Assembly: GCF_013371215.1 (NCBI RefSeq)
Contig: NZ_JABWMH010000002.1
Span: 310,001 to 374,000 of the forward strand
Direction: 5' to 3'
DNA from: Parasphingorhabdus flavimaris
GTDB lineage: Bacteria > Pseudomonadota > Alphaproteobacteria > Sphingomonadales > Sphingomonadaceae
Length of the DNA stretch: 64,000 nt
Shown piece after piece: positions 1 to 64,000 of the stretch (the first letter of the stretch is position 1; every line of letters begins with the position of its first letter). The notes beneath the pieces are model-generated. The model did not search any database, was not told the DNA's origin, and was given only the letters and a program-made list of their open reading frames with translations. A program made the position numbers and the translations under genes.

Positions 1-406
1 TGAATTTCCATTTTACATGAGTCACATCGGTCATGAGCGCGGGGCGGACTTCGCCATTCGCGCTCGGGTAGGTAAGGACCGATAGCGGCCCCCATGTTTT
101 GCCTCCGTCAACGGAGACAATTTCGGTGCCATCGGACGTTCCATTGAACGCCACCGCCTTTGGAAGCGGGTTGGTGACAGAGAAATCCGATGCCGGCGCG
201 CTGCCGACATTCTTATATTTGACGACGAATACGAGATTGTCGCCGGGAATGACTGTTTTTGGCTGCTCGAGAACCACAGCGGTGGTGCCGTTGGGCTTTG
301 CCACCTTGCGTTCGATGAACACGTCACTCGACAGGCTGACATTATTGGCCGCCATGGCGGTGCCCGGCAGCAGAAGCGTCATTGCGACAAAAAGTCTTTT
401 CAACAT
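1..406 (-). CDS. Secreted DUF11-like protein, partial (C-terminus beyond window)
   Basis: The reading frame opens with ATG at 406 and runs off the left edge without a stop, so about 135 residues are visible. It begins with a clear signal peptide (MLKRLFVAMTLLLPGTAMA, cleavage after AMA), so the product is exported. The mature part has alternating beta-strand character with the pattern 'PGDNLVFVVKYKNVGSAPAS' and 'VTNPLP', typical of DUF11 / conserved-repeat domains of surface proteins. A G-rich ribosome binding site (GGGGGGA) lies about 8 nt before the start. The gene follows the next one by 22 nt on the same strand, so the two are probably co-transcribed and act together at the cell surface. 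The exact function is unknown. Confidence 0.75.
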   Translation of the reverse strand, partial: MLKRLFVAMTLLLPGTAMAANNVSLSSDVFIERKVAKPNGTTAVVLEQPKTVIPGDNLVFVVKYKNVGSAPASDFSVTNPLPKAVAFNGTSDGTEIVSVDGGKTWGPLSVLTYPSANGEVRPALMTDVTHVKWKF

Positions 407-428
407 GGTCTGGTCCCCCCGTTAATGT

Positions 429-1469
429 TCAGTCGATGATTACTTGAAATGTGATGGTGCGCGTCTGTCCGCCCGGAACCGTGCCCAGGGCCACGGCGAT
501 CGCGCTGCCATCGAAAGAGCCGGCGTCGGCGTCGCCCGCATTATCGGTCTGCGCGGCGCCCTCGAGGGTGATGCTCTCGGCAATATATGTGGTGTCGGCC
601 GGGATATCGTCGGAGATCGCCAGATTGGTCATGCTGCCGCTGCCGGCAACGGTTGTGACGAGCTGGTATGAAATGACCGAACCCGGTACCGCGGTCGTTC
701 CGCCGAACGGATCGAGGATGGTTGCGCTTTTTACCAGGGTGACTTCTGCGGACTGTATCACGAAGAAACCGCTGTCTTCATCGCTGGCCCCGGTTGAACC
801 GACCACCGCATCGCCGCCGCCGTCGCCTTGCCCTGCGAATATGTCGCCGGGGGTGCCGCTGCCGGTATTGGCTACCGCAGAAAGTTCGATTTCGGCGCGA
901 TCACCGTCGCTGGCGGCGGCCGGAATAGTGGAAAGGATGAAGACGGTGACGCTTTCATCAGGTGCCAGCACCGGATCATTGGTGCCCGGCGTATATATCG
1001 TGTCGACGCCCGGATCGTAAATGCCGTTGCCATTGGTATCGAGAATGATCTGTTCGAATGTCGTATCAAATTCGTCGCCGGGCTTTGTCGTATCCGCAGA
1101 CAGGGTGAAAGCCTCGGAACCGTTGCCGGTGTTGGTGACCTGATAGGTTGTGACCTGTGCGGTGGCTCCCGGTGACGTCGCGACGTCGCCAGGATCGCTG
1201 GACACGACCGTGACATCGAGCAATTCGTCGACCTTGATCGTGACGGTGTTCGAATCGATCGTGACTGGAGGGTCGCCGGGAGGCCCGTCATACGTGGCTT
1301 GCGCGACGTTGATGATATCCGTGCCGGCAACCGTGCCCGCCGCAAGGGCAGATGTTGACGTCATGAAGAGAGCTGCAGCGCCTAGCGCCATCGACCAGCG
1401 TCGGCCGATGGAGATGGCCGCAAGTGGACGCGGTGCATGTTCGCAAGTCTGTGTTTCTGGACTGTTCAT
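429..1469 (-). CDS. Secreted DUF11-type repeat protein
   Basis: 346 residues. After an unusually long N-terminal region (about 25 residues, possibly indicating a downstream start) comes a hydrophobic signal segment (SMALGAAALFMTSTSALA, cleavage near residue 44). The mature protein is acidic, Thr/Asp/Gly-rich and almost without Lys or Cys. It holds two Ig-like DUF11 modules: 'TYQVTNTGNGSEAFTL' near residue 107 and 'SYQLVTTVAGSGSMTNLAI' with 'DDIPADTTYIAESITLEG' near the C-terminus. An Asp/Asn-rich stretch, 'DTNGNGIYDPGVDTIYTPG', resembles calcium-binding loops of surface proteins. Such proteins are usually exported surface or matrix components; no enzymatic motif is seen. It is first in an apparent operon with the truncated DUF11 protein downstream. 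Confidence 0.75.
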   Translation of the reverse strand: MNSPETQTCEHAPRPLAAISIGRRWSMALGAAALFMTSTSALAAGTVAGTDIINVAQATYDGPPGDPPVTIDSNTVTIKVDELLDVTVVSSDPGDVATSPGATAQVTTYQVTNTGNGSEAFTLSADTTKPGDEFDTTFEQIILDTNGNGIYDPGVDTIYTPGTNDPVLAPDESVTVFILSTIPAAASDGDRAEIELSAVANTGSGTPGDIFAGQGDGGGDAVVGSTGASDEDSGFFVIQSAEVTLVKSATILDPFGGTTAVPGSVISYQLVTTVAGSGSMTNLAISDDIPADTTYIAESITLEGAAQTDNAGDADAGSFDGSAIAVALGTVPGGQTRTITFQVIID

Positions 1470-1826
1470 GCGATGTATATGACGAATAAAGGAAAATATT
1501 TCGTAAACGGGCGCACAATGACGTCATGCCTTTTTCACCGTCAAAAACCGCACATATCAGCCAAAAATTTTGGTTAATTAAGAAGTCGTTTCGTGGGATT
1601 AAACCACTTGTTAAGCGTAATATCGTGTAACAAGCTGCTATCGTCGGCAGATCGGTCGTGGCTTGCCAACGGGCCGGCCGGCTGCAGGCGTCATGGCAGA
1701 AGTGCGTCAAAAGCGATGGCAAATCGTGCGATGATGATAATAATCTGAATTATTCGAAAGAGTGTTGTTGACAGGGATGCAGCGCTCTTATACTTGCGCT
1801 GCTCCACCGCCTATAGAGGCACATAA
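1470..1826. other. Intergenic region between DUF11 operon and tRNA-Asp
   Basis: About 360 bases without a credible gene. It must hold the promoter of the leftward DUF11 operon and the rightward tRNA-Asp promoter. A 13-bp inverted repeat CCAAAA-A-TTTTGG lies at 1561-1573, next to an AT-rich stretch with TTAA motifs (1574-1620) that could be a regulator site. The longer leftward frame across 1288-1722 has no signal peptide or family resemblance and overlaps the DUF11 gene out of frame, so I do not call it. Confidence 0.5.
1768..1794 (+). promoter_or_regulatory. Putative promoter of tRNA-Asp with palindrome around -10
   Basis: TTGACA at 1768-1773 and TATACT at 1789-1794 lie 33 nt before the tRNA. 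The spacer is short (15 nt); TTGTTG at 1765-1770 gives 18 nt. The -10 box sits in the loop of a perfect 7-bp inverted repeat, GCAGCGC (1779-1785) and GCGCTGC (1796-1802). Confidence 0.45.
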
Positions 1827-1897
<71 letters not shown>

Positions 1898-1903
<6 letters not shown>

Positions 1904-1930
1904 TTTCCCTTGTTTCGAGGGAAATGGCGC
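1898..1930 (+). terminator. Inverted repeat overlapping the 3' end of tRNA-Asp
   Basis: GCGCCATTTCCCT (1898-1910) pairs perfectly with AGGGAAATGGCGC (1918-1930) around a 7-nt loop. The left arm contains the discriminator and CCA of the tRNA. There is no T-run (a C-rich tract follows), so this is a terminator or processing hairpin by position only. Confidence 0.5.
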
Positions 1931-1958
1931 AAAGCCCCCCAAGCCTCGTTCTGACGGA

Positions 1959-2183
1959 TCAGCGACTCATCCAGGTCAGCAAGGGACGGATCGGAAAAAT
2001 CCACCCAACCCCCAAAATGATATAGGCTGGCAGTTGCAGCCAGAAGCTCAACCCGTCGAGATAGTCGATCAGGGTCACCGCGATGCCGCACCACAGAAGA
2101 ATCACCAATAGCATCAAGATTATGCCCGCAGGCTTGCGCAAGCTCGGCCGATCCTGCGTATCCTTGTCGAATTTTGCTGTCAT
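1959..2183 (-). CDS. DUF2842 family small membrane protein
   Basis: 74 residues. A basic N-terminus including 'PSLRKPAGIILMLLVI' is followed by a first membrane helix (about residues 18-38), then a loop, a second helix ('LPAYIILGVGWIFPI', about residues 51-66) and a short C-terminal tail with 'PLLTWMSR'. This two-helix layout and the 'W-hydrophobic-P' ending match the alphaproteobacterial DUF2842 family, whose function is unknown. The gene is convergent to the tRNA and follows fau by 14 nt on the same strand, so it may share its transcript. Confidence 0.8.
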   Translation of the reverse strand: MTAKFDKDTQDRPSLRKPAGIILMLLVILLWCGIAVTLIDYLDGLSFWLQLPAYIILGVGWIFPIRPLLTWMSR

Positions 2184-2197
2184 GACGTCATCCTAAG

Positions 2198-2800
2198 TCA
2201 CTCGATTATTTCACATTCCGTCACAATCATATGCAAAGGCACATCATGTGCTTCGGTCGGTATTTCATCCGCTTCCTGAACCGACCAGGCAAGGCCGATG
2301 CGGGGGGCATCGGGATATCTGGCAAAGCTCCGGTCATAATGGCCACCGCCTTGCCCGAGTCTGTGAAGGGAACGGTCAAAGGCCACCAGTGGTGCGATGA
2401 TCAGGTCCGGCTCCGCGAGGGCGCAGCTTTCGTCGGGTTCGGGGATGTCCTTGAATCCCGTCACCAGCACGTCCGTGCTCGACACCAGCCGGAATTCGAG
2501 CCCGGCATCGGCTGTTATCCTCGGTAATGCGATGCTGACGCCGATTTCCGTGAGATATTCGATCATCCGTGCGGTGGGCGCTTCGGATCCGACATGGCGA
2601 TAGAGCGCGACGGTCTGGCTCTGTTCGATCAGGCGGGCGAGCGGTGAGGGAGGGCGGCGGAAGGAAAGGTTCCGGCTGGCAACATCCAGCTGGCCGACAA
2701 ACGCCTCTCGACGTCTTCTATATTCTTCGCGCAGTATCTTCTTTTTCTCTTTTAAGGTATTCAAAAGAATATACTTTCTTTGGAAAGGTGACGGGACCAT
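2198..2800 (-). CDS. fau: 5-formyltetrahydrofolate cyclo-ligase
   Basis: About 200 residues. It converts 5-formyl-THF to 5,10-methenyl-THF using ATP, returning stored folate to the one-carbon pool in the cytosol. The family signature 'LGQGGGHYDR' near residue 148 (consensus LGxGxGYYDR) and the N-terminal basic helix 'KKKILREEYRRRREAF' support the call. The first ~13 residues are atypical and have no good ribosome binding site, so translation may start a little downstream, for example at a TTG near codon 13. The gene lies directly downstream of 6S RNA, the linkage well known from other proteobacteria (ssrS-ygfA). Confidence 0.9.
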   Translation of the reverse strand: MVPSPFQRKYILLNTLKEKKKILREEYRRRREAFVGQLDVASRNLSFRRPPSPLARLIEQSQTVALYRHVGSEAPTARMIEYLTEIGVSIALPRITADAGLEFRLVSSTDVLVTGFKDIPEPDESCALAEPDLIIAPLVAFDRSLHRLGQGGGHYDRSFARYPDAPRIGLAWSVQEADEIPTEAHDVPLHMIVTECEIIE

Positions 2801-2814
2801 CGTGGTCGTTTGCC

Positions 2815-2970
2815 GGAAAATCCTCTGACGCCTATTACGTCAGGTGGGCGCCATATGCATCGGACCCGACTGCAAAACAGTCCGCAATCCGTACAGGGAC
2901 AGCTCCCTAGGAAGTTATATCGCCTCAGGGATGTTCGTATCAGGCTCGTGCCGGACAGTACCCGTCAGGA
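2815..2970 (-). ncRNA. ssrS: 6S RNA
   Basis: The spacer between zapA and fau holds no ORF but has the features of 6S RNA, the RNA-polymerase-binding regulator of sigma70 transcription. Read leftward, TCCTGACG (2970-2963) pairs with CGTCA-ga-GGA (2830-2821) to form the closing stem. The 5' half contains CCCTGAGGCGATAT, nearly identical to the CCCCTGAGCCGATAT of E. coli 6S RNA at the entry to the central bubble. Several GC-rich half-stems lie on each side. Length near 155 nt fits alphaproteobacterial 6S RNAs, and the zapA-ssrS-fau order is the classic context. Ends are approximate. Confidence 0.85.
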
Positions 2971-2993
2971 CTTATCTAGGCGCGATAGGGGCG

Positions 2994-3317
2994 TTACTCA
3001 AGGCTATTTGCCAGTTGCTCGGTGCGATCGGCCAGTTTCTCCAGTGCGGCGACGATCTGGTTATCCCGGCCGCCCGGTGGTGAGGTGTCGCCGGATGTCG
3101 CGGCTGGGGCGGGGGCGGCCTGCGCATTATACAGTTCATCAGCCAACTGCAGCGCGGAATAGAGAAGCATGCGGCTCTCGGTCAAACCGGCAGTATCGCC
3201 GAATTCCCGGGCTTTTCCATCGACCATGTCGGCGAGCTTGGACAGATGATCTTCTTCTCCGTCCTGACAGGTTACGGTGAACGACCGGCCGCCAATTTCC
3301 AGCTTCATTTGTGCCAT
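2994..3317 (-). CDS. zapA: Cell division protein ZapA
   Basis: 107 residues. ZapA binds FtsZ protofilaments and stabilises the Z-ring. The N-terminal domain 'LEIGGRSFTVTCQDGEEDHL' with the following 'KLADMVDGKAREF' is the ZapA globular domain, followed by 'ESRMLLYSALQLADELYNAQ' and a C-terminal coiled coil ('NQIVAALEKLADRTEQLANSL'). A Pro/Ala-rich linker (about residues 67-84) separates the two, longer than in E. coli. The gene lies 1 nt after the stop of a small coiled-coil ORF upstream and directly before 6S RNA. Confidence 0.92.
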   Translation of the reverse strand: MAQMKLEIGGRSFTVTCQDGEEDHLSKLADMVDGKAREFGDTAGLTESRMLLYSALQLADELYNAQAAPAPAATSGDTSPPGGRDNQIVAALEKLADRTEQLANSLE

Positions 3318-3318
3318 A

Positions 3319-3507
3319 TCAGTTTTCCTGTCGCCCGATCAATCCATCTATCGTCTGGATCGCCTGTCTCATTTCGGATTTCAGCGTTTCGTGGCGCTCT
3401 TCCAGCGCCGGATCGATTTCCGTGATCAAGGCGCTTTTCGCCGATTCTATCCGGCTGAGCGCGCGTTCAATCCGTCCGATAGCGAGGATGACCGGTTCAT
3501 TGTCCAT
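3319..3507 (-). CDS. Small coiled-coil protein upstream of zapA
   Basis: 62 residues from ATG at 3507, chosen because GGA lies 8 nt upstream; the open frame extends to 3672 but that part overlaps the divergent tkt promoter region and looks non-coding. The product is almost wholly helical and charged ('IGRIERALSRIESAKSAL', 'EERHETLKSEMRQAIQTI'), with heptad-like hydrophobic spacing typical of a short coiled coil. Its tight coupling to zapA (1-nt gap) suggests a cell-division role; a ZapB-like partner is possible but this is inference from context only. Confidence 0.7.
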   Translation of the reverse strand: MDNEPVILAIGRIERALSRIESAKSALITEIDPALEERHETLKSEMRQAIQTIDGLIGRQEN

Positions 3508-3707
3508 GAGCATTTTCCAAAGCTTGCTTCCAACAGGTAAGTTTCTGTCTTTCCTTGCTATCAATCTATTCCTTCGCCGTAAACACAAGATCGGGAAAAG
3601 CGGTCCTTGACGGGGCCCTGTTCGATCATCAAAGGAAGAGGCAAAATAGCGACTCGCAGCATCTCGCTGCACTCACACACGCGCCAATCCAGGGGATTAT
3701 ACCAGCT

Positions 3708-5675
3708 ATGACCGTTACCGAAAAAAACATGGCAAACGCCATAAGAGCGCTCGCCATGGATGCGGTGCAAGCGGCTAATAGCGGCCATCCCGGTATGCCC
3801 ATGGGTATGGCGGATGTCGCCACCGTGCTGTTCAGTGATTTTCTTAAATATGACCCGCAGGCGCCGAAATGGGCGGATCGCGACCGGTTTGTACTATCCG
3901 CGGGCCATGGCTCGATGCTGATCTATTCGCTGCTCCACCTGACCGGCTACGCGCGGCCGACGCTCGAGGATATCAAGAATTTCCGCCAGCTCAGCTCGCC
4001 CTGTGCCGGCCATCCGGAAAATTTCAAGCTGGAAGGCGTCGAGACGACGACCGGCCCGCTGGGGCAGGGCTTTGCCACCGCCGTCGGCATGGCGATTGCG
4101 GAACGCCATCTCAATGCGGTGTTCGACAATGATCTGGTGGATCACAAGACCTGGGTCATCGCCGGTGACGGCTGCCTGATGGAAGGGATCAACCATGAAG
4201 CGGTTGGCCTGGCCGGGCATCTTGGACTCGGAAGACTTAATGTCCTTTGGGATGATAATGGCATAACTATCGATGGTGGAACGGAATTATCGACCAGCGA
4301 AGATATTCCGGCGCGCTATCGCGCATCCGGCTGGCATGTCGTTTCCTGCGATGGCCATGATTTTGACGATATCCGCAAGGCGCTCGGCGAGGCGGAAGCC
4401 GATCCACGGCCGTCGCTGATCGCCTGCAAGACGGTTATTGGCTATGGCGCCCCGACCAAGCAGGGCACCTCGGCAACCCATGGCGCTCCGCTCGGCGACG
4501 AAGAGATTGCCGGAACCCGTGATGCTCTCGGCTGGGAACATAAACCCTTTATTATTCCGGAAGATATACTGACGTCGTGGCGTCAGTTGGGGGCGAAAGG
4601 CGCTGCTGCGCGGAGCGATTGGGAAGGCCGGTTGAACGGACATGCCCAGGCCGCGGAATTCACACGGCGCATGGCCGGCGAGTTGCCGGACGGCAGCGCG
4701 ATGCAGGATTATCTCGCCGGTCTCGCGAAATATCCGCCGAATTGGGCGACGCGCAAATCCTCGGAAGTGGCCTTGGGCGCGATTACCGCCGCCTTGCCGG
4801 AAATGATCGGTGGTAGCGCCGATCTTACGGGCTCAAACAATACAAAAACTCCTTCCACCACGCCTCTGACAAAAGACGATTATTCTGGGCGCTATATCTA
4901 TTATGGTATCCGCGAGTTCGGCATGGCGGCGGCGATGAACGGGATGGCGCTGCATGGCGGGATCATCCCTTATGGCGGCACATTCCTGGTCTTTACCGAT
5001 TATTGCCGCGGCGCGATGCGGCTGTCCGCGATCCAGAACACACGGGCCATCTATGTCATGACTCATGACAGCATCGGTCTGGGCGAAGATGGTCCCACCC
5101 ATCAGCCGATCGAACATGTCCAGAGCTTGCGCCTGATGCCCAATATGCATGTCTTTCGGCCCGCCGATGCAATCGAGACAGCCGAGTGCTGGGCGCTTGC
5201 AATCAAGCGGGCTGACGGGCCTTCTACGCTCGCCCTGACCCGTCAGGGGCTTCCGCCACTGCGCGATGACGTCAGCGTAAATCGCTGTGAAAAAGGCGCT
5301 TATCGTCTGAAGGCTGCCGAGGCCGACAAACGCGTGGTGCTAGTTGCCACGGGTTCTGAAGTGTCGCTGGCGATGGACGTTGCGGCCAAGCTGGAGGCTG
5401 CCGGTGTCGGCGCGGATGTCGTCTCTATGCCTTGCGCCGAATTGTTCGACGGACAAGACGATGCCTATCGCAGCGATCTGCTCGGCGGCTCCGGAGTTTT
5501 GCGGGTTTCAATCGAAGCCGGCACGACTTATGGCTGGGAGCGCTATACCGGACTGGACGGACTGCGCTTCGGTATCGATAGTTTCGGAGCATCGGCCCCG
5601 ATCGACGATCTTTTCGCCCATTTCGGCCTGACCGTGGATGCGATCACCCCGCAGATATTGAAGAAAATTGGTTGA
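3708..5675 (+). CDS. tkt: Transketolase
   Basis: 655 residues, full length. This thiamine-diphosphate enzyme moves two-carbon units between sugar phosphates in the pentose phosphate pathway. Visible signatures: 'AANSGHPGMPMGMAD' near residue 22, 'SAGHGSMLIYSLLH', the ThDP-binding motif 'GDGCLMEGINHEA' through 'LWDDNGITIDG', and 'HDSIGLGEDGPTHQPIEH' in the pyrimidine domain. I chose ATG 3708 (MTVTEKNMANAI) over earlier in-frame codons because AGGGG lies before it and family homology starts there. It heads an apparent operon: gap follows after 37 nt, then pgk, fba, an O-methyltransferase and thiE. ThiE makes the precursor of the cofactor this enzyme needs. Confidence 0.96.
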   Translation: MTVTEKNMANAIRALAMDAVQAANSGHPGMPMGMADVATVLFSDFLKYDPQAPKWADRDRFVLSAGHGSMLIYSLLHLTGYARPTLEDIKNFRQLSSPCAGHPENFKLEGVETTTGPLGQGFATAVGMAIAERHLNAVFDNDLVDHKTWVIAGDGCLMEGINHEAVGLAGHLGLGRLNVLWDDNGITIDGGTELSTSEDIPARYRASGWHVVSCDGHDFDDIRKALGEAEADPRPSLIACKTVIGYGAPTKQGTSATHGAPLGDEEIAGTRDALGWEHKPFIIPEDILTSWRQLGAKGAAARSDWEGRLNGHAQAAEFTRRMAGELPDGSAMQDYLAGLAKYPPNWATRKSSEVALGAITAALPEMIGGSADLTGSNNTKTPSTTPLTKDDYSGRYIYYGIREFGMAAAMNGMALHGGIIPYGGTFLVFTDYCRGAMRLSAIQNTRAIYVMTHDSIGLGEDGPTHQPIEHVQSLRLMPNMHVFRPADAIETAECWALAIKRADGPSTLALTRQGLPPLRDDVSVNRCEKGAYRLKAAEADKRVVLVATGSEVSLAMDVAAKLEAAGVGADVVSMPCAELFDGQDDAYRSDLLGGSGVLRVSIEAGTTYGWERYTGLDGLRFGIDSFGASAPIDDLFAHFGLTVDAITPQILKKIG

Positions 5676-5712
5676 ATTTCGCAGTAAATTTGAATTCAAA
5701 GGAGCAATATAG

Positions 5713-6717
5713 ATGACGAAAGTAGCAATTAACGGATTTGGCCGGATCGGCCGTCTGGTCGCCCGCGCAATTTTGGAACGCGATGATGATGGCCTTGAAC
5801 TGGTTGCGATCAACGATCTCGCGGATGCCGAATCCAATGCGCTGCTTTTCGCCTATGACAGTGTGCACGGCCGCTTCCCTGGCGAAGTCACCGCTCACGG
5901 CGACCATATCATGGTCAATGGCCAGAAAATCGCTGTTACCTCGGAGCGCAATCCCGGCGATCTGCCGCATGCCGCGATGGGCGTCGACATCGTGCTGGAA
6001 TGCACCGGTTTCTTCCAGTCCAAGGATGCTGCGCAACCACATATCGACGCGGGCGCCAAACGCGTCCTGATCTCGGCACCGGCCAAGGGTGACCTGAAAA
6101 CGGTTGTCTTCGGCGTCAATCACGACGTCCTGACGTCATCGGATGTCATTGTTTCCAATGCATCTTGTACCACAAACTGCCTGGCACCTGTGGCCAAGGT
6201 GCTCAACGATGCCGTTGGCATCGAACGCGGCTTCATGACCACGATCCACAGCTACACCAACGACCAGCGGATGCTCGACCAGATTCACAGCGACATGCGC
6301 CGCGCCCGTGCCGGTGCGGTCAACATGATCCCGACCACCACCGGTGCAGCCCGCGCCGTCGGTCTGGTGCTGCCGGAACTGAACGGCAAGCTCGACGGCT
6401 CGTCGATCCGCGTCCCGACCCCCAATGTCAGCCTGGTAGATCTGGTGTTCACGCCGGGCCGCGACACCACCGTCGAGGAAATCAACGGAGCGCTGAAAGC
6501 TGCGGCAGACGGCCCTATGAAGGGTGTTTTGGTTTTTGAGAACAAGCCGCTGGTTTCCAGCGACTTCAACCATCAGCCGGCAAGCAGCTCGGTCGACAGT
6601 CTCGAAACGACGGTGATGGACGGCAAGCTCGTCCGCGTCGTCAGCTGGTATGATAATGAATGGGGCTTCTCCAACCGCATGATCGATACCGCCAAGGTCA
6701 TGGCAGGCCTGATCTAA
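5713..6717 (+). CDS. gap: Glyceraldehyde-3-phosphate dehydrogenase, type I
   Basis: 334 residues. It oxidises glyceraldehyde-3-phosphate to 1,3-bisphosphoglycerate with NAD(P). The Rossmann motif '[13 protein letters not shown]' is at residue 6, the catalytic loop '[12 protein letters not shown]' places the nucleophile at Cys152, and '[12 protein letters not shown]' closes the C-terminus. A strong AAGGAG lies 9 nt before the ATG. The residue after the first beta-strand is Asn-Asp ('VAINDLAD'), the usual NAD-preferring form. Second gene of the central carbon operon. Confidence 0.97.
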
Positions 6718-6736
6718 ATCATAAAGGCTCTCAATA

Positions 6737-7933
6737 ATGTCTTCTAAAGACTTTAAAACACTGGATGATATCGGGAATGTTCAGGGAAAACGCGGCCTCG
6801 TCCGCGTCGACCTGAACGTCCCGATGGCGGACGGCAAGGTGACCGACGATATGCGGCTGCAGGCTTTGGTGCCGACAGTCACGGAATTGGCGGACAAGGG
6901 CGCAAAGCTGCTGTTGCTCGCCCATTTCGGTCGTCCCAAGGGCGAATATAAGCCGGAATATTCGCTGGAGCCGGTCGTCGCCCCATTGGCTGCGGTTCTT
7001 GGCCGGGACGTCGGTTTCATGCAACAGCCCGATGCGGACGCGATAGCAGCCCTGCCCGATGGCAGTATTACCGTGATCGAAAACAGCCGCTTTGCTGCGG
7101 GTGAAGAGAAAAACGACGCCGGCATGGCTAGGGCGATTGCCTCCTTCGGCGACTTCTACGTCAACGACGCCTTTTCGGCAGCGCATCGCGCCCATGTCAC
7201 CACCGAGGGCATCGCGCATCATCTGCCGTCTTATGCCGGTCGTTCGATGGAACGCGAGCTGACCGCGCTCGACAAGGCGCTGGGCAATCCGGAACATCCG
7301 GTTGCTGCGGTTGTCGGCGGGGCGAAAGTGTCGAGCAAGCTCGACGTGCTGCGGCAGATGGTCGAGAAAGTCGATCATCTGATCATCGGTGGCGGCATGG
7401 CCAATACCTTTCTCGCCGCGCGCGGCGTAGATGTCGGCAAATCCCTGTGCGAACATGATCTGGCCGACGTCGCCAACGAGATATTGGCGGCGGCTGACAA
7501 GGCCGATTGCACCGTGCACCTGCCTTATGATGTGGTGGTGGCAAAGGAATTCCGGGCCAACCCGCCGACCCGCACCGTAAACGTGCACGAGGTTGCAGCC
7601 GACGAAATGATCCTCGACATCGGTCCGGCCGCGGTCGAAGCTCTGTCCGACGTGCTCAAGACCTGCAGGACCCTGGTCTGGAACGGCCCGCTCGGCGCGT
7701 TTGAAACGCCGCCGTTCGATGTCGCGACAATAGCCCTGGCCAGAACAGCGGCGGCCCTGACCAAGGAAGGGCAATTGCTCTCGGTTGCGGGTGGCGGCGA
7801 TACCGTCGCTGCGCTTAACCAGGCGGGCGTTGCGGATGAATTTAGCTTTGTATCGACTGCGGGCGGTGCGTTTCTCGAATGGATGGAGGGCAAGGTCTTG
7901 CCCGGCGTCGAAGCACTGAAGCAGTCCGATTAA
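6737..7933 (+). CDS. pgk: Phosphoglycerate kinase
   Basis: 398 residues. It transfers phosphate from 1,3-bisphosphoglycerate to ADP in glycolysis (reverse in gluconeogenesis). Substrate motif '[18 protein letters not shown]' begins near residue 22, the basic-patch motif '[12 protein letters not shown]' follows, and the C-terminal nucleotide motif is '[12 protein letters not shown]'. The gene starts 19 nt after gap and ends 21 nt before fba, consistent with a single transcript. Confidence 0.97.
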
Positions 7934-7954
7934 AAATATAATGGGAATCGAAAA

Positions 7955-8842
7955 ATGGCGAATAGCGAAATGATGAAGAAAATTGAAAATGGTCAGGGCT
8001 TTATCGCCGCGCTGGACCAGAGCGGTGGCTCTACGCCAAAGGCACTGGCCGGCTATGGCATTGGCGAAGATGCGTTTTCCAATGATGACGAAATGTTCGG
8101 ACTGATCCACAAGATGCGCAGCCGCATCATCACCGCACCAAGCTTTGGCAGCGGCAAGATCATCGGCGCGATCCTGTTCGAGAAAACCATGAACGGCGAA
8201 GCGGACGGCAAACCCGTTCCGGAAGCCTTGTGGGATCGCGGCGTCGTGCCGTTCCTGAAAGTCGACAAGGGACTCGCCGATGAAGAAAATGGCGTCCAGC
8301 TGATGAAGCCGATTCCGGATCTCGATGATCAGTGCAAGAAGGCTGCCGACAAGGGCATTTTCGGCACCAAGATGCGGTCGGTCATCAACAAGGCCAATGC
8401 GAAGGGCATCGCCGCCAATGTCGCGCAGCAATTCGAATTCGGCAAACAGATATTGGGCCACGGGCTGGTGCCGATCATCGAGCCGGAAGTGAATATCAAG
8501 AGCGAAGAGCGCGCCGAATGCGACAAGTTATTGCTCGGCGAACTGACCAAGCAACTCGATGCTCTGGCGGATGACCAGCGGGTGATGCTGAAATTGTCGA
8601 TTCCGGTCGAGGCCAATCTCTACAAATCGCTGATCGACCATCCCAGGGTCGTGCGTCTGGTGGCGCTGTCCGGCGGATATTCGACCGACGACGCCTGCGA
8701 GGAACTGACGAAGAATGAGGGCATGATCGCGAGCTTCAGCCGTGGATTGCTTCAGGATTTGCGCGTTTCGCAAAGCGACGAGGAATTTGACGCGGTACTG
8801 GGGAGCGCGATCGACAAGATCTACCGGGCTTCGATCGCCTAG
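7955..8842 (+). CDS. fba: Fructose-bisphosphate aldolase, class I
   Basis: 295 residues. It cleaves or forms fructose-1,6-bisphosphate through a Schiff base, without a metal. The N-terminus '[17 protein letters not shown]' and '[11 protein letters not shown]' are class I signatures; 'MLKLSIPV' near residue 210 holds the likely Schiff-base lysine, and '[15 protein letters not shown]' forms the phosphate site. It resembles the short bacterial class I type (as in Staphylococcus) rather than the zinc-dependent class II enzyme common in proteobacteria. It sits in the glycolytic operon just after pgk. Confidence 0.93.
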
Positions 8843-8866
8843 AACACCAGAAACAGGGAATCCATC

Positions 8867-9544
8867 TTGCAGAGCGCAAATCCAAGCTGGTCCGATGTCG
8901 ACGATTATATCGCCGAGCATCTGATCGGCGAGGATATGGCGCTTGATGCCTGTCTGGCCGCCAATAGCGATGCAGGCTTGCCGCCGATTGATGTTTCGAT
9001 AGCCCAGGGACGCATGCTCGAATTGCTGGTCCGCGCTAACAGGGCGCAGAATATTCTCGAGATCGGGACGTTGGGCGGGTTTTCGGCAATTTGTCTGGCG
9101 CGGGGGCTTGGCGACAGCGGCAAGCTGCTCACGCTTGAGCTGGAGCCGGGCTATGCCGCAGTCGCCCGCCGGAATATCGACAATGCAGGGCAGGGAGACA
9201 GGGTCGAGATACTCGTCGGTGACGCGACTAGCACGTTGCAGGGCTTGCTGGAGCAGGGCAGGGTTCCGTTCGATCTTGTCTTTGTCGATGCCGACAAGGA
9301 GAATTATGCTGCCTATCTCGACTATGCCCTGAAATTGTCGCGACCGGGCGCTTTGCTGATCTTCGATAATGTCGTCCGCGAAGGCCGCGTGGTCGACCCG
9401 CAAAGCGAGGACCCGAAAGTCCCCGGCACCCGCAAGCTTTATGAAATGCTGAAAAACCACCCGAAACTCGACGCCACGGCTATACAGACCGTCGGCGCCA
9501 AGAAATGGGATGGTTTCCTGATGGCCGTTGTCCGGGAAGAGTGA
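8867..9544 (+). CDS. SAM-dependent O-methyltransferase
   Basis: 225 residues starting at TTG 8867, with AGGGA about 8 nt upstream. It belongs to the cation-dependent O-methyltransferase family (COMT-like, COG4122): 'ILEIGTLGGFSAICLARGL' is the SAM-binding motif I, 'VEILVGDATSTL' motif II, 'LVFVDADKENYAAYLDYAL' the metal-binding loop and 'LLIFDNVVREGRV' the second metal ligand. Substrates in this family are catechol-like small molecules; the one here is unknown. It lies 24 nt after fba and 6 nt before thiE, so it is co-transcribed with both, a link to metabolism that the sequence does not explain. Confidence 0.88.
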   Translation: MQSANPSWSDVDDYIAEHLIGEDMALDACLAANSDAGLPPIDVSIAQGRMLELLVRANRAQNILEIGTLGGFSAICLARGLGDSGKLLTLELEPGYAAVARRNIDNAGQGDRVEILVGDATSTLQGLLEQGRVPFDLVFVDADKENYAAYLDYALKLSRPGALLIFDNVVREGRVVDPQSEDPKVPGTRKLYEMLKNHPKLDATAIQTVGAKKWDGFLMAVVREE

Positions 9545-9550
9545 ACGAAC

Positions 9551-10180
9551 ATGATTGATCCAGACTGCCAACTCTATCTGATCTCGCCGCTCGAAACCGG
9601 CGGCGATTTTCCGCAACAGCTGAAAGCAGCGCTGGAGGCGGGGCCGGTTGCCGCGTTTCAGTTCCGGGTCAAGGATCTCGCGCAGCAGGAAGCCGCCCGG
9701 CTTGCAGCTCCGCTGAAGGCCTTGTGCGACGAGCATGATGTCGCCTTCGTCGTCAACGATGATATTGCTCTGGCCAGGCAGCTGGGCGCCGACGGCGTGC
9801 ATCTGGGGCAGAGTGACGAGAATCTGAAAAATGCCCGCGCCGAACTGGGACTCGATGTCCAGATCGGCATCACCTGTCACGACAGCCGCCATCTTGCGAT
9901 GGAAGCGGGCGAGGGCGGAGCCAATTACGTGGCTTTTGGCGCTTTCTTTCCGACCCAGACCAAAGAAACCGTCCACACGCCGGGGCTCGACATATTGCAA
10001 TGGTGGTCAGCGATGATGGAAATCCCCTGCGTGGCGATCGGCGGAATCACGCCGGAAAACTGCCCGCCGCTGGTCGAAGCGGGCGCTGATTTTCTCGCCG
10101 TGTGCGGAGGGGTGTGGAACGATCCGAAAGGTCCGGCCCACGCGGTGCGCAGTTTCAACGAGATTCTGGAAAAAAGCTAG
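9551..10180 (+). CDS. thiE: Thiamine-phosphate synthase
   Basis: 209 residues. It joins HMP pyrophosphate and thiazole phosphate to make thiamine phosphate. TIM-barrel signatures are in order: 'AFQFRVKD' (pyrophosphate-contacting R/K), 'VVNDDIALARQLGADGVHLG', 'IGITCHDS', 'YVAFGAFFPTQTKE' and 'CVAIGGITPEN'. It begins 6 nt after the methyltransferase gene, with no room for a thiamine riboswitch, so it is expressed with the glycolytic operon rather than with a thiamine regulon. The nearby transketolase needs the product's diphosphate as cofactor. Confidence 0.93.
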   Translation: MIDPDCQLYLISPLETGGDFPQQLKAALEAGPVAAFQFRVKDLAQQEAARLAAPLKALCDEHDVAFVVNDDIALARQLGADGVHLGQSDENLKNARAELGLDVQIGITCHDSRHLAMEAGEGGANYVAFGAFFPTQTKETVHTPGLDILQWWSAMMEIPCVAIGGITPENCPPLVEAGADFLAVCGGVWNDPKGPAHAVRSFNEILEKS

Positions 10181-10186
10181 CCGCTC

Positions 10187-10525
10187 CTACGAGGAGCTGA
10201 ACGTCCGGCCGATATTCGATGACAGATATTGGGCCACGAAATTGGTCACCGATGGTGGCGAGAAGCTGGGCATTTGTTCGATATCGCGTAAATAGCCTTC
10301 CGTCGGCTTGAACGAGCGCATCTGGCCTTCCGCAATAGAATAGCCGAACAGTCCCGCGGCGAGCGGGCATTTCGGGGACGGGATCGTTTCCTTGCTGTCC
10401 TGTCGCGCATCAATGATGTCTATCTGAGCCATGATCCGGTTGTACCGGTCCGGCGATCCTGCGTATTGTATGAAAAAGACTTGTGCCCAATCATACACGC
10501 TGTCCCGAACGTCTTTCGGTGTCAC
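10187..10525 (-). CDS. Small protein of unknown function between thiE and efp
   Basis: Up to 112 residues from GTG at 10525, the first possible start after an upstream stop; an internal ATG (M32, '[15 protein letters not shown]') is an alternative. Composition is protein-like (several Trp, Tyr, Phe), without a signal peptide or membrane helix, and I do not recognise a family. No strong ribosome binding site is visible. It is convergent to thiE with only a few bases between, where a 6-bp hairpin GCTCCT-acg-AGGAGC (10183-10197) lies, and divergent from efp. It may be a real lineage-restricted gene or a decayed one. Confidence 0.42.
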
Positions 10526-10596
10526 CAGGCTTGCCTATTATCGGCCAGCAGATTACAGCGCCGATCAATCAAACAATCGATCGAGCGAGACAAGCG

Positions 10597-11160
10597 ATGA
10601 AAATCAGCGGTGTGGATATCCGTCCGGGCAATATTTTGGAATATGAAGGCGGCCTGTGGAAGGTTGCCAAGATTCAGCATACCCAGCCGGGCAAGGGCGG
10701 CGCCTATATGCAGGTCGAGATGAAAAATCTCATCGACGGCCGCAAGACCAACGTCCGTTTCCGCAGCGCGGATACGGTCGAGAAGGTCCGGCTTGATACC
10801 AAGACCTTTCAATATCTGTTCGCCGATGGCGACATGCTGACCTTCATGGACAAGGAAAATTACGAGCAGCTGACATTGCCCGCCGACTTGCTTGGCGACG
10901 CCGTAGCCTTCTTGCAGGATGGCATGGATGTCCAGCTGGAACTCTATGAGGAAAAGCCGATCTCGGTGCAGCTGCCCGACCAGATTGAAGCGGAAATCGT
11001 CGAAGCCGACGCAGTGGTAAAGGGGCAGACCGCTTCTTCCAGCTACAAGCCTGCTGTTCTCGACAATGGCGTCCGCGTCATGGTGCCGCCGTTCATTTCG
11101 GCCGGAACCCGGATCATCGTCGACGTCTATGCCCGCGAATATGTCGGCAAGGTTTCCTGA
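10597..11160 (+). CDS. efp: Elongation factor P
   Basis: 187 residues from ATG 10597 ([19 protein letters not shown]); the frame is open further upstream but family homology begins here. EF-P binds the ribosome between P and E sites and relieves stalling at polyproline. The KOW-like N-domain carries '[15 protein letters not shown]', with Lys33 at the tip, the position modified by beta-lysylation or similar in many species. The C-terminal OB domain ends '[18 protein letters not shown]', the conserved terminal motif. Transcribed alone as far as can be seen. Confidence 0.96.
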
Positions 11161-11169
11161 CAATAATTT

Positions 11170-11189
11170 CCTTCCCGTTCGCGGGAAGG
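11170..11189 (+). terminator. UUCG-capped hairpin after efp
   Basis: CCTTCCCG-TTCG-CGGGAAGG is a perfect 8-bp stem with the stable UUCG tetraloop, 9 nt after the efp stop. There is no following T-run, so it may be a weak terminator or an mRNA 3'-end stabiliser. Confidence 0.55.
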
Positions 11190-11287
11190 GCTATGGGCGG
11201 GCATGACCATGTTGCTCGCCCGTTCTTTGAAATATAGATAGACCCACCCACAGCCCCTCCCGTAAGCAGGAGGGGGGAGATAATTCA

Positions 11288-12106
11288 ATGCCATCACATT
11301 CCGCCCTTATCACCGTCATGGAGCGCGCCGCGCGCAAGGCGGGATCGCGCCTGCGCCGGGACTTTGGCGAAGTCGAGCATCTCCAGGTATCGAAAAAAGG
11401 CCCGGCCGACTTTGTATCCAAGGCGGATATGCGCGCCGAGCGGATTCTCTATGACGAGCTGTTGAAGGTTCGGCCCGGCTGGGGCTTTGTCCTCGAAGAG
11501 GGCGGCATGATCCCGGGCGAAGAAGGCAAGCCGCGCTGGATCATCGATCCGCTCGACGGCACGACCAATTTCCTCCACGGCATTCCGCATTTCGCGATCT
11601 CCATCGCGGTGCAGGAACCGTCGCTCGACGGTCGCGGCTGGGGCAAGATTACCAGCGGACTGATCTACGAGCCGCTGACCGATCTCACATGGTGGGCAGA
11701 AATGGACAAGGGCGCATGGCTCGGCGAGAAACGCTTGCGCGTGTCGGCCCGGCGCGATCTGTCGGAAGCGGTGATTGCAACCGGTATCCCGTTCAAGGGA
11801 CATGGCGATCTTGGCGAATGGGCGCGGATTTTTGGTGCGGTGGCACCGCAAGTCGCCGGCATCCGGCGCAACGGTTCGGCAGCGCTTGATCTCGCCTGGC
11901 TCGCGGCGGGCCGCTATGACGGCTTCTGGGAAGCCGGGCTGAAAGTCTGGGACGTGGCTGCGGGCATTTTGATGGTCCGCGAAGCCGGTGGTTTTGTCAC
12001 CGACTATACCGGCGGCGATCAGCCGATCGGTCAGGGCGAGATATTGGCATCCAATGAAGCGCTGCACAGCAAGCTGCACCGGATATTGGCAAAGTCGCTG
12101 CTGTAA
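11288..12106 (+). CDS. suhB: Inositol monophosphatase family protein
   Basis: 272 residues. Metal-dependent phosphatase of the IMPase family, cytosolic. The metal-binding motifs are all visible: 'FVLEEGG', 'WIIDPLDGTTNFLHGIPHF' (the family signature near residue 85-105) and C-terminal 'WDVAAGILMVREAGG'. The length matches SuhB-type enzymes, which in several bacteria also bind RNA polymerase in rRNA antitermination; whether that applies here cannot be told. The start is supported by GGAGGGGGGAG about 10 nt upstream; that tract lies at the end of a small CCTCC...GGAGG hairpin (11257-11274). Confidence 0.92.
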   Translation: MPSHSALITVMERAARKAGSRLRRDFGEVEHLQVSKKGPADFVSKADMRAERILYDELLKVRPGWGFVLEEGGMIPGEEGKPRWIIDPLDGTTNFLHGIPHFAISIAVQEPSLDGRGWGKITSGLIYEPLTDLTWWAEMDKGAWLGEKRLRVSARRDLSEAVIATGIPFKGHGDLGEWARIFGAVAPQVAGIRRNGSAALDLAWLAAGRYDGFWEAGLKVWDVAAGILMVREAGGFVTDYTGGDQPIGQGEILASNEALHSKLHRILAKSLL

Positions 12107-12210
12107 GTGCGAACGGCTCGCAAATGGCCGCAAATTTAAGCCATTTCGACCTTGCGGCATGGGGCACCACTGCCTAAAAGCAGCCCGAATATTAGCGAAA
12201 CGAGTCATCT

Positions 12211-12585
12211 GTGGTCGATCTTTCCGAATATGCGCCAATTTTGTTGTTCCTGTTCGTAGCCGTCGGCTTGTCGACAGCGTTCGTGTTTCTGCCCATGGGC
12301 GTCTCGCGATTGACCGGAACCCATAACCCCAGTGCCGAGAAGCTCTCGGAATATGAATGCGGCTTTCCCGCCTTTGAAGATTCGCGCAGCCAGTTCGATG
12401 TGCGCTTCTATCTCGTCGCGATCCTGTTCATCATTTTCGACCTCGAAGCGGCGTTTCTGTTTCCGTGGGCGGTGTCGCTCGATCTGACCGGCTGGACGGG
12501 GTGGGCGACGATGATGGTATTCTTCGCGGAGCTGATCATCGGTTATATTTATGCTTGGAAAATAGGAGCGCTGGAGTGGGATTAG
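12211..12585 (+). CDS. nuoA: NADH-quinone oxidoreductase subunit A
   Basis: 124 residues from GTG 12211. Small membrane subunit of complex I with three helices (about residues 8-28, 66-86 and 96-116). The conserved loop '[20 protein letters not shown]' and '[20 protein letters not shown]' are diagnostic. First gene of the 14-subunit nuo operon. Its last codons overlap the proposed start of nuoB by 10 nt, so the two are translationally coupled. Confidence 0.95.
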
Positions 12586-13148
12586 AGGCCAACACCACGG
12601 GTTCGGCGATTCTGAACGCCGATGGCACGCCAATGCGTCCGAATACCGATCCCGACGAGGGATTTTTCAAGGACCTGAATTCGGAAGTGAATGACAAGGG
12701 CTTCCTTGTCACTTCGACCGAGGAACTGTTTCAATGGGCGCGCACCGGTTCGCTCTGGTGGATGACCTTTGGTCTCGCCTGCTGCGCGGTCGAGATGATC
12801 CACGTCAACATGCCGCGCTACGACATGGAGCGTTTCGGCGCTGCGCCGCGCGCCAGTCCGCGCCAGTCCGACGTTATGATTGTCGCCGGAACCCTGTGCA
12901 ACAAGATGGCACCGGCGCTGCGCAAGGTCTATGACCAGATGTCCGATCCGAAATATGTCATCTCGATGGGCAGTTGCGCCAATGGCGGCGGCTATTATCA
13001 TTACAGCTATTCGGTGGTTCGCGGCTGTGACCGGATCGTTCCGGTCGACATTTACGTGCCGGGATGCCCTCCGACTGCGGAAGCCTTGCTCTACGGCGTG
13101 ATGCAATTGCAGCGGAAGATCCGCCGCATCGGGACGTTTGAACGGTGA
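12576..13148 (+). CDS. nuoB: NADH-quinone oxidoreductase subunit B
   Basis: 190 residues from GTG 12576, chosen because AGGAG lies 7 nt before it; it overlaps nuoA by 10 nt. NuoB carries cluster N2, the last iron-sulfur centre before quinone. The four cysteine ligands are visible in '[10 protein letters not shown]', 'GTLCNKM' / '[10 protein letters not shown]' and '[14 protein letters not shown]'. The N-terminal ~40 residues are variable and acidic, as in other alphaproteobacteria. Its stop is followed, 2 nt later, by an ATG that begins a repeat-containing mini-ORF leading to nuoC. Confidence 0.95.
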
Positions 13149-13150
13149 AT

Positions 13151-13249
13151 ATGGTCTATTCGATAAATCCGTTCGCCCTGAGCCTGTCGAAGGGTTTTGC
13201 GAAGTCGTGCTGCGACAAGCTTAGCACGAACGGCAGGGGAGCGATCTGA
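13151..13249 (+). repeat. Palindromic repeat (type A) inside a mini-ORF between nuoB and nuoC
   Basis: The repeat proper is 13169-13233: CCGTTCGCCCTGAGCCTGTC on the left, imperfectly complementary to an arm ending in AGCACGAACGG. An ATG 2 nt after the nuoB stop (13151) opens a 32-codon frame through the whole element. Its TGA (13247-13249) shares its A with the ATG of nuoC. The peptide contains 'FALSLSKG' and 'DKLSTNG', the usual translation of this repeat family. I regard it as a translational bridge rather than a functional peptide. Confidence 0.75.
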
Positions 13250-14031
13250 TGGCCCATTCCGCACCTGTAATATCCAGCAACACCGGCGTTGCGGCGAAGC
13301 TCGGCAAGGCGATCGGCGCTGCCTTGCTCGACACCGTCGAGGCTTATGGCGAAATCAGCTTTACCGTCGAGCGCAGCAAGCTGGCCACGGTGCTGGAAAA
13401 GCTGCGCGACAAGCATGAATATCAGCAGCTGATGGAAATCGCCGGCGTCGACTATCCGGACCGCCCGGAACGGTTCGAGGTCTGCTATCATCTGCTCAGC
13501 CTGACCAAGAACCACCGCATCCGGGTCAAGGTTTCGACCGATGAGGACAATGCGGTGCCAAGCGTCACCCATATCTGGGAAGTCGCCGGCTGGCTCGAGC
13601 GCGAAGTGTTCGACATGTATGGCGTCTTGTTCGACGGCAATACCGACTTGCGCCGCATCCTGACCGACTATGGTTTTCAGGGGCACCCGTTCCGCAAGGA
13701 TTTCCCGCTGACCGGCTATGTCGAGATGCGCTATTCCGAGGAAGCCAAGCGCGTGGTTTACGAACCGGTAAAGCTCGCCCAGGATTTCCGCAGCTTCGAC
13801 TTCATGTCGCCGTGGGAAGGCGCGGATTATATCCTGCCGGGTGACGAGAAAGTGGGCGGCGAAACGCCACCTCCCACGCCGAAGACTACCGACGACAAGA
13901 AAGATACCGGCGCTGGCGACAAGGCCAATGAAGAAGCGGCCAAGCCATCGAAGCGCAAGGAAGCGGCGGCGAAGAAGCCTGCTCCGAAGCGGACCAAGTC
14001 CGGCACGCAGAAGAAGGGGGAGGGCAAGTGA
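13249..14031 (+). CDS. nuoC: NADH-quinone oxidoreductase subunit C, with basic C-terminal tail
   Basis: 260 residues. Peripheral-arm subunit that packs against NuoD near the quinone site. The 30-kDa-subunit signature '[20 protein letters not shown]' starts near residue 117, followed by '[20 protein letters not shown]'. The core ends near residue 200; residues 201-260 form a low-complexity tail rich in Lys, Ala, Pro and Thr ('[19 protein letters not shown]'), absent from E. coli-type NuoC. AGGGGAG precedes the ATG, which overlaps the stop of the repeat mini-ORF. The stop overlaps the ATG of the next mini-ORF (TGATG). Confidence 0.95.
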
Positions 14032-14186
14032 TGGCTGGCAACACTACCGTTCGTGTCGAGCGTAGTCGAGACACCTCTATCCACCACAACCGGCTTCTCG
14101 ACTTCGCTCGAAGCGAACGGGAGAGTGAAACTCTGTTTGACGGCTTCTCGACTTCGCTCGAGGCGAACGGAAAGGTGGGCATCTGA
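14031..14186 (+). repeat. Triple repeat inside a 51-codon mini-ORF between nuoC and nuoD
   Basis: Three related units: 14047-14075 (one orientation), 14091-14120 and 14141-14170. The last two are 30-bp direct copies differing at one base, 50 bp apart, starting CGGCTTCTCGACTTCGCTCG. A mini-ORF starts at ATG 14031 (overlapping the nuoC TGA) and ends at TGA 14184-14186 (overlapping the nuoD ATG). TGATGGCTG occurs at both edges (14029-14037 and 14184-14192), as if a former nuoC/nuoD overlap had been duplicated around an insertion. Confidence 0.75.
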
Positions 14187-15418
14187 TGGCTGACTATCTC
14201 GACGAAATGGATCATCTCGCGGACGACACCGACCCGACGGTTGGCGATCTGGAAATCCAGAATTTCACGATCAACTTCGGTCCCCAGCATCCCGCCGCCC
14301 ATGGCGTGTTGCGGATGGTGATGGAGCTGGACGGCGAGGTCGTCGAACGCGTCGATCCGCATATCGGTCTGCTGCACCGCGGCACCGAGAAGCTGATCGA
14401 GCACAAGACCTATTTGCAGGCTTTGCCCTATTTTGACCGGCTCGACTATTGCTCGCCACTGGCGATGGAACATAGCTATGTGCTGGCGATCGAGAAATTG
14501 CTCGATCTCGAAGTTCCTCTTCGCGGTCAGTATCTGCGGGTATTGTTCGCCGAACTGACCCGTATCTGCAATCACATGCTCAACATCGGCGCCCATGTCA
14601 TGGATGTTGGTGCGATGACCCCGAATATCTGGGTGTTCGAAATTCGCGAGCAGTGCCTGGAATTTTTCGAACGCGCCAGCGGCGCCCGCATGCACAGCGC
14701 CTGGTTCCGGCCCGGCGGCGTCCATCAGGACGTGCCGCTCAAGCTGCTCACCGATATGGCCGACTGGCTCGACGAGTTTCCGTCCTTTTTCGAGGATGCG
14801 ATGAGCCTTGTCGTCGACAACCGCATCTTCAAGCAGCGCAATGTCGATATCGCCACCGTGTCGCAGGATGATGCGATCCGCTGGGGCTTTTCCGGCCCGG
14901 TCTTGCGCGGCAGCGGTGTCGCCTGGGACCTGCGCAAGTCGCAGCCTTATGACGTCTACGACCGCATGGACTTTGAAGTGCCGGTCGGCACCAGGGGCGA
15001 CTGCTATGACCGGTTCATGGTCCGGGTCGAGGAAGTCCGCCAGAGCGCGCGGATCATGCGCCAGTGCCTCAATGAAATGCCCGATGGTCCCGTTGCTTCA
15101 ACCGACCGCAAGATCGTCCCGCCGAAGCGGGCCGAGATGAAGCAGTCGATGGAAGCCTTGATCCATCATTTCAAACTGTACACCGAGGGCTTTCACGTTC
15201 CCGCCGGTGAAGTCTATGTCGCCACCGAAAGCCCGAAGGGCGAATTCGGCGTCTATCTGGTCAGCGACGGCACCAACAAGCCCTATCGCTGCAAGATCCG
15301 GCCGACCGCCTTCTCGCATTTGCAGGCAATGGACTTCATGTGCAAAGGCCATATGCTGCCGGACGCGACTGCCATATTGGGCGCGATTGATGTCGTATTT
15401 GGAGAATGTGACCGATAA
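14186..15418 (+). CDS. nuoD: NADH-quinone oxidoreductase subunit D
   Basis: 410 residues. The 49-kDa quinone-site subunit of complex I, related to hydrogenase large subunits. Signatures: '[20 protein letters not shown]' near residue 30 (with the quinone-site His), '[20 protein letters not shown]', '[20 protein letters not shown]' and the C-terminal '[20 protein letters not shown]'. The stop overlaps the nuoE ATG (TAATG). The stretch before residue 25 is acidic and not conserved. Confidence 0.97.
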
Positions 15419-16083
15419 TGGCTGAAGCACCAACCATCCCCGACGAAATCGAAACCCGCGCCAAATGGGGCGATTTTGCATTTACGCCTGCGAACGAGAA
15501 GCTGGCGAAATGGCAGATCGCGAAATATCCCGCTGGCCGCCAGAAATCGGCGGTCATGGCTTTGCTCGACCTGGCCCAGCGGCAGGTCGGTGCGGACACC
15601 AAAACACAAGGCTGGCTGCCGGTGCCGGTGATCGAATATGTCGCCGCCTATCTCGATATGCCTTATATGCGGGCCTATGAGGTCGCGACCTTCTACACCA
15701 TGTATAATCTCGCGCCGGTCGGGCAGTTCCATGTCCAGGTCTGCGGTACCACACCGTGCATGTTGCGCGGCAGCGACGATGTGATGGCGGCGTGCAAGAA
15801 CAAGGGGCTCAACAAGGGCAAGACCACGCCCGACGGCCTGTTCACGCTGACCGAGGTCGAGTGCATGGGCAATTGCTCCAACGCGCCGATGGTCCAGATC
15901 AACGACGATAATTACGAAGATCTCGATTATGACATCATGACCCGGATCCTCGAGGATCTGGCCGCGGGCAAGGACATCAAGGTCGGCTCGCAAATCGGCC
16001 GCAAGACCAGCGAGGCCGAGGGCGGTCCGACGAACCTGCAGGCAATGGTCAAGGAAAACCACGATTACCGGGGGGAATGGTGA
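15418..16083 (+). CDS. nuoE: NADH-quinone oxidoreductase subunit E
   Basis: 221 residues. Thioredoxin-fold subunit carrying the [2Fe-2S] cluster N1a beside NuoF. The ligands are in 'VQVCGTTPCMLRGSDDVM' (two Cys) and 'VECMGNCSNAPMVQIN' (two Cys). The N-terminal helical domain 'KWQIAKYPAGRQKSAVMALL' is typical. The C-terminus after about residue 185 is a variable tail ('GRKTSEAEGGPTNLQAM'). It overlaps nuoD by one base, and its stop overlaps the ATG of the next repeat mini-ORF. Confidence 0.96.
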   Translation: MAEAPTIPDEIETRAKWGDFAFTPANEKLAKWQIAKYPAGRQKSAVMALLDLAQRQVGADTKTQGWLPVPVIEYVAAYLDMPYMRAYEVATFYTMYNLAPVGQFHVQVCGTTPCMLRGSDDVMAACKNKGLNKGKTTPDGLFTLTEVECMGNCSNAPMVQINDDNYEDLDYDIMTRILEDLAAGKDIKVGSQIGRKTSEAEGGPTNLQAMVKENHDYRGEW

Positions 16084-16244
16084 TGAGCGCTCCATATTTT
16101 CCTCTCCGTGCGAAGCACGGGGAGGTGGCAGTCCACCGGACTGACGGAGGGGCGGCCACGCAGGCTGCCCTCTGTGGGATTTGCCCCTCGACCACGCTTC
16201 GCGCGGTTCCCCTCCCCATTGCTGCGCAACAGGGAGGATATTGA
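16083..16244 (+). repeat. GC-rich repeat (type C) inside a 53-codon mini-ORF after nuoE
   Basis: The repeat occupies about 16101-16238, from CCTCTCCGTGCGAAGCACGG to CAGGGAGGA. It contains a strong terminal hairpin (CTCCGTGCGAAGCACGGGG). A mini-ORF starts at ATG 16083 (TGATG with the nuoE stop) and ends at TGA 16242-16244, which shares a base with an ATG at 16244. The final GGGAGGA is a consensus Shine-Dalgarno for the small gene at 16249. Two more copies lie before nuoH and nuoJ and are read in the same frame. Confidence 0.75.
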
Positions 16245-16248
16245 TGCC

Positions 16249-16341
16249 ATGCAGGTCGACGGATATGCAGGCTGGATCGGGCTCACCGTGGTCATCATCG
16301 GTATCGTTGGCGGCCTCTGGGGCCGTTGGAGGAAAAAATAA
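16249..16341 (+). CDS. 30-residue single-helix membrane peptide between nuoE and nuoF
   Basis: ATG 16249 to TAA 16341 encodes a short acidic N-terminus (MQVDGYAG), one hydrophobic helix '[17 protein letters not shown]' and a basic end RWRKK, an N-out/C-in single-pass membrane peptide by the positive-inside rule. GGGAGG from the upstream repeat lies 11 nt before the ATG. The stop overlaps the nuoF ATG (TAATG) and the GGAGG used by nuoF lies inside this gene, so nuoF translation depends on it. It may be a complex I accessory peptide or simply a coupling ORF; the helix plus charge pattern favours a real product. An overlapping ATG at 16244 in another frame gives no sensible protein. Confidence 0.65.
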
Positions 16342-17663
16342 TGGCGTTTGATTTCCTTCAGGACAAGGACCGCATCTTCACCAATGTCTACGGGTTCCAG
16401 TCATGGGACCTGAAGGCGTCGCAGAAGCGCGGTGACTGGGACAATACTGCTGACATCATCAAGCGCGGCAATGACAAGATCATCGAGGAAATGAAGGCCA
16501 GCGGCCTGCGCGGTCGCGGCGGGGCGGGTTTCCCGACCGGGCTGAAATGGTCATTCATGCCCAAGGAAGCGCCGAAGGACAGCCAGGGCAATCCGCGGCC
16601 GAGCTTCCTCGTCATCAACGCCGATGAATCCGAGCCGGGCAGCTGCAAGGACCGCGAAATCCTGCGCAACGATCCGCACAAGCTGATCGAGGGCGCGCTG
16701 ATCGCCGGTTTCGCGATGCGCGCGCGCGCCGCCTATATCTACATTCGCGGCGAATATATCATGGAAGCCAAGGTCATGGAGGCGGCCGTCAAGGAAGCCT
16801 ATGACGCGGGGCTCATTGGTAAAAACGCCGCCAAGTCCGGCTATGATTTCGACGTCTTCGTCCATCGCGGCGCCGGCGCCTATATCTGCGGCGAAGAAAC
16901 CGCGATGATCGAAAGCCTCGAAGGCAAGAAGGGCCAGCCGCGCCTTAAGCCGCCGTTTCCGGCTGGTGCAGGCCTTTACGGCTGCCCGACAACGGTGAAC
17001 AATGTCGAAAGCATCGCGGTTGTGCCGACGATCCTGCGGCGCGGCGCTGCCTGGTTCGCCAGCTTTGGCCGCGAGGGCAATCACGGGACGAAACTGTTCC
17101 AGGTCTCCGGCCATGTCGACAAGCCTGCGGTGTTTGAAGAAGCGATGTCGATCCCGTTCAAGGACATGATCGAGAAACATTGCGGTGGCATCACCGGCGG
17201 CTGGGACAATCTGCTGGCGGTGATTCCGGGCGGTTCGTCGGTTCCGCTGGTCCCGGCCGAGCAGATCATGGACGCGCCGATGGATTTCGACGGTCTGAAG
17301 GACCTCGGTTCCGGTCTCGGTACGGCGGCGGTCATCGTCATGGACAAGTCGACCGACATCGTCCGCGCGATCTCGCGGCTCAGCTATTTCTACAAGCACG
17401 AAAGCTGCGGCCAATGCACGCCGTGCCGCGAGGGCACCGGCTGGATGTGGCGGGTGATGGAGAAGATGCGCGATGGCGACGCGGATATCGAGGATATCGA
17501 TACGCTCTATGAAGTGACCAAGCAGGTCGAGGGCCACACGATCTGCGCGCTCGGCGACGCGGCTGCCTGGCCGATTCAGGGCCTGATCCGGCACTTCCGT
17601 CCCGAGATGGAGCGGCGGATTAACGAGCATAAAGGCGCGGAAGTTCTGGAGGCGGCGGAGTGA
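16341..17663 (+). CDS. nuoF: NADH-quinone oxidoreductase subunit F
   Basis: 440 residues from ATG 16341. It binds NADH and FMN and holds [4Fe-4S] cluster N3. Signatures: '[16 protein letters not shown]' near residue 59 (NADH/FMN glycine-rich loop), '[16 protein letters not shown]', '[19 protein letters not shown]' and the cluster motif '[15 protein letters not shown]' near residue 355. GGAGG lies 7 nt before the ATG. Unusually, the next gene downstream is not nuoG but a small exported protein, whose GTG overlaps the nuoF stop. Confidence 0.97.
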
Positions 17664-18364
17664 TCAAGATCTCACCACTCTTTTTGTCCATCGCGATATT
17701 GTTCGCTACCGTTCCCGCAACCGCATTTGCCCAGCCGGAAATTGGATCGCGCATCGACCGGAGTCGGGAAGGCATGACCGGCTTTCATGATCCCATGGTC
17801 CAGCAATCGGCTAGAGCCGGTATCAATGCAATCGGCCGGTGCAAGGCCGAAAATAACCGATTCAGGGCCTTGAAAACGCTGGATCACAAATATCTGAGCA
17901 CTGAGCAAGCCAAGTCGCTCAACTATATCTACAAAAAAGTCGATTATGATGATCCCTGCTATATCGCCAAGAATATCCGCTTTGGCTTTTCAACGGCACC
18001 GGCAGTGGGATCCTTTTCCGAGTTCTTTCTGCTGCGTAAATATGGCGAGGATGATATCGCATCGCTGGCATCGCTGACCAATCTGGAGTGGCAGCAGGAC
18101 ATGATGAAGCCGCGCAACGCCGAAGAGCTGTTCGGTTTGTGCGTTGTCCAGTCCGGGCGCGAAAAAATCTATGCTTTGATCAATACGGTCCCGGATACTG
18201 AAGCGGAAGGAGAGGCAATCAGCGCGATCATGCCGTTGCTTGGCCCTTGTATCCGCGACGGTGCGGAAATCGCCTTTGACAAGACCTCACTGCGCGCGAT
18301 GCTGGCATTCGGCCTTTACCGGGCCGTGAGACAGCATGCCGAAATGCTGGAGGCGGCCGAGTGA
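17660..18364 (+). CDS. Exported two-module Cys protein inserted in nuo operon (first paralogue)
   Basis: 234 residues from GTG 17660, which overlaps the nuoF stop (GTGA). The N-terminus is a good signal peptide (hydrophobic '[19 protein letters not shown]', cleavage before QPE), so the product is periplasmic or surface-exposed. It contains two related modules, each with a pair of Cys: 'IGRC' x38 'C' and 'FGLC' x35 'C' (the second reads FGLCVVQ ... LLGPCIRDG ... '[16 protein letters not shown]'). The same module occurs twice in the next gene. Paired cysteines suggest disulfides in the periplasm. I do not know the family's function. The overlaps with nuoF and with the next gene indicate long co-existence with the operon. 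Confidence 0.8.
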
Positions 18365-19104
18365 TGGCCACGCCATCTTCCATGACTTCCGCTGGTGCGG
18401 TCGCGGCAGCGATTTCTGCGTGTCTTGCCAGCGGAAGCGCTGTCGATGCGAAAGAGTTCAGCACGGCCGAAATTCGCGAAGTGTCGAAAAACTATGCGGA
18501 TTGCGTGGTCAAGAGACGCTATGAACTGGCCAGAAATGCCGTAGTCTCTAACGCAAACAATGGCGAAATCGCCAAGGATTACCGAAAGCTCATCATCGGT
18601 GACTGTTTGGTCAAGGCGAATAAGGGCAATGGCGCCCGGATGAAATTTGGCGGGGACCACTATCGCTATGCGCTGGCGGAGGCGCTCATTCGGCATGATT
18701 TTCCCGAGCCATCGCTGACGACGGTCGAGGGACTAGCGAAATTGACGCATTTGCCGACGCCTACGTCGCCGCCGGATGTTACAGGCTACAAGAAAAGCAA
18801 GGCCGAGAAGGTTCTCGCCGCCTATCAGTCGAGTAAATTGATTACCTCCTTGTCGCAATATGGCGAGTGCGTGGTTCGCTTGGCTCCCGTGGACTCTCAC
18901 GCGCTGCTGATGACGGATACCGATACGGCCGGCGAAGCGGCAGCATTTGCGAAATTGCAGCCCACTCTTGGCGACTGTCTCGCCGGAGATGGCACAGTGA
19001 AATTCGGCAAATCGGTGCTTCGGGGCTCGATTGCCATCAATTATTACCGGCTGGCTTATGCGGCATCGCATCCAGTAGCCTTGACAGCGGAGGCCCAAAA
19101 CTAA
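18364..19104 (+). CDS. Exported two-module Cys protein inserted in nuo operon (second paralogue)
   Basis: 246 residues from ATG 18364 (TGATG overlap with the previous stop; a GTG 3 nt earlier is also in frame). The Ala/Ser-rich N-terminus 'AGAVAAAISACLASGSAVDA' is a probable signal peptide. Two modules follow: 'YADC' x33 'C' with 'KFGGDHYRYALAEALIR', and 'YGEC' x35 'C' with 'KFGKSVLRGSIAINYYR'. The shared pattern is CVV, about 33-38 residues, then CL or CI, Gly, KFG or FDK, and a terminal helix with YR. The stop overlaps the nuoG ATG (TAATG). Function unknown; together with its neighbour it forms a paralogous pair locked between nuoF and nuoG by codon overlaps. Confidence 0.8.
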   Translation: MATPSSMTSAGAVAAAISACLASGSAVDAKEFSTAEIREVSKNYADCVVKRRYELARNAVVSNANNGEIAKDYRKLIIGDCLVKANKGNGARMKFGGDHYRYALAEALIRHDFPEPSLTTVEGLAKLTHLPTPTSPPDVTGYKKSKAEKVLAAYQSSKLITSLSQYGECVVRLAPVDSHALLMTDTDTAGEAAAFAKLQPTLGDCLAGDGTVKFGKSVLRGSIAINYYRLAYAASHPVALTAEAQN

Positions 19105-21119
19105 TGCCTAAAGTCACCGTAGATGGCATCGAAATCGAAGTGCCGCAGGGCGCGACCGTGCTGCAGGCTGCCGAGCTTGCCGGCAAGGAAATCCCGCGTT
19201 TCTGCTACCATGAGCGCCTGAGCATCGCCGGCAATTGCCGCATGTGTCTGGTCGAGGTAAAGCCGGGACCACCGAAGCCGCAGGCGAGCTGTGCTCTGCC
19301 GGCTGCCGAAGGTCAGGAAATCCGCACCGACAGCGAGATGGTCAAGAAGGCGCGCGAAGGGGTGATGGAATTTCTCCTGATCAACCATCCGCTCGATTGC
19401 CCGATTTGCGACCAGGGCGGCGAATGCGATCTTCAGGATCAGGCCATGGCCTATGGCAAGGGAGGCTCGCGCTACGAAGAGAATAAGCGCGCGGTGACCG
19501 AGAAATATATGGGGCCGATCGTCAAGACCGCGATGACCCGCTGCATCCACTGCACGCGCTGCGTGCGGTTCAGCGAGGAAGTCGCCGGCGTCGAGGAAAT
19601 CGGCGCGATTGGCCGCGGCGAGGGGATGGAGATTACCTCCTATCTCGAAGGCGCGGTGCACAGCGAGCTGAGCGGCAATGTCGTTGACCTCTGCCCGGTC
19701 GGTGCCTTGACCAGCAAGCCTTACGCTTTCGAAGCGCGTCCGTGGGAATTGACCAAGACGCTCGGCATTGACGTGATGGACGGTGTCGGCACGAATATCC
19801 GGATCGATTCACGCGGCCGCGAAGTGCTGCGCGCGCTGCCGCGGGTCAATGATGACGTGAACGAGGAATGGGCAACCGACAAGACCCGCCACGCGATCGA
19901 CGGCCTGATGAAGCGCCGTCTCGACAAGCCTTATGTGCGCAAGAACGGCAAGCTGGAAGAAGCAAGCTGGAACGAAGCATTCCAGGCGATTGCCGATGTG
20001 AACGCAGGCAGCTCGGTTGCTGCGATCGCCGGTGATCTGGTCGATTGCGAGACCATGTACGCCGCGAAAAAACTGCTCAAGTCGATGAAGTCGGACATGC
20101 TGGAAGGCCGTCAGACTGGCCTGTCTTATGATGTTTCCAATCTCGCTGCGGTGAACTTCAATTCTACCATCGCCGGTATCGAGGACGCGGACGTGATCCT
20201 GCTGGTCTCTACCAACCCGCGCTGGGAAGCGTCGCTGGTCAACACCCGCATCCGCAAGGCTGTGCGCCAGGGCGGCGCGAAAGTCTTCGGCATCGGTCCG
20301 GAAGCGGACCAGACCTACAAGGTCGAATGGCTGGGCGACGATATGGGGCTGTTGGCGAAGCTGCCGAAAGCGGCTGCCGATGCGCTGAAAGCTGCGGAGA
20401 AGCCGGCGATCATACTGGGCGGCGGCGCATTGAGCGTCGAGGGCGCGCATGGCGCGGCGCTCAAGCTGGCGAGCAAGTACAAGCTGATCCGCGATGGCTG
20501 GAACGGCTTCAACGTCCTGCATATAGGGGCCTCGCGCACCGGCGGACTGATGCTCGGCTATGCCTATGACGGCGGGATCAAGGCAATTGCAGCGAAGAAG
20601 CCGAAACTGCTGTTCGCGCTCGGTGCGGACGAAATGAATTATGAAGCGTTCAAGGACAGTTTCAAGGTGTTCATCGGCCATCATGGCGATGCCGGTGCCC
20701 ATGCGGCGGACGTGATCCTGCCGGGTGCGGCCTATACCGAGAAAAACGGCACTTATGTCAATCTGGAAGGCCGGGTGCAGCGTTCGAACAAGGCGATTTT
20801 CGCGCCGGGTGATGCGCGCGAGGACTGGAGCATCCTGCGGGCGCTGTCCGACGTCATGGGCAAGACCCTGCCGTTCGACAGTTTCGAGGAACTGCGCACG
20901 AAAATGGCGAAGGATCATCCGGAACTTGCACAAGAAGGTCTGGTCGCGTTCGACTGGGCGCCGCCGACCGGCTTGCCCGACAAGCCAACTGGGCAGGGCG
21001 TCCATCCGATCAAGGATTTCTATCTGACCAACAGCATCGCCCGAGCCAGCGCGACGATGCAGCGCTGTTCCGCGGAATTGCTGCATGCCGATGATGAATT
21101 GATGGAGGCGGCGGAGTGA
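19104..21119 (+). CDS. nuoG: NADH-quinone oxidoreductase subunit G
   Basis: 671 residues from ATG 19104. The 75-kDa subunit carrying clusters N1b, N4 and N5. The ferredoxin-like N-domain has '[19 protein letters not shown]' (N1b ligands) and a final Cys in 'QASCALPA'; '[18 protein letters not shown]' and '[12 protein letters not shown]' give N5/N4 ligands; '[19 protein letters not shown]' follows. The remainder is the molybdopterin-oxidoreductase-like domain without its cofactor, as is usual. Length is normal for alphaproteobacteria. The upstream gene overlaps by one base; downstream is a type C repeat. Confidence 0.96.
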
Positions 21120-21280
21120 TACAAACTGCTACCTTTTTTCCTCCTTGTGCGAAGCACGGGGAGGGGGACCATCCGCAGGATGGTGGAGGGGCATATCGCC
21201 TCCTCACTTCGTTCGGCCCCTCCGTCACGCCTTCGGCGCGCCACCTCCCCAAAGCTGCGCTTCAGGGAGGAAATATCTGA
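21116..21280 (+). repeat. GC-rich repeat (type C) inside a 54-codon mini-ORF between nuoG and nuoH
   Basis: The repeat occupies about 21140-21271: CCTCCTTGTGCGAAGCACGG at the left, CAGGGAGGA at the right, with internal hairpin CCATCCGCAGGATGG. A GTG at 21116, overlapping the nuoG stop, opens a 54-codon frame through the whole element, ending at TGA 21278-21280, which overlaps the nuoH ATG. The GGGAGG at the repeat's end lies 9 nt before that ATG and is the only visible ribosome binding site of nuoH. Confidence 0.75.
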
Positions 21281-22338
21281 TGACCGAATTTCTTCAATCC
21301 ACTTTTCTCGGTGCCGAGCTCGGCTGGTTTGTCGGCACGCTCGCGCTGATCCTGCTGATCGCGCTGCCACTGATGCTGGCTGTCGCGATGATCATCTATG
21401 TCGACCGGAAAATCTGGGCGGCGATGGCGCTGCGCAAGGGGCCGAACGTGGTTGGCCCCTTTGGATTGCTGCAATCGTTCGCCGACGGTCTGAAAGTATT
21501 CCTGCAGGAAACGATCATCCCGTCGAGCGCCAACAAGGGCCTGTTCCTGCTCGCGCCGATCATCACCTTCACCGTGGCCCTGCTGGCCTGGGCGGTGATC
21601 CCGTTTGGTGAGGACATGGTGCTTGCCAATATCAATATCGGCCTGCTGTACATTCTCGCGATCAGCTCGCTGGGCGTCTACGGCGTGGTAATTGCCGGCT
21701 GGGCGAGTAACTCCAAATATCCATTTTTCTCGGCGATGCGCGCCGCCGCACAGATGATCAGCTACGAAGTCTCGATCGGCTTCATCCTGATTTCCGTGGT
21801 GCTGTTTGCCGGAACCTTCAACCTGTCCGAAATAGTGCTTTCGCAAGAGGGGCATATTTTCGGCATGGTCAACGCGTACGGCCTGAACCCGCTGCTGTTC
21901 CCGATGGCGGTGGTGTTCCTGATCGCCTCGATGGCGGAAACCGCGCGCCATCCGTTTGACCTGACCGAAGCGGAAAGCGAGCTGGTTGCCGGTTACCAGA
22001 CCGAATATAGTTCGATGTCCTTCGCGCTGTTCTGGCTCGGCGAATATGCCAATATCCTGCTGATGTGCGCGCTCAACGTCATCCTGTTCTGGGGTGGCTG
22101 GCTGCCGCCGCTCGATGTCGACTGGATTCCCTGGTTCGATATCCCGGGCATCATCTGGCTGTTCGGCAAGATGTTCTTCTTCTTCTTCATCTTCAGCTGG
22201 GTGATGGCTACGGTACCGCGCTACCGCTATGACCAGCTGATGCGTCTGGGCTGGAAAATATTCCTGCCGCTGAGCCTGCTGTGGGTCGTTCTCGTCAGCG
22301 GATATGTGATGATCGACAAATTTGGATTGCCGCTATGA
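21280..22338 (+). CDS. nuoH: NADH-quinone oxidoreductase subunit H
   Basis: 352 residues from ATG 21280; longer in-frame starts lie inside the repeat and are rejected. Eight-helix membrane subunit at the base of the quinone chamber. Conserved: '[20 protein letters not shown]' with '[18 protein letters not shown]' near residues 41-74, and '[20 protein letters not shown]' (acidic loop 5-6 contacting quinone) near residue 215. The ATG of nuoI overlaps the stop (ATGA). Confidence 0.96.
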
Positions 22339-22820
22339 GTATCGCACAACATATCAAAGCCTTCACCCTTTGGGAATTTCTCGGCGCGCACATGCTGACG
22401 CTGAAATATTTCTTCAAGGCGAAGAAAACGATCAACTATCCCTATGAGAAGAACCCGATTTCTCCGCGGTTCCGGGGAGAGCATGCATTGCGCCGCTATG
22501 CGAATGGCGAGGAACGCTGCATTGCCTGCAAGCTGTGCGAAGCGGTCTGCCCGGCGCAGGCGATCACGATTGAGGCCGAACCGCGCGAAGACGGTTCGCG
22601 CCGCACCACGCGCTATGACATCGACATGACCAAGTGCATTTATTGCGGTTTCTGCCAGGAAGCCTGCCCGGTCGATGCTATCGTCGAGGGCCCGAATTTC
22701 GAATATGCGACGGAAACGCGCGAAGAGCTGATTTACGACAAATCGAAACTGCTGGAAAACGGCGACAAATGGGAGCGGGCAATCGCGGCAAATCTTGCCG
22801 CCGATGCGCCGTACCGGTAA
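22335..22820 (+). CDS. nuoI: NADH-quinone oxidoreductase subunit I
   Basis: 161 residues from ATG 22335, overlapping nuoH by 4 nt. TYKY-type ferredoxin subunit with clusters N6a and N6b: '[16 protein letters not shown]' and '[17 protein letters not shown]', each followed by the conserved fourth ligand pattern. '[19 protein letters not shown]' precedes the first cluster. The TAA overlaps an ATG that opens the next repeat mini-ORF. Confidence 0.97.
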
Positions 22821-23032
22821 TGGGCGCTGTGATGATTGAGATGGGGGCACTTTTGCAAAATTGCGCTGTATATTTCCTCCCTGTGCGTAGCATGGGGAGG
22901 GGGACCAACCGCAGGTTGGTGGAGGGGGCGAGTGCGCAGCGCTCGCTTCGTTCGCAGCCACTCCGTCACGCCTTCGCCAAGGCTTCGGCGCGCCACCTCC
23001 CCAAAGCATCGCTTCAGGGAGGATGTGTATAA
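22820..23032 (+). repeat. GC-rich repeat (type C) inside a 70-codon mini-ORF between nuoI and nuoJ
   Basis: The repeat lies at about 22876-23022: CCTCCCTGTGCGTAGCATGG to CAGGGAGGA, with hairpin CCAACCGCAGGTTGG in the middle. ATG 22820 overlaps the nuoI stop (TAATG); the frame stays open for 70 codons and its TAA (23030-23032) overlaps the nuoJ ATG. The end 'RHLPKASLQGG' matches '[11 protein letters not shown]' of the nuoG/H copy, so the reading frame is conserved. GGGAGG supplies the nuoJ ribosome binding site. Confidence 0.75.
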
Positions 23033-23643
23033 TGCAAATATTCGCTTTCTATCTCTTCGCATCCGTCGTGCTGGCCAGCGGTGCCATGTGCATTTTTTCG
23101 CGCAATCCGGTGCATAGCGTATTGTGGCTGATCCTGGCGTTCTTCAACGCAGCGGGCCTGATGGTCCTGGTCGGTGCCGAGTTTATCGCGGCGCTGCTGG
23201 TCATCGTCTATGTTGGCGCGGTCGCGGTCCTGTTCCTGTTTGTCGTGATGATGCTCGACATTGATTTTGCCGAACTGCGCGCAGGTTTCATGAAGCATCT
23301 GCCGCTCGGGTTGCTGCTCGCTCTGGTGCTGGTGGTCGAAATCATCTTTGGCGTCGGTGCCTGGCAGTCGTCGGGCATGGGGCAGGCCACCGCCGCAGTC
23401 GGAATTCCGGAAGGTGCGCCGTCCAATATCGAGCAGCTGGGTGCATTGCTCTACACCAAATATGTATTCCTGTTTGAAGCCGCGGGCATGATCCTGCTGG
23501 TCGCGATGGTCGGTGCGATCGTCCTGACCCACCGGACGCGTAGCGGTGTAAGAAAACAGAATGTCGCCAACCAGGTCGCCCGCCGGCCCGAGGACGCGAC
23601 CCGCAACACGCAACCCGAAGTCGGCAAGGGAGTGGAGCTATGA
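23032..23643 (+). CDS. nuoJ: NADH-quinone oxidoreductase subunit J
   Basis: 203 residues from ATG 23032. Five-helix membrane subunit of the proton-pumping arm. '[20 protein letters not shown]' and '[20 protein letters not shown]' (helix 3 with its pi-bulge) are diagnostic. The last ~35 residues are hydrophilic ('[17 protein letters not shown]'). The nuoK ATG overlaps the stop (ATGA). Confidence 0.95.
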
Positions 23644-23945
23644 TCGGCATTGAACATTATCTGGTCGTCAGCTCGATCCTGTTCGTGATGGGCATGCTCG
23701 GCATATTCCTGAACCGCAAGAATATCATCATCATCCTGATGGCGATCGAATTGATCCTGCTCGCGGTGAACCTCAATTTTGTCGCGTTCAGCGCCTTTCT
23801 CGGCGACATGACCGGGCAGGTGTTCGCGATGTTCATCCTGACCGTTGCCGCAGGCGAAGCCGCCATCGGGCTGGCCATTCTCGTGATTTATTTCCGTCAG
23901 CGCGGCACGATCGCCGTCGATGATGTCAACCGGATGAAGGGGTGA
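23640..23945 (+). CDS. nuoK: NADH-quinone oxidoreductase subunit K
   Basis: 101 residues with three membrane helices. The key acidic residues are present: Glu in '[16 protein letters not shown]' (helix 2) and Glu in '[17 protein letters not shown]' (helix 3), both part of the proton path. Starts inside the nuoJ stop. Two nt after its own stop an ATG begins the mini-ORF that crosses a type A repeat to nuoL. Confidence 0.97.
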
Positions 23946-23947
23946 AC

Positions 23948-24052
23948 ATGAGTTCGTCTAAAAATACCGTTCGCCCTGAGCCTGTCGAAGGGCAGGTTGC
24001 GTCCACGCCGTTCATACTTCGACAAGCTCAGCACGAACGGCTCCGGGGGTAA
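23948..24052 (+). repeat. Palindromic repeat (type A) inside a 34-codon mini-ORF between nuoK and nuoL
   Basis: Repeat 23967-24040: left arm CCGTTCGCCCTGAGCCTGTC, right arm ending GACAAGCTCAGCACGAACGG, with about 26 bp between the arms. ATG 23948 (2 nt after the nuoK stop) opens a frame that ends at TAA 24050-24052, 2 nt before the GTG of nuoL. The peptide includes 'RPEPVEG', the other common translation of this repeat family. Confidence 0.75.
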
Positions 24053-24054
24053 TC

Positions 24055-26058
24055 GTGAACAGTATCACTCTCATAGTTTTCCTGCCCCTGCTGGCAGCGA
24101 TAGTCGCCGGTTTCGGTAACCGTATCATCGGCAATGTGCCGGCCAAGGTCATCACCACTGGTGCGCTCTTTGCCGCCTGTGCGCTGAGCTGGCCGATCTT
24201 CATCGGTTTTGTCAGCGGAACCAGCAGCGCCGAAGTCGTGCCGGTCATGACCTGGATTATCTCGGGTGACCTTAATTTCGACTGGTCATTGCGCGTCGAT
24301 ACGCTGACCGCGGTGATGCTGGTCGTGGTGACCACGGTCTCCGCGCTCGTCCATCTCTACAGTTGGGGCTATATGGACGAAGATCCGGACCAGCCGCGCT
24401 TTTTTGCCTATCTGTCATTGTTCACCTTTGCCATGCTGATGCTGGTGACCGCGAACAATCTGGTGCAGATGTTCTTTGGCTGGGAAGGCGTCGGTCTGGC
24501 CTCCTATCTGCTGATCGGTTTCTGGTTCAAGAAGCCGAGCGCCAATGCCGCGGCGATCAAGGCCTTTGTCGTCAACCGCGTCGGTGACCTTGGCTTCATG
24601 CTCGGCATCTTCGCCACATTCCTGGTTTTCGGCACCGTATCCATTCCGGAAATTCTTGAAGCCGCACCAGGCATGGCCGGATCGACGATTACCTTTGCCG
24701 GCATGCGTCTCGACACGATGACCATAATCTGCCTGCTGCTGTTCATCGGCGCCATGGGCAAATCGGCGCAGCTGGGTCTGCACACCTGGCTGCCGGACGC
24801 GATGGAAGGGCCGACCCCCGTGTCGGCGCTGATCCATGCGGCCACCATGGTGACCGCCGGTGTGTTCATGGTCTGCCGTCTGTCGCCGATGTTCGAAACC
24901 AGCGATGTGGCATTGACGGTGGTAACGGTGGTTGGCGCCTGTACCGCGATATTCGCCGCGACCGTTGGTCTCGTGCAGAATGATATCAAGCGGGTGATCG
25001 CCTATTCGACCTGTTCGCAGCTCGGCTATATGTTCTTTGCCGCCGGTGTTGGCGCCTATAATGTGGCGATGTTCCACCTGTTCACCCACGCCTTCTTCAA
25101 GGCGTTGCTGTTCCTCGGTGCCGGTTCGGTGATCCACGCGATGCATCACGAGCAGGACATGCGCTATTATGGTGGTCTGCGGAAAGAAATCCCGCTGACC
25201 TTCTGGGCGATGATGGCCGGTACGCTGGCGATCACCGGCGTCGGTATCTATTGGCTTCACGCCGGGTTTGCAGGCTTCCATTCCAAGGACGCGATCATCG
25301 AGGCGGCTTTCGCTTCGGGCAGCCAGGTTGGCCAGTTCGCCTTCTTCATTGGCGTACTGGCGGCCCTGCTCACCAGCTTCTACAGCTGGCGCCTGATGTT
25401 CCTGACCTTCTGGGGCAAGCCGCGCTGGATCCAGTCCGAACATATCCAGCACAGCGTTCACAAGACACCCGAACAGGCTGGCGACGACACGACCGGCGGC
25501 TATCATCCGCATGAGAGTCCCTTGACGATGCTGGTGCCGCTCGGCGTCCTGTCCGTCGGAGCCGTGTTCGCGGGCTTCGTCTTCAGCCATGCCTTCATCG
25601 ACGACGGCGGCTTCTGGAACGGCGCGATCGCTTATGATGCGGGATTGATGCACGCCATGCACGAAGTACCTTTGTGGGTGAAATTGTCGGCGACCGCCGC
25701 CATGCTGAGCGGCCTCGCGACCGCCTATTTCATGTATTTCCGCGGCACCGACCGTCCGGCGCGTCTCGCCGCGACGTTCAGCCCGCTTTATGCATTTTTC
25801 TTCAACAAATGGTATTTCGATGAGCTTTATGACCGGATATTCATCCGCCCCGCATTCTGGTTCGGACGACTGTTCTGGAAAAAGGGCGACGAAGGCACGA
25901 TTGACCGCTTTGGTCCCAACGGCATCGCATCGGTCATTGCCAGTGGTTCCGGCGTGATGAAACGCTTCCAGAGCGGATATCTCTATACTTATGCGCTCGT
26001 CATGTTGCTCGGCCTCGCTGCCGCCGCGACCTGGATTATCGTGCAGGGAGCCAGCTAA
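24055..26058 (+). CDS. nuoL: NADH-quinone oxidoreductase subunit L
   Basis: 667 residues from GTG 24055. Distal antiporter-like proton-pumping subunit. Conserved segments: '[20 protein letters not shown]' with the key Glu near residue 144, '[20 protein letters not shown]' with the pumping Lys, '[19 protein letters not shown]' and '[20 protein letters not shown]'. The C-terminal ~150 residues hold the amphipathic lateral helix and the anchoring helix '[18 protein letters not shown]'. No good ribosome binding site is visible before the GTG, in line with coupling to the upstream mini-ORF. The stop overlaps nuoM (TAATG). Confidence 0.95.
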
Positions 26059-27596
26059 TGAACCAGCTCGATTTCCCGATTCTGTCCCTGATGATGGGGC
26101 TGCCGATGGCGGCAGCGATTATCTGCCTGTTCCTCAACGCGCAGGCTGCGCGCTGGCTGGCGCTGGCAACGACTCTCGCGCTGTTCGTGCTCGGCATTGT
26201 CCTGTGGGCCAATTACGACATCGGCGGTCCGCAATGGCAATATGTCGAGCGATCCGATCTGTTCGGCAATTTCGCCTGGGCGCTGGGTATCGACGGCATT
26301 TCGATGATGCTGATCATGCTCACCGTCTTCCTGATGCCGATCTGTATCGGTGCCAGCTGGGAATCGATCCAGACGCGGGTCGGCGAATATATGGCTGCCT
26401 TCCTGTTCATGGAGGTACTGATGATCGGCGTCTTTGCGGCGCAGGATATCTTCCTCTTCTATATCCTATTCGAAGCGGGCCTGATCCCGATGTATCTGAT
26501 CATCGGTATCTGGGGCGGTGCGAACCGGATTTACGCCAGCTATAAATTCTTCCTCTACACCTTGCTCGGCTCGGTGGTGATGCTGATCGCGATGCTGTGG
26601 ATGGTGCAGGATGCGGGTACCAGCGACATTCCGACCCTGCTCAACTATGATTTCGCGCCCGAGGCGCAGACCTGGCTGTGGCTGGCCTTCTTTGCCAGCT
26701 TCGCGGTGAAGATGCCGATGTGGCCGGTCCACACCTGGCTGCCCGACGCGCACGTTCAGGCGCCGACTGCCGGTTCGGTCATATTGGCCGGCGTGCTGCT
26801 GAAAATGGGTGGCTACGGATTCCTGCGCTTCTCGCTGCCGATGTTCCCCGAAGCGTCCGAACAGTTCATCTGGCTGGTCTTCGGCCTGTCGATGGTGGCT
26901 GTCATCTACACCTCGCTGGTGGCGCTGGTGCAGCAGGACATGAAGAAGCTGATCGCTTATTCGTCGGTTGCCCATATGGCGATCGTCACGCTCGGCCTGT
27001 TTGCATTCAACCGCCAGGGCATCGAAGGCGCGGTCATCGTGATGCTGAGCCACGGCCTTGTATCGGGTGCGCTGTTCCTTTGCGTCGGCGTGATCTACGA
27101 CCGCCTCCACACGCGGGAAATCGACCGCTACGGCGGACTGGCGATCAACATGCCGAAATATGCGATCCTGTTCTTGCTGTTCACCATGGCCTCGATCGGC
27201 CTGCCGGGCACCAGCGGTTTCGTCGGCGAATTTCTCTCGCTGATCGGTCTCTACGAGGTCAACAGCTGGGTCACGCTTGTCGCGACAACGGGGATCATCC
27301 TCGGCGCAGGCTATATGCTCTATCTCTATCGCCGGGTTGCATTCGGTGAACTTGTTCACGAGGATGTCAAAGCGATGCCGGATCTGTCTGCACGGGAAAT
27401 GGCGCTGCTCGCGCCGATCGCCGCTGCTGTAATGTGGATGGGCGTCTATCCCGAAAGCTTCATGGCCCCGATCCGCGGTGATGTCGGCGCGCTGGTTGCG
27501 CGTATCGACCGCGCGGCTCCGGAAGGCGATGCGCATCTCAAGATGGGCGAGGCAAAAGCCATCGCCAAGGACCATGCTGAAGGGGAGGCACACTGA
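26058..27596 (+). CDS. nuoM: NADH-quinone oxidoreductase subunit M
   Basis: 512 residues, about 14 helices, antiporter-like pump. '[20 protein letters not shown]' contains the essential Glu near residue 144, and '[20 protein letters not shown]' the Lys of the proton channel; '[20 protein letters not shown]' follows. The last ~25 residues are hydrophilic. Stop overlaps nuoN (TGATG). Confidence 0.96.
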
Positions 27597-29050
27597 TGGG
27601 TATCGGAAACTCCCTTTGGCTGGTTTCGCCGGAAATCTTCCTCTCGATCTCGAGCCTTGTCCTGCTGATGGTCGCTGCCTGGGGCGGTGACAAATCGGCC
27701 CGTCTGGTGACGATATTGTCGGCTGCGGCGCTGTTCGGCGCGTCGACCCTGTTGATGAGTCTCGCCCATATGCCCGAATTCAAGGGCGGCGTGTTCGCTT
27801 TTGACGGCCAGTATAGCATGGATGCTTTCGGCAGTTCCGCGAAGTTCCTGATCTATATCGCTGCGATTGTCTCGTTGATGATCGCGCCGCGTTTCTTCCA
27901 GGCCGGCGGAAAATATCGCGCGGAATATCCGATCCTGATCCTGTTTGCCTGCATCGGCATGGGCATGATGGTATCGGCAACCGACATGATGACCCTCTAT
28001 ATCGGTCTCGAACTGAACAGCCTGTCGGCCTATGTTCTGGCCAGCTTCATCCGCACCGATGTGCGGTCTTCCGAAGCGGGCCTGAAATATTTCGTCCTCG
28101 GCGCCTTGGCCAGCGGCATGCTGCTGTTCGGCATCTCTCTGGTCTACGGCTTTGCCGGCTCGACCAGCTTTGCCGTAATCGGCGAGACGCTGAGCGGTGA
28201 TCTTTCCACCGGCCCGCTGATCGGGCTGGTTCTTGTCCTGTCGGGACTGGCGTTCAAGATCAGCGCCGTGCCGTTCCACATGTGGACGCCGGACGTCTAC
28301 GAAGGCGCGCCGACTCCGGTCAGTGCATTCTTCGCCAGCGCACCGAAAGTGGCGGCTATCGCGCTGACGGCTCGGGTGATCATCGATGCCTTTGGTGGCC
28401 AGACCTCGGCCTGGCAGCAGATCATCGTATTCGTTGCCCTGGCGTCGATCATTCTCGGCGCGGTTGCCGCAATCGGCCAGCAGAATATCAAGCGTCTGCT
28501 CGCCTACAGCTCGATCAACAATGTCGGCTTCCTGCTGATCGGTCTCGCGACCGGTACCGCGCAGGGCATTTCGGCGATGATGTTCTATCTGGTCGTCTAT
28601 GTCGCCATGACCCTCGGCAGCTTTATCTGCGTACTGGAAATGCGGGACAAGGACGGCAGACCGCTGGAAAGCCTGTCGAGCCTCGCCGGACTGTCGCAGA
28701 CCCGTCCCGGACTGGCTGCTGCCTTTGCCGTGTTCATGTTCTCGCTCGCCGGCATTCCGCCTTTGTTCGGTTTCTGGGGCAAGTTCCTGGTCTTTGATGC
28801 CGCCGTCGCAGCCGGCATGTTGCCGCTCGCGGTGATTGGTATTGCCGCGTCGGTGATCGGCGCGTTCTACTATATCAAGGTCGTCAAGATCATCTATTTC
28901 GATGATCCTGCCGGCGAGATCGTGAGCACAGGTCACAAGACCGAGAATATCCTGATCGCGATTCTGGCATTGTTCGTTTCACCGCTGGGCTATCTGGCGA
29001 TACCCTTCATGGCGCCGGTCGCCGATGCAGCCGCGGCGTCGCTTTTCTGA
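27596..29050 (+). CDS. nuoN: NADH-quinone oxidoreductase subunit N
   Basis: 484 residues, the third antiporter-like pump. Signatures 'MTLYIGLELNSLSAYVLASF' (Glu in helix 5), 'FKISAVPFHMWTPDVYEGAP' (channel Lys) and 'RLLAYSSINNVGFLLIGL'. It ends the nuo operon, but the birA frame begins within its stop codon, so the transcript probably continues through birA, coaX, rnj and the DUF1467 gene. Confidence 0.96.
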   Translation: MGIGNSLWLVSPEIFLSISSLVLLMVAAWGGDKSARLVTILSAAALFGASTLLMSLAHMPEFKGGVFAFDGQYSMDAFGSSAKFLIYIAAIVSLMIAPRFFQAGGKYRAEYPILILFACIGMGMMVSATDMMTLYIGLELNSLSAYVLASFIRTDVRSSEAGLKYFVLGALASGMLLFGISLVYGFAGSTSFAVIGETLSGDLSTGPLIGLVLVLSGLAFKISAVPFHMWTPDVYEGAPTPVSAFFASAPKVAAIALTARVIIDAFGGQTSAWQQIIVFVALASIILGAVAAIGQQNIKRLLAYSSINNVGFLLIGLATGTAQGISAMMFYLVVYVAMTLGSFICVLEMRDKDGRPLESLSSLAGLSQTRPGLAAAFAVFMFSLAGIPPLFGFWGKFLVFDAAVAAGMLPLAVIGIAASVIGAFYYIKVVKIIYFDDPAGEIVSTGHKTENILIAILALFVSPLGYLAIPFMAPVADAAAASLF

Positions 29051-29760
29051 CTATTCGCATAGAAACAATCGCGGAAACCGCGTCCACCAATGCGGACCTG
29101 AAGGCGCTCGCAGGGCAGGGTGCTGCTGTCGAAGGCTATTGGCTGCGGGCAGAAACACAGTCTGGCGGGATCGGACGTCTGGGCCGTAAATGGGAAAGCC
29201 CCCGGGCCAATCTCTATTGCAGCACCGTGGTCGACATCCGGTCCGGTGATCCGTCGCCGTCGTCCCTGTCCTTTGTTGCCGGACTGGCGGTCTATTCCGT
29301 CATCCGTTCCTGCCTGCCGGGTACCGAGATGATCCTGAAATGGCCCAATGACATATTGGTCTCCCAGTCGAAGGTCTGCGGCATCCTGCTCGAGCGGGTG
29401 AAGGATCAGGTCGTCGTCGGCATCGGCGTCAATGTCGCGGTTACACCAGAGGTCGAGGGCAGGATATTGACCAGCCTGGCAGCCGAGGGCGCGAATATAG
29501 ACGCAGCCGGTTTTCTCGAACGACTGTCCGTTTCATTCGCGGATTTCGTCAGGGACTGGCGCGACAACGGAATTTCGCATATCCTTTCGGAATGGCAAAA
29601 ACTGGCTCATCCGCTCGGCAGTACCATTACCACCAGCGATGAGAGCGGCGAGAAAACCACCGGCGAATATGCCGGGCTTACCGCGGATGGCGCACTCTGC
29701 TTGAGAAAAGCCGATGGAACGCTTATCGAAATACGCGCCGGTGATATTTCCATCGGATAG
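29047..29760 (+). CDS. birA: Biotin--[acetyl-CoA-carboxylase] ligase, non-standard start
   Basis: About 237 residues if translation starts at CTG 29047, which overlaps the nuoN stop (CTGA). It attaches biotin to carboxyl-carrier proteins and lacks the N-terminal DNA-binding domain of E. coli BirA. The catalytic motif 'QSGGIGRLGRKWESPRANLY' (consensus GRGRxGRxWxS) begins near residue 38, upstream of the first ATG/GTG/TTG in frame (GTG 29227), so the start must be earlier. Between an in-frame stretch of nuoN and that GTG only CTG (29047) and ATT (29053) are near-cognate codons. 'LKWPNDILVSQSKVCGILLE' and 'VVGIGVNV' complete the fold. Note 'GGIGR' in place of the usual 'GGRGR'. Confidence 0.85.
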   Translation: MTIRIETIAETASTNADLKALAGQGAAVEGYWLRAETQSGGIGRLGRKWESPRANLYCSTVVDIRSGDPSPSSLSFVAGLAVYSVIRSCLPGTEMILKWPNDILVSQSKVCGILLERVKDQVVVGIGVNVAVTPEVEGRILTSLAAEGANIDAAGFLERLSVSFADFVRDWRDNGISHILSEWQKLAHPLGSTITTSDESGEKTTGEYAGLTADGALCLRKADGTLIEIRAGDISIG

Positions 29761-29775
29761 AAAGAAGAGACGCTC

Positions 29776-30558
29776 ATGCTGTTGGCCATAGATGCCGGAA
29801 ATACCAATGTTGTGTTCGCTCTTTTCGACGGCGACGATATTCGCGCGCGCTGGCGCATCGCAACCGACGCTCGCCGCACCGCGGATGAATATGTCGTCTG
29901 GCTCCGGCAGTTGCTGGAACTCGAGGGGCTTGAACTCAATACGGTCGACGCGGTGATCATCGGCACCGTGGTCCCGCGCGCTCTTCATAATCTCACCGTT
30001 CTCTCGGAAAAATATTTCGGCGTAACCCCGCTAGTCGCTGGCCGTGGCGCAGCCGAATGGGGCGTTGCGCTCGACGTCGAGCAGCCCGATTCAGTGGGGG
30101 CGGATCGCGTGCTCAATGTGATCGCCGCGCACCAGAAATATAAGCAGGATATCGTTATCATCGATTTCGGCACCGCGACGACCTTCGACGTCGCCGACTA
30201 TGAAGGTGCCTATAAGGGCGGAGTCATCGCTCCGGGAATCAATCTTTCGCTCGACGCGCTCGTCGGCAAGACCGCGCAACTACCGCGTATCGCACTGGAA
30301 TCCCCCGAAAGTGACAATGTCATCGGCACCACCACCGAAAGCCAGATGCTGATTGGCATTTTCTGGGGTTATGTTGCGATGATCGAGGGTCTAGTGGCAC
30401 GGACCAAGGCACAAATCGGTCGTCCGACCAAAATCATTGCTACCGGCGGCTTAGCCGTACTTTTTGACGAACATACAGACGTATTTGACCATCTAGAATC
30501 AGACCTGACTCTTCAGGGCCTGCATTTCCTCTATCAGCGAGCAACACACGCTAAATGA
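29776..30558 (+). CDS. coaX: Type III pantothenate kinase
   Basis: 260 residues. First step of coenzyme A synthesis; the type III enzyme is not inhibited by CoA. ASKHA-fold motifs: '[18 protein letters not shown]' (phosphate-1), '[14 protein letters not shown]' (catalytic Asp and Arg), '[14 protein letters not shown]' (phosphate-2) and '[15 protein letters not shown]'. It follows birA by 15 nt, a common alphaproteobacterial pair, and overlaps rnj by 4 nt. Confidence 0.95.
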
Positions 30559-32195
30559 CAAAATCTAAAAAAGAACTTCTCTTCCTGGCCCTTGGCGGGT
30601 CGGGTGAAATCGGCATGAATGTCAATCTCTACGGCTGTGACGGCAAGTGGGTGATGGTCGATCTGGGCATGACCTTTGCCGACCCGAGCTATCCGGGGAT
30701 CGACCTGATTCTCCCCGACCTCGAATTTATCGAGAAAAACCGCAAGGATCTGCTCGGGATCGTGCTGACCCATGGTCATGAAGACCATATCGGCGCGGTT
30801 CCCTATTTTGCCGCCGATCTCGATGTGCCGTTGTTTGCAACGCCGTTCACCGCCGGCCTGATCCGCCGCAAGCTGGAAGAAGTCGGGCTGGAGCATCAGG
30901 TCAAGCTCAACATCATTCCCAACGAGGGCAGCTTTGATCTTGGCCCGTTCGGTTTTCGCTATTTGCCGATCGCGCACTCTATTGCCGAGGGCAATGCGAT
31001 GCTGATCGACACGCCCTACGGCAAAATTTTTCACACCGGTGACTGGAAGCTGGATGACGAGCCGGTGCTCGGGGTCCCGTCTTCGCCGGAAACGCTCAAG
31101 CAGATCGGCGATGAGGGCATATTGGCGATGGTCTGCGATTCGACCAATGTCTTCAACGAAAAGGCCTCCGGATCGGAAGGCGAAGTGCGCCGCAACCTGA
31201 TGCGGGTGGTCGAGGATATCGACACGCGGATCGTGGTCACGACCTTCGCATCCAACGCTGCCCGATTGCAGACGCTCGGCGAAGTCGCCATCCACGCCGG
31301 ACGCAAGCTTTGTGTGGCCGGCCGCTCGCTCGACCGGATCATCGAAAATTGCCGCGAAAACGGTTATCTCAAGGATTTTCCGCCGACGGTCGACTTCCAG
31401 GAGGCGATGAGCCTTCCGCGCGACAAGGTTATGATCATCGCAACCGGCGGACAGGGCGAGGCGCGGGCCGCTCTCGGACGGATTGCCGGCGACAGCCACC
31501 AGATCAAGCTCTCCGAAGGCGATCATGTGCTGTTCTCGTCGAAGCAGATTCCCGGCAATGAAATTGCGATTGGCCGTATCCAGAACCAGCTCGCATCAAA
31601 GGGCGTTGTGATGATTACCGAGCGTCAGGAACATATCCATGTTTCCGGCCATCCCGGACAACCCGAACTCGCGCAGATGTACGACTGGATCAGGCCGGAA
31701 ATCCTGGTACCGGTTCATGGTGAAATCCGCCATATGAAGACCCAGGCCCGTTTTGCTCTGGACCATGGCGTTCCAAAGGCGATCTTCCAGCAGAATGGCG
31801 ATGTCGTCCGACTGGCTCCCGATGGTCCCAAAATATTGGGGCAGGAACGCACTGGACGGCTTGTTGTCGATGGCGACGTGATCATCCCGGCTGACGGCAG
31901 AACATTAAACGACCGGCGCAAGACTGCTCATAACGGCATGATCTCGGTGGCCATCGGTCTCGACCACAAGGGCAAGATCTTCGGGCAGCCGGTGCTGAAA
32001 ATGCACGGCGTACCGCTCGAGGAAGACGAAGAGGATTTCCTCGACGAAGTCGTCGACAAGATTGTCGCCAAATATTCCAAGCCGGTGGGCGATATCGACA
32101 AGTTCAACGAAGCCATCCGCTTGCTTGTTCGTCGCACGGCGACCGAGTGGACCGGTAAGAAACCGATCGTATCGGTGCTCACGATAGAGGCCTGA
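30555..32195 (+). CDS. rnj: Ribonuclease J
   Basis: 546 residues. Metallo-beta-lactamase / beta-CASP nuclease with 5'-3' exo- and endonuclease activity in rRNA and mRNA processing. The zinc motif '[15 protein letters not shown]' is at residues 71-85, with His73, His75, Asp77 and His78; '[11 protein letters not shown]' holds a further ligand. Beta-CASP motifs '[13 protein letters not shown]' and '[11 protein letters not shown]' follow. The ATG overlaps the coaX stop (ATGA). Confidence 0.93.
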
Positions 32196-32198
32196 TCC

Positions 32199-32477
32199 AT
32201 GGAACCCACGTCCGTCATCGCCATTTATGTGCTGTTCTGGGTGATGGCGGCGTTCATCGTCCTGCCGATCGGCATCCGCAATCATCATGAGTCGGGTGAG
32301 AAGATGGTCAGGGGGCAGGCGGATGGCGCGCCGGTCAACTTCCGCCCGCTGCGCGTGTTGTTGCTGACAACATTGCTCGCAACCGCCGCGTTCGGCCTAT
32401 TCTATCTCAACTATGCCAATGGCTGGATCACCCTCGACGATATCGACTTTTTCAACAGCCGCGAACGGATGCGCTAG
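32199..32477 (+). CDS. DUF1467 family membrane protein
   Basis: 92 residues with two membrane helices: 'IAIYVLFWVMAAFIVLPIGI' near the N-terminus and 'VLLLTTLLATAAFGLFYLNY' in the second half, separated by a hydrophilic loop with 'HHESGEKMVRGQADGAPVNF'. This matches the alphaproteobacterial DUF1467 family, commonly found just downstream of rnj; function unknown. It starts 3 nt after the rnj stop and ends convergently with the next gene, sharing the bases CTAG (32474-32477) so that each strand reads TAG. Confidence 0.85.
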   Translation: MEPTSVIAIYVLFWVMAAFIVLPIGIRNHHESGEKMVRGQADGAPVNFRPLRVLLLTTLLATAAFGLFYLNYANGWITLDDIDFFNSRERMR

Positions 32478-34810
32478 CTGCGCAGCCGTTCGATTGCCTG
32501 GGCCAGGGCGACATAAAGCTTCCCGACGTCCGACGACAGCAGGGTAACGCTGATTGCGCTGCCATCGCGGGTGGCGAGCACGCCGCGCAACATCGCTTCG
32601 AAGTCATGGATATAGCGGTTCACATGTTCGCGGAATTCGTCATTGGCTGAATATTGGGCGAGCACTTCGCGCACTTCCCGGTTGTCGAGCAAGCGAACCG
32701 CCCGCCGGGTGAAGATACCGCGATCGCCCTTCAGATAGGCAGCCCATTCGGTGTCGGTGACATCGTTCGACAGAATCTTTCCGACGTCGATCGAGATGGA
32801 ATTGAGCGACTCGGTCAGCTGAGCCACCCGCCGGGTGAAATTCTCGTCGCTGCTCTGCTCTGACTTTTCCTTGGCAAACAATATGCGCTGCTCGAGCTTG
32901 GTCGTCATGTCCTCGATGGCGGCCAATTGATCGGTCAGATGCGCTGCTGTCGACTGGGTCGTTTCAACCGCGCTCGACACAGCCTTCTCCAGCTTCGGCG
33001 CGATCGATCCGATCTTGTCATCGATGATCCGGTTCAGGGCTTCCTCGCTTACGCGTTCAAAAGCTTCGGTTGATCCGGCAATCGACTTTTCAAGCACTTC
33101 GCGCGAATGTTCGGAAGCCTGTTTTGCCGTGTCCTTGACCCGCAACAAAGCGCTGATCAGTTTCTCGCCGGCGCTTTCGGCAAGCGATTCATTCTGCTCG
33201 CGCACCTCGTCGAGAGACTTCGAGATTTCCGCGATCTGTTCCACAATCGATTGGCTTGCAACATCGCCATCTTCGCGCAATTTGCGGATTTTCTGCTGCT
33301 GTTCGCTGATCGAAAGGTCGGTACGGGCAATGCGTTCCGCGACTTTCTCGGCATCGTCCTGCGCCTTGGTCGCTTCGCCGGCGATCTGGCCATATAGCGC
33401 CAGGCTTTCCCTGGACTTGTCCGAGACCCGCTCGAATGCGGCGGGCAGGGTTTCGTCCAGTTCCCGCGCGCTGCTGTCGAGAGCGACCAGCAGTCGTTCC
33501 ATACGCTGGATCATGCCGTCTGCGACACCATGGCCGCTTTCCAGTGAAAGCTGCAGAGCGGCACTATTTTGTTCCATTGCCGACATGGCAAATGCGAGCT
33601 TCGCGGTCTTGTCACCGCTTTCATTGTCGAGCTTCTCGATATTTTCCGCAATGTCCGAGACCGTTCTGTTGAGCGTTTCGGCCAGCGCCTTGAGCCGGTC
33701 CTCTTCCTCGTCGGCAACTTTTCCGGCACTAGCCAGAGCCGCTTCCAGGCCGTCGAGTTCTGCGCGCATCGCGAGCGCCGATTCCGACGTCTCGGTCGCA
33801 AGATCGGCTCTGGTCTTGCGCAGTGCTTCGATGGTTTCCGCGGTCGTCTTTTTCAACAGGTTTGCCAGCTGGGTCGATCCGGCTCCGGCGTCGTCGAGCT
33901 GTTTCGTCAGCCCGATCTTGATCTTTTCGGCTTCGGCGGCGAGCGTTTCAACAGACAGGGCCGATTTGTCCGTCAGTTCGTCCAGGCTCTTCTTGGCTGC
34001 TGCCCCGACGTCTCCGATCTTTCTGAGGGTCCCGACCATGGCGGCCATTTCGGTCTGGGCGGTCCGTCCCGAATTGCCGATCTGATTGGTTACATCCTTG
34101 GCCGTGTTGATGACCACAGGCAGATGTTCGCGCAATTGTTCGAGATTCTTGTAGGCGGCTTCACCGACCTGATCCAGCTTGACCATCTTGCCGAGACCGT
34201 CTTCCAGCGAACTTCTCATCAATTCGGCCGCACTGACCAGCTTGACGGACGACTTGTCGCCGAGAAATTCGAGTTCGCGGCTCTCGTGGCTCAGAAATTC
34301 GCGAGCGACGCTAAGCTCGTTGTTGACGGTCTTCAGGCGTCCTTCCAGTAACTCCGACTCTGCCCGCAACGATGTCGCCACATCGGTGAAGCGATTGGCC
34401 TCCCTGGTGCTGTTGCGCATGTAGAGCAGATAGGCGACCCCGAGCGTGGCGATCGGCAGGCACCATTGGGTCAGCAGGTCAATCCCGGCCTTGGGGGTTG
34501 GCAAGCTGGTAAAAATGTCGCGATTCGCCCAGATGAAAAATCCGGTCCAGCCGATTACGGAAACGGCCAGCAATAATATCGGAACATATCGGGACAGGCT
34601 GGCCGTGGCTGCCGTATCATCGGCATAATGGCTCCAGCTGTCTTCCGCCGGATCATCGCCATTTTGCTGGCTCTCGGCCAGCATGGTCTCCGGCTCCGTC
34701 TCCGGTGTGGCTGCTTCACCCTCCACCTGAGTCGCTGCTTCTGCCTGGTCGCTGTCGGGACTGCCATCCCTGTCGCGCCACATCCCGATTATCTTGTTCT
34801 CACCTGCCAT
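32474..34810 (-). CDS. TipN-like membrane-anchored coiled-coil protein
   Basis: 778 residues. An acidic cytoplasmic N-terminus (1-73) is followed by two membrane helices ('YVPILLLAVSVIGWTGFFIW', about 75-94, and 'LLTQWCLPIATLGVAYLLYM', about 112-131), then about 550 residues of nearly continuous coiled coil, and a compact conserved C-terminal domain ('LKGDRGIFTRRAVRLLDNRE', 'FREHVNRYIHDFEAMLRGVL', 'LLSSDVGKLYVALAQAIERL'). This architecture and size resemble TipN of Caulobacter, the marker of the new cell pole that directs flagellum placement and chromosome segregation; the match is by architecture, not alignment. It is divergent from the Hpt gene, with a CtrA-like half site in between. Confidence 0.6.
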   Translation of the reverse strand: MAGENKIIGMWRDRDGSPDSDQAEAATQVEGEAATPETEPETMLAESQQNGDDPAEDSWSHYADDTAATASLSRYVPILLLAVSVIGWTGFFIWANRDIFTSLPTPKAGIDLLTQWCLPIATLGVAYLLYMRNSTREANRFTDVATSLRAESELLEGRLKTVNNELSVAREFLSHESRELEFLGDKSSVKLVSAAELMRSSLEDGLGKMVKLDQVGEAAYKNLEQLREHLPVVINTAKDVTNQIGNSGRTAQTEMAAMVGTLRKIGDVGAAAKKSLDELTDKSALSVETLAAEAEKIKIGLTKQLDDAGAGSTQLANLLKKTTAETIEALRKTRADLATETSESALAMRAELDGLEAALASAGKVADEEEDRLKALAETLNRTVSDIAENIEKLDNESGDKTAKLAFAMSAMEQNSAALQLSLESGHGVADGMIQRMERLLVALDSSARELDETLPAAFERVSDKSRESLALYGQIAGEATKAQDDAEKVAERIARTDLSISEQQQKIRKLREDGDVASQSIVEQIAEISKSLDEVREQNESLAESAGEKLISALLRVKDTAKQASEHSREVLEKSIAGSTEAFERVSEEALNRIIDDKIGSIAPKLEKAVSSAVETTQSTAAHLTDQLAAIEDMTTKLEQRILFAKEKSEQSSDENFTRRVAQLTESLNSISIDVGKILSNDVTDTEWAAYLKGDRGIFTRRAVRLLDNREVREVLAQYSANDEFREHVNRYIHDFEAMLRGVLATRDGSAISVTLLSSDVGKLYVALAQAIERLRS

Positions 34811-34851
34811 GACTACTATTTAGCACAATATTGAATCATATAAACCATAAG

Positions 34852-34859
34852 TTAACCAT
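34852..34859. promoter_or_regulatory. Possible CtrA half-site
   Basis: TTAACCAT matches the half-site of the cell-cycle regulator CtrA. It lies in the 69-bp AT-rich divergent spacer between the TipN-like gene and the Hpt gene. A near copy, TTAACCAC, lies at 36539-36546, just before the DUF2336-like gene. An 8-bp match is weak evidence on its own. Confidence 0.3.
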
Positions 34860-34879
34860 ATCAGCTGTATTGGAGGGGA

Positions 34880-35188
34880 ATGTCATTTGATTACGGGGCT
34901 TTGGATGCCGCTCTGGCGGCCGCAGTGGGAGACGATCAGTCGCTCATCGCGGAACTGCGCGAGGCGTTTCTGGAAAGCGCGAAACGGCAGGTAGACCTGA
35001 TGGGCAGAGCGCGTTGCGATGCCAACTGGGAATATGCGGCCTGGCGTCTCAAAGGACTGGCCGCGAGCTTTGCCGCGACCCAGATCCTGCAACTGGCTGA
35101 CGAGGCGGCCCATTCCGCACCGGGCGATCCGGTAATATTGCGGAAGCTGCAGCGCGCTGTGGCCGCAGTCGAGGTCCACAGGGACTGA
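34880..35188 (+). CDS. Hpt-like protein lacking the phosphoacceptor histidine
   Basis: 102 residues, all-helical. The region 'FLESAKRQVDL' and 'AAWRLKGLAASFAATQILQL' has the layout of a histidine phosphotransfer domain (consensus AHxLKGxAxxxGA), but the histidine position is Trp55. It therefore cannot carry phosphate in the usual way and would act, if at all, as a binding adaptor. GGAGGGGA precedes the ATG directly. It is followed by genes for a membrane protein, a DUF2336-like protein and a histidine kinase that also lacks its phosphoacceptor. Confidence 0.75.
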   Translation: MSFDYGALDAALAAAVGDDQSLIAELREAFLESAKRQVDLMGRARCDANWEYAAWRLKGLAASFAATQILQLADEAAHSAPGDPVILRKLQRAVAAVEVHRD

Positions 35189-35308
35189 CTTGTCGCTTTT
35201 GGCGCACGGACTGCGCCAGCTTCACCAGAATATCGGTTGGCATGTTTGCACGTCACCATCTATGGACGGGAACGACCTTCCCATCCATCGATCAGGACCC
35301 CTATATTC

Positions 35309-36514
35309 GTGAAACTGGCACTGATTTCTCTCGCAAAAGACGATCTCGACGGCAATGGTCCGATTGCCCTGCTGCCGTTGTTCGCCGGCACGCTGCTTGA
35401 TCTGCAAATTAGCGCCGCGCAACGCATCGGCTGCGAGAAATTCATATTTCTTTGCCCGGTAACCCATGGCGCCCTGTTGCAGAAAATCGACGCAATGAAG
35501 CAGCAGGGAATGGACGCCGAATATGTCCGTAGCCCCAGCGATCTCGTGCAATATGCCAGCGACCAGGATCACATGATCTATATCGCCGATGGCATATTGC
35601 CCAATGAGGAGATTGTCGATCAGCTGAGCGGGGCGCCGCAGGAATTGCTGTTCACCGTGCTTCACGGCGATGAATATCAAGAATTTGAACGGATTGATCT
35701 CAACCAGAGGTGGCTCGGCATCGTCTCGCTCAACGCCGCCCGGCTCAGCGCGATGATCGATATTCCCGACGAGTGGGAAGTGGGGTCCGCCCTGTTGCGC
35801 ACAGCCGTTCAGGCAGAATGCCCGCGCGCGATAATATCGGATCGCAAAATGGGCGCAGGAGCGATCGCGCATGTGCAAAGCGAAGTCAGCGCCGGGCAAT
35901 ATACCCGCCGACAGTTGAACGCGATGCCTGCGCGCGAGGGCAATTTTCTGAACCGCTTTCTGTTGCAGCCGCTGGTCAAGCGCAGTCTTCCCCGGCTCTG
36001 GAAGAAAAAATCCGCGCCGCAATATCTCGGAATTTCCTCGCTTACCGCCGGATTCGCAGCGGTCATCACCGCAGTCCTCGGCTATCCTGTGGCGTCGCTG
36101 ATCCTGCTCCTGACCGGCAGCGCCGCGCAATTTGCGCGGGCCGCCATGGTGCAATTTGGCAGCGCGGCAAAAATTCGAGACTGGCCTGGACTTGCGCTGG
36201 ATTTGCTGGCGGTAGCGGTGGTCACGATCCTGCTGGTACAGGTGTCTGGCGGGACGACATTGGCACCAAATCTGGTGATTATGGCATTATTGCTGGGCCA
36301 TTTGTTAACCTTGAAGGCCGGGCCGGTAGACCGACGCCTGGCGCTGGTGAAACCCGATTTGCGACTGGTTCTGCTGGTTCTGCTATTCGCAGCCTTCTTC
36401 GGACAATTGGCTGTCGGCCTGTACGGAGCAGCGCTCTATTCCGGCTTGATTCTCGTTCTCGACCGCTATCTGGTGAAAGGTTTGTCTGGAAAAACGGTCT
36501 TGCAGGACGAATAA
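35309..36514 (+). CDS. Membrane protein of unknown function with N-terminal soluble domain
   Basis: 401 residues from GTG 35309 (an earlier in-frame start at 35237 adds residues that look non-coding). The first ~220 residues are soluble, with alternating strand/helix and the stretch 'FAGTLLDLQISAAQRIGCEK', vaguely like nucleotidyltransferase Rossmann folds. From about residue 240 come four to five membrane helices ('LGISSLTAGFAAVITAVLGY', 'LDLLAVAVVTILLVQVSGG', 'LVLLVLLFAAFFGQLAVGLY'). No CDP-alcohol transferase motif (DxxDG) is present. It lies between the Hpt-like and DUF2336-like genes on the same strand and may belong to the same system. Confidence 0.7.
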   Translation: MKLALISLAKDDLDGNGPIALLPLFAGTLLDLQISAAQRIGCEKFIFLCPVTHGALLQKIDAMKQQGMDAEYVRSPSDLVQYASDQDHMIYIADGILPNEEIVDQLSGAPQELLFTVLHGDEYQEFERIDLNQRWLGIVSLNAARLSAMIDIPDEWEVGSALLRTAVQAECPRAIISDRKMGAGAIAHVQSEVSAGQYTRRQLNAMPAREGNFLNRFLLQPLVKRSLPRLWKKKSAPQYLGISSLTAGFAAVITAVLGYPVASLILLLTGSAAQFARAAMVQFGSAAKIRDWPGLALDLLAVAVVTILLVQVSGGTTLAPNLVIMALLLGHLLTLKAGPVDRRLALVKPDLRLVLLVLLFAAFFGQLAVGLYGAALYSGLILVLDRYLVKGLSGKTVLQDE

Positions 36515-36565
36515 TGGAATGGCCCGCTTAGCGGCTTGTTAACCACATTGGGTTACGGCCAGACT

Positions 36566-37627
36566 ATGGCACAGCGAGTTTTTTCGATGAACGAGACGAT
36601 GAATAACGATATCATCCGGCATGCGTCTGCAATGGCCGGTAAAGCCTCGTTTATTGCCGATGATTTTGCTCAGGCGCTGTTCCCGCGAACCGACGTGTCC
36701 TTCAACGACCGCATGCGGTCCAATGCGCGGCAATATCTGCGCGCAACGATCGGACAGATCGAACAACGCATCTGCCGGATTGCGACGGACGAAATGGGCG
36801 TATCCCATGAAACGCTCGCAAAAATCGGGCAGGGCAGCGGCGGCCAGAGCTTTCGCTTGCTGGAGAATAGCGGCCTGCTCAAGACGACCGAGATCGTCCA
36901 GCATCTGTTCGTGAAAGCGCAGCAAGGCGAGCTGGCGGCCCGACTGTTGCAGAAAATCTCTCAACAGGATCTTGAAGCGACGCTGACGCGCCATCTGGAT
37001 CATGCCGATCCGGTTGTTGCCGAAGCTGCGATGGGGCTGCTCGTCGCTCAATCCAAATCCACCGGCGCGGCAGGAGAAATTTCCGCGAGCCTGGCCGATC
37101 TGCCCGCCGAGATTGCCTTTGCTCTCGCCTGGCCGGTAACCGCTGCGCTTGCCAGATTGTCCGGCCTGCCCGGATCACAGCTGCAACAAGCCACCGAGCG
37201 CATGCTTGCCGCACATGACGAAAGCGCCAGCGTGGCGCGCAAGTCGGACCGTCTCGCCCGTTTGCTCGAGCAGACTGCAGAGACCGGGGACGCCATTCCC
37301 CATCCGATGAAAGATGGCCTGTCCCTTTTCATCGCCCGGCTTGCACGGCGATCCGGCCTGACCAGTGACCAGATCATCGGCTTCACCGCCGAACCGAACA
37401 TGGTGCGCTTTGTCGTCGCGATTCGCGCGGCCGATTTTCCGACACAGGACGCCCTGTCGGTATTTGCGGCTCTCGATGGCGACGATCATATCCTCACCGC
37501 AGCAACTTATGGCGAGACCGACCAGGACCGGTGTCTCGCCTTGGTATCGAGCTGGGCAGCGCCCGGCGCCTATCAGAATGCCGAGCGGATTCTGGCCGAC
37601 GATAGCCTGGGCGATCAGGGAAAATGA
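36566..37627 (+). CDS. Helical repeat protein, possibly DUF2336 family
   Basis: 353 residues from ATG 36566; ATG 36587 is an equally good alternative and neither has a strong ribosome binding site. The protein is all-helical with repeated ~20-residue helix pairs ('LLQKISQQDLEATLTRHL', 'HADPVVAEAAMGLLVAQ'), like the HEAT-like DUF2336 proteins (COG5330) that in alphaproteobacteria often sit beside two-component genes. No catalytic motif is visible. The stop overlaps the start of the histidine kinase gene (ATGA), so the two products are made together and may interact. Confidence 0.65.
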   Translation: MAQRVFSMNETMNNDIIRHASAMAGKASFIADDFAQALFPRTDVSFNDRMRSNARQYLRATIGQIEQRICRIATDEMGVSHETLAKIGQGSGGQSFRLLENSGLLKTTEIVQHLFVKAQQGELAARLLQKISQQDLEATLTRHLDHADPVVAEAAMGLLVAQSKSTGAAGEISASLADLPAEIAFALAWPVTAALARLSGLPGSQLQQATERMLAAHDESASVARKSDRLARLLEQTAETGDAIPHPMKDGLSLFIARLARRSGLTSDQIIGFTAEPNMVRFVVAIRAADFPTQDALSVFAALDGDDHILTAATYGETDQDRCLALVSSWAAPGAYQNAERILADDSLGDQGK

Positions 37628-39006
37628 CGACGGCGGGCAAATTGGCCGATCCGGTGCGCGGAAAGGTCGATGCCGATGGCATATTGCTGTCGGCCGATCC
37701 GCGTCTGATGCGGCTCCATTTGCGTAGTGGCGGCGCTGAAGGCGGACCATTGGCCGTGCCTGAACTGGCAGAATTATGCCGGCTTAGCCGGCGGCTGGGG
37801 ATGAACCTGTCGCGACCGGCGCAAGCCTCCGATGACGAATGCCGGATCGATATGTGGGTCGAGACCCGACTTGCCGCGGCGGACAAGGACCAGCAGCTCG
37901 AACTCGAGATCATGGACTGGAAAGAGCGGCCGCATGAGGAGCCGGATCAAATGGATCCCGCCCGTGCACGTGATTTTGACCGTCTTGAAGGTCGCGGCGT
38001 GATCAGAACCGATGCGGCCTTGCGGATCATCGCCCGGCAAATGCCCGGCGATGCGGCTCAGGCCAGCGATGCCATTGGCCAGTCGCTGCTCGATATATAT
38101 GACGTCATCCCGCCTTCTGGCCACACGAGATTGATCGAGGCGGTGGCCGAGCGTCAGCCGGTTCGCAATCAGCGGGTACGGGAGAAGAGCGGCAGCCAGC
38201 AGCTTTATCTGCTGCAGGGGCAGCCGCTGATCGACAAGGTCGGCGTTTTTGCCGGATATCGTTTTTCTGCCACGCCCGAGAGTCCGGAAACCGGAGACCA
38301 GGCTGGCAAGCCGGTCGCTTCCAAGCTGATCAGTGACAGTCTGTTCGGTTTCCAGCTCGGTCCCGCTCTGCGTCAGCCGCTCGGCAAGATCATCGCCAAT
38401 GCCGAAACCATCAGCAGCAAGCTGGAAGGCCCGCTGCGCGGTGATTATGCCAGCTATGCCAAGGATATCGCCTCTGCGGGCCGCCATTTGCTCGAACTGG
38501 TCAACGACCTGTCCGACCTCGAGGCCATCGAACGACCGGAATTTACCGTTGCTGCCGACGATATTGATCTTGTCGACCTTGCCCACCGTGCAGCCGGTCT
38601 GCTCGCGGTCAAGGCTTCCGATCACCAGATCCGGATTGATCTTCCCAAGGAGGGCGAGACATTACCGGCGCGCGGCGAATTTCGGCGCTCTCTGCAAATA
38701 CTCGTCAATCTGATCGGCAACGCGATCCGCTATTCGCCCGACGGTTCGGTAATCAAGCTGCGCGTTTCCAAAGATCAGGAATTTGCCCGGATTTCGGTGT
38801 CCGACCAGGGCGACGGCATCGCACCGGAGGATCAGGACCGGATTTTCCAGAAGTTCGAACGGCTCGGCCGCTCCGGCGACGGCGGTAGCGGGCTTGGACT
38901 GTTTATCTCCCGCCGCTTGGCAGGAGCCATGGGCGGCAGCCTGACCGTGGCGAGCGCAGCCGGCAAGGGCTCTACCTTCACGCTGGCGCTTCCCAACCCG
39001 GAATAG
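37624..39006 (+). CDS. Histidine-kinase-like protein without phosphoacceptor histidine
   Basis: 460 residues, soluble. The N-terminal ~235 residues form a sensor region that may contain a PAS-like fold. The dimerisation helix reads 'FGFQLGPALRQPLGKIIANA' where kinases have SHELRTPL: Pro247 takes the place of the histidine. The ATPase domain is intact: N box 'LVNLIGNAIRYSP' (360-372), G1 'DQGDGIAPED' (394-403), F box 'IFQKFERLG' and G2 'GSGLGLFISRRLAGAMGG' (421-438). It can thus probably bind ATP but not autophosphorylate normally. It is convergent to gltA, with a strong hairpin between them. Confidence 0.8.
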   Translation: MTTAGKLADPVRGKVDADGILLSADPRLMRLHLRSGGAEGGPLAVPELAELCRLSRRLGMNLSRPAQASDDECRIDMWVETRLAAADKDQQLELEIMDWKERPHEEPDQMDPARARDFDRLEGRGVIRTDAALRIIARQMPGDAAQASDAIGQSLLDIYDVIPPSGHTRLIEAVAERQPVRNQRVREKSGSQQLYLLQGQPLIDKVGVFAGYRFSATPESPETGDQAGKPVASKLISDSLFGFQLGPALRQPLGKIIANAETISSKLEGPLRGDYASYAKDIASAGRHLLELVNDLSDLEAIERPEFTVAADDIDLVDLAHRAAGLLAVKASDHQIRIDLPKEGETLPARGEFRRSLQILVNLIGNAIRYSPDGSVIKLRVSKDQEFARISVSDQGDGIAPEDQDRIFQKFERLGRSGDGGSGLGLFISRRLAGAMGGSLTVASAAGKGSTFTLALPNPE

Positions 39007-39010
39007 GCAA

Positions 39011-39038
39011 AAAAAAGGGGAGCATGAAGCCCCCCTTT
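39011..39038 (-). terminator. Terminator of gltA (probably bidirectional)
   Basis: On the minus strand AAAGGGG-11 nt-CCCCTTT is followed by more T, giving a T-run of eight or more just after the gltA stop. On the plus strand the same stem follows the kinase gene, so it may stop transcription both ways. Confidence 0.8.
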
Positions 39039-39058
39039 CTCTGGAATTTCTAATGTCT

Positions 39059-40342
39059 CTAGCGCTTGTCGATCGGGACAAAGTCGCGCTTGGCCGGGCC
39101 GGTGTACAACTGGCGCGGACGGCCGATGCGCTGGCCCGGATCGGAAATCATTTCGTTCCACTGCGCAACCCAGCCGACGGTGCGGGCGAGGGCGAACAGC
39201 ACGGTGAACATCGATGTCGGGAAACCGATCGCCGACAGGATGATGCCGGAATAGAAATCGACGTTCGGGAACAACTTCTTGTCGATGAAATAGGGATCGT
39301 TGAGCGCCATTTCCTCGAGCTGCAGCGCCACTTCAAAGACCGGATCCTTGACCTTCAGCGTATCAAATACTTCACGCACCGTTTCCTGCATCACCGATGC
39401 ACGCGGATCGTAATTTTTGTATACGCGGTGACCAAAGCCCATCAGGCGGAACGGATCGTCCTTGTCCTTGGCGCGCTTGATATATTCCGGAATACGGTCC
39501 GGATGACCGATTTCCTTGAGCATGTTGAGCGCCGCTTCATTGGCGCCGCCATGGGCAGGGCCCCAGAGGCAGGCAATGCCGGCCGCGATGCAGGCAAACG
39601 GGTTGGCACCCGAGGAGCCGGCCAGACGGACGGTCGAGGTCGACGCGTTCTGCTCATGATCGGCGTGAAGGATGAAAATCCGGTCCATCGCTTTTTCGAT
39701 CGCCGGGTTCACTTCATATTCCTCGGCGGGAACACCGAAGGTCATGCGCAGGAAATTGCCGGTGTAGGACAGTTCGTTGTCGGGATAGACAAACGGCTGC
39801 CCGATCGAATATTTATAGGCCATGGCGGCAATCGTCGGCATCTTGGCGACCAGACGGTGGCTGGCGATCATCCGCTGGGCGGGATCGTTGATGTCGGTGC
39901 TGTCATGGTAGAAAGCCGACAGTGCGCCGACCACGCCGCACATGATTGCCATCGGGTGCGCGTCGCGGCGGAAGCCCTGATAGAAACCGCGCAGCTGTTC
40001 GTGCACCATGGTGTGGCGGGTGATCGTGTTGTTGAAATCGGCATATTCATCCGCGGTCGGCAATTCGCCACGGAGAAGAAGGTGCGCGACTTCCATGAAG
40101 CTGCTCTGCTCGGCGAGCTGTTCGATCGGATAGCCGCGGTGCAGAAGCACGCCTTCGCCGCCATCGATGAAGGTCAGCTCGGATTCGCAGCTGGCGGTCG
40201 AGGTAAAGCCGGGGTCATAGGTGAAGGCACCGGTCTGGCCGTATAATTTGCGAATATCCACGACGTCGGGGCCGACTGTGCCCGTCAGAACCGGATATTC
40301 GTGATCTTCACCATTGATGCTGAATTTTGCGTTATCGCCCAC
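39059..40342 (-). CDS. gltA: Citrate synthase
   Basis: 427 residues, the hexameric proteobacterial type. It condenses oxaloacetate and acetyl-CoA at the entry of the TCA cycle. Signatures: 'HAEHEQNAS'-type active-site region here reading '[20 protein letters not shown]', '[18 protein letters not shown]' and the citrate synthase signature '[14 protein letters not shown]'. The N-terminal domain with 'GKFTYDPG'-like '[20 protein letters not shown]' is characteristic of the NADH-sensitive class. It follows gltX by 27 nt on the same strand and may be co-transcribed. Confidence 0.97.
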
Positions 40343-40369
40343 GATATTGTCCTTTCTGCTCCTGAAAAC

Positions 40370-41812
40370 TCAGGTTTTTTCTATTTGATCTGCAAGACGG
40401 CCTAGCGATTCTTCTTTACCAAGAAGGATCAGGACGTCAAAAATTCCGGGTGAACTGGTGCTTCCTGTCAAGGCGGCGCGCATAGGTTGTGCGAGCTTCC
40501 CCAATCCCAGTTCGGCAGACTCCGCGATCGCTTTTATGACTTCTTCCGTTGCCTCGAGTGTCCAGTCTTCCAGATCAGTCAAGCCAAGGTGAATCGATTT
40601 AAGCAGCGTCCGTGCGGGATCGTCTAGCAGATTTTCTGCCCGTTCGTCGAGGCCAAGTGGTCTCTTTTTAAAGAGAAAAAGACTGGATTCGGCCAATTCG
40701 ATCAGATTTTTTGCCCGGCTTTTCAAAACCGGCATCGCCTGACCCAGCAATTCCTTGTCTGCTGGCGTCAGGGCCTGCGCCAAATCCTGCTCGATCCAGG
40801 GGATCGCGAGGCGAACCAGATCATTGTCGGCGGCATCGCGCATATAATGGCCGTTCAGATTCTGCAGCTTCTTGGTGTCGAAACGCGACGGCGATTTGCC
40901 GACGCCCGAAAGGTCGAACCATTCGATGGCCTGCGCGCGCGAGATGATCTCGTCGTCGCCATGGCCCCAGCCGAGACGCAGCAGATAATTGAACATCGCG
41001 TCGGGCAATATGCCCATGTCGCGATAGGCTTCTACCCCCAGCGCGCCGTGCCGCTTGGACAGTTTCGCGCCGTCATTGCCGTGGATCAAGGGGATATGCG
41101 CGTAGAGCGGTTCCGGCCAGCTCATCGCACGGATCAGGGCAAGCTGGCGGAAGGCGTTGTTGAGATGGTCATCGCCGCGGATCAGATGCGTGACGCCCAT
41201 GTCATGATCATCGACCACGACCGCGAGCATATAGGTCGGGGTGCCGTCGGAGCGCAGCAGGATGAAATCGTCAATCTCGCTATTCTGGACCGAAACATCG
41301 CCCTGGACCATGTCGGAAATGGTGACCTTGCCGGCCATTTCCGTCTTCAGCCGGATCGCAAATGGCGCGCCGTCGGGCGCTTCCGACGGATCGCGGTCGC
41401 GCCAGCGGCCGTCATAGCGCATCGGCTTTTTCTCGGCCCGCTGCTGTTCGCGCATTTCGGTCAGTTCTTCGGATGTCGCGAAACATTTATAGGCGTTGCC
41501 CGATGCCACCAGTTCATGGGCGACTTCGGCATGGCGTGCAGCGCGTTCGGACTGGAAGACGGTTTCGCCATCCCAGTCGAGCCCGAGCCAGTCGAGCCCT
41601 TCCGAAATCGCGTCAATCGCTTCCTGGGTCGAGCGCGCCTTGTCCGTGTCCTCGATCCGCAGCAGCGCCTTGCCGCCGTGATGGCGGGCGAAAAGCCAGT
41701 TGAACATGGCGGTACGAGCGCCGCCGATATGGAGAAACCCGGTCGGGGAAGGCGCAAAACGGGTTACGACCATATTTGTCTGTTTCGGCTGATTGGCATC
41801 ATTTGAATTCAC
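40370..41812 (-). CDS. gltX: Glutamyl-tRNA synthetase
   Basis: 480 residues from GTG 41812 (AGGGG about 10 nt upstream), or 467 from ATG 41773, where family homology begins but no ribosome binding site is seen. Class I synthetase: '[20 protein letters not shown]' is the HIGH region and '[11 protein letters not shown]' the KMSKS loop. It charges tRNA-Glu for translation. The C-terminal helical anticodon domain is complete. Divergent from comEC with a spacer of about 30 nt. Confidence 0.95.
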
Positions 41813-41843
41813 GCTTGCTTGGCCCCTGTGATAGGTTTGGGAA

Positions 41844-44066
41844 ATGCGGGATGGATTGAGCCCGAATGGCACCATGGGTACCGGTTCCGGTTCGATTGGT
41901 CTCGCCCTTAGCATGCTGTTTCATCCGCGACAATTGCTTGAATGGCTGCGGCGAAAAAGGCCGCTCGAAACGCTCGAGAGCCTGCTCGAAAAGGAGCGCG
42001 ACCAATTGCCTCTATGGTTGCCGGTGGCGCTGGGATGCGGGATTGCCGCATGGTTCAATCTGGCTTCTCCCGCTCTGTGGCTTGCCTTCGTCTGCCTTTG
42101 TATTTCGCTCTGTCTGTTCGTCCTGATGCGGGGGCAGGGGAGCCGCACCGGCAGCGCGCTTGTCCGGTTTTTCCTGTTCGCGGCTTTGGGTTGCGGTCTG
42201 ATCTGGCTACGATCCTTTCAGGTTGCTGCTCCGGTGTTGGACCGGCCCCTCGTCACCCGTTTCAATGCCGAGATCGAGCGGGTGGAACCGGTATTGGCGC
42301 GGGACATGGTGCGGCTGGTGCTGGCAACCGGAGAGGATTCTCAACTGCCGCCGCGTGTCCGCGTCAATGTGCCGCTCGAGCGGGCCAAGCCCGAACTGCA
42401 ACAGGGCGCGGTGATAGAGTTGCGCGCACGCCTGATGCCACCAGCAATGCCGGCGCTGCCGGGGGCTTATGATTTCTCCGAACGGGCCTGGTTTCTCGGC
42501 CTCGGCGCGACCGGCCAGGCACTGGGCGACATCAGAATATTGCGTCCGGCCGACCCTCTCTTCGCATTTTCCGCCTATCGGCAGCGGCTGTCGGCCCATG
42601 TCCAGGAGCAAATGCCCGGGGCAGCGGGCGCAATCGGGGCCACGCTGGCAACCGGCGACCGCGGCGCGATCAGCGAGGCCGATGCCGAAGCGATGCGGCG
42701 CAGCGGTCTGGCGCATCTGCTCTCGATCAGCGGGCTGCACGTGACCGCGGTAGTCGGCGCGATCTATCTGCTGGTGCTCAAGACACTAGCCCTGTCGCCG
42801 CCGCTGGCGCTGCGTTTTCGCCTGCCGATCGTGGCCGCAGCCTGCGCGGCGCTGGCGGCGGTCGGCTATACGCTGATGACCGGGGCGCAGGTGCCGACGA
42901 TCCGGGCCTGCGTCGCCGCCCTGCTGGTGCTGGTGGCGCTGATGATGGGGCGCAGCGCGATCACCCTGCGGATGGTCGCGGCGGGGGCCATGTTCGCGCT
43001 GATATTCTGGCCGGAATCGCTGGTCGGGCCGAGCTTCCAGCTCAGCTTTGCGGCGGTCACCGCGATCATCGCGCTGCACGAACATCCGCGGGTCAAGGCG
43101 CTGGTCATGTTGCGCGAGGAACATTTCATCCGCCGGGCCGGACGTTTCATATTCTCGCTGTTCCTCACCGGCCTGGTGGTCGAGATCGCGCTGATGCCGA
43201 TTGCCCTATATCATTTCCACAAGGCCGGCCTTTACGGCGCTTTGGCCAATATCATCGCTATCCCGCTGACAACATTTGTCATCATGCCGCTGGAGGCGCT
43301 GGCGTTATGGCTCGATGGCGTCGGACTGGGGGCACCGGTCTGGTGGCTTTGCGGCAAGGCGCTGGGCAGCCTGATCGCGCTCGCCCATTTCGTCTCCAGC
43401 CGGCCCGGCGCGGTGACGATGTTGCCGTCTATGCCGGTCGCGGCCTTCGCCATGGTGCTGTTGGGAGGGCTGTGGATTTGCCTGTGGCGGGAAGGATGGC
43501 GCTATCTCGGGCTGCTCCCGGTTCTGACCGGGGCGCTGATGATCACGGCCAACCGCGCACCGGATATTTACATCACCGGTGACGGCCGTCATGTCGGTAT
43601 CCGCAACGATCGCGGGGAACTGGCGATGCTGCGCACCGGTGGCGGCGATTTCATCCGCGATATCATGCTGGAAAATGCCGGTGTGGACGGAGAATCGCAG
43701 GCGCTCGAAAGCTGGCCCGATGCCAGGTGTAATGACGATTCCTGTCTGGTCAGCCTGGCCGGAGGCGACCGCAAATGGGTGTTGCTGGCGACCCGCAGCT
43801 CACGTTATATCTCGGCTCTGGCCTTGTCTGCCGCTTGCCGGCGGGCCGATATCGTGGTCAGCGACCGCCGATTGCCGGCCAGTTGTCAGCCGAGCTGGAT
43901 CAAGGCCGACCGCAGTCTTCTATCGCGGGTCGGCGGTATGACGATTGATCTGGAGAAGCAGAAGGTCTCGACCGCGCTGGAATGGACCGGCAGGCATCAA
44001 TGGACCCGCTACCGGACCGTCAGGGATGACGCGCGGAGCCAGCCGGCGCGTCCTCCCGATCAATAG
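41844..44066 (+). CDS. comEC: ComEC/Rec2-family DNA uptake channel protein
   Basis: 740 residues. After an N-terminal soluble-plus-membrane DUF4131 region comes the competence domain: '[20 protein letters not shown]' and '[20 protein letters not shown]' (the family's signature), followed by a bundle of membrane helices to about residue 545. The C-terminal ~170 residues are a shortened extracytoplasmic domain without the zinc motifs of the beta-lactamase-like domain. The family transports single-stranded DNA into the cytoplasm; no other uptake genes are in the window. The last 7 bases overlap the end of lexA, which is convergent. Confidence 0.9.
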
Positions 44067-44752
44067 CGGCGCAGCAATCCGGCCATCTTGCCCTGGATAC
44101 GCACTTCGCCTTCGCCATATATCTGCGGCTCATAGGCGGCATTGGCGGGGTCGAGGCGGATGCTTCGGCCATCCTTGCGGAGATATTTCAGCGTCGCTTC
44201 TTCCTCGTGGATCAGGGCGACGACAATCTCGCCATCGCGGGCGATTTCGGTTTTCTGGATGAGCGCATAGTCGCCATCGAGGATACCGGCATCGATCATC
44301 GAATCGCCGGACACTTCCAGCGCATAATGTTCGCCGGGGCCGAGCAGGGCGGCAGGCACGCTGAGCGCCGACTGGCCTTCCATCGCCTCGATCGGTGCGC
44401 CGGCGGCGATCCGTCCGTGCAGCGGAATTTCCAGCACATCATTATTGGCAGCCGGAGCAGGGCTTGAAGCAACTTCGCGCACCGGTGTGTCGGGATGCAG
44501 CGATATAACATTGGAAGGCTCCGCTTCGTGCACGCCGCCTTCCGGCAGTTTCAGCACTTCCAGCGCCCGCGCGCGGTTGGGCAGGCGGCGGATGAAGTGC
44601 CGCTCCTCGAGCGCGCTGATCAGCCGGTGAATGCCGGACTTGGACTTGAGCCCGAGCGCTTCCTTCATCTCCTCGAACGACGGCGAAACGCCGCTGTCCT
44701 TGAGTTTTTCATCAATGAAGCAGAGGAGTTCATGTTGCTTTTGCGTTAGCAT
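44060..44752 (-). CDS. lexA: LexA repressor
   Basis: 230 residues from ATG 44752 (AGGA 8 nt upstream). SOS regulator that cleaves itself when RecA filaments form. N-terminal winged helix '[17 protein letters not shown]' and '[20 protein letters not shown]'; cleavage site Ala117-Gly118 in '[11 protein letters not shown]'; catalytic Ser151 in '[11 protein letters not shown]' and Lys189 in '[10 protein letters not shown]'. The linker is long (residues 70-105), as in alphaproteobacteria. An SOS box sits 20 nt before the start, so it is autoregulated. Confidence 0.96.
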
Positions 44753-44771
44753 GTCCAGTATCCTGTTCTGG

Positions 44772-44786
44772 GAACGAATACGGAAC
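44772..44786 (-). promoter_or_regulatory. LexA (SOS) box
   Basis: Read on the lexA strand, GTTCCGTATTCGTTC fits the alphaproteobacterial consensus GTTC-N7-GTTC exactly. It ends 19 nt before the lexA ATG, in the position expected for autorepression. Confidence 0.88.
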
Positions 44787-44923
44787 AATTAAGAAACAAA
44801 ACGGGGGAAGTCAAGCGGGAAGCGCATGCGGGCCTTGTTGTCGGAGCAGAACGGCGAATCCCTGTACCCGCAGCGGATCATTCCCGGCTGTGGCCACAGC
44901 GATCTCGTGTAAGCTCAGTCAGA

Positions 44924-46135
44924 TCAGCCCGAGGCGCGCTTGAATTCGATCAGTTCCGATTTTGTTTTGGGCACGGGCTCTTCCAGATGGTCGTCTCCGG
45001 CATTCTCTACACGGTTTCGGCCATTCGACTTGGCCCGGTAGAGGGCAGCATCGGCGCGTCCGAATAACTGCTCATAAGTCTCCCCGCCATGTGCTGTGGC
45101 CACGCCAAAACTCGCGGTCAGACGGACATCGTTGCTTAGGCTGTCATGCTGGAGATCTTCGAATGCTAGTCTGATTCGGTCGGCCAACTGCACCGCAGCG
45201 TCATTGGGGCAATTCCAGATCGCGACGCAGAACTCCTCTCCGCCGATTCGGCCTGCGGTGTCGCACCCACGCACCATCTCTCTAATGAGTTTGCCAATGC
45301 CCGCGATCGCCTGGTCGCCCGCCTGGTGTCCCCAGATATCATTGACTTTCTTGAAGTGGTCGATATCGGCCACCACCAGGCTGAGCGCTCGCTGCTCCTT
45401 CTGCGCGCGATCGAGATGGCTTCGTATCGATTCCTCGAACGCACCCCGATTGCGCAGCCCGCTTAAGGCATCAAGCTCGCTGCTTTCACGCAGCGATGTC
45501 GTCCATTCGTCGATCGTGGCGCCGATCAGAACCGTTGCGGTGGTCACGCCTTTCACCCCGAGCACAAGCCCGATCAGCGAGTAGTAGATCGAGTCCCGAT
45601 AGACCTCGGCCGGGATCGTCTGCTCAAACAACAGGGTCAAGGTTGGCCTAACGAGGAAATCGGCGGCTTGGAATGCCATCACCGCGATGATCGCGACATC
45701 GATCACAGTCCGCCGCCGCGCGTTGAGGAGCGTCGTGACGCCCATGGCGAACATGACACCATAGCCCATATTGACGATGATCAGTCGCGCGCCGACGTCA
45801 TTAGAAAAGCTTACAGCCACTGTTAGCAACAATGCGCTGATGAGGTAAACTACGGCCATGCTTCCGAGATGAAGCCGCTGTCCGGCACGCTCGCAGACCG
45901 ATACAAGCATCGCAGTCGTGCCCAGAGTGTAGAACAACTGCGTCGTATGGAAGAGGTAGAAAGTATCGGCCGGCAGCAAATGTGTGATCAGATATCCGAC
46001 CGCGGATAGGGCAAAGGCAATGCCGTATCCGAGCACGTGACGCTTCATGCGCCCTACGCGCCAAAGCACCACGAAGGTCGCCGCGAAAAATAGCACCATG
46101 AGCGGCGTTACCAGTCCGAGAATTTGCGTCTGCAT
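44924..46135 (-). CDS. Membrane-bound diguanylate cyclase (GGDEF)
   Basis: 403 residues. Six or so membrane helices fill residues 1-205 ('LVTPLMVLFFAATFVVLWRV' at the N-terminus), followed by a GGDEF domain: 'DALSGLRNRGAFEESI', 'VVADIDHFKKVNDIWGHQAG', active site 'AGRIGGEEFCV' and 'RADAALYRAKSNGRNRVE'. The inhibitory I-site RGCD lies exactly five residues before GGEEF, so product feedback is likely. It makes the second messenger c-di-GMP at the inner membrane. No EAL domain. It stands alone between lexA and moeA, with longer spacers than its neighbours, which may hint at later insertion into a conserved block. Confidence 0.92.
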   Translation of the reverse strand: MQTQILGLVTPLMVLFFAATFVVLWRVGRMKRHVLGYGIAFALSAVGYLITHLLPADTFYLFHTTQLFYTLGTTAMLVSVCERAGQRLHLGSMAVVYLISALLLTVAVSFSNDVGARLIIVNMGYGVMFAMGVTTLLNARRRTVIDVAIIAVMAFQAADFLVRPTLTLLFEQTIPAEVYRDSIYYSLIGLVLGVKGVTTATVLIGATIDEWTTSLRESSELDALSGLRNRGAFEESIRSHLDRAQKEQRALSLVVADIDHFKKVNDIWGHQAGDQAIAGIGKLIREMVRGCDTAGRIGGEEFCVAIWNCPNDAAVQLADRIRLAFEDLQHDSLSNDVRLTASFGVATAHGGETYEQLFGRADAALYRAKSNGRNRVENAGDDHLEEPVPKTKSELIEFKRASG

Positions 46136-46537
46136 CGACCTTTTGTGCCCCTTTCCCGGTAGTTTAGGCGAATAAGGTTAATGGCGCGTTTCGGAACCGG
46201 ACTTTGTTCGTCGATTTTTGATCGTCTCAAACAGTTGGCGGCCTCGACAAACCCGCTTTGCCCCGAGCCGTCCAGCGCTCTGCCTGCGCGCGGTAATTTT
46301 CATTCCCTTCCGATCGGTCTGAAGGACGCGCCCGATGATCTCATGATTTGCCTATGTCATGAGAAGGATGATCGAGGCTTTCTTTGGACCATATCCGCTT
46401 CCCACCATATCGCCGTCCTTCAACGCGATTCAGCAGCGTGCCGATAGTGAGCGAAGATCAACCAGGACCATAATAAATTTTGTGAGAAAGTGGTAGTAAA
46501 TTACTGCTAAATATAGTTCTTATGTAGAATCTTCCCG
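46136..46537. other. Intergenic region between diguanylate cyclase and moeA
   Basis: About 400 bases. An 88-codon rightward frame (46181-46447) with AAGG before its ATG has no recognisable domain or signal and is not called. The last 70 bases are AT-rich. The promoter of the leftward cyclase gene should lie near 46140-46180. I see no RNA gene. Confidence 0.4.
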
Positions 46538-47722
46538 CTATATCCCAATATAGGGGACCATCTCGCCAACGTCAGCTGCCGGCGCATGAATCGGCCGGTA
46601 CAGCAGCGCATTGGACGCCGCCAGCACGGAAAGCTTGCCGCTATCCTGGCTATTGAACGCCATGATGCCCGCCTGATCGATCCTGGCCCTCAAAAACTCC
46701 GCGCGGGGGCCGTTGGCGGGGAGGGCTTCGCTGGTCGGGGCCTTGTGATATTCGGGCAGATATGTCTTGGCGCCGGCCATGAAGCGGACCAGCGGCAGCA
46801 GGAACAGGGTGGCTGCGACAAAGGCGGAGGCCGGGTTGCCGGGGAGCGCCAGGATCACGGTCTTGCCGAGCCTTCCGGCCATCACCGGCTTGCCCGGCTT
46901 CATCGCGATCTTGTAGAAATCAATGTCCGCGCCGAGCCGCTCGAACGCCGGGCCAACCAGATCATGATCGCCGACCGAAGCGCCGCCGATGGTGACGATG
47001 ATGTCGCAATCCCGCGCACTTTCCAGCGCCGCGCACAATGTCTCCATATCATCAGGGATACGGCTCAGGTTGCGCGTTTCTGCTGTCATTCCAGACAGTA
47101 AGCTTGCCACCATGACGTCATTACTGGCCGGTATCTGATGGGGGAGGGTTTCTGTTCCGGGCGCAACCAGCTCGTCGCCGGTCGAGACCACCGCGACCCT
47201 TGGCCGCTTGCCAACCGATAGATCGCCATAGCCCGCGATCACCGCCTGACCCAATGCGGCAGGGTTGAGCAGGCTGCCGGCAGGCAAACCGTTCTCGCCG
47301 CGTTTGAAATCGCCGCCCTTGTGCCGGACGTGACGGCCTCTTGCGGGCGAGGGCTCTGCGGTCAGGCGGATGGTGGCGCCGTCGGCGGCGACATTTTCCT
47401 GCATGACCACGCTATCCGCACCATCGGGCAGCAGCGCTCCAGTAAAAATACGGGCGGTTTCGCCGGCTTGCAGCGCGCGGCAGGGAGGGCTGCCGGCGGC
47501 GCATTCGCCGATCATTGTCCACGGGCCATCGCGGTCCTCGAAGCGGATCGCGTAGCCGTCCATCGCCGACATATCGGCCGCCGGTTGCTCGCGCCTGGCG
47601 ATCAGGTCGCTGGCGAGATAGCGGCCGAGCGCATCATGGACGGATAGGGATTCGGCGGGCAGGCGGGACGCCAGCGCGATCAGTCGCTGCTGGGCTTCGT
47701 CCAAGGGCAGCAAGCTGCTCAT
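46538..47722 (-). CDS. moeA: Molybdopterin molybdenumtransferase
   Basis: 394 residues. It inserts molybdate into adenylated molybdopterin. Motifs: '[17 protein letters not shown]' near residue 47, '[20 protein letters not shown]', '[14 protein letters not shown]', the MoCF signature '[17 protein letters not shown]' and '[20 protein letters not shown]'. All expected domains are present. Its ATG overlaps the moaC stop. Last gene of a trpG-trpD-trpC-moaC-moeA run joined by 4-nt overlaps. Confidence 0.95.
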
Positions 47723-48189
47723 TCCACCGTCCAGTCTCCCGACTTGCCGCCGTTTTTCGAGAGCAGCCGGATATCGCTGATCACCATGTCCTTCTGCATC
47801 GCCTTCGACATGTCATAGATTGTGAGCAATGCGACAGAACAGGCTGTCAAAGCTTCCATTTCCACGCCGGTCTTTCCGGTCAGCCGCGCCATGGAGGAGA
47901 CCTTGATGCCGTCCTCGAGAAACGTGAAATCCACTGCCACCTTGGTCAGCGCCAGCGGGTGGCAGAGGGGGATCAGGTCGCTGGTCTTTTTCGCCGCCAT
48001 GATCCCGGCAATGCGCGCCGTTGCCAGCACATCGCCTTTCTTCATCGCATTGGCTTTTATTGCCTCCAATAGTTCCAGTTTCATCGCGATCCGGCCCTCG
48101 GCATGGGCTTCGCGCACCGTGTCGGCCTTGCCGCCAACATCGACCATATGGGCCGCGCCGTCGCCGTCGATATGGGTCAATTTGCTCAT
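47719..48189 (-). CDS. moaC: Cyclic pyranopterin monophosphate synthase
   Basis: 156 residues. With MoaA it turns GTP into the first molybdopterin precursor. Conserved: '[18 protein letters not shown]', '[18 protein letters not shown]', '[20 protein letters not shown]' and '[19 protein letters not shown]' with the catalytic Asp and Lys. Overlaps trpC upstream and moeA downstream by 4 nt each. No moaA is in the window. Confidence 0.96.
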
Positions 48190-48977
48190 GGCTTTCCTGT
48201 CAGCAGTTGCCGGGTTGCGCTCTCCACATTAGCCTGGCGCATCAGCGATTCACCTACCAAAAAGGCGCGGGCACCGGACCCGGACAATCGCTGGCAATCG
48301 TCATGGGTGAAGATACCGCTTTCCGAAACCATGATCCTGTCGTCGGGGACCAGTTTCGCCAGCCGTTCGGTCTGCTCGAGGCTGGTCTCGAAGGTCTTGA
48401 GATTGCGGTTGTTGATGCCGAGCAGGGGCGATTCCAGCTTCAGCGCCCGCTCCAGCTCGTCTTCGTCATGCACCTCGATCAGCGCGTCCATGCCAAGCGC
48501 CAGCGCTTCCGCTTCGATCTCCGCCGCCAGAGCATCATCCAGCGCCGCCATGATGATCAGGATAGCGTCCGCGCCCAGCGCCCGGGATTCGGCGACCTGC
48601 CAGGGATCGACCATGAAATCCTTGCGCAGGCAGGGCAGGTTGACGGCGGTGCGAGCGGTCACGAGATAATCGTCGGCGCCCTGGAAATAGGGCTGGTCGG
48701 TGAGAATCGACAGGCATGCCGCGCCACCCGCCTGATAGGCGCGGGCGTGGGCGGGGGGATCGAAATCCTCGCGAATCAGGCCCTTGGACGGGCTGGCCTT
48801 CTTGATCTCCGCGATCAGAGCGAAGCCGTCGGCCGATTTTTCGCGGATCGCGGCGATGAAACCACGCGGCGGGGTCTGGTGCCCGATATCGTCGCGCAGC
48901 GCCGCGGCTGATACAATCGCCTGCTGTTGCCGGACGTGGTCGCGTTTGGCGGCACAGATTTCATCAAGCTTGTTCAT
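48186..48977 (-). CDS. trpC: Indole-3-glycerol-phosphate synthase
   Basis: 263 residues, monofunctional TIM barrel (not fused to TrpF). Signatures: '[20 protein letters not shown]' (catalytic Lys), '[17 protein letters not shown]', '[20 protein letters not shown]' (general-acid Lys), '[13 protein letters not shown]' and '[12 protein letters not shown]'. Overlaps trpD upstream and moaC downstream by 4 nt. Confidence 0.96.
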
Positions 48978-49960
48978 TGATTGGCGATCCAGCAGTTTAG
49001 CATGGCGTTGGCAAGCCCCTTGTCGAGCGCTTCTGCGGCTTCCTCGACGCCTTCTTCCCAGCTGTCGACTTCGCCCGCGACCATCAGCGCCGCGGCGCTG
49101 TTCAGCAATACGGCGTCGCGATAGGGGGATTTTTCGCCCTGCAGCAGCGTCTTGAGCGCAGCGGCATTATAGGCGGGATCGCCACCCTTGATCGCTTCCG
49201 CCGGGTGACGGGGCAGGCCGGCATCTTCGGGCGTGATCCGGCTGATCGTGACGGCACCGTCGCTGATCATGGCAATGCGGCTGGGGCCGGAAATGCTGAG
49301 CTCGTCGAGCCCTTCCTCGCCGGAAACGATCATCGCCTTGTCATAGCCCAGTTGCAGCGCCGCTTCGGCGTAGGTTTCCACAAGATCGGGCGAGGCCACG
49401 CCGATCAACTGGCGTTTGACCTTGGCGGGATTGCACAGCGGACCAAGCAGATTGAAGATCGTCCGGCGACCGATCGCCTTGCGGATCGGCGCCAGCGGGC
49501 CGAGCGCCGGATGATGGTTGGGCGCGAAGAAAAAGGCGATGCCGATTTCGCGCAGGCTTTGCTCGCCATTGGTCGCGGCCTTTGCCAGATCAAGCCCCAG
49601 CGCTTCCAGCGTATCCGCCGCGCCCGATTTGCTCGAGGCGGCGCGATTGCCGTGCTTGGCCATCGGGATTTCGCAGGCCGCAACGACCAGCGCGGTGGCC
49701 GTGCTGATATTCAGGCTGTGGCTGCCATCGCCTCCGGTGCCGCAGACATCGATCGCGTTGGCGGGCGCATCGACACCGACCATCCGGGCGCGCATTTCGG
49801 TAGCGGCTGCGGCGATTTCCGTCGCGGTCTCGCCACGGTCCGCAAGATCGACCAGAAATTTCGTGATCTCTTCTGCCGAACAGGAGCCGTCCAGGATCGC
49901 GGAAAAGGCTTCGCGAGCCGATGCCTCGCTGAGCGCGCTTGCCGGATCAGGTAAGGTCAT
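48974..49960 (-). CDS. trpD: Anthranilate phosphoribosyltransferase
   Basis: 328 residues. It joins anthranilate to PRPP. Motif '[18 protein letters not shown]'-like segment ('[18 protein letters not shown]') near residue 79 binds PRPP, '[20 protein letters not shown]' the anthranilate and '[20 protein letters not shown]' follows. Overlaps trpG upstream by 4 nt. Confidence 0.96.
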
Positions 49961-50541
49961 GCCGCTTCCTTCGCTTCGATCCCCGCAATCGCCATGAAAT
50001 TGGCCAGCAGCGCATGGCCATATTCGGTGGCGATGCTTTCCGGGTGGAATTGCACGCCGTGGATCGGCAGGCTTTCGTGGCGGAAACCCATTACCGAGCC
50101 ATCGTCGGCGGTGGCGTTGACCGGCAGACTGTCGGGAATATCCTCGACAATCAGCGAGTGATAGCGAGTTGCAGTATAAGGCGAGGGCAGGCCGGCAAAG
50201 ACGCCGCTGCTGTCATGGGTCACCGGCGAAGTCTTCCCGTGCATCAGGCCGCCGCGCACGACCTTGCCGCCAAAATGCTGGCCGATGCTCTGGTGGCCGA
50301 GACAGACGCCGAGCAACGGCTTTCCGGCATCGGCGCAGGCGGCGACCAGATCGAGCGATATGCCCGCTTCATTGGGGGTGCAGGGACCGGGCGAAATCAG
50401 GAAGGCCTGCGCGCCGGTCGCCAGAGCTTCGCTGGCGGTCAGCGCGTCGTTGCGCTCGACTCGCACCTCCGCGCCCAGTTCCATCAGATAATGGACCAGG
50501 TTGAAGGTGAAGCTGTCATAATTGTCGATAACGAGGATCAT
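49957..50541 (-). CDS. trpG: Anthranilate synthase glutamine amidotransferase subunit
   Basis: 194 residues. Class I glutamine amidotransferase: nucleophile in '[17 protein letters not shown]', oxyanion '[14 protein letters not shown]', and His-Glu at '[15 protein letters not shown]'. It supplies ammonia to TrpE, whose gene lies about 1.3 kb away in a different operon on the same strand. First gene of the trpGDC-moaCE run. The upstream spacer holds a palindromic repeat. Confidence 0.95.
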
Positions 50542-50638
50542 GCGAAGCTGCCTAATCGGAAATTATCGGCAGGCCAAGTGTTTCCGCGAATGGTTTGACG
50601 TGGGCGCGAGCGGTGATAGGGCAATTGCCAACAACCTG

Positions 50639-50709
50639 CCGTTAGCACTGAGCCTGTCGAAGTGTGCCCTCCGTCGATAGGCGTCCTTCGACAGGCTCAG
50701 GGCTAACGG
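50639..50709. repeat. Palindromic repeat (type A), near-perfect copy
   Basis: Left arm CCGTTAGCACTGAGCCTGTC plus GAAG, right arm CTTCGACAGGCTCAGGGCTA plus ACGG, about 24 bp each with one mismatch, around a 23-nt centre. It lies between divergent trpG and the PHA-granule gene. Here CGTTCG is replaced by CGTTAG in both arms, a compensating change that keeps the stem. Confidence 0.85.
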
Positions 50710-50740
50710 TTTTAGTAACATGTCTGTTTGGAGAATCACC

Positions 50741-51043
50741 ATGGGCGAGCCCGTCACCGTCAATATTCCGCACAAACTGGGTCTGGATGAAGCCAAGAGC
50801 CGGATCGGCAGCGGCATCCACACGCTGGGCGATATCATCCCGGGCGCCAGCCTGACCGACCATCACTGGGAAGGCGACCATCTCCATTTCACTTTGGAAG
50901 CCGTCGGCCAGCGCATAAAAAGCGACATGCATGTCCGCGAGGACGAGGTCTATGCTGTGCTCGACCTGCCGCCGATGCTGGCGATGTTCGCCAACAAGAT
51001 CAAGGCGAAGCTGATGAAAGAAGCGCCGAAGATGCTTGAGTGA
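50741..51043 (+). CDS. Polyhydroxyalkanoic acid system family protein
   Basis: 100 residues from ATG 50741 (GGAGA 7 nt upstream; an in-frame ATG at 50720 is less well placed). The sequence 'VTVNIPHKLGLDEAKSRI' and 'HHWEGDHLHFTLEAVGQRIK' with 'EDEVYAVLDLPPMLAMFANK' matches the small PHA-granule-region family (PF09650-like), thought to be associated with polyester storage granules. No PHA synthase is in the window. Single gene, divergent from trpG. Confidence 0.82.
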   Translation: MGEPVTVNIPHKLGLDEAKSRIGSGIHTLGDIIPGASLTDHHWEGDHLHFTLEAVGQRIKSDMHVREDEVYAVLDLPPMLAMFANKIKAKLMKEAPKMLE

Positions 51044-51164
51044 CAGGAGTTGCCGTTCAATCTTTGCGGCGGGCACAAAGCATTACTGTGATTAAAGGTG
51101 TCAATCGGCAGAATAGGGACGATCCGGCCAGCCAGCGTGGCCGAACCGGACCGCCCCTGAAATT

Positions 51165-51602
51165 CTAGGCCGCATCCTTGATTTCGCGAAGCGTCACATC
51201 GAACGCGAGGTCTTCCCCGGCGAGCGGATGATTGCCATCGGCTTTCACGCTGTCCTCGCTCACGGCAACAACATAGAGCGTGACAGCAGAGCCGTCTTCC
51301 TGCTGGGCCTGAAGCGCCATGCCCGGCTGCGGATCAGCTTCTGGCGGCAGGTTCTGCCTTGGAATGTCGATGACCATTTCTTCGCGTCTTGGACCAAAGG
51401 CTTTGTCGCATTCGATCGAGACCGTCTCCTGGTCGCCGACCTTCATGTCAGCAATCTTTGCTTCGACCTGGGGAAAAATGGCGCCGTCGCCAAGCTTGAT
51501 TTCCTGCGGCCCTGTCTCTTTGGTATCGCCAACGAGCGTGCCATCGGAAGTGTGCACGGAATAGTCGATTACGACTATATTGCCTTGCTTTGCATTTTGC
51601 AT
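51165..51602 (-). CDS. FKBP-type peptidyl-prolyl isomerase
   Basis: 145 residues from ATG 51602 (AGGAAA just upstream). The layout fits SlyD-like FKBPs: 'GNIVVIDYSVHTSDGTLVGD' at the start, 'KLGDGAIFPQVEAKIADMKV' and an insert-in-flap region 'FGPRREEMVIDIPRQNLPPE'. There is no signal peptide, so it is cytosolic, and no His-rich metal tail of E. coli SlyD. It probably aids folding. It is monocistronic as far as seen; about 235 bases of gene-free sequence separate it from the trpE stop, with nothing recognisable in them. Confidence 0.88.
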   Translation of the reverse strand: MQNAKQGNIVVIDYSVHTSDGTLVGDTKETGPQEIKLGDGAIFPQVEAKIADMKVGDQETVSIECDKAFGPRREEMVIDIPRQNLPPEADPQPGMALQAQQEDGSAVTLYVVAVSEDSVKADGNHPLAGEDLAFDVTLREIKDAA

Positions 51603-51876
51603 ATATTTCCTTTCTGGAGGGGGGAGCGGTATCGTCAAACCGCTTTGTTATCGCGCATCGATCTGACGCGCAGTGGCCGAATTGTCGCAACCAGCAACCC
51701 GCTAGTCAAACATATTCTTTTTATACCCCTGATCGGCCGCGCCAATTGCGGTGCAAAACGGGCGTAGGGAATGAAGCGATCGCGGATGCGGGCAACCCTT
51801 TCGCCGCGCCCGGTATCAGGTCGTCAGCTCGATCATCGACAAGTGGCTTTTGCGTCCCCCGACCGGATTTACAGGT

Positions 51877-53418
51877 TCACTGCCCGAACCCGACATCCTG
51901 TGCGCGCTTCACCGCTTCTTTCGCCGCTGCCAGCAGCGCCCCGGCTTTGGCCCGGCATTCGGCCAGCTCGTAAGCCGGATCGCTGTCCGCCACGATCCCC
52001 GCGCCGGCCTGCACGTGCAGCATGCCGTCTTTCACAATGCCCGTCCGCAGGACGATGCAGCTGTCCATGCTGCCGTCGGGAGAGAAATAGCCGACGCCGC
52101 CGGCATAGGCGCCGCGGGTTTCCGGTTCGAGTTCGGCGATGATCTGGCAGGCGCGGACTTTCGGCGCGCCGCTGACCGTGCCGGCGGGAAAGCCGGCGAA
52201 CAGGGCGTCGAGCGCGTCCTTGTCCGGGGCCAGCTCTCCGACGACGTTCGAGACGATATGCATGACATGGCTGTAGAATTCGACGGTATAGCTGTCGGTC
52301 ACCTCGACGCTGTGCGCGCTCGCCACGCGGCCGACATCATTGCGGCCGAGATCGAGCAGCATCAGATGTTCGGCCCGTTCCTTGGGATCGGCGAGCAGGC
52401 TTTCCCTGTTCGCCTTGTCCTCGGCTGCATTCCTGCCGCGCGGCCGGGTGCCGGCGATCGGCCGGATGGTGACCTCGCCATCGCGCGCGCGGACCAGGAT
52501 TTCCGGGCTGGAGCCGGTCAGGGCAAAGCCGGGCAGGTCTAGGAAGAACAGGAAGGGCGAGGGATTGATCCGGCGCAGCGCACGATAGAGTTCGATCGGC
52601 GGCAGTGTGAAAGGCGTGGTGAACCGCTGCGCCAGCACCACCTGGAAGATATCCCCGGCCTCGATATATTCCTTGGCACGCAACACCATCTCGCCATATC
52701 TTTCGGCTGGAATTTGCGGTGTGAACTCCGGTCCGCCCGGGCTGATCCCGGCCTGTTGAGCGCCTGACAAGCGTCCCTCGATAAGCTCGGGACGAACGGG
52801 GTTGGACAGTCCGCGCTGCGCCTCGTCCAGCCGCTCCTCCGCCGCGATGATCTTTGCTTCGCTATCGCCCTTGGTCTCGGGCCAGACCGGCGCGACCAGA
52901 AACAGCTCGTCGGCCAGCCGGTCGAAGATCAGGATCACCGTCGGCCGGACAAACAGCATGTCGGGCAAGTCCAGCTCCGATTGCGGCGCGCGCGGCAGCT
53001 TCTCGACCAGGCCGATGGTTTCATAACCGAAATAACCGACCAGACAGGCAAGGGCGCGGGGCAGTTCCTCCGGCACATCCATCCGGCAGGCCTCGACCAG
53101 ATTGCGCAGGGCGGAGAGGCTGTCGCCGCTTTCGGGCGCAAAGGCCTCGCGATCCTGCAGCCATGTGCGATTGATCGCCGCTTTTGCGCCATCAGCGCGA
53201 AACACCAGATCGGGCGCGAGGCCGATCATGCTGTGTCGCCCTCTGGTCTCGCCGCCTTCGACCGATTCCAGCAGATAGTCGCCGCGGCCTTCTTCCATCA
53301 GCTTCAATGCAGCGGACACCGGTGTTTCGGTGTCCGCGACTTGGCGTCGCCAGATCAGGGCCGGCTTGCCGCTGTCCAGTGCCGTGCGCGCATTTTCTGT
53401 GCCGAAACTACCCGCCAT
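51877..53418 (-). CDS. trpE: Anthranilate synthase component I
   Basis: 513 residues. It makes anthranilate from chorismate with ammonia from TrpG. Chorismate-binding motifs: 'GDIFQVVLAQRFTTPF', 'INPSPFLFFLDLPGFALTGS', 'IRPIAGTRPRGRN', 'MLLDLGRNDVGRVA', 'FPAGTVSGAPKVRACQII' and 'GGVGYFSPDGSMDSCIVLRT'. Near residue 210-225 a stretch 'NPVRPELIEGRLSGAQ' is the translation of a type A repeat arm, lying in a variable linker between N-terminal and catalytic regions. Start ATG 53418 lies 7 nt after the ppiD stop, so the two are co-transcribed and no trp leader peptide or attenuator is possible directly before trpE. Confidence 0.95.
   Translation of the reverse strand: MAGSFGTENARTALDSGKPALIWRRQVADTETPVSAALKLMEEGRGDYLLESVEGGETRGRHSMIGLAPDLVFRADGAKAAINRTWLQDREAFAPESGDSLSALRNLVEACRMDVPEELPRALACLVGYFGYETIGLVEKLPRAPQSELDLPDMLFVRPTVILIFDRLADELFLVAPVWPETKGDSEAKIIAAEERLDEAQRGLSNPVRPELIEGRLSGAQQAGISPGGPEFTPQIPAERYGEMVLRAKEYIEAGDIFQVVLAQRFTTPFTLPPIELYRALRRINPSPFLFFLDLPGFALTGSSPEILVRARDGEVTIRPIAGTRPRGRNAAEDKANRESLLADPKERAEHLMLLDLGRNDVGRVASAHSVEVTDSYTVEFYSHVMHIVSNVVGELAPDKDALDALFAGFPAGTVSGAPKVRACQIIAELEPETRGAYAGGVGYFSPDGSMDSCIVLRTGIVKDGMLHVQAGAGIVADSDPAYELAECRAKAGALLAAAKEAVKRAQDVGFGQ
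52771..52799 (-). repeat. Half copy of type A repeat inside trpE
   Basis: Read with the gene, CCGTTCGTCCCGAGCTTATC plus GAGGGACGC is one arm of the repeat family, translated as PVRPELIEGR. It is in frame and creates no stop. No second arm is nearby. Confidence 0.75.
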
Positions 53419-53425
53419 GATTGCT

Positions 53426-55369
53426 TCAGTTGGCGCCCAGCAGTTGGTTTCTAAGCGCGGTGAGCGTGTCTTCGTTGCGCTTTACGCCGATGTCGGCCTT
53501 CATCGCATTGATGAACTGCGCGGTATATTCATTGCCGATGACCTGCTTGAACTGGGTCTTTGTCGCCTGCAGCAAGTCGTCGCGCTTCGAAGCATCGCCA
53601 CGGTTGAGCTTGTCGAGAACGACCACAAACCAGCCTTGACTGCGCGGCGCTTCAAGGGACTTCGCAGTACCCTGCGCCATGCTGAACATCAGGCTGAGCG
53701 GCGCGGGCACCTGGCCCTGCTGGCTCTGGCGGGCGAGATCGGCCCGTGTCGAGCTGATCTGTTCGGGGCGGGGCAATTGCACGCCGGCATCGGCGATGGC
53801 CTTGGATAATGACGTTCCTCCGCTAACCGCCTTGGCAATCTTGTCGGCAACGGCCTTGGCCTTTTTCGATCCCTCGCTGAGCATATAGTCGCGGGTCACC
53901 AGCTGCTCGATCTGCGCCAGAGGCGGCGGCGCCGCTTCGACGATATCGGTCACATTGATCGCGGCATATTTTTCGCCGGGAATGATTTCCACGATCTGCG
54001 GATCGGAATCTTCCTCCACGGCAAAGGCGATCGGCAACAGACGCTGCATTTCGGGGATCGGTTTGTAATTTTGATCGTTGGGATTCTGGCCATTGGCGAG
54101 CAGGGCAGGGGTTGCTTCGATCTTGAGCTGTTCTGCCTTGGCGATGTCGCCAAGCGTCGCTCCGTCGGCAAATTCGTCCTCAAGCCGGATGGTCAGGTCC
54201 GCGATGGCCTCGTCGGTCTTGGTCCGGGTCAGCTCGCTGACAATCTCGGCGCGGGCCTGTTCCAGCGTGCGGCCAGGGGTTTGCTCGATATCCTGGACCA
54301 TTACGATGTGCCAGCCGAGCGCGCTCTGGGCCGGCCCGGCAACCGTACCCGAACGCGCGGCAAATGCGGCGTTGGCTACGGCCTGCGAAGCGCTGTTGAC
54401 AAAGTCCGCCTTGGTCACCGGTCCGAGGTCAGCGGCCGACAGGCCGACCGACTGGGCCGCTTGCGCGAGGGACGTGCCACCGCCGATCTTGTCCGCGAGA
54501 GCCTTGGCAGCCGCCTCGGTCGGCACGATCACCTGGCTCAGACTGCGGGTCTCGCTCGCCGAATATCTGTTCTTGTTGAGATTGTAAAAGCCGGCAATTT
54601 CCTTTTCGGTCGGCTTGATCTTTCCTGAAAACCGCGACTTGTCGAAAATTGCGTAGCGGATCGTCCGGCGTTCGGGGATCGTGTAGCGCGATGCATTCTT
54701 GGCGTAAAAGGCCGCAACCGCCGCTTTGGCTGGCTTGCTCTGGTCGATGAATGCAACCGATGGGATTGTCGCAATCTGTCCCTGGCGGGATTCCAGCAAC
54801 AGCGACGCATAGGGAATGACGAGCTTCTGCGGTACTGCAACACCGAAGCCGGCGGGCGTCAGCAATTGGTCAGCCAGCAGATTGCGGGTAAAATCATTGC
54901 GCAATTGCGTTTCATTTATGCCCTGCTGCTGCATCGCGCGGCGGAAATTCTCTTCGCTGAACTGGCCGTCTGCGCCTTGGAAGTTGGGAATGCTGGCGAT
55001 TTCGCCGTCGACCAGCCGCTTGCCGGCCGTCATGCCATATTTGGTGCCGAAATCGGCGATGGCAAAGCTGTTGATCAACCGTTCGAGCACATCATCGAAG
55101 CCGCCGCCGTTGATATAGGTCTTGAGATCAAGCGCGGTATTTTCGCGCTGCTCTCCGCGAAAGGCGTTGTTGACCGACTGGCTGAGCTCGGACGTGGACA
55201 GCTTGCTGTCACCGACCTTGGCAGCCGTACCGGAGCCGGTAACCCCGCCAAATGTGCCGCTGCTCGAGACGTCCGCCGTGGCGAAGGCAATGGCGATCAA
55301 CCCGACGAAACAAAAGGTCAGAAAAAGGCCGAGTTTCGACGAAAAAATGCGGCGGAAAAAACTGATCAT
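53426..55369 (-). CDS. ppiD: Peptidyl-prolyl isomerase PpiD / SurA-N-like chaperone
   Basis: 647 residues. A short basic cytoplasmic end and one membrane helix ('LGLFLTFCFVGLIAIAFATA', residues about 13-32) anchor it in the inner membrane, the rest being periplasmic. The SurA-N-like region ('FDDVLERLINSFAIADFGTK', 'LVDGEIASIPNFQGADGQFS') is followed by a parvulin domain ('TEAAAKALADKIGGGTSLAQ', 'SALGWHIVMVQDIE') and a second degenerate one. It helps outer-membrane proteins leave the Sec channel. The gene is divergent from tpiA and followed 7 nt later by trpE. Confidence 0.88.
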   Translation of the reverse strand: MISFFRRIFSSKLGLFLTFCFVGLIAIAFATADVSSSGTFGGVTGSGTAAKVGDSKLSTSELSQSVNNAFRGEQRENTALDLKTYINGGGFDDVLERLINSFAIADFGTKYGMTAGKRLVDGEIASIPNFQGADGQFSEENFRRAMQQQGINETQLRNDFTRNLLADQLLTPAGFGVAVPQKLVIPYASLLLESRQGQIATIPSVAFIDQSKPAKAAVAAFYAKNASRYTIPERRTIRYAIFDKSRFSGKIKPTEKEIAGFYNLNKNRYSASETRSLSQVIVPTEAAAKALADKIGGGTSLAQAAQSVGLSAADLGPVTKADFVNSASQAVANAAFAARSGTVAGPAQSALGWHIVMVQDIEQTPGRTLEQARAEIVSELTRTKTDEAIADLTIRLEDEFADGATLGDIAKAEQLKIEATPALLANGQNPNDQNYKPIPEMQRLLPIAFAVEEDSDPQIVEIIPGEKYAAINVTDIVEAAPPPLAQIEQLVTRDYMLSEGSKKAKAVADKIAKAVSGGTSLSKAIADAGVQLPRPEQISSTRADLARQSQQGQVPAPLSLMFSMAQGTAKSLEAPRSQGWFVVVLDKLNRGDASKRDDLLQATKTQFKQVIGNEYTAQFINAMKADIGVKRNEDTLTALRNQLLGAN

Positions 55370-55522
55370 AAAAGAGATGTTCCATTGCGGGAGTTGGATT
55401 TGCGCTTGCTTTAGGCGGCTTGGCTGTGTGGTTCAAGCAAAAGACTTCGGAAGAAAATTGGCAAGCCGCAGGATATTTGATAGCGAGCGGCGATCACAAA
55501 ATAAGAAAAGGCAAGGGGCATC

Positions 55523-56269
55523 ATGGCAAATCGCAAATATATTGTCGGCAATTGGAAAATGAACGGTCTGCGCGCGCAGCTTTCCGATATTGCAGACATA
55601 GCGGCGATTGCCGCCAATCATGAGGGCGCCGATGTCGGCATCTGCCCTCCGGCCACCCTGATCTCCGCCGCTGTCCAGGCCAATCCCGGTTTCGCGATCG
55701 GCGCTCAGGATTGCCATTTCGCCGAAAACGGCGCGCATACCGGTTGCCTGTCAGCCGCGATGCTCCGCGAAGCGGGCGCAACCTACTCTATTGTCGGGCA
55801 CAGCGAACGGCGTGCCGACCAGCAGGAAAGCGATGCGGAAGTGAAAGCCAAGGCAGAGGCGGCGCATGCGGCGGGCATGGACGCGATCATCTGCGTCGGC
55901 GAAACCGAAGAGGAGCGCGATGCCGGACAGGCGATTGAAATAGTCACCGTCCAGCTGGCGCGATCCTTCCCCGCCGACGCCAGCGCCGACTGGCTGACGA
56001 TCGCCTATGAACCGGTGTGGGCAATTGGCACCGGCCGTGTGCCCGAGACCAGCGATGTGGCGGAAATGCACGCGGCGATCCGCGACAAGCTGGAAGAATT
56101 GATGGGGCAGGGCAGCGACTCCGTTCGCATTCTCTATGGTGGATCGATGAATGGTGGAAACGCGTCAGAATTGCTGGCGGTTCCCAATGTCGATGGCGGA
56201 CTGGTCGGCGGCGCAAGCCTGACCGCTGCGAAATTCGGGCCGATCATCGAAGCCGCTGCCGCTGCATGA
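55523..56269 (+). CDS. tpiA: Triose-phosphate isomerase
   Basis: 248 residues. It interconverts dihydroxyacetone phosphate and glyceraldehyde-3-phosphate. Active site: 'VGNWKMNGL' (Lys), 'YSIVGHSERRAD' (His) and 'TIAYEPVWAIGTGRVPETSD' (Glu); phosphate loop 'ILYGGSMNGGNASEL'. The rightward order tpiA-secG-pyrG is common in alphaproteobacteria. The divergent spacer to ppiD is 153 bp. Confidence 0.96.
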   Translation: MANRKYIVGNWKMNGLRAQLSDIADIAAIAANHEGADVGICPPATLISAAVQANPGFAIGAQDCHFAENGAHTGCLSAAMLREAGATYSIVGHSERRADQQESDAEVKAKAEAAHAAGMDAIICVGETEEERDAGQAIEIVTVQLARSFPADASADWLTIAYEPVWAIGTGRVPETSDVAEMHAAIRDKLEELMGQGSDSVRILYGGSMNGGNASELLAVPNVDGGLVGGASLTAAKFGPIIEAAAAA

Positions 56270-56528
56270 TGACAGCCGGCAATTGTCATCGGGGCGAACG
56301 GTTTGGTTTGATATATGGCGCCCGTGAGGTGAGGGATTATTCAGGACAGAAGATTTCCAACATTTGATATAATCTATCCAACAGCACGCATAATAAACCT
56401 TCCTTGGCCCGAACTTTGACAAACTTTGGCTGTTTGGGGCGACGGATCATCGCTTGAATGTCGTTCGATCAATCGCTATGTGCGCTGCACGTCGGAGCGC
56501 ATGCTCTCCTTATCAGTTCGGAAAATCC

Positions 56529-56927
56529 ATGTTTCTATTTCTTACCGTCCTTCAAGCCATTGTCGCCGCCATGCTGGTCGGCATAATTCTGATGCAGAAA
56601 TCCGAAGGCGGCGGACTGGGTGTGGGCGGTTCGCCATCCGGGATGATGTCGGCACGCGGCGCCGGAGACTTGCTGACGCGGACCACCGCGACATTGGCGG
56701 TGTTTTTTGTCTCCCTGTCGATCGCGCTGGCGGTTCTGGCCGCTTCCGAAGGCAAGACCGAATCAATCGACCAGAGCCTGCAGCGCGATAACAGCGCGCC
56801 CGTTTCTGCCCCGGCCGATGATGTTCCGCTGGTTGGCGACGATCCGTTGGCCGCTGCCGCTGCTGCTGCCGCCGAGAATCCGGCACCTGCCGCGAGCGCT
56901 GACGGTGATATCCCGCTCGATCAATAG
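56529..56927 (+). CDS. secG: Protein-export membrane protein SecG
   Basis: 132 residues from ATG 56529; earlier in-frame starts precede any homology. Two membrane helices: 'LTVLQAIVAAMLVGIILMQK' and 'TTATLAVFFVSLSIALAVLA', joined by the conserved loop 'GGGLGVGGSPSGMMSARGAG'. SecG assists SecYEG translocation. After residue 75 a long acidic, Ala/Pro-rich tail follows ('AAAAAAAENPAPAASADGD'), typical of alphaproteobacterial SecG and much longer than in E. coli. The 259-bp spacer after tpiA has a TTGACA (56415-56420) without a convincing -10. Confidence 0.93.
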   Translation: MFLFLTVLQAIVAAMLVGIILMQKSEGGGLGVGGSPSGMMSARGAGDLLTRTTATLAVFFVSLSIALAVLAASEGKTESIDQSLQRDNSAPVSAPADDVPLVGDDPLAAAAAAAAENPAPAASADGDIPLDQ

Positions 56928-57104
56928 GCCGTTTTCCAGACAAAAGCCCGATTTCATGTCGAACATTTCGACAGGCGCCTTGCCGTGCCTGATCGCCTGT
57001 TGCGCAATGCGTTCGCTCTGACCGATTCACAATAATATTTATTTTGTCTTTCCGGATTCGCGGGATTGCCAGATGAGGGGTTAACGGCTTAAGCCTTTTC
57101 TCCC

Positions 57105-58736
57105 ATGGCGCGATATATTTTCATTACCGGCGGTGTGGTTTCCTCTCTTGGCAAAGGTCTGATGGCGGCGAGCCTCGGTGCTCTCTTGCAGGCTCGCGGA
57201 TTTTCCGTGCGGATAAGGAAACTCGACCCCTATCTCAACGTTGATCCGGGCACGATGTCGCCCTATCAGCACGGCGAAGTCTATGTCACCGACGACGGTG
57301 CGGAGACCGATCTCGATCTTGGTCATTACGAGCGGTTCACCGGCGTTCCGTCGCTGCAGTCCGACAATGTCACCTCGGGTCGAATCTATCAGTCGATCAT
57401 CACCAAAGAGCGCCGCGGCGATTATCTCGGCGCCACCGTGCAGGTCATTCCGCACGTTACCGACGCGATTCAGGAATTTGCCGAAGACAAGCTCGACGGT
57501 ATCGATTTCGTATTGTGCGAAATCGGCGGAACGGTCGGCGATATCGAAAGCCTGCCGTTCATCGAGGCGATTCGGCAGCTCCGCAACAAGGTCGGCCGGG
57601 ACAATGCGATTTCCGTGCACGTCACGCTGGTGCCCTATATTGCCGCTGCAGGCGAGCTGAAAACCAAGCCGACCCAGCACAGCGTCAGGGAGCTGACCTC
57701 GCTGGGGATCCAGCCGGACATTTTGCTCTGTCGCTGCGAACATCCGCTGCCCGATACCGAGCGGGCCAAGATCGCCCAGTTTTGCAATGTCCGCAAAGAA
57801 TCGGTCATCCAGGCTCTCGACGCGAGCAATATCTACAACGTGCCGCTGCAATATCACAATGAAGGTCTCGACACCGAAGTGCTCCGCGCTTTCGCCATAG
57901 ACGACGCGCCACCGCCCGACTTGTCGCGCTGGTATGATGTCATGGAGCGGATCGAGAATCCCGAAGGCGAAGTCATCGTCGGCGTGGTCGGCAAATATGT
58001 CGGCCTCCAGGATGCCTATAAATCGCTCCAGGAAGCCCTGTTTCATGGCGGCCTTGCGAATCGGGTCAAGGTACAGGTCCGCTGGCTGGACGCTGAATTG
58101 TTCGAGAATGAAGAGGATCTTGCCGCGAAGCTGGAACCGCTTCACGCGATTCTGGTGCCCGGCGGCTTTGGCGAGCGCGGCAGCGAAGGGAAGATCGGAT
58201 CGGTCAAATTCGCCCGCGAGAATAATATCCCGTTTTTTGGCATTTGTCTGGGCATGCAAATGGCCTGCGTTGAAGCTGCGCGCAATCTCGCCGGCATTGA
58301 TACCGCATCGACCACCGAGTTCGGGGCAACCGAAGAGCCTGTCGTCGGTCTGATCACCGAGTGGATGACCGAAGAAGGCCTGCAAAAGCGCGAAGCTGGC
58401 GGGGACATGGGCGGCACGATGCGCCTGGGTGCCTATGATGCCGTGTTGCAGCAGGGGTCAAAAATCAGCGAGATTTACGGCAGCCGGGACATTAGCGAGC
58501 GCCATCGGCACCGCTATGAGGTGAACAAGGGCTATGTCGAACGGCTGGAAGCAACGGGCCTCATATTCTCGGGCATGTCACCGGATGGCGAGCTGCCCGA
58601 GACGGTCGAAAGGCCTGATCACAGCTGGTTCGTCGGTGTGCAATATCATCCTGAACTCAAGAGCAAGCCGTTTGATCCGCATCCGCTGTTTGCATCATTC
58701 ATTGCCGCAGCGTTGCAGCAAAGCCGTCTCGTCTGA
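57105..58736 (+). CDS. pyrG: CTP synthase
   Basis: 543 residues. It aminates UTP to CTP. The synthetase domain begins '[20 protein letters not shown]' (P-loop) and contains '[18 protein letters not shown]' and '[18 protein letters not shown]'; the glutaminase domain has the nucleophile in '[19 protein letters not shown]' and ends with '[19 protein letters not shown]'. Complete. About 180 nt after secG. Confidence 0.97.
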
Positions 58737-58803
58737 GCTTTAAAACGCGCAAAATCCGATAGTTTTGGGCGAATGTCGATTTTATCCAATTCATTTTACC
58801 AAA

Positions 58804-58819
58804 TGTGACTATTGTCACA
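58804..58819. promoter_or_regulatory. CRP/FNR-type palindrome before the regulator gene
   Basis: TGTGACTATTGTCACA is a perfect TGTGA-N6-TCACA site, the classic binding sequence of CRP-type regulators. It is centred 66 nt before the proposed GTG start of the Crp-family gene, suggesting autoregulation. Confidence 0.7.
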
Positions 58820-58877
58820 CGCACGCCGCACAAGAAAGCTAGCTAAAGCTTCTGAACAGGGTCGAGGGAACAGGACA

Positions 58878-59564
58878 GTGAAAGCCGAGGAACTGGCAAA
58901 TCTATTGGCTGAACACAGCCTGTTTGCTGATTGTGACGAAGCCGAACTGTCGGACTTGATATTGCGGGGGCATTTTGTGCAATATAAGAAGGGGGATGAA
59001 TTGATCATGCAAGGCGATCCGGGCAATTCGCTCCTGATATTGTTGTCGGGCAATGCACGGACCAGCATGATCGCCAGCAACGGGCACGAAGTCGTTCTGG
59101 ATTACGCGGAGCCGGGGCAGGTCCTCGGTGAAATCGCGCTTCTGGACGGTGGTGATCGAACCGCCAGCGTGACAGCCATCGAACCGACCTCCGCGCTTTC
59201 CATCACCCGCGCGGCGTTCGAAGAAATATTGAGCACGCACAAGAATATGGCGCTGCGGCTGTTGAAGGTCATGGCAAGCCGTATTCGTATGGCCAACAAC
59301 ATGATCGAAGGCGATCGCGCTTATACTTCAGGCCCGCGTCTGGCGCGCTATTTGTTAAGGCTTTCTGTTGTAGGGGCCGAAGAAGGACGACTTAAACTGG
59401 ACTTGAGCCAGAGCGAACTCGGCAACTTCGCCGGAATGTCGCGCGAACATATTAATCGGCAACTGTCCTCCTGGTCTGAAAGCCAGATCGTGGCAGTGGA
59501 AAGCGGGAAGGTCCGGATATTGGACCACGCGATGCTTTCCCACATTGCCGAAGCAGATTCTTGA
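58878..59564 (+). CDS. Crp/Fnr-family transcriptional regulator
   Basis: 228 residues from GTG 58878 (AGGACA just upstream); a TTG start at 58812 would overlap the palindrome and adds an unlikely basic tail. N-terminal cyclic-nucleotide-binding domain: 'ILRGHFVQYKKGDELIMQGD' and 'GQVLGEIALLDGGDRTASVT' (phosphate-binding cassette with Glu and Arg present, so cAMP binding is plausible). Long dimer helix, then HTH 'LSQSELGNFAGMSREHINRQ' (the R-E-x-x-R recognition helix type of CRP). No Fe-S cysteines, so not Fnr. Expressed alone, ended by a strong terminator. Confidence 0.88.
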   Translation: MKAEELANLLAEHSLFADCDEAELSDLILRGHFVQYKKGDELIMQGDPGNSLLILLSGNARTSMIASNGHEVVLDYAEPGQVLGEIALLDGGDRTASVTAIEPTSALSITRAAFEEILSTHKNMALRLLKVMASRIRMANNMIEGDRAYTSGPRLARYLLRLSVVGAEEGRLKLDLSQSELGNFAGMSREHINRQLSSWSESQIVAVESGKVRILDHAMLSHIAEADS

Positions 59565-59626
59565 CGAAAATTGGCCATTTGCGACCCGGGCTAATTATCG
59601 TCAAGAGTGACACCAAGCGGGTGTCA

Positions 59627-59656
59627 GGGGCAGTCGGATCCTCATCCGGCTGCCCC
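59627..59656 (+). terminator. Terminator after the Crp-family gene
   Basis: GGGGCAGTCGGAT pairs with ATCCGGCTGCCCC (one mismatch) around loop CCTC, followed by ATTTCATT. Strong GC stem 62 nt after the stop. Confidence 0.75.
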
Positions 59657-59675
59657 ATTTCATTCTGACATTGAT

Positions 59676-59706
59676 AAAAAAAGGCAGCCAGATTGCTCTG
59701 GCTGCC
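59676..59706 (-). terminator. Terminator of hsp20
   Basis: On the minus strand GGCAGCCAGA-gcaa-TCTGGCTGCC (perfect 10-bp stem) is followed by TTTTTTT. It lies 25 nt after the hsp20 stop. Confidence 0.9.
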
Positions 59707-59731
59707 CGATTGTTAGCGGAAGAGGCCCGGA

Positions 59732-60211
59732 TCAAGCGGCCTTGTCTTCCTTCTTTTCCTTTTTATGCGCGATTTTGGTGACATTATCGGCCTGGTTGAT
59801 GGAGATCTTCTGTGGCTTCATCGCCTCCGGGATTTCGCGCACGAGGTCGATGGTCAGAAGGCCATCTGCGAGCGCTGCATGGTCAACCCGGACAAAATCG
59901 GCGAGCTCGAACCGCCGTTCGAAGCTGCGGTTTGCGATACCCATGTGCAGGAATTGCTTGCCCTCGTTTTCATCGGTATTTTTGTTGCCGGTAACGAGCA
60001 AGAGATTCTGCTGGGCGGTAATTTCGATTTCTTCGTCCTTGAAACCGGCGACGGCCAGCGTGATCCGGTAATGATCTTCGCCGCTGCGCTCGATGTTGAA
60101 CGGCGGGTAGTTCTCGGACTGCTGCGCGCGGGCATTATTTTCAAGAAGGTCGAATAGCCGGTCAAAACCTACGGTTGAGCGGCGATAGGGGGTAAAGTCA
60201 AAACGGTTCAT
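59732..60211 (-). CDS. Small heat shock protein (Hsp20/IbpA type)
   Basis: 159 residues. ATP-independent holdase that keeps unfolding proteins soluble. The start 'MNRFDFTPYRRSTVGFDRLF' is the IbpA N-terminus; the alpha-crystallin domain spans about residues 35-125 ('YPPFNIERSGEDHYRITLAV', 'NRSFERRFELADFVRVDHAA'), and 'ADGLLTIDLVREIPEAMKPQ' contains the end of the domain and the C-terminal extension. The 5' UTR has a ROSE-like hairpin and an RpoH-type promoter upstream, so both transcription and translation are probably heat-induced. Confidence 0.95.
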   Translation of the reverse strand: MNRFDFTPYRRSTVGFDRLFDLLENNARAQQSENYPPFNIERSGEDHYRITLAVAGFKDEEIEITAQQNLLLVTGNKNTDENEGKQFLHMGIANRSFERRFELADFVRVDHAALADGLLTIDLVREIPEAMKPQKISINQADNVTKIAHKKEKKEDKAA

Positions 60212-60218
60212 ATCTAAA

Positions 60219-60236
60219 TCCTCTTAAATTGAGCAA
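60219..60236 (-). promoter_or_regulatory. ROSE-like RNA thermometer hairpin over the hsp20 Shine-Dalgarno
   Basis: Read with hsp20, TTGCT (60236-60232) can pair with the Shine-Dalgarno AGGA (60222-60219), leaving a bulged G, with loop CAATTTAAG. This is the signature pairing of the last hairpin of ROSE elements. A further hairpin CCGCA-ac-TGCGG lies about 16 nt upstream. The start codon follows 7 nt after the AGGA. Confidence 0.6.
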
Positions 60237-60310
60237 TGTAAATGTGGACCCGCAGTTGCGGCATCCGGTTCGTTGATGTGAAACCCGAAAAGGCGCCTCA
60301 CATCGATAAA

Positions 60311-60337
60311 GATATGCTCAAGTCAGCAGATTTCAAG
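60311..60337 (-). promoter_or_regulatory. RpoH (sigma32)-type promoter of hsp20
   Basis: On the minus strand CTTGAAA (60337-60331) and CATATCT (from 60316) are spaced as CTTG-N17-CATATCT, close to the alphaproteobacterial RpoH consensus CTTG-N17/18-CYTATNT. It lies about 95 nt before the hsp20 ATG. Confidence 0.6.
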
Positions 60338-60384
60338 AGGTGTAAAAGGGCAAATTACCAACGAGTTGCCAATTTTTTTTGGAT

Positions 60385-60419
60385 AAAAAAACGCCCGGAT
60401 GCCAATGAGCACCCGGGCG
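60385..60419 (-). terminator. Rho-independent terminator without an assigned gene
   Basis: On the minus strand CGCCCGG-14 nt-CCGGGCG is followed by TTTTTTT. It points leftward, yet no leftward gene lies upstream of it; the next upstream gene (lolF) runs the other way. It may end a small RNA arising within 60420-60720, or insulate hsp20. Confidence 0.75.
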
Positions 60420-60720
60420 AAAATGGTGACGAATTAATTCGCCCCCTGTTTTCCCGTCCTATTCAACGCCGCATGTCCCCCAACATTTGGCGGAACCGGA
60501 AGGGATCCCTGAACCATGACCCGTTAACCGAGATATTTGATTCTGTGACTATCTCTGATCGAATGACATAAATTTGTCATGACAATTTTGGCAGTTTTGA
60601 CAGATTGACGATCTCTTGTGTCATATAGGCAACAGCAAATTGTCCACCAAGCCACTTGCTTGCCCCGACCGGCGACCGTAAAGACAAGGGCAACCTGATC
60701 CAAGGAAGTCTTCAAAAACC
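60420..60720. other. Gene-free region before lolF with promoter and palindrome
   Basis: About 300 bases with no credible ORF. ATGACA-TAAATT-TGTCAT (60563-60580) is an inverted repeat that could be an operator. Rightward, TTGACA at 60597-60602 and TCATAT/CATATA near 60621-60627 (spacer 18-19) are a possible lolF promoter. The orphan terminator at 60385-60419 suggests a leftward transcript may begin here. Confidence 0.45.
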
Positions 60721-61971
60721 ATGCTCCTGTCCCGTTACGAATGGGTTATCGCAAAGCGCTATTTGTTACCCGGTAAAGGCGAGGGATTCATTTTCCTGGT
60801 TGCCAGTATCTCGCTGGTCGCGGTCATGCTGGGCGTTGCCGCGCTGATCGTGGTAATGAGCGTCATGAATGGTTTCCGCGCCGAACTGTTTGACAAGATT
60901 GTCGGCCTCAACGGCCATGCGGTGATCCAGGGCTATGGCGGTCGCTTGCCCGATTGGCGCGACTTGCTGGAGGATACCCGGAATACCGAGGGTGTGGTCT
61001 CGGCTTCGCCATTGATCGAACAGCCCTTGCTGACCACGTTCAACGGTCGCGTCGAAGCCGTGCTGGTGCGCGGCATGCTGGTTCCGGATATATTGAATAA
61101 TGAAACACTCGACGGAAAAACCGTAGCTGGCGACTTGGCGCGTCTCGAGCCGGGCTCGGGGCGTGTCGGCATCGGCAGCCGTCTGGCGACGACATTGGGC
61201 GCGCAAGAGGGAAGCCGTATCACAGTGATCAATCCGCAGGGGCGCTCAACCCCGTTTGGAACGGTTCCCAGAGAGATTGCCTACGAAGTCGCCGCGATAT
61301 TCGAGGTCGGCGTCTATGATTATGACAAGGCCTTTGTCATCATGCCGATGGAAGATGCCCAGACCCTGCTTTTGCTGGGCGACCAGATTGGAATGATCGA
61401 AATCAAGACCAATGACGCCGACAATGTCGGAAATATCATAGCGCCTCTGATCCCGAAAGTAGCGGATCGCGGTGTCATAACCGACTGGCAGACGATGAAT
61501 GCCTCGCTGTTCGAAACGCTGCAGGTCGAGCGGGTAGTGATGTTCGTGATCCTGTCGATCATCATATTGGTCGCGGTATTCAACATCCTGTCGTCGCTGA
61601 TCATGCTGGTGCGAGCCAAGACCCGGGACATTGCGATATTGCGCACGATGGGAGCCTCGCGCGCGTCATTGCTCAGGATTTTCGTGACCGTCGGGACCTC
61701 GATAGGGATGCTAGGCATTGCGGCGGGTATTGGCCTCGGCCTGATTGCCATATTCTTTCGCCAGAACGTGATCAATTTCGTCCAGATGATTACCGGGCAG
61801 AATTTGTGGGATCCGTCGATCCGCTTCCTGACCGAACTTCCGGCACGGACCGATCCGATGGAGGTCGTCGGCATAGCCGGACTTGCCTTGCTGTTCAGCT
61901 TCCTGGCCACGCTCTATCCTGCCTATAAGGCCGCCAGTACTGATCCGGTTCAGGTGCTTCGCTATGAATGA
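60721..61971 (+). CDS. lolF: Lipoprotein-releasing ABC transporter permease (LolC/E, LolF type)
   Basis: 416 residues. Permease that extracts lipoproteins from the inner membrane for transfer to LolA. Layout: N-terminal '[20 protein letters not shown]' and helix 1 ('[20 protein letters not shown]'), a large periplasmic domain (about residues 45-265), then three helices with the FtsX signature ('[20 protein letters not shown]', '[20 protein letters not shown]'). Only one LolC/E gene precedes lolD, consistent with the LolF-type single permease seen in many non-enteric proteobacteria. The lolD ATG overlaps its end by 8 nt. Confidence 0.92.
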
Positions 61972-62650
61972 TCCAATGAACCAGAAAACGGTAGAATTGC
62001 GAAATGTCCGGCGCAGTTTCGTGCAGGCGGATGTCAGGATCGAGGTGCTTCGCGGCGTCGATCTAGATATCAATGCGAACGAAATTGTCGCGCTTGTCGG
62101 CCCCTCCGGCTCGGGAAAATCCACGCTGTTGCAGGCGGTCGGACTGCTCGAGGGCGGGTTCGAAGGATCGATCAAGCTGAACGGCGAGGAAACAGCACAA
62201 TTGCCAGCCAGCGGTCACACGCGGATTCGGCGCGATTTGCTGGGTTTCGTGTATCAGTTTCATCATCTGTTGCCCGATTTCTCCGCTCTGGAAAATGTCG
62301 TGATGCCGCAGTTGATCGCAGGGGTTGGACAGAAAGCGGCAGAACAAAGAGCCGAGACGCTGTTGCGCAGTCTCGGGCTCGGCGACCGGCTCAACCACAC
62401 GCCCAGCAAATTGTCCGGCGGCGAGCAGCAAAGAGTTGCGGTTGCCCGTGCGCTGGCCAACGCACCGAAGCTGGTGCTCGCCGACGAGCCAACCGGCAAT
62501 CTGGACGAAGCCACGGCCGAACTGGTTCTTGCTGAGTTTATCAGCCTGGTACGCCAAGAGGGCAGCGCCGCGCTGATAGCGACGCATAACGAGCGGCTGG
62601 CGGCCAAAATGGACCGGGTTGTCCGGCTCCATGAGGGAATATTAAGCTAG
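61964..62650 (+). CDS. lolD: Lipoprotein-releasing ABC transporter ATP-binding protein
   Basis: 228 residues from ATG 61964. ABC ATPase: Walker A '[17 protein letters not shown]', Q-loop '[20 protein letters not shown]', signature '[17 protein letters not shown]', Walker B '[13 protein letters not shown]' and H-loop '[15 protein letters not shown]'. The Q-loop followed by HHLLPDF is the LolD-type motif. Powers lipoprotein release with the permease upstream. Confidence 0.95.
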
Positions 62651-62750
62651 TCAATTCAAGTCGAAACGAGAATGGCTTTGACTTTTCCGGTTCGAGTATC
62701 AAACTGTAAGGCCAAGCCGAACCAAGAAAATCAAACGATGCGGGGCGCAT

Positions 62751-63224
62751 ATGACGGTTACTGAATTTCAGGTAAAACAAGCGGATGGATCCATCCAGGA
62801 CTTGTCCGCTCATAAGGGCAAAGTGCTGTTGATCGTGAACACTGCCTCGAAATGCGGGTTTACGCCGCAATATGAGGGGCTGGAAAAGCTGCATCAGGAA
62901 TATAAGGACCAGGGCCTCGAGATTTTGGCATTTCCCTGCAACCAATTCGGTAACCAGGAGCCTGGTGACGCCGACGAAATCAAGAATTTTTGCTCGCTCA
63001 ACTATGATGTAAGCTTCCCGTTGATGGAGAAAGTCGACGTCAATGGTGATGACGCCGACCCATTGTGGAAATATCTGAAGTCCGAAAAATCGGGCTTGCT
63101 AGGGTCCCGGATAAAGTGGAATTTTACCAAATTTCTGGTCGATCGCGACGGCAATGTCGTTGGACGTTATGGTCCTGCGGTAAAGCCGGAGCAGCTCAAA
63201 AACGAGATCCAAGCTCTTTTGTAA
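62751..63224 (+). CDS. Glutathione peroxidase family protein (Cys type)
   Basis: 157 residues. Thioredoxin-fold peroxidase reducing hydroperoxides. Catalytic Cys35 in 'NTASKCGFTPQYEGLE' (cysteine rather than selenocysteine), Gln in 'AFPCNQFGNQEPGDAD' and Trp in 'KWNFTKFLVDRDGNVVG'. A second Cys in 'FPCNQF' and one in 'NFCSLNY' may serve as resolving residues, as in thioredoxin-dependent members. Stands between lolD and dnaE on the same strand, 100 nt after lolD. Confidence 0.93.
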   Translation: MTVTEFQVKQADGSIQDLSAHKGKVLLIVNTASKCGFTPQYEGLEKLHQEYKDQGLEILAFPCNQFGNQEPGDADEIKNFCSLNYDVSFPLMEKVDVNGDDADPLWKYLKSEKSGLLGSRIKWNFTKFLVDRDGNVVGRYGPAVKPEQLKNEIQALL

Positions 63225-63336
63225 AAGCCGCCTTCCAATCTGATCTGCCGAAATAGCTGTGGACAAATGGTCGATAGTTCTGCGGTTGGACGCCGTACCC
63301 ATATGCAAGATCATATTGCTGCGTTAGTCTGAATTC

Positions 63337-64000
63337 ATGGCCCTTGTTCCTTTCGTCCATCTTCGCGCCTTTTCGGCCTACACGATTCTGGATGGCGCCA
63401 TGGAGCCGTCAGCCATTGGCCTGGCTGCGAGGGAACGCGGATTTCCGGCGGTTGCCCTGTGTGACCGCATCGGCCTGTTTGCTTCCATGGCATTTGATGA
63501 TGGCTGCCGCTCCAATGGCGTGCAGCCGATTACGGGCGGTTTCCTGAGGGTAGCGCGTCCCGGTGGCTCGGAAAAAGACAAGCCGACCCTGGACTGGCTC
63601 GCGCTCTATGCGCAGGATGCGGAGGGATATGAGAATCTCTGCAAGCTGGTTTCCGCTTCCCACCTTGATCGACCCAGCGAACTGGACGCCCATGTAGGCA
63701 TGGACATGCTGGCAAAGCATAGCGCAGGCTTGCTCGCCCTGACCGGCGGGGGCGAAGGAGCGCTCGCGCGACTGATTGCTGAAGAACAGCAATCCGAAGC
63801 CGAAGCCTATCTGACTTCGCTCCAGACGCTTTTCCCGGACCGGCTTTATATCGAGCTTTCGCGCCGCGAAGACCCGGTCGAAATAGCGGCCGAAGCCGGC
63901 CTGATCACCATGGCCATAGATCGCGATATTCCGCTGATTGCGACAAACCCGAGCTGTTATTCCGAGGCCGGTTTCCACGAAGCTCACGATGCAATGAAAT
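63337..64000 (+). CDS. dnaE: DNA polymerase III alpha subunit, N-terminal part
   Basis: About 221 residues are visible from ATG 63337; the gene runs off the right edge. The PHP domain of the replicative polymerase is recognisable: 'VPFVHLRAFSAYTILDGAME' (compare FVHLRVHSDYSMIDGL of E. coli), 'AARERGFPAVALCDRIGLFA', 'LTGGGEGALARLIAEE' and 'LFPDRLYIELSRRED'. The second metal-site histidine (HxxHS) is replaced by Phe, so the PHP site is partly degenerate. The order lolF-lolD-(gpx)-dnaE is usual for sphingomonads. Confidence 0.92.
   Translation, partial: MALVPFVHLRAFSAYTILDGAMEPSAIGLAARERGFPAVALCDRIGLFASMAFDDGCRSNGVQPITGGFLRVARPGGSEKDKPTLDWLALYAQDAEGYENLCKLVSASHLDRPSELDAHVGMDMLAKHSAGLLALTGGGEGALARLIAEEQQSEAEAYLTSLQTLFPDRLYIELSRREDPVEIAAEAGLITMAIDRDIPLIATNPSCYSEAGFHEAHDAMK

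What the first reader, a model, noticed from the sequence alone, without database searches (positions are those of the whole stretch)
17660..19104. Two exported, paralogous Cys-module proteins locked between nuoF and nuoG
Both proteins have signal peptides and two modules each with a Cys pair 33-38 residues apart (four modules in all). They are joined to nuoF, to each other and to nuoG by one- to four-base codon overlaps. Complex I has no known periplasmic subunit of this kind in bacteria, yet their expression is tied to two matrix-arm subunits. They could be assembly or stress factors, or passengers.
Basis: partly seen in the sequence, partly recalled or inferred. Interest (0 to 1): 0.7.

Follow-up and report, generated by a model that had tools for sequence, protein, structure and literature searches.

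The report
Exported passenger proteins between nuoF and nuoG
Two secreted-looking proteins of a family not named in the databases searched sit inside the respiratory complex I operon of a sphingomonad; they look like swappable passengers of a junction where nearly every insert stays in a reading frame running from nuoF into nuoG, rather than parts of complex I.

Summary
In detail: two signal-like, four-Cys ORFs lie between nuoF and nuoG with overlaps of 4, 4 and 1 bases. They belong to a family with no convincing Pfam, NCBIfam, PADLOC or PDB match. Each protein is two homologous four-helix modules with one Cys pair each. Apart from one weak partial match, the family was found only in the window's taxonomic family (Sphingomonadaceae-type): 43 of 99 genomes there, 37 of those at nuoF|nuoG.

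The link to complex I looks positional, not structural. Most congeners seen (19 of 30) lack the family at this junction, and its similarity is uncorrelated with nuoF similarity over 79 genomes. nuoF stretches 99-100% alike can flank members only 18-26% alike. The same junction also carries unrelated genes, repeat DNA, or nothing.

Nearly every insert there, repeats included, is bridged by open frames from nuoF's stop to nuoG's start: 91 of 93, against 10.4 expected after shuffling. The overlaps are therefore a general rule of this junction. Best reading: a cassette site probably held by translational coupling, whose main cargo is a variable exported protein. The cargo's molecular role is unknown; a variable periplasmic binding or immunity-like role is my guess.

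The parts
16341..17663 (+). nuoF (upstream flank), ATG at 16341
   Evidence: Open frame; relatives' nuoF 70-100% identical in the loci
17660..18364 (+). ORF A, signal-like two-module four-Cys protein, GTG start, 234 aa
   Evidence: 4-nt overlap with nuoF stop; AF2 pLDDT 81.9, pTM 0.76, all helical
17660..17731 (+). Likely signal peptide of A (about residues 1-24)
   Evidence: Hydropathy and A-x-A rule; cut point is inference, no SignalP
17801..18064 (+). Module 1 of A (residues about 48-135; Cys 61 and 100)
18110..18346 (+). Module 2 of A (residues about 151-229; Cys 161 and 197)
18361..19104 (+). ORF B, paralogous protein, GTG start (ATG at 18364 also possible), 247 aa
   Evidence: AF2 pLDDT 85.1, pTM 0.81, all helical
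18361..18450 (+). Weak signal-peptide-like N-terminus of B (about residues 1-30, no K/R before the hydrophobic core)
18463..18699 (+). Module 1 of B (residues about 35-113; Cys 48 and 82)
   Evidence: Helices, Cys; limits are inference
18793..19068 (+). Module 2 of B (residues about 145-236; Cys 170 and 206)
   Evidence: Helices, Cys; limits are inference
19104..21119 (+). nuoG (downstream flank); its ATG overlaps B's stop by 1 nt
16077..16341 (+). nuoE|nuoF gap, a repeat-like stretch covered by overlapping small ORFs (16077-16244 and 16108-16341), same read-through pattern
21116..21280 (+). nuoG|nuoH gap, a repeat-like stretch covered by one 54-aa ORF that overlaps both neighbours

Best explanation
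A and B are passengers with respect to complex I. They belong to a so far undescribed exported family: two homologous four-helix modules per protein, probably one disulfide per module in the periplasm. The family is the main cargo of a variable cassette site between nuoF and nuoG. At this site nuoG translation probably depends on ribosomes arriving from upstream, so an insert is kept as a reading frame that starts at nuoF's stop and ends at nuoG's start. This would give cargo steady co-expression with the respiratory chain and explains the 1- to 4-base overlaps. Cargo copies duplicate, are lost and are replaced by other types independently of the complex I core. Shown: place, module duplication, signal-like N-termini, the read-through rule, turnover uncoupled from nuoF. 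Inferred: translational coupling itself, periplasmic location, disulfides, co-expression, and a role as variable envelope binding proteins (immunity- or defence-like is my first guess, about 20-25%).
For: Of 43 carriers among 99 family genomes, 37 have the family at nuoF|nuoG. 130 distinct junctions: 51 hold family members, 2 more hold members but were not bridged, 41 hold other cargo, 36 hold nothing. Inserts of 60-3000 bp are bridged by chained ORFs in 91 of 93, 10.4 expected after shuffling. For short inserts the coupling frame is open in 27 of 28, against 6 of 56 other forward frames and 10 of 84 reverse frames. The 9 repeat-marked short inserts are all open in that frame and in none of their 18 other forward frames. 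Family identity is uncorrelated with nuoF identity over 79 genomes (Spearman 0.03; 283 of 999 permutations reach it); for the 18 pairs with nuoF >= 97% the median best family identity is 0.26. Both copies kept in the pair G149/G210 give dN/dS 0.29, against 0.033 for nuoF, so selection is purifying but looser. 58 of 59 members have signal-like N-termini.
Against: The tie to one junction is stronger than random cargo would give: 37 of 43 carriers, and only 1 of 43 at nuoG|nuoH. Three genomes (one genus) with no nuoF or nuoG match also lack the family. nuoD|nuoE, nuoE|nuoF and nuoG|nuoH show the same read-through, so the rule is not special to this site. No expression or localisation data. Neither the shuffle null nor the counts correct for relatedness among genomes.
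Confidence: 0.65

Rival explanations
1. Periplasmic accessory or assembly factors of complex I, lineage-specific, working like the disulfide-held helical subunits on the intermembrane-space face of mitochondrial complex I.
For: 37 of 43 carriers keep the gene at nuoF|nuoG and one at nuoG|nuoH; signal-like, helical, Cys-paired; absent from the three genomes without nuoF or nuoG matches; purifying selection.
Against: No match in 56 of 99 family genomes and none at the junction in 19 of 30 congeners; no correlation with nuoF divergence; G067 has a member but no nuoF or nuoG match (91% complete). The extra subunits of the Paracoccus enzyme are named as NDUFS4, NDUFS6, NDUFA12 and a methyltransferase (PMC11522691, abstract and passages).
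Confidence: 0.15
2. Variable periplasmic immunity or defence proteins that neutralise rivals' toxins or phage proteins, parked in a well-expressed operon. (A special case of the passenger reading.)
For: Signal-like, Cys-paired helical modules; 1-4 copies per site; different types at the same site in close relatives.
Against: No PADLOC match and no immunity family among Pfam or NCBIfam hits; the Rap1a profile has no match in the own genome. In the ORF lists of 8 stray loci I recognised no toxin partner by eye.
Confidence: 0.2
3. Little or no specific function: inserts are kept open only because nuoG translation needs it, and the family is a fast-drifting spacer.
For: Repeat-derived inserts keep an open frame too; A and B have lower GC3 (0.64, 0.63) than nuoF and nuoG (0.80, 0.76).
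Against: Four Cys columns kept in 107 of 107 member regions, duplicated module architecture and dN/dS 0.29 show selection on the protein.
Confidence: 0.1

Closest known systems
Unidentified reading frames within alphaproteobacterial nuo operons (recalled for Paracoccus; my paper search and passage gave no text on it)
   Same: Extra genes lie between nuo genes
   Different: Here one signal-like family dominates one junction, and nearly all inserts are bridged by reading frames
NDUFA8/NDUFS5-type disulfide helical subunits on the intermembrane-space face of complex I (type recalled; passages of PMC11522691 mention both as mammalian subunits absent from the Paracoccus enzyme)
   Same: Likely on the same side of the membrane, helical, Cys-paired
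   Different: No CX9C spacing; Cys partners far further apart; no evidence of binding complex I
Rap1a/Tai4-type periplasmic immunity proteins of type VI secretion (features recalled)
   Same: Small exported helical proteins with conserved Cys, more than one copy, fast divergence
   Different: No profile match found; no linked effector recognised
Palindromic repeats that insert in frame into genes (Rickettsia palindromic elements, recalled)
   Same: Repeat DNA carried as an open frame
   Different: Here the repeat forms a separate small ORF overlapping both neighbours

Membership tests
Complex I accessory subunit | Present wherever the host lineage has complex I | tested here: not met
   43 of 99 family genomes have a member, while 191 of 199 have nuoG
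Complex I accessory subunit | Divergence follows the core subunits | tested here: not met
   Spearman 0.03 against nuoF over 79 genomes, 283 of 999 permutations reach it
Complex I accessory subunit | Physically bound to the complex | not testable with these tools
   Needs purification and mass spectrometry
CHCH / twin CX9C proteins | CX9C Cys spacing (definition recalled) | tested here: not met
   In A and B no two Cys are 10 positions apart; module partners are 39, 36, 34 and 36 apart
T6SS immunity proteins (Rap1a, Tai4) | Match to the family profile | tested here: inconclusive
   Rap1a (PF18602): no match in the own genome at E <= 1 and none among the 37 members' Pfam hits at E <= 1. Tai4: not listed, but I did not check that a model is in the library
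T6SS immunity proteins (Rap1a, Tai4) | Gene next to its effector | tested here: inconclusive
   Stray loci read by eye only
Any solved fold | Clear structural match in PDB | tested here: inconclusive
   Foldseek 0 hits at E <= 1e-3 for A and B; VIA best Z 3.5 and 3.0

The most novel reading that the evidence does not exclude
nuoF|nuoG is a translation-locked cargo port and gene nursery. Because ribosomes must reach nuoG from nuoF, whatever lands there is forced into a continuous frame, so even repeat DNA becomes a small translated ORF. A hypervariable exported family exploits the port, and its cassettes are exchanged between strains by recombination in the well-conserved nuo flanks.
Probability: 0.35. 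Interest if true: 0.78.

Novelty: new variant of a known kind. Interest (0 to 1): 0.58.

Why it matters
It yields a widespread signal-like protein family that none of the libraries searched names, and a testable rule: inserts between nuoF and nuoG stay open from stop to start. If coupling is the cause, a conserved operon acts as a filter that makes new DNA be translated, a concrete route to new genes. It also warns that tight overlap with complex I genes is not evidence of a new complex I subunit.

Tried and rejected
Family libraries: in Pfam, NCBIfam, PADLOC and PHROGs no family was shared by more than two of 37 members. The best weak hit, RlmH at E 4.6e-5 in L081, scores 23.6 bits against a curated cut-off of 169; Maf-like (L112, 18.8 against 300) and LipL32 (L093, 16.8 against 300) are similar; I took them as chance (which re-scanned 20 of the 37). 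PDB sequence search with the profile: 0 at E <= 10. Foldseek and VIA: nothing usable; this does not show a new fold.

Homologues away from nuo: a second profile made from five stray copies matched 8 of 99 genomes. In three of them (G081, G083, G145) the matches were the strays themselves; in the other five (G073, G082, G120, G128, G146) they were weaker matches to copies at nuoF|nuoG. So no large hidden family elsewhere appeared at that sensitivity. Outside the taxonomic family: the 18 of 118 order genomes with a match are all listed as the window's family. In the class 3 of 240 matched: the own genome, one same-family genome, and one weak 57-position match in another family, E 7.5e-5, not followed up. 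Thirty named alphaproteobacterial loci had none.

Internal promoters and terminators at the junction: no plus-strand site; the minus-strand ones were near shuffle level.

Synonymous divergence: 5 of 8 pairs had saturated sites in the family gene and gave no ratio; G024/G028 gave 0.076 but at dS 0.02.

Papers: searches listed nothing on these genes that I recognised from titles and abstracts. PMC8357420's 'between nuoF and nuoG' passage is about protein interfaces. Most papers were seen only as search listings; PMC11522691, PMC8115037, PMC9696053 and PMC8357420 as passages.

Dropped rows: alignment A1 has 37 of the 42 proteins; left out were a near duplicate (L034), two with doubtful starts (L067, L120 first copy) and two divergent or odd ones (L056, L097). 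L115 had no nuoF in reach. L033 and L038 were too short to show nuoG and were left out; their genomes hold two members each. Identical inserts were counted once in the bridging and class counts, but not in the nuoF stop-codon counts.

Full report
What is there. The two ORFs, their coordinates, overlaps and Cys pairs are as described. N-termini of 58 of 59 family members look signal-like by a simple hydropathy rule, B's weakly.

The family. A profile seeded with A and B and iterated picked up 42 proteins at the nuoF|nuoG junction. In an alignment of 37 of them the four Cys columns are invariant and nothing else is, at 22% mean column identity; in a wider set the Cys are kept in 107 of 107 member regions. 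The two halves of the protein are homologous to each other (hhalign 98.9, E 3.6e-17, against E 0.056 and 0.076 for reversed controls). AlphaFold models are helical and fairly confident (pLDDT 81.9 and 85.1); no solved structure matched clearly, which does not prove a new fold. No PDB or PADLOC match was found and no convincing Pfam or NCBIfam one; the weak ones are far under the curated cut-offs where I looked.

Where it occurs. Among 99 genomes of the window's family, 43 (41 of 94 genera) have a match. By coordinates and flanking genes, 37 carry it at nuoF|nuoG, one at nuoG|nuoH (G123), and five only elsewhere (G067, G083, G087, G098, G145); G131, G068 and G081 also have extra copies elsewhere. 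One of the 37 (G144) is a short remnant with a stop. In the order sample 18 of 118 genomes matched, all listed as the same family; in the class sample 3 of 240, one of them a weak match in another family. Named carriers include Sphingobium sp. SYK-6 and Novosphingobium and Sphingomonas strains.

Close relatives. In the window's genus 31 of 32 genomes gave a nuoF match, and 30 junction loci were fetched. Eleven of the 30 hold family members. A's own type is in four genomes (G000, G019, G020, G009; E <= 2e-31), and B's nearest relatives are in other genera at 36%. The remaining 19 have no insert or other, mostly small, ORFs.

Independent turnover. Over 79 genomes the best-copy identity of the family shows no relation to the identity of the nuoF stretch in reach (Spearman 0.03; 283 of 999 permutations as high). 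For the 18 pairs with nuoF >= 97% the best family identity ranges from 0.18 to 1.00, with median 0.26. Some close pairs are near identical (G003/G024 0.99), some intermediate (G019/G020 0.41), many as different as strangers (G000/G028 0.18). This points to replacement or differential loss of types more than to steady fast change. Where two copies were retained (G149/G210) dN/dS is 0.29 for each, against 0.033 for nuoF. In 5 of the 8 pairs tried, synonymous sites were saturated and gave no ratio.

The junction rule. 130 distinct junctions fall into 51 with family members, 2 more with members but not bridged, 36 without insert and 41 with other cargo: 12 soluble, 10 repeat-derived, 10 membrane, 5 signal-like with Cys and 4 mixed (labels by simple motif and hydropathy rules). 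Of 93 distinct inserts of 60-3000 bp, 91 are bridged by chained ORFs (10.4 expected after shuffling); of 28 short ones, 28 (7.3 expected). The frame that begins at nuoF's overlapping (A/G)TGA is open in 27 of 28 short inserts, other forward frames in 6 of 56, reverse frames in 10 of 84. nuoF ends (A/G)TGA at 84 of 95 junctions with insert, and (A/G)TAA at 35 of 37 without. The first ORF starts at -4 in 82 of 92 bridged junctions. nuoD|nuoE (30 of 31), nuoE|nuoF (24 of 26) and nuoG|nuoH (14 of 15) behave alike, but nuoH|nuoI (1 of 6) and nuoI|nuoJ (12 of 18) do less so or not (nuoI starts are uncertain). The window itself shows it at nuoE|nuoF and nuoG|nuoH. Genomes are related, so these counts are not independent events.

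Other junctions as control. In 50 named loci (L193-L242, most titled Sphingomonadales or its genera, a few unclassified alphaproteobacterial MAGs), gaps over 450 bp occur at nuoF|nuoG in 18 of 46, nuoD|nuoE 12 of 42, nuoE|nuoF 1 of 42, nuoG|nuoH 0 of 50, nuoH|nuoI 2 of 47, nuoI|nuoJ 2 of 47 and nuoJ|nuoK 0 of 45. So two junctions take long inserts, and this family uses nearly only one of them.

Verdict. The tight overlaps follow from a rule of this part of the operon, most simply translational coupling (inferred). A and B are best read as exported passengers under loose purifying selection. A complex I role is less likely but not excluded. Evidence on that side: the family is strongly tied to this site, and three genomes of one genus without nuoF or nuoG matches lack it; on the other, G067 has a member without either gene, in a 91% complete assembly.

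Change at the second look.

Noticed in passing
window 21116-21280: The nuoG|nuoH gap is a repeat-like stretch read through by one 54-aa ORF overlapping both genes.
   Followed up: partly
L032, L035, L043, L046, L060, L113, L114, L199, L215: A palindrome-like repeat (peptide marks NLFQD, PELVSGS, LKQVQHD) fills the nuoF|nuoG junction; among forward frames only the coupling frame is open. That it is palindromic is a guess from the peptides, not tested.
   Followed up: partly
L071, L082, L093, L209: A different cargo of about 135 aa at nuoF|nuoG, alone or beside a family member, resembling retropepsin-like aspartyl proteases (motif recalled, not searched).
   Followed up: no
L196, L200, L202, L207, L217, L221, L227, L229: nuoD|nuoE of several sphingomonads carries a small protein that looks SnoaL/NTF2-like (label recalled).
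   Followed up: no
L156:3679-7251, L155:4088-4951: A distant four-Cys subfamily away from nuo, four tandem copies in one genome.
   Followed up: partly
L249, L267, L269, L271: Other alphaproteobacteria also have nuoF|nuoG inserts: a repeat-derived ORF, lipoprotein-like proteins and a possible toxin-antitoxin-like pair (labels recalled).
   Followed up: no
L102, L037, L211, L044: Shorter signal-like Cys proteins at the same junction may be one-module or remote relatives (E 0.004 and 0.009 for L102 and L037).
   Followed up: no
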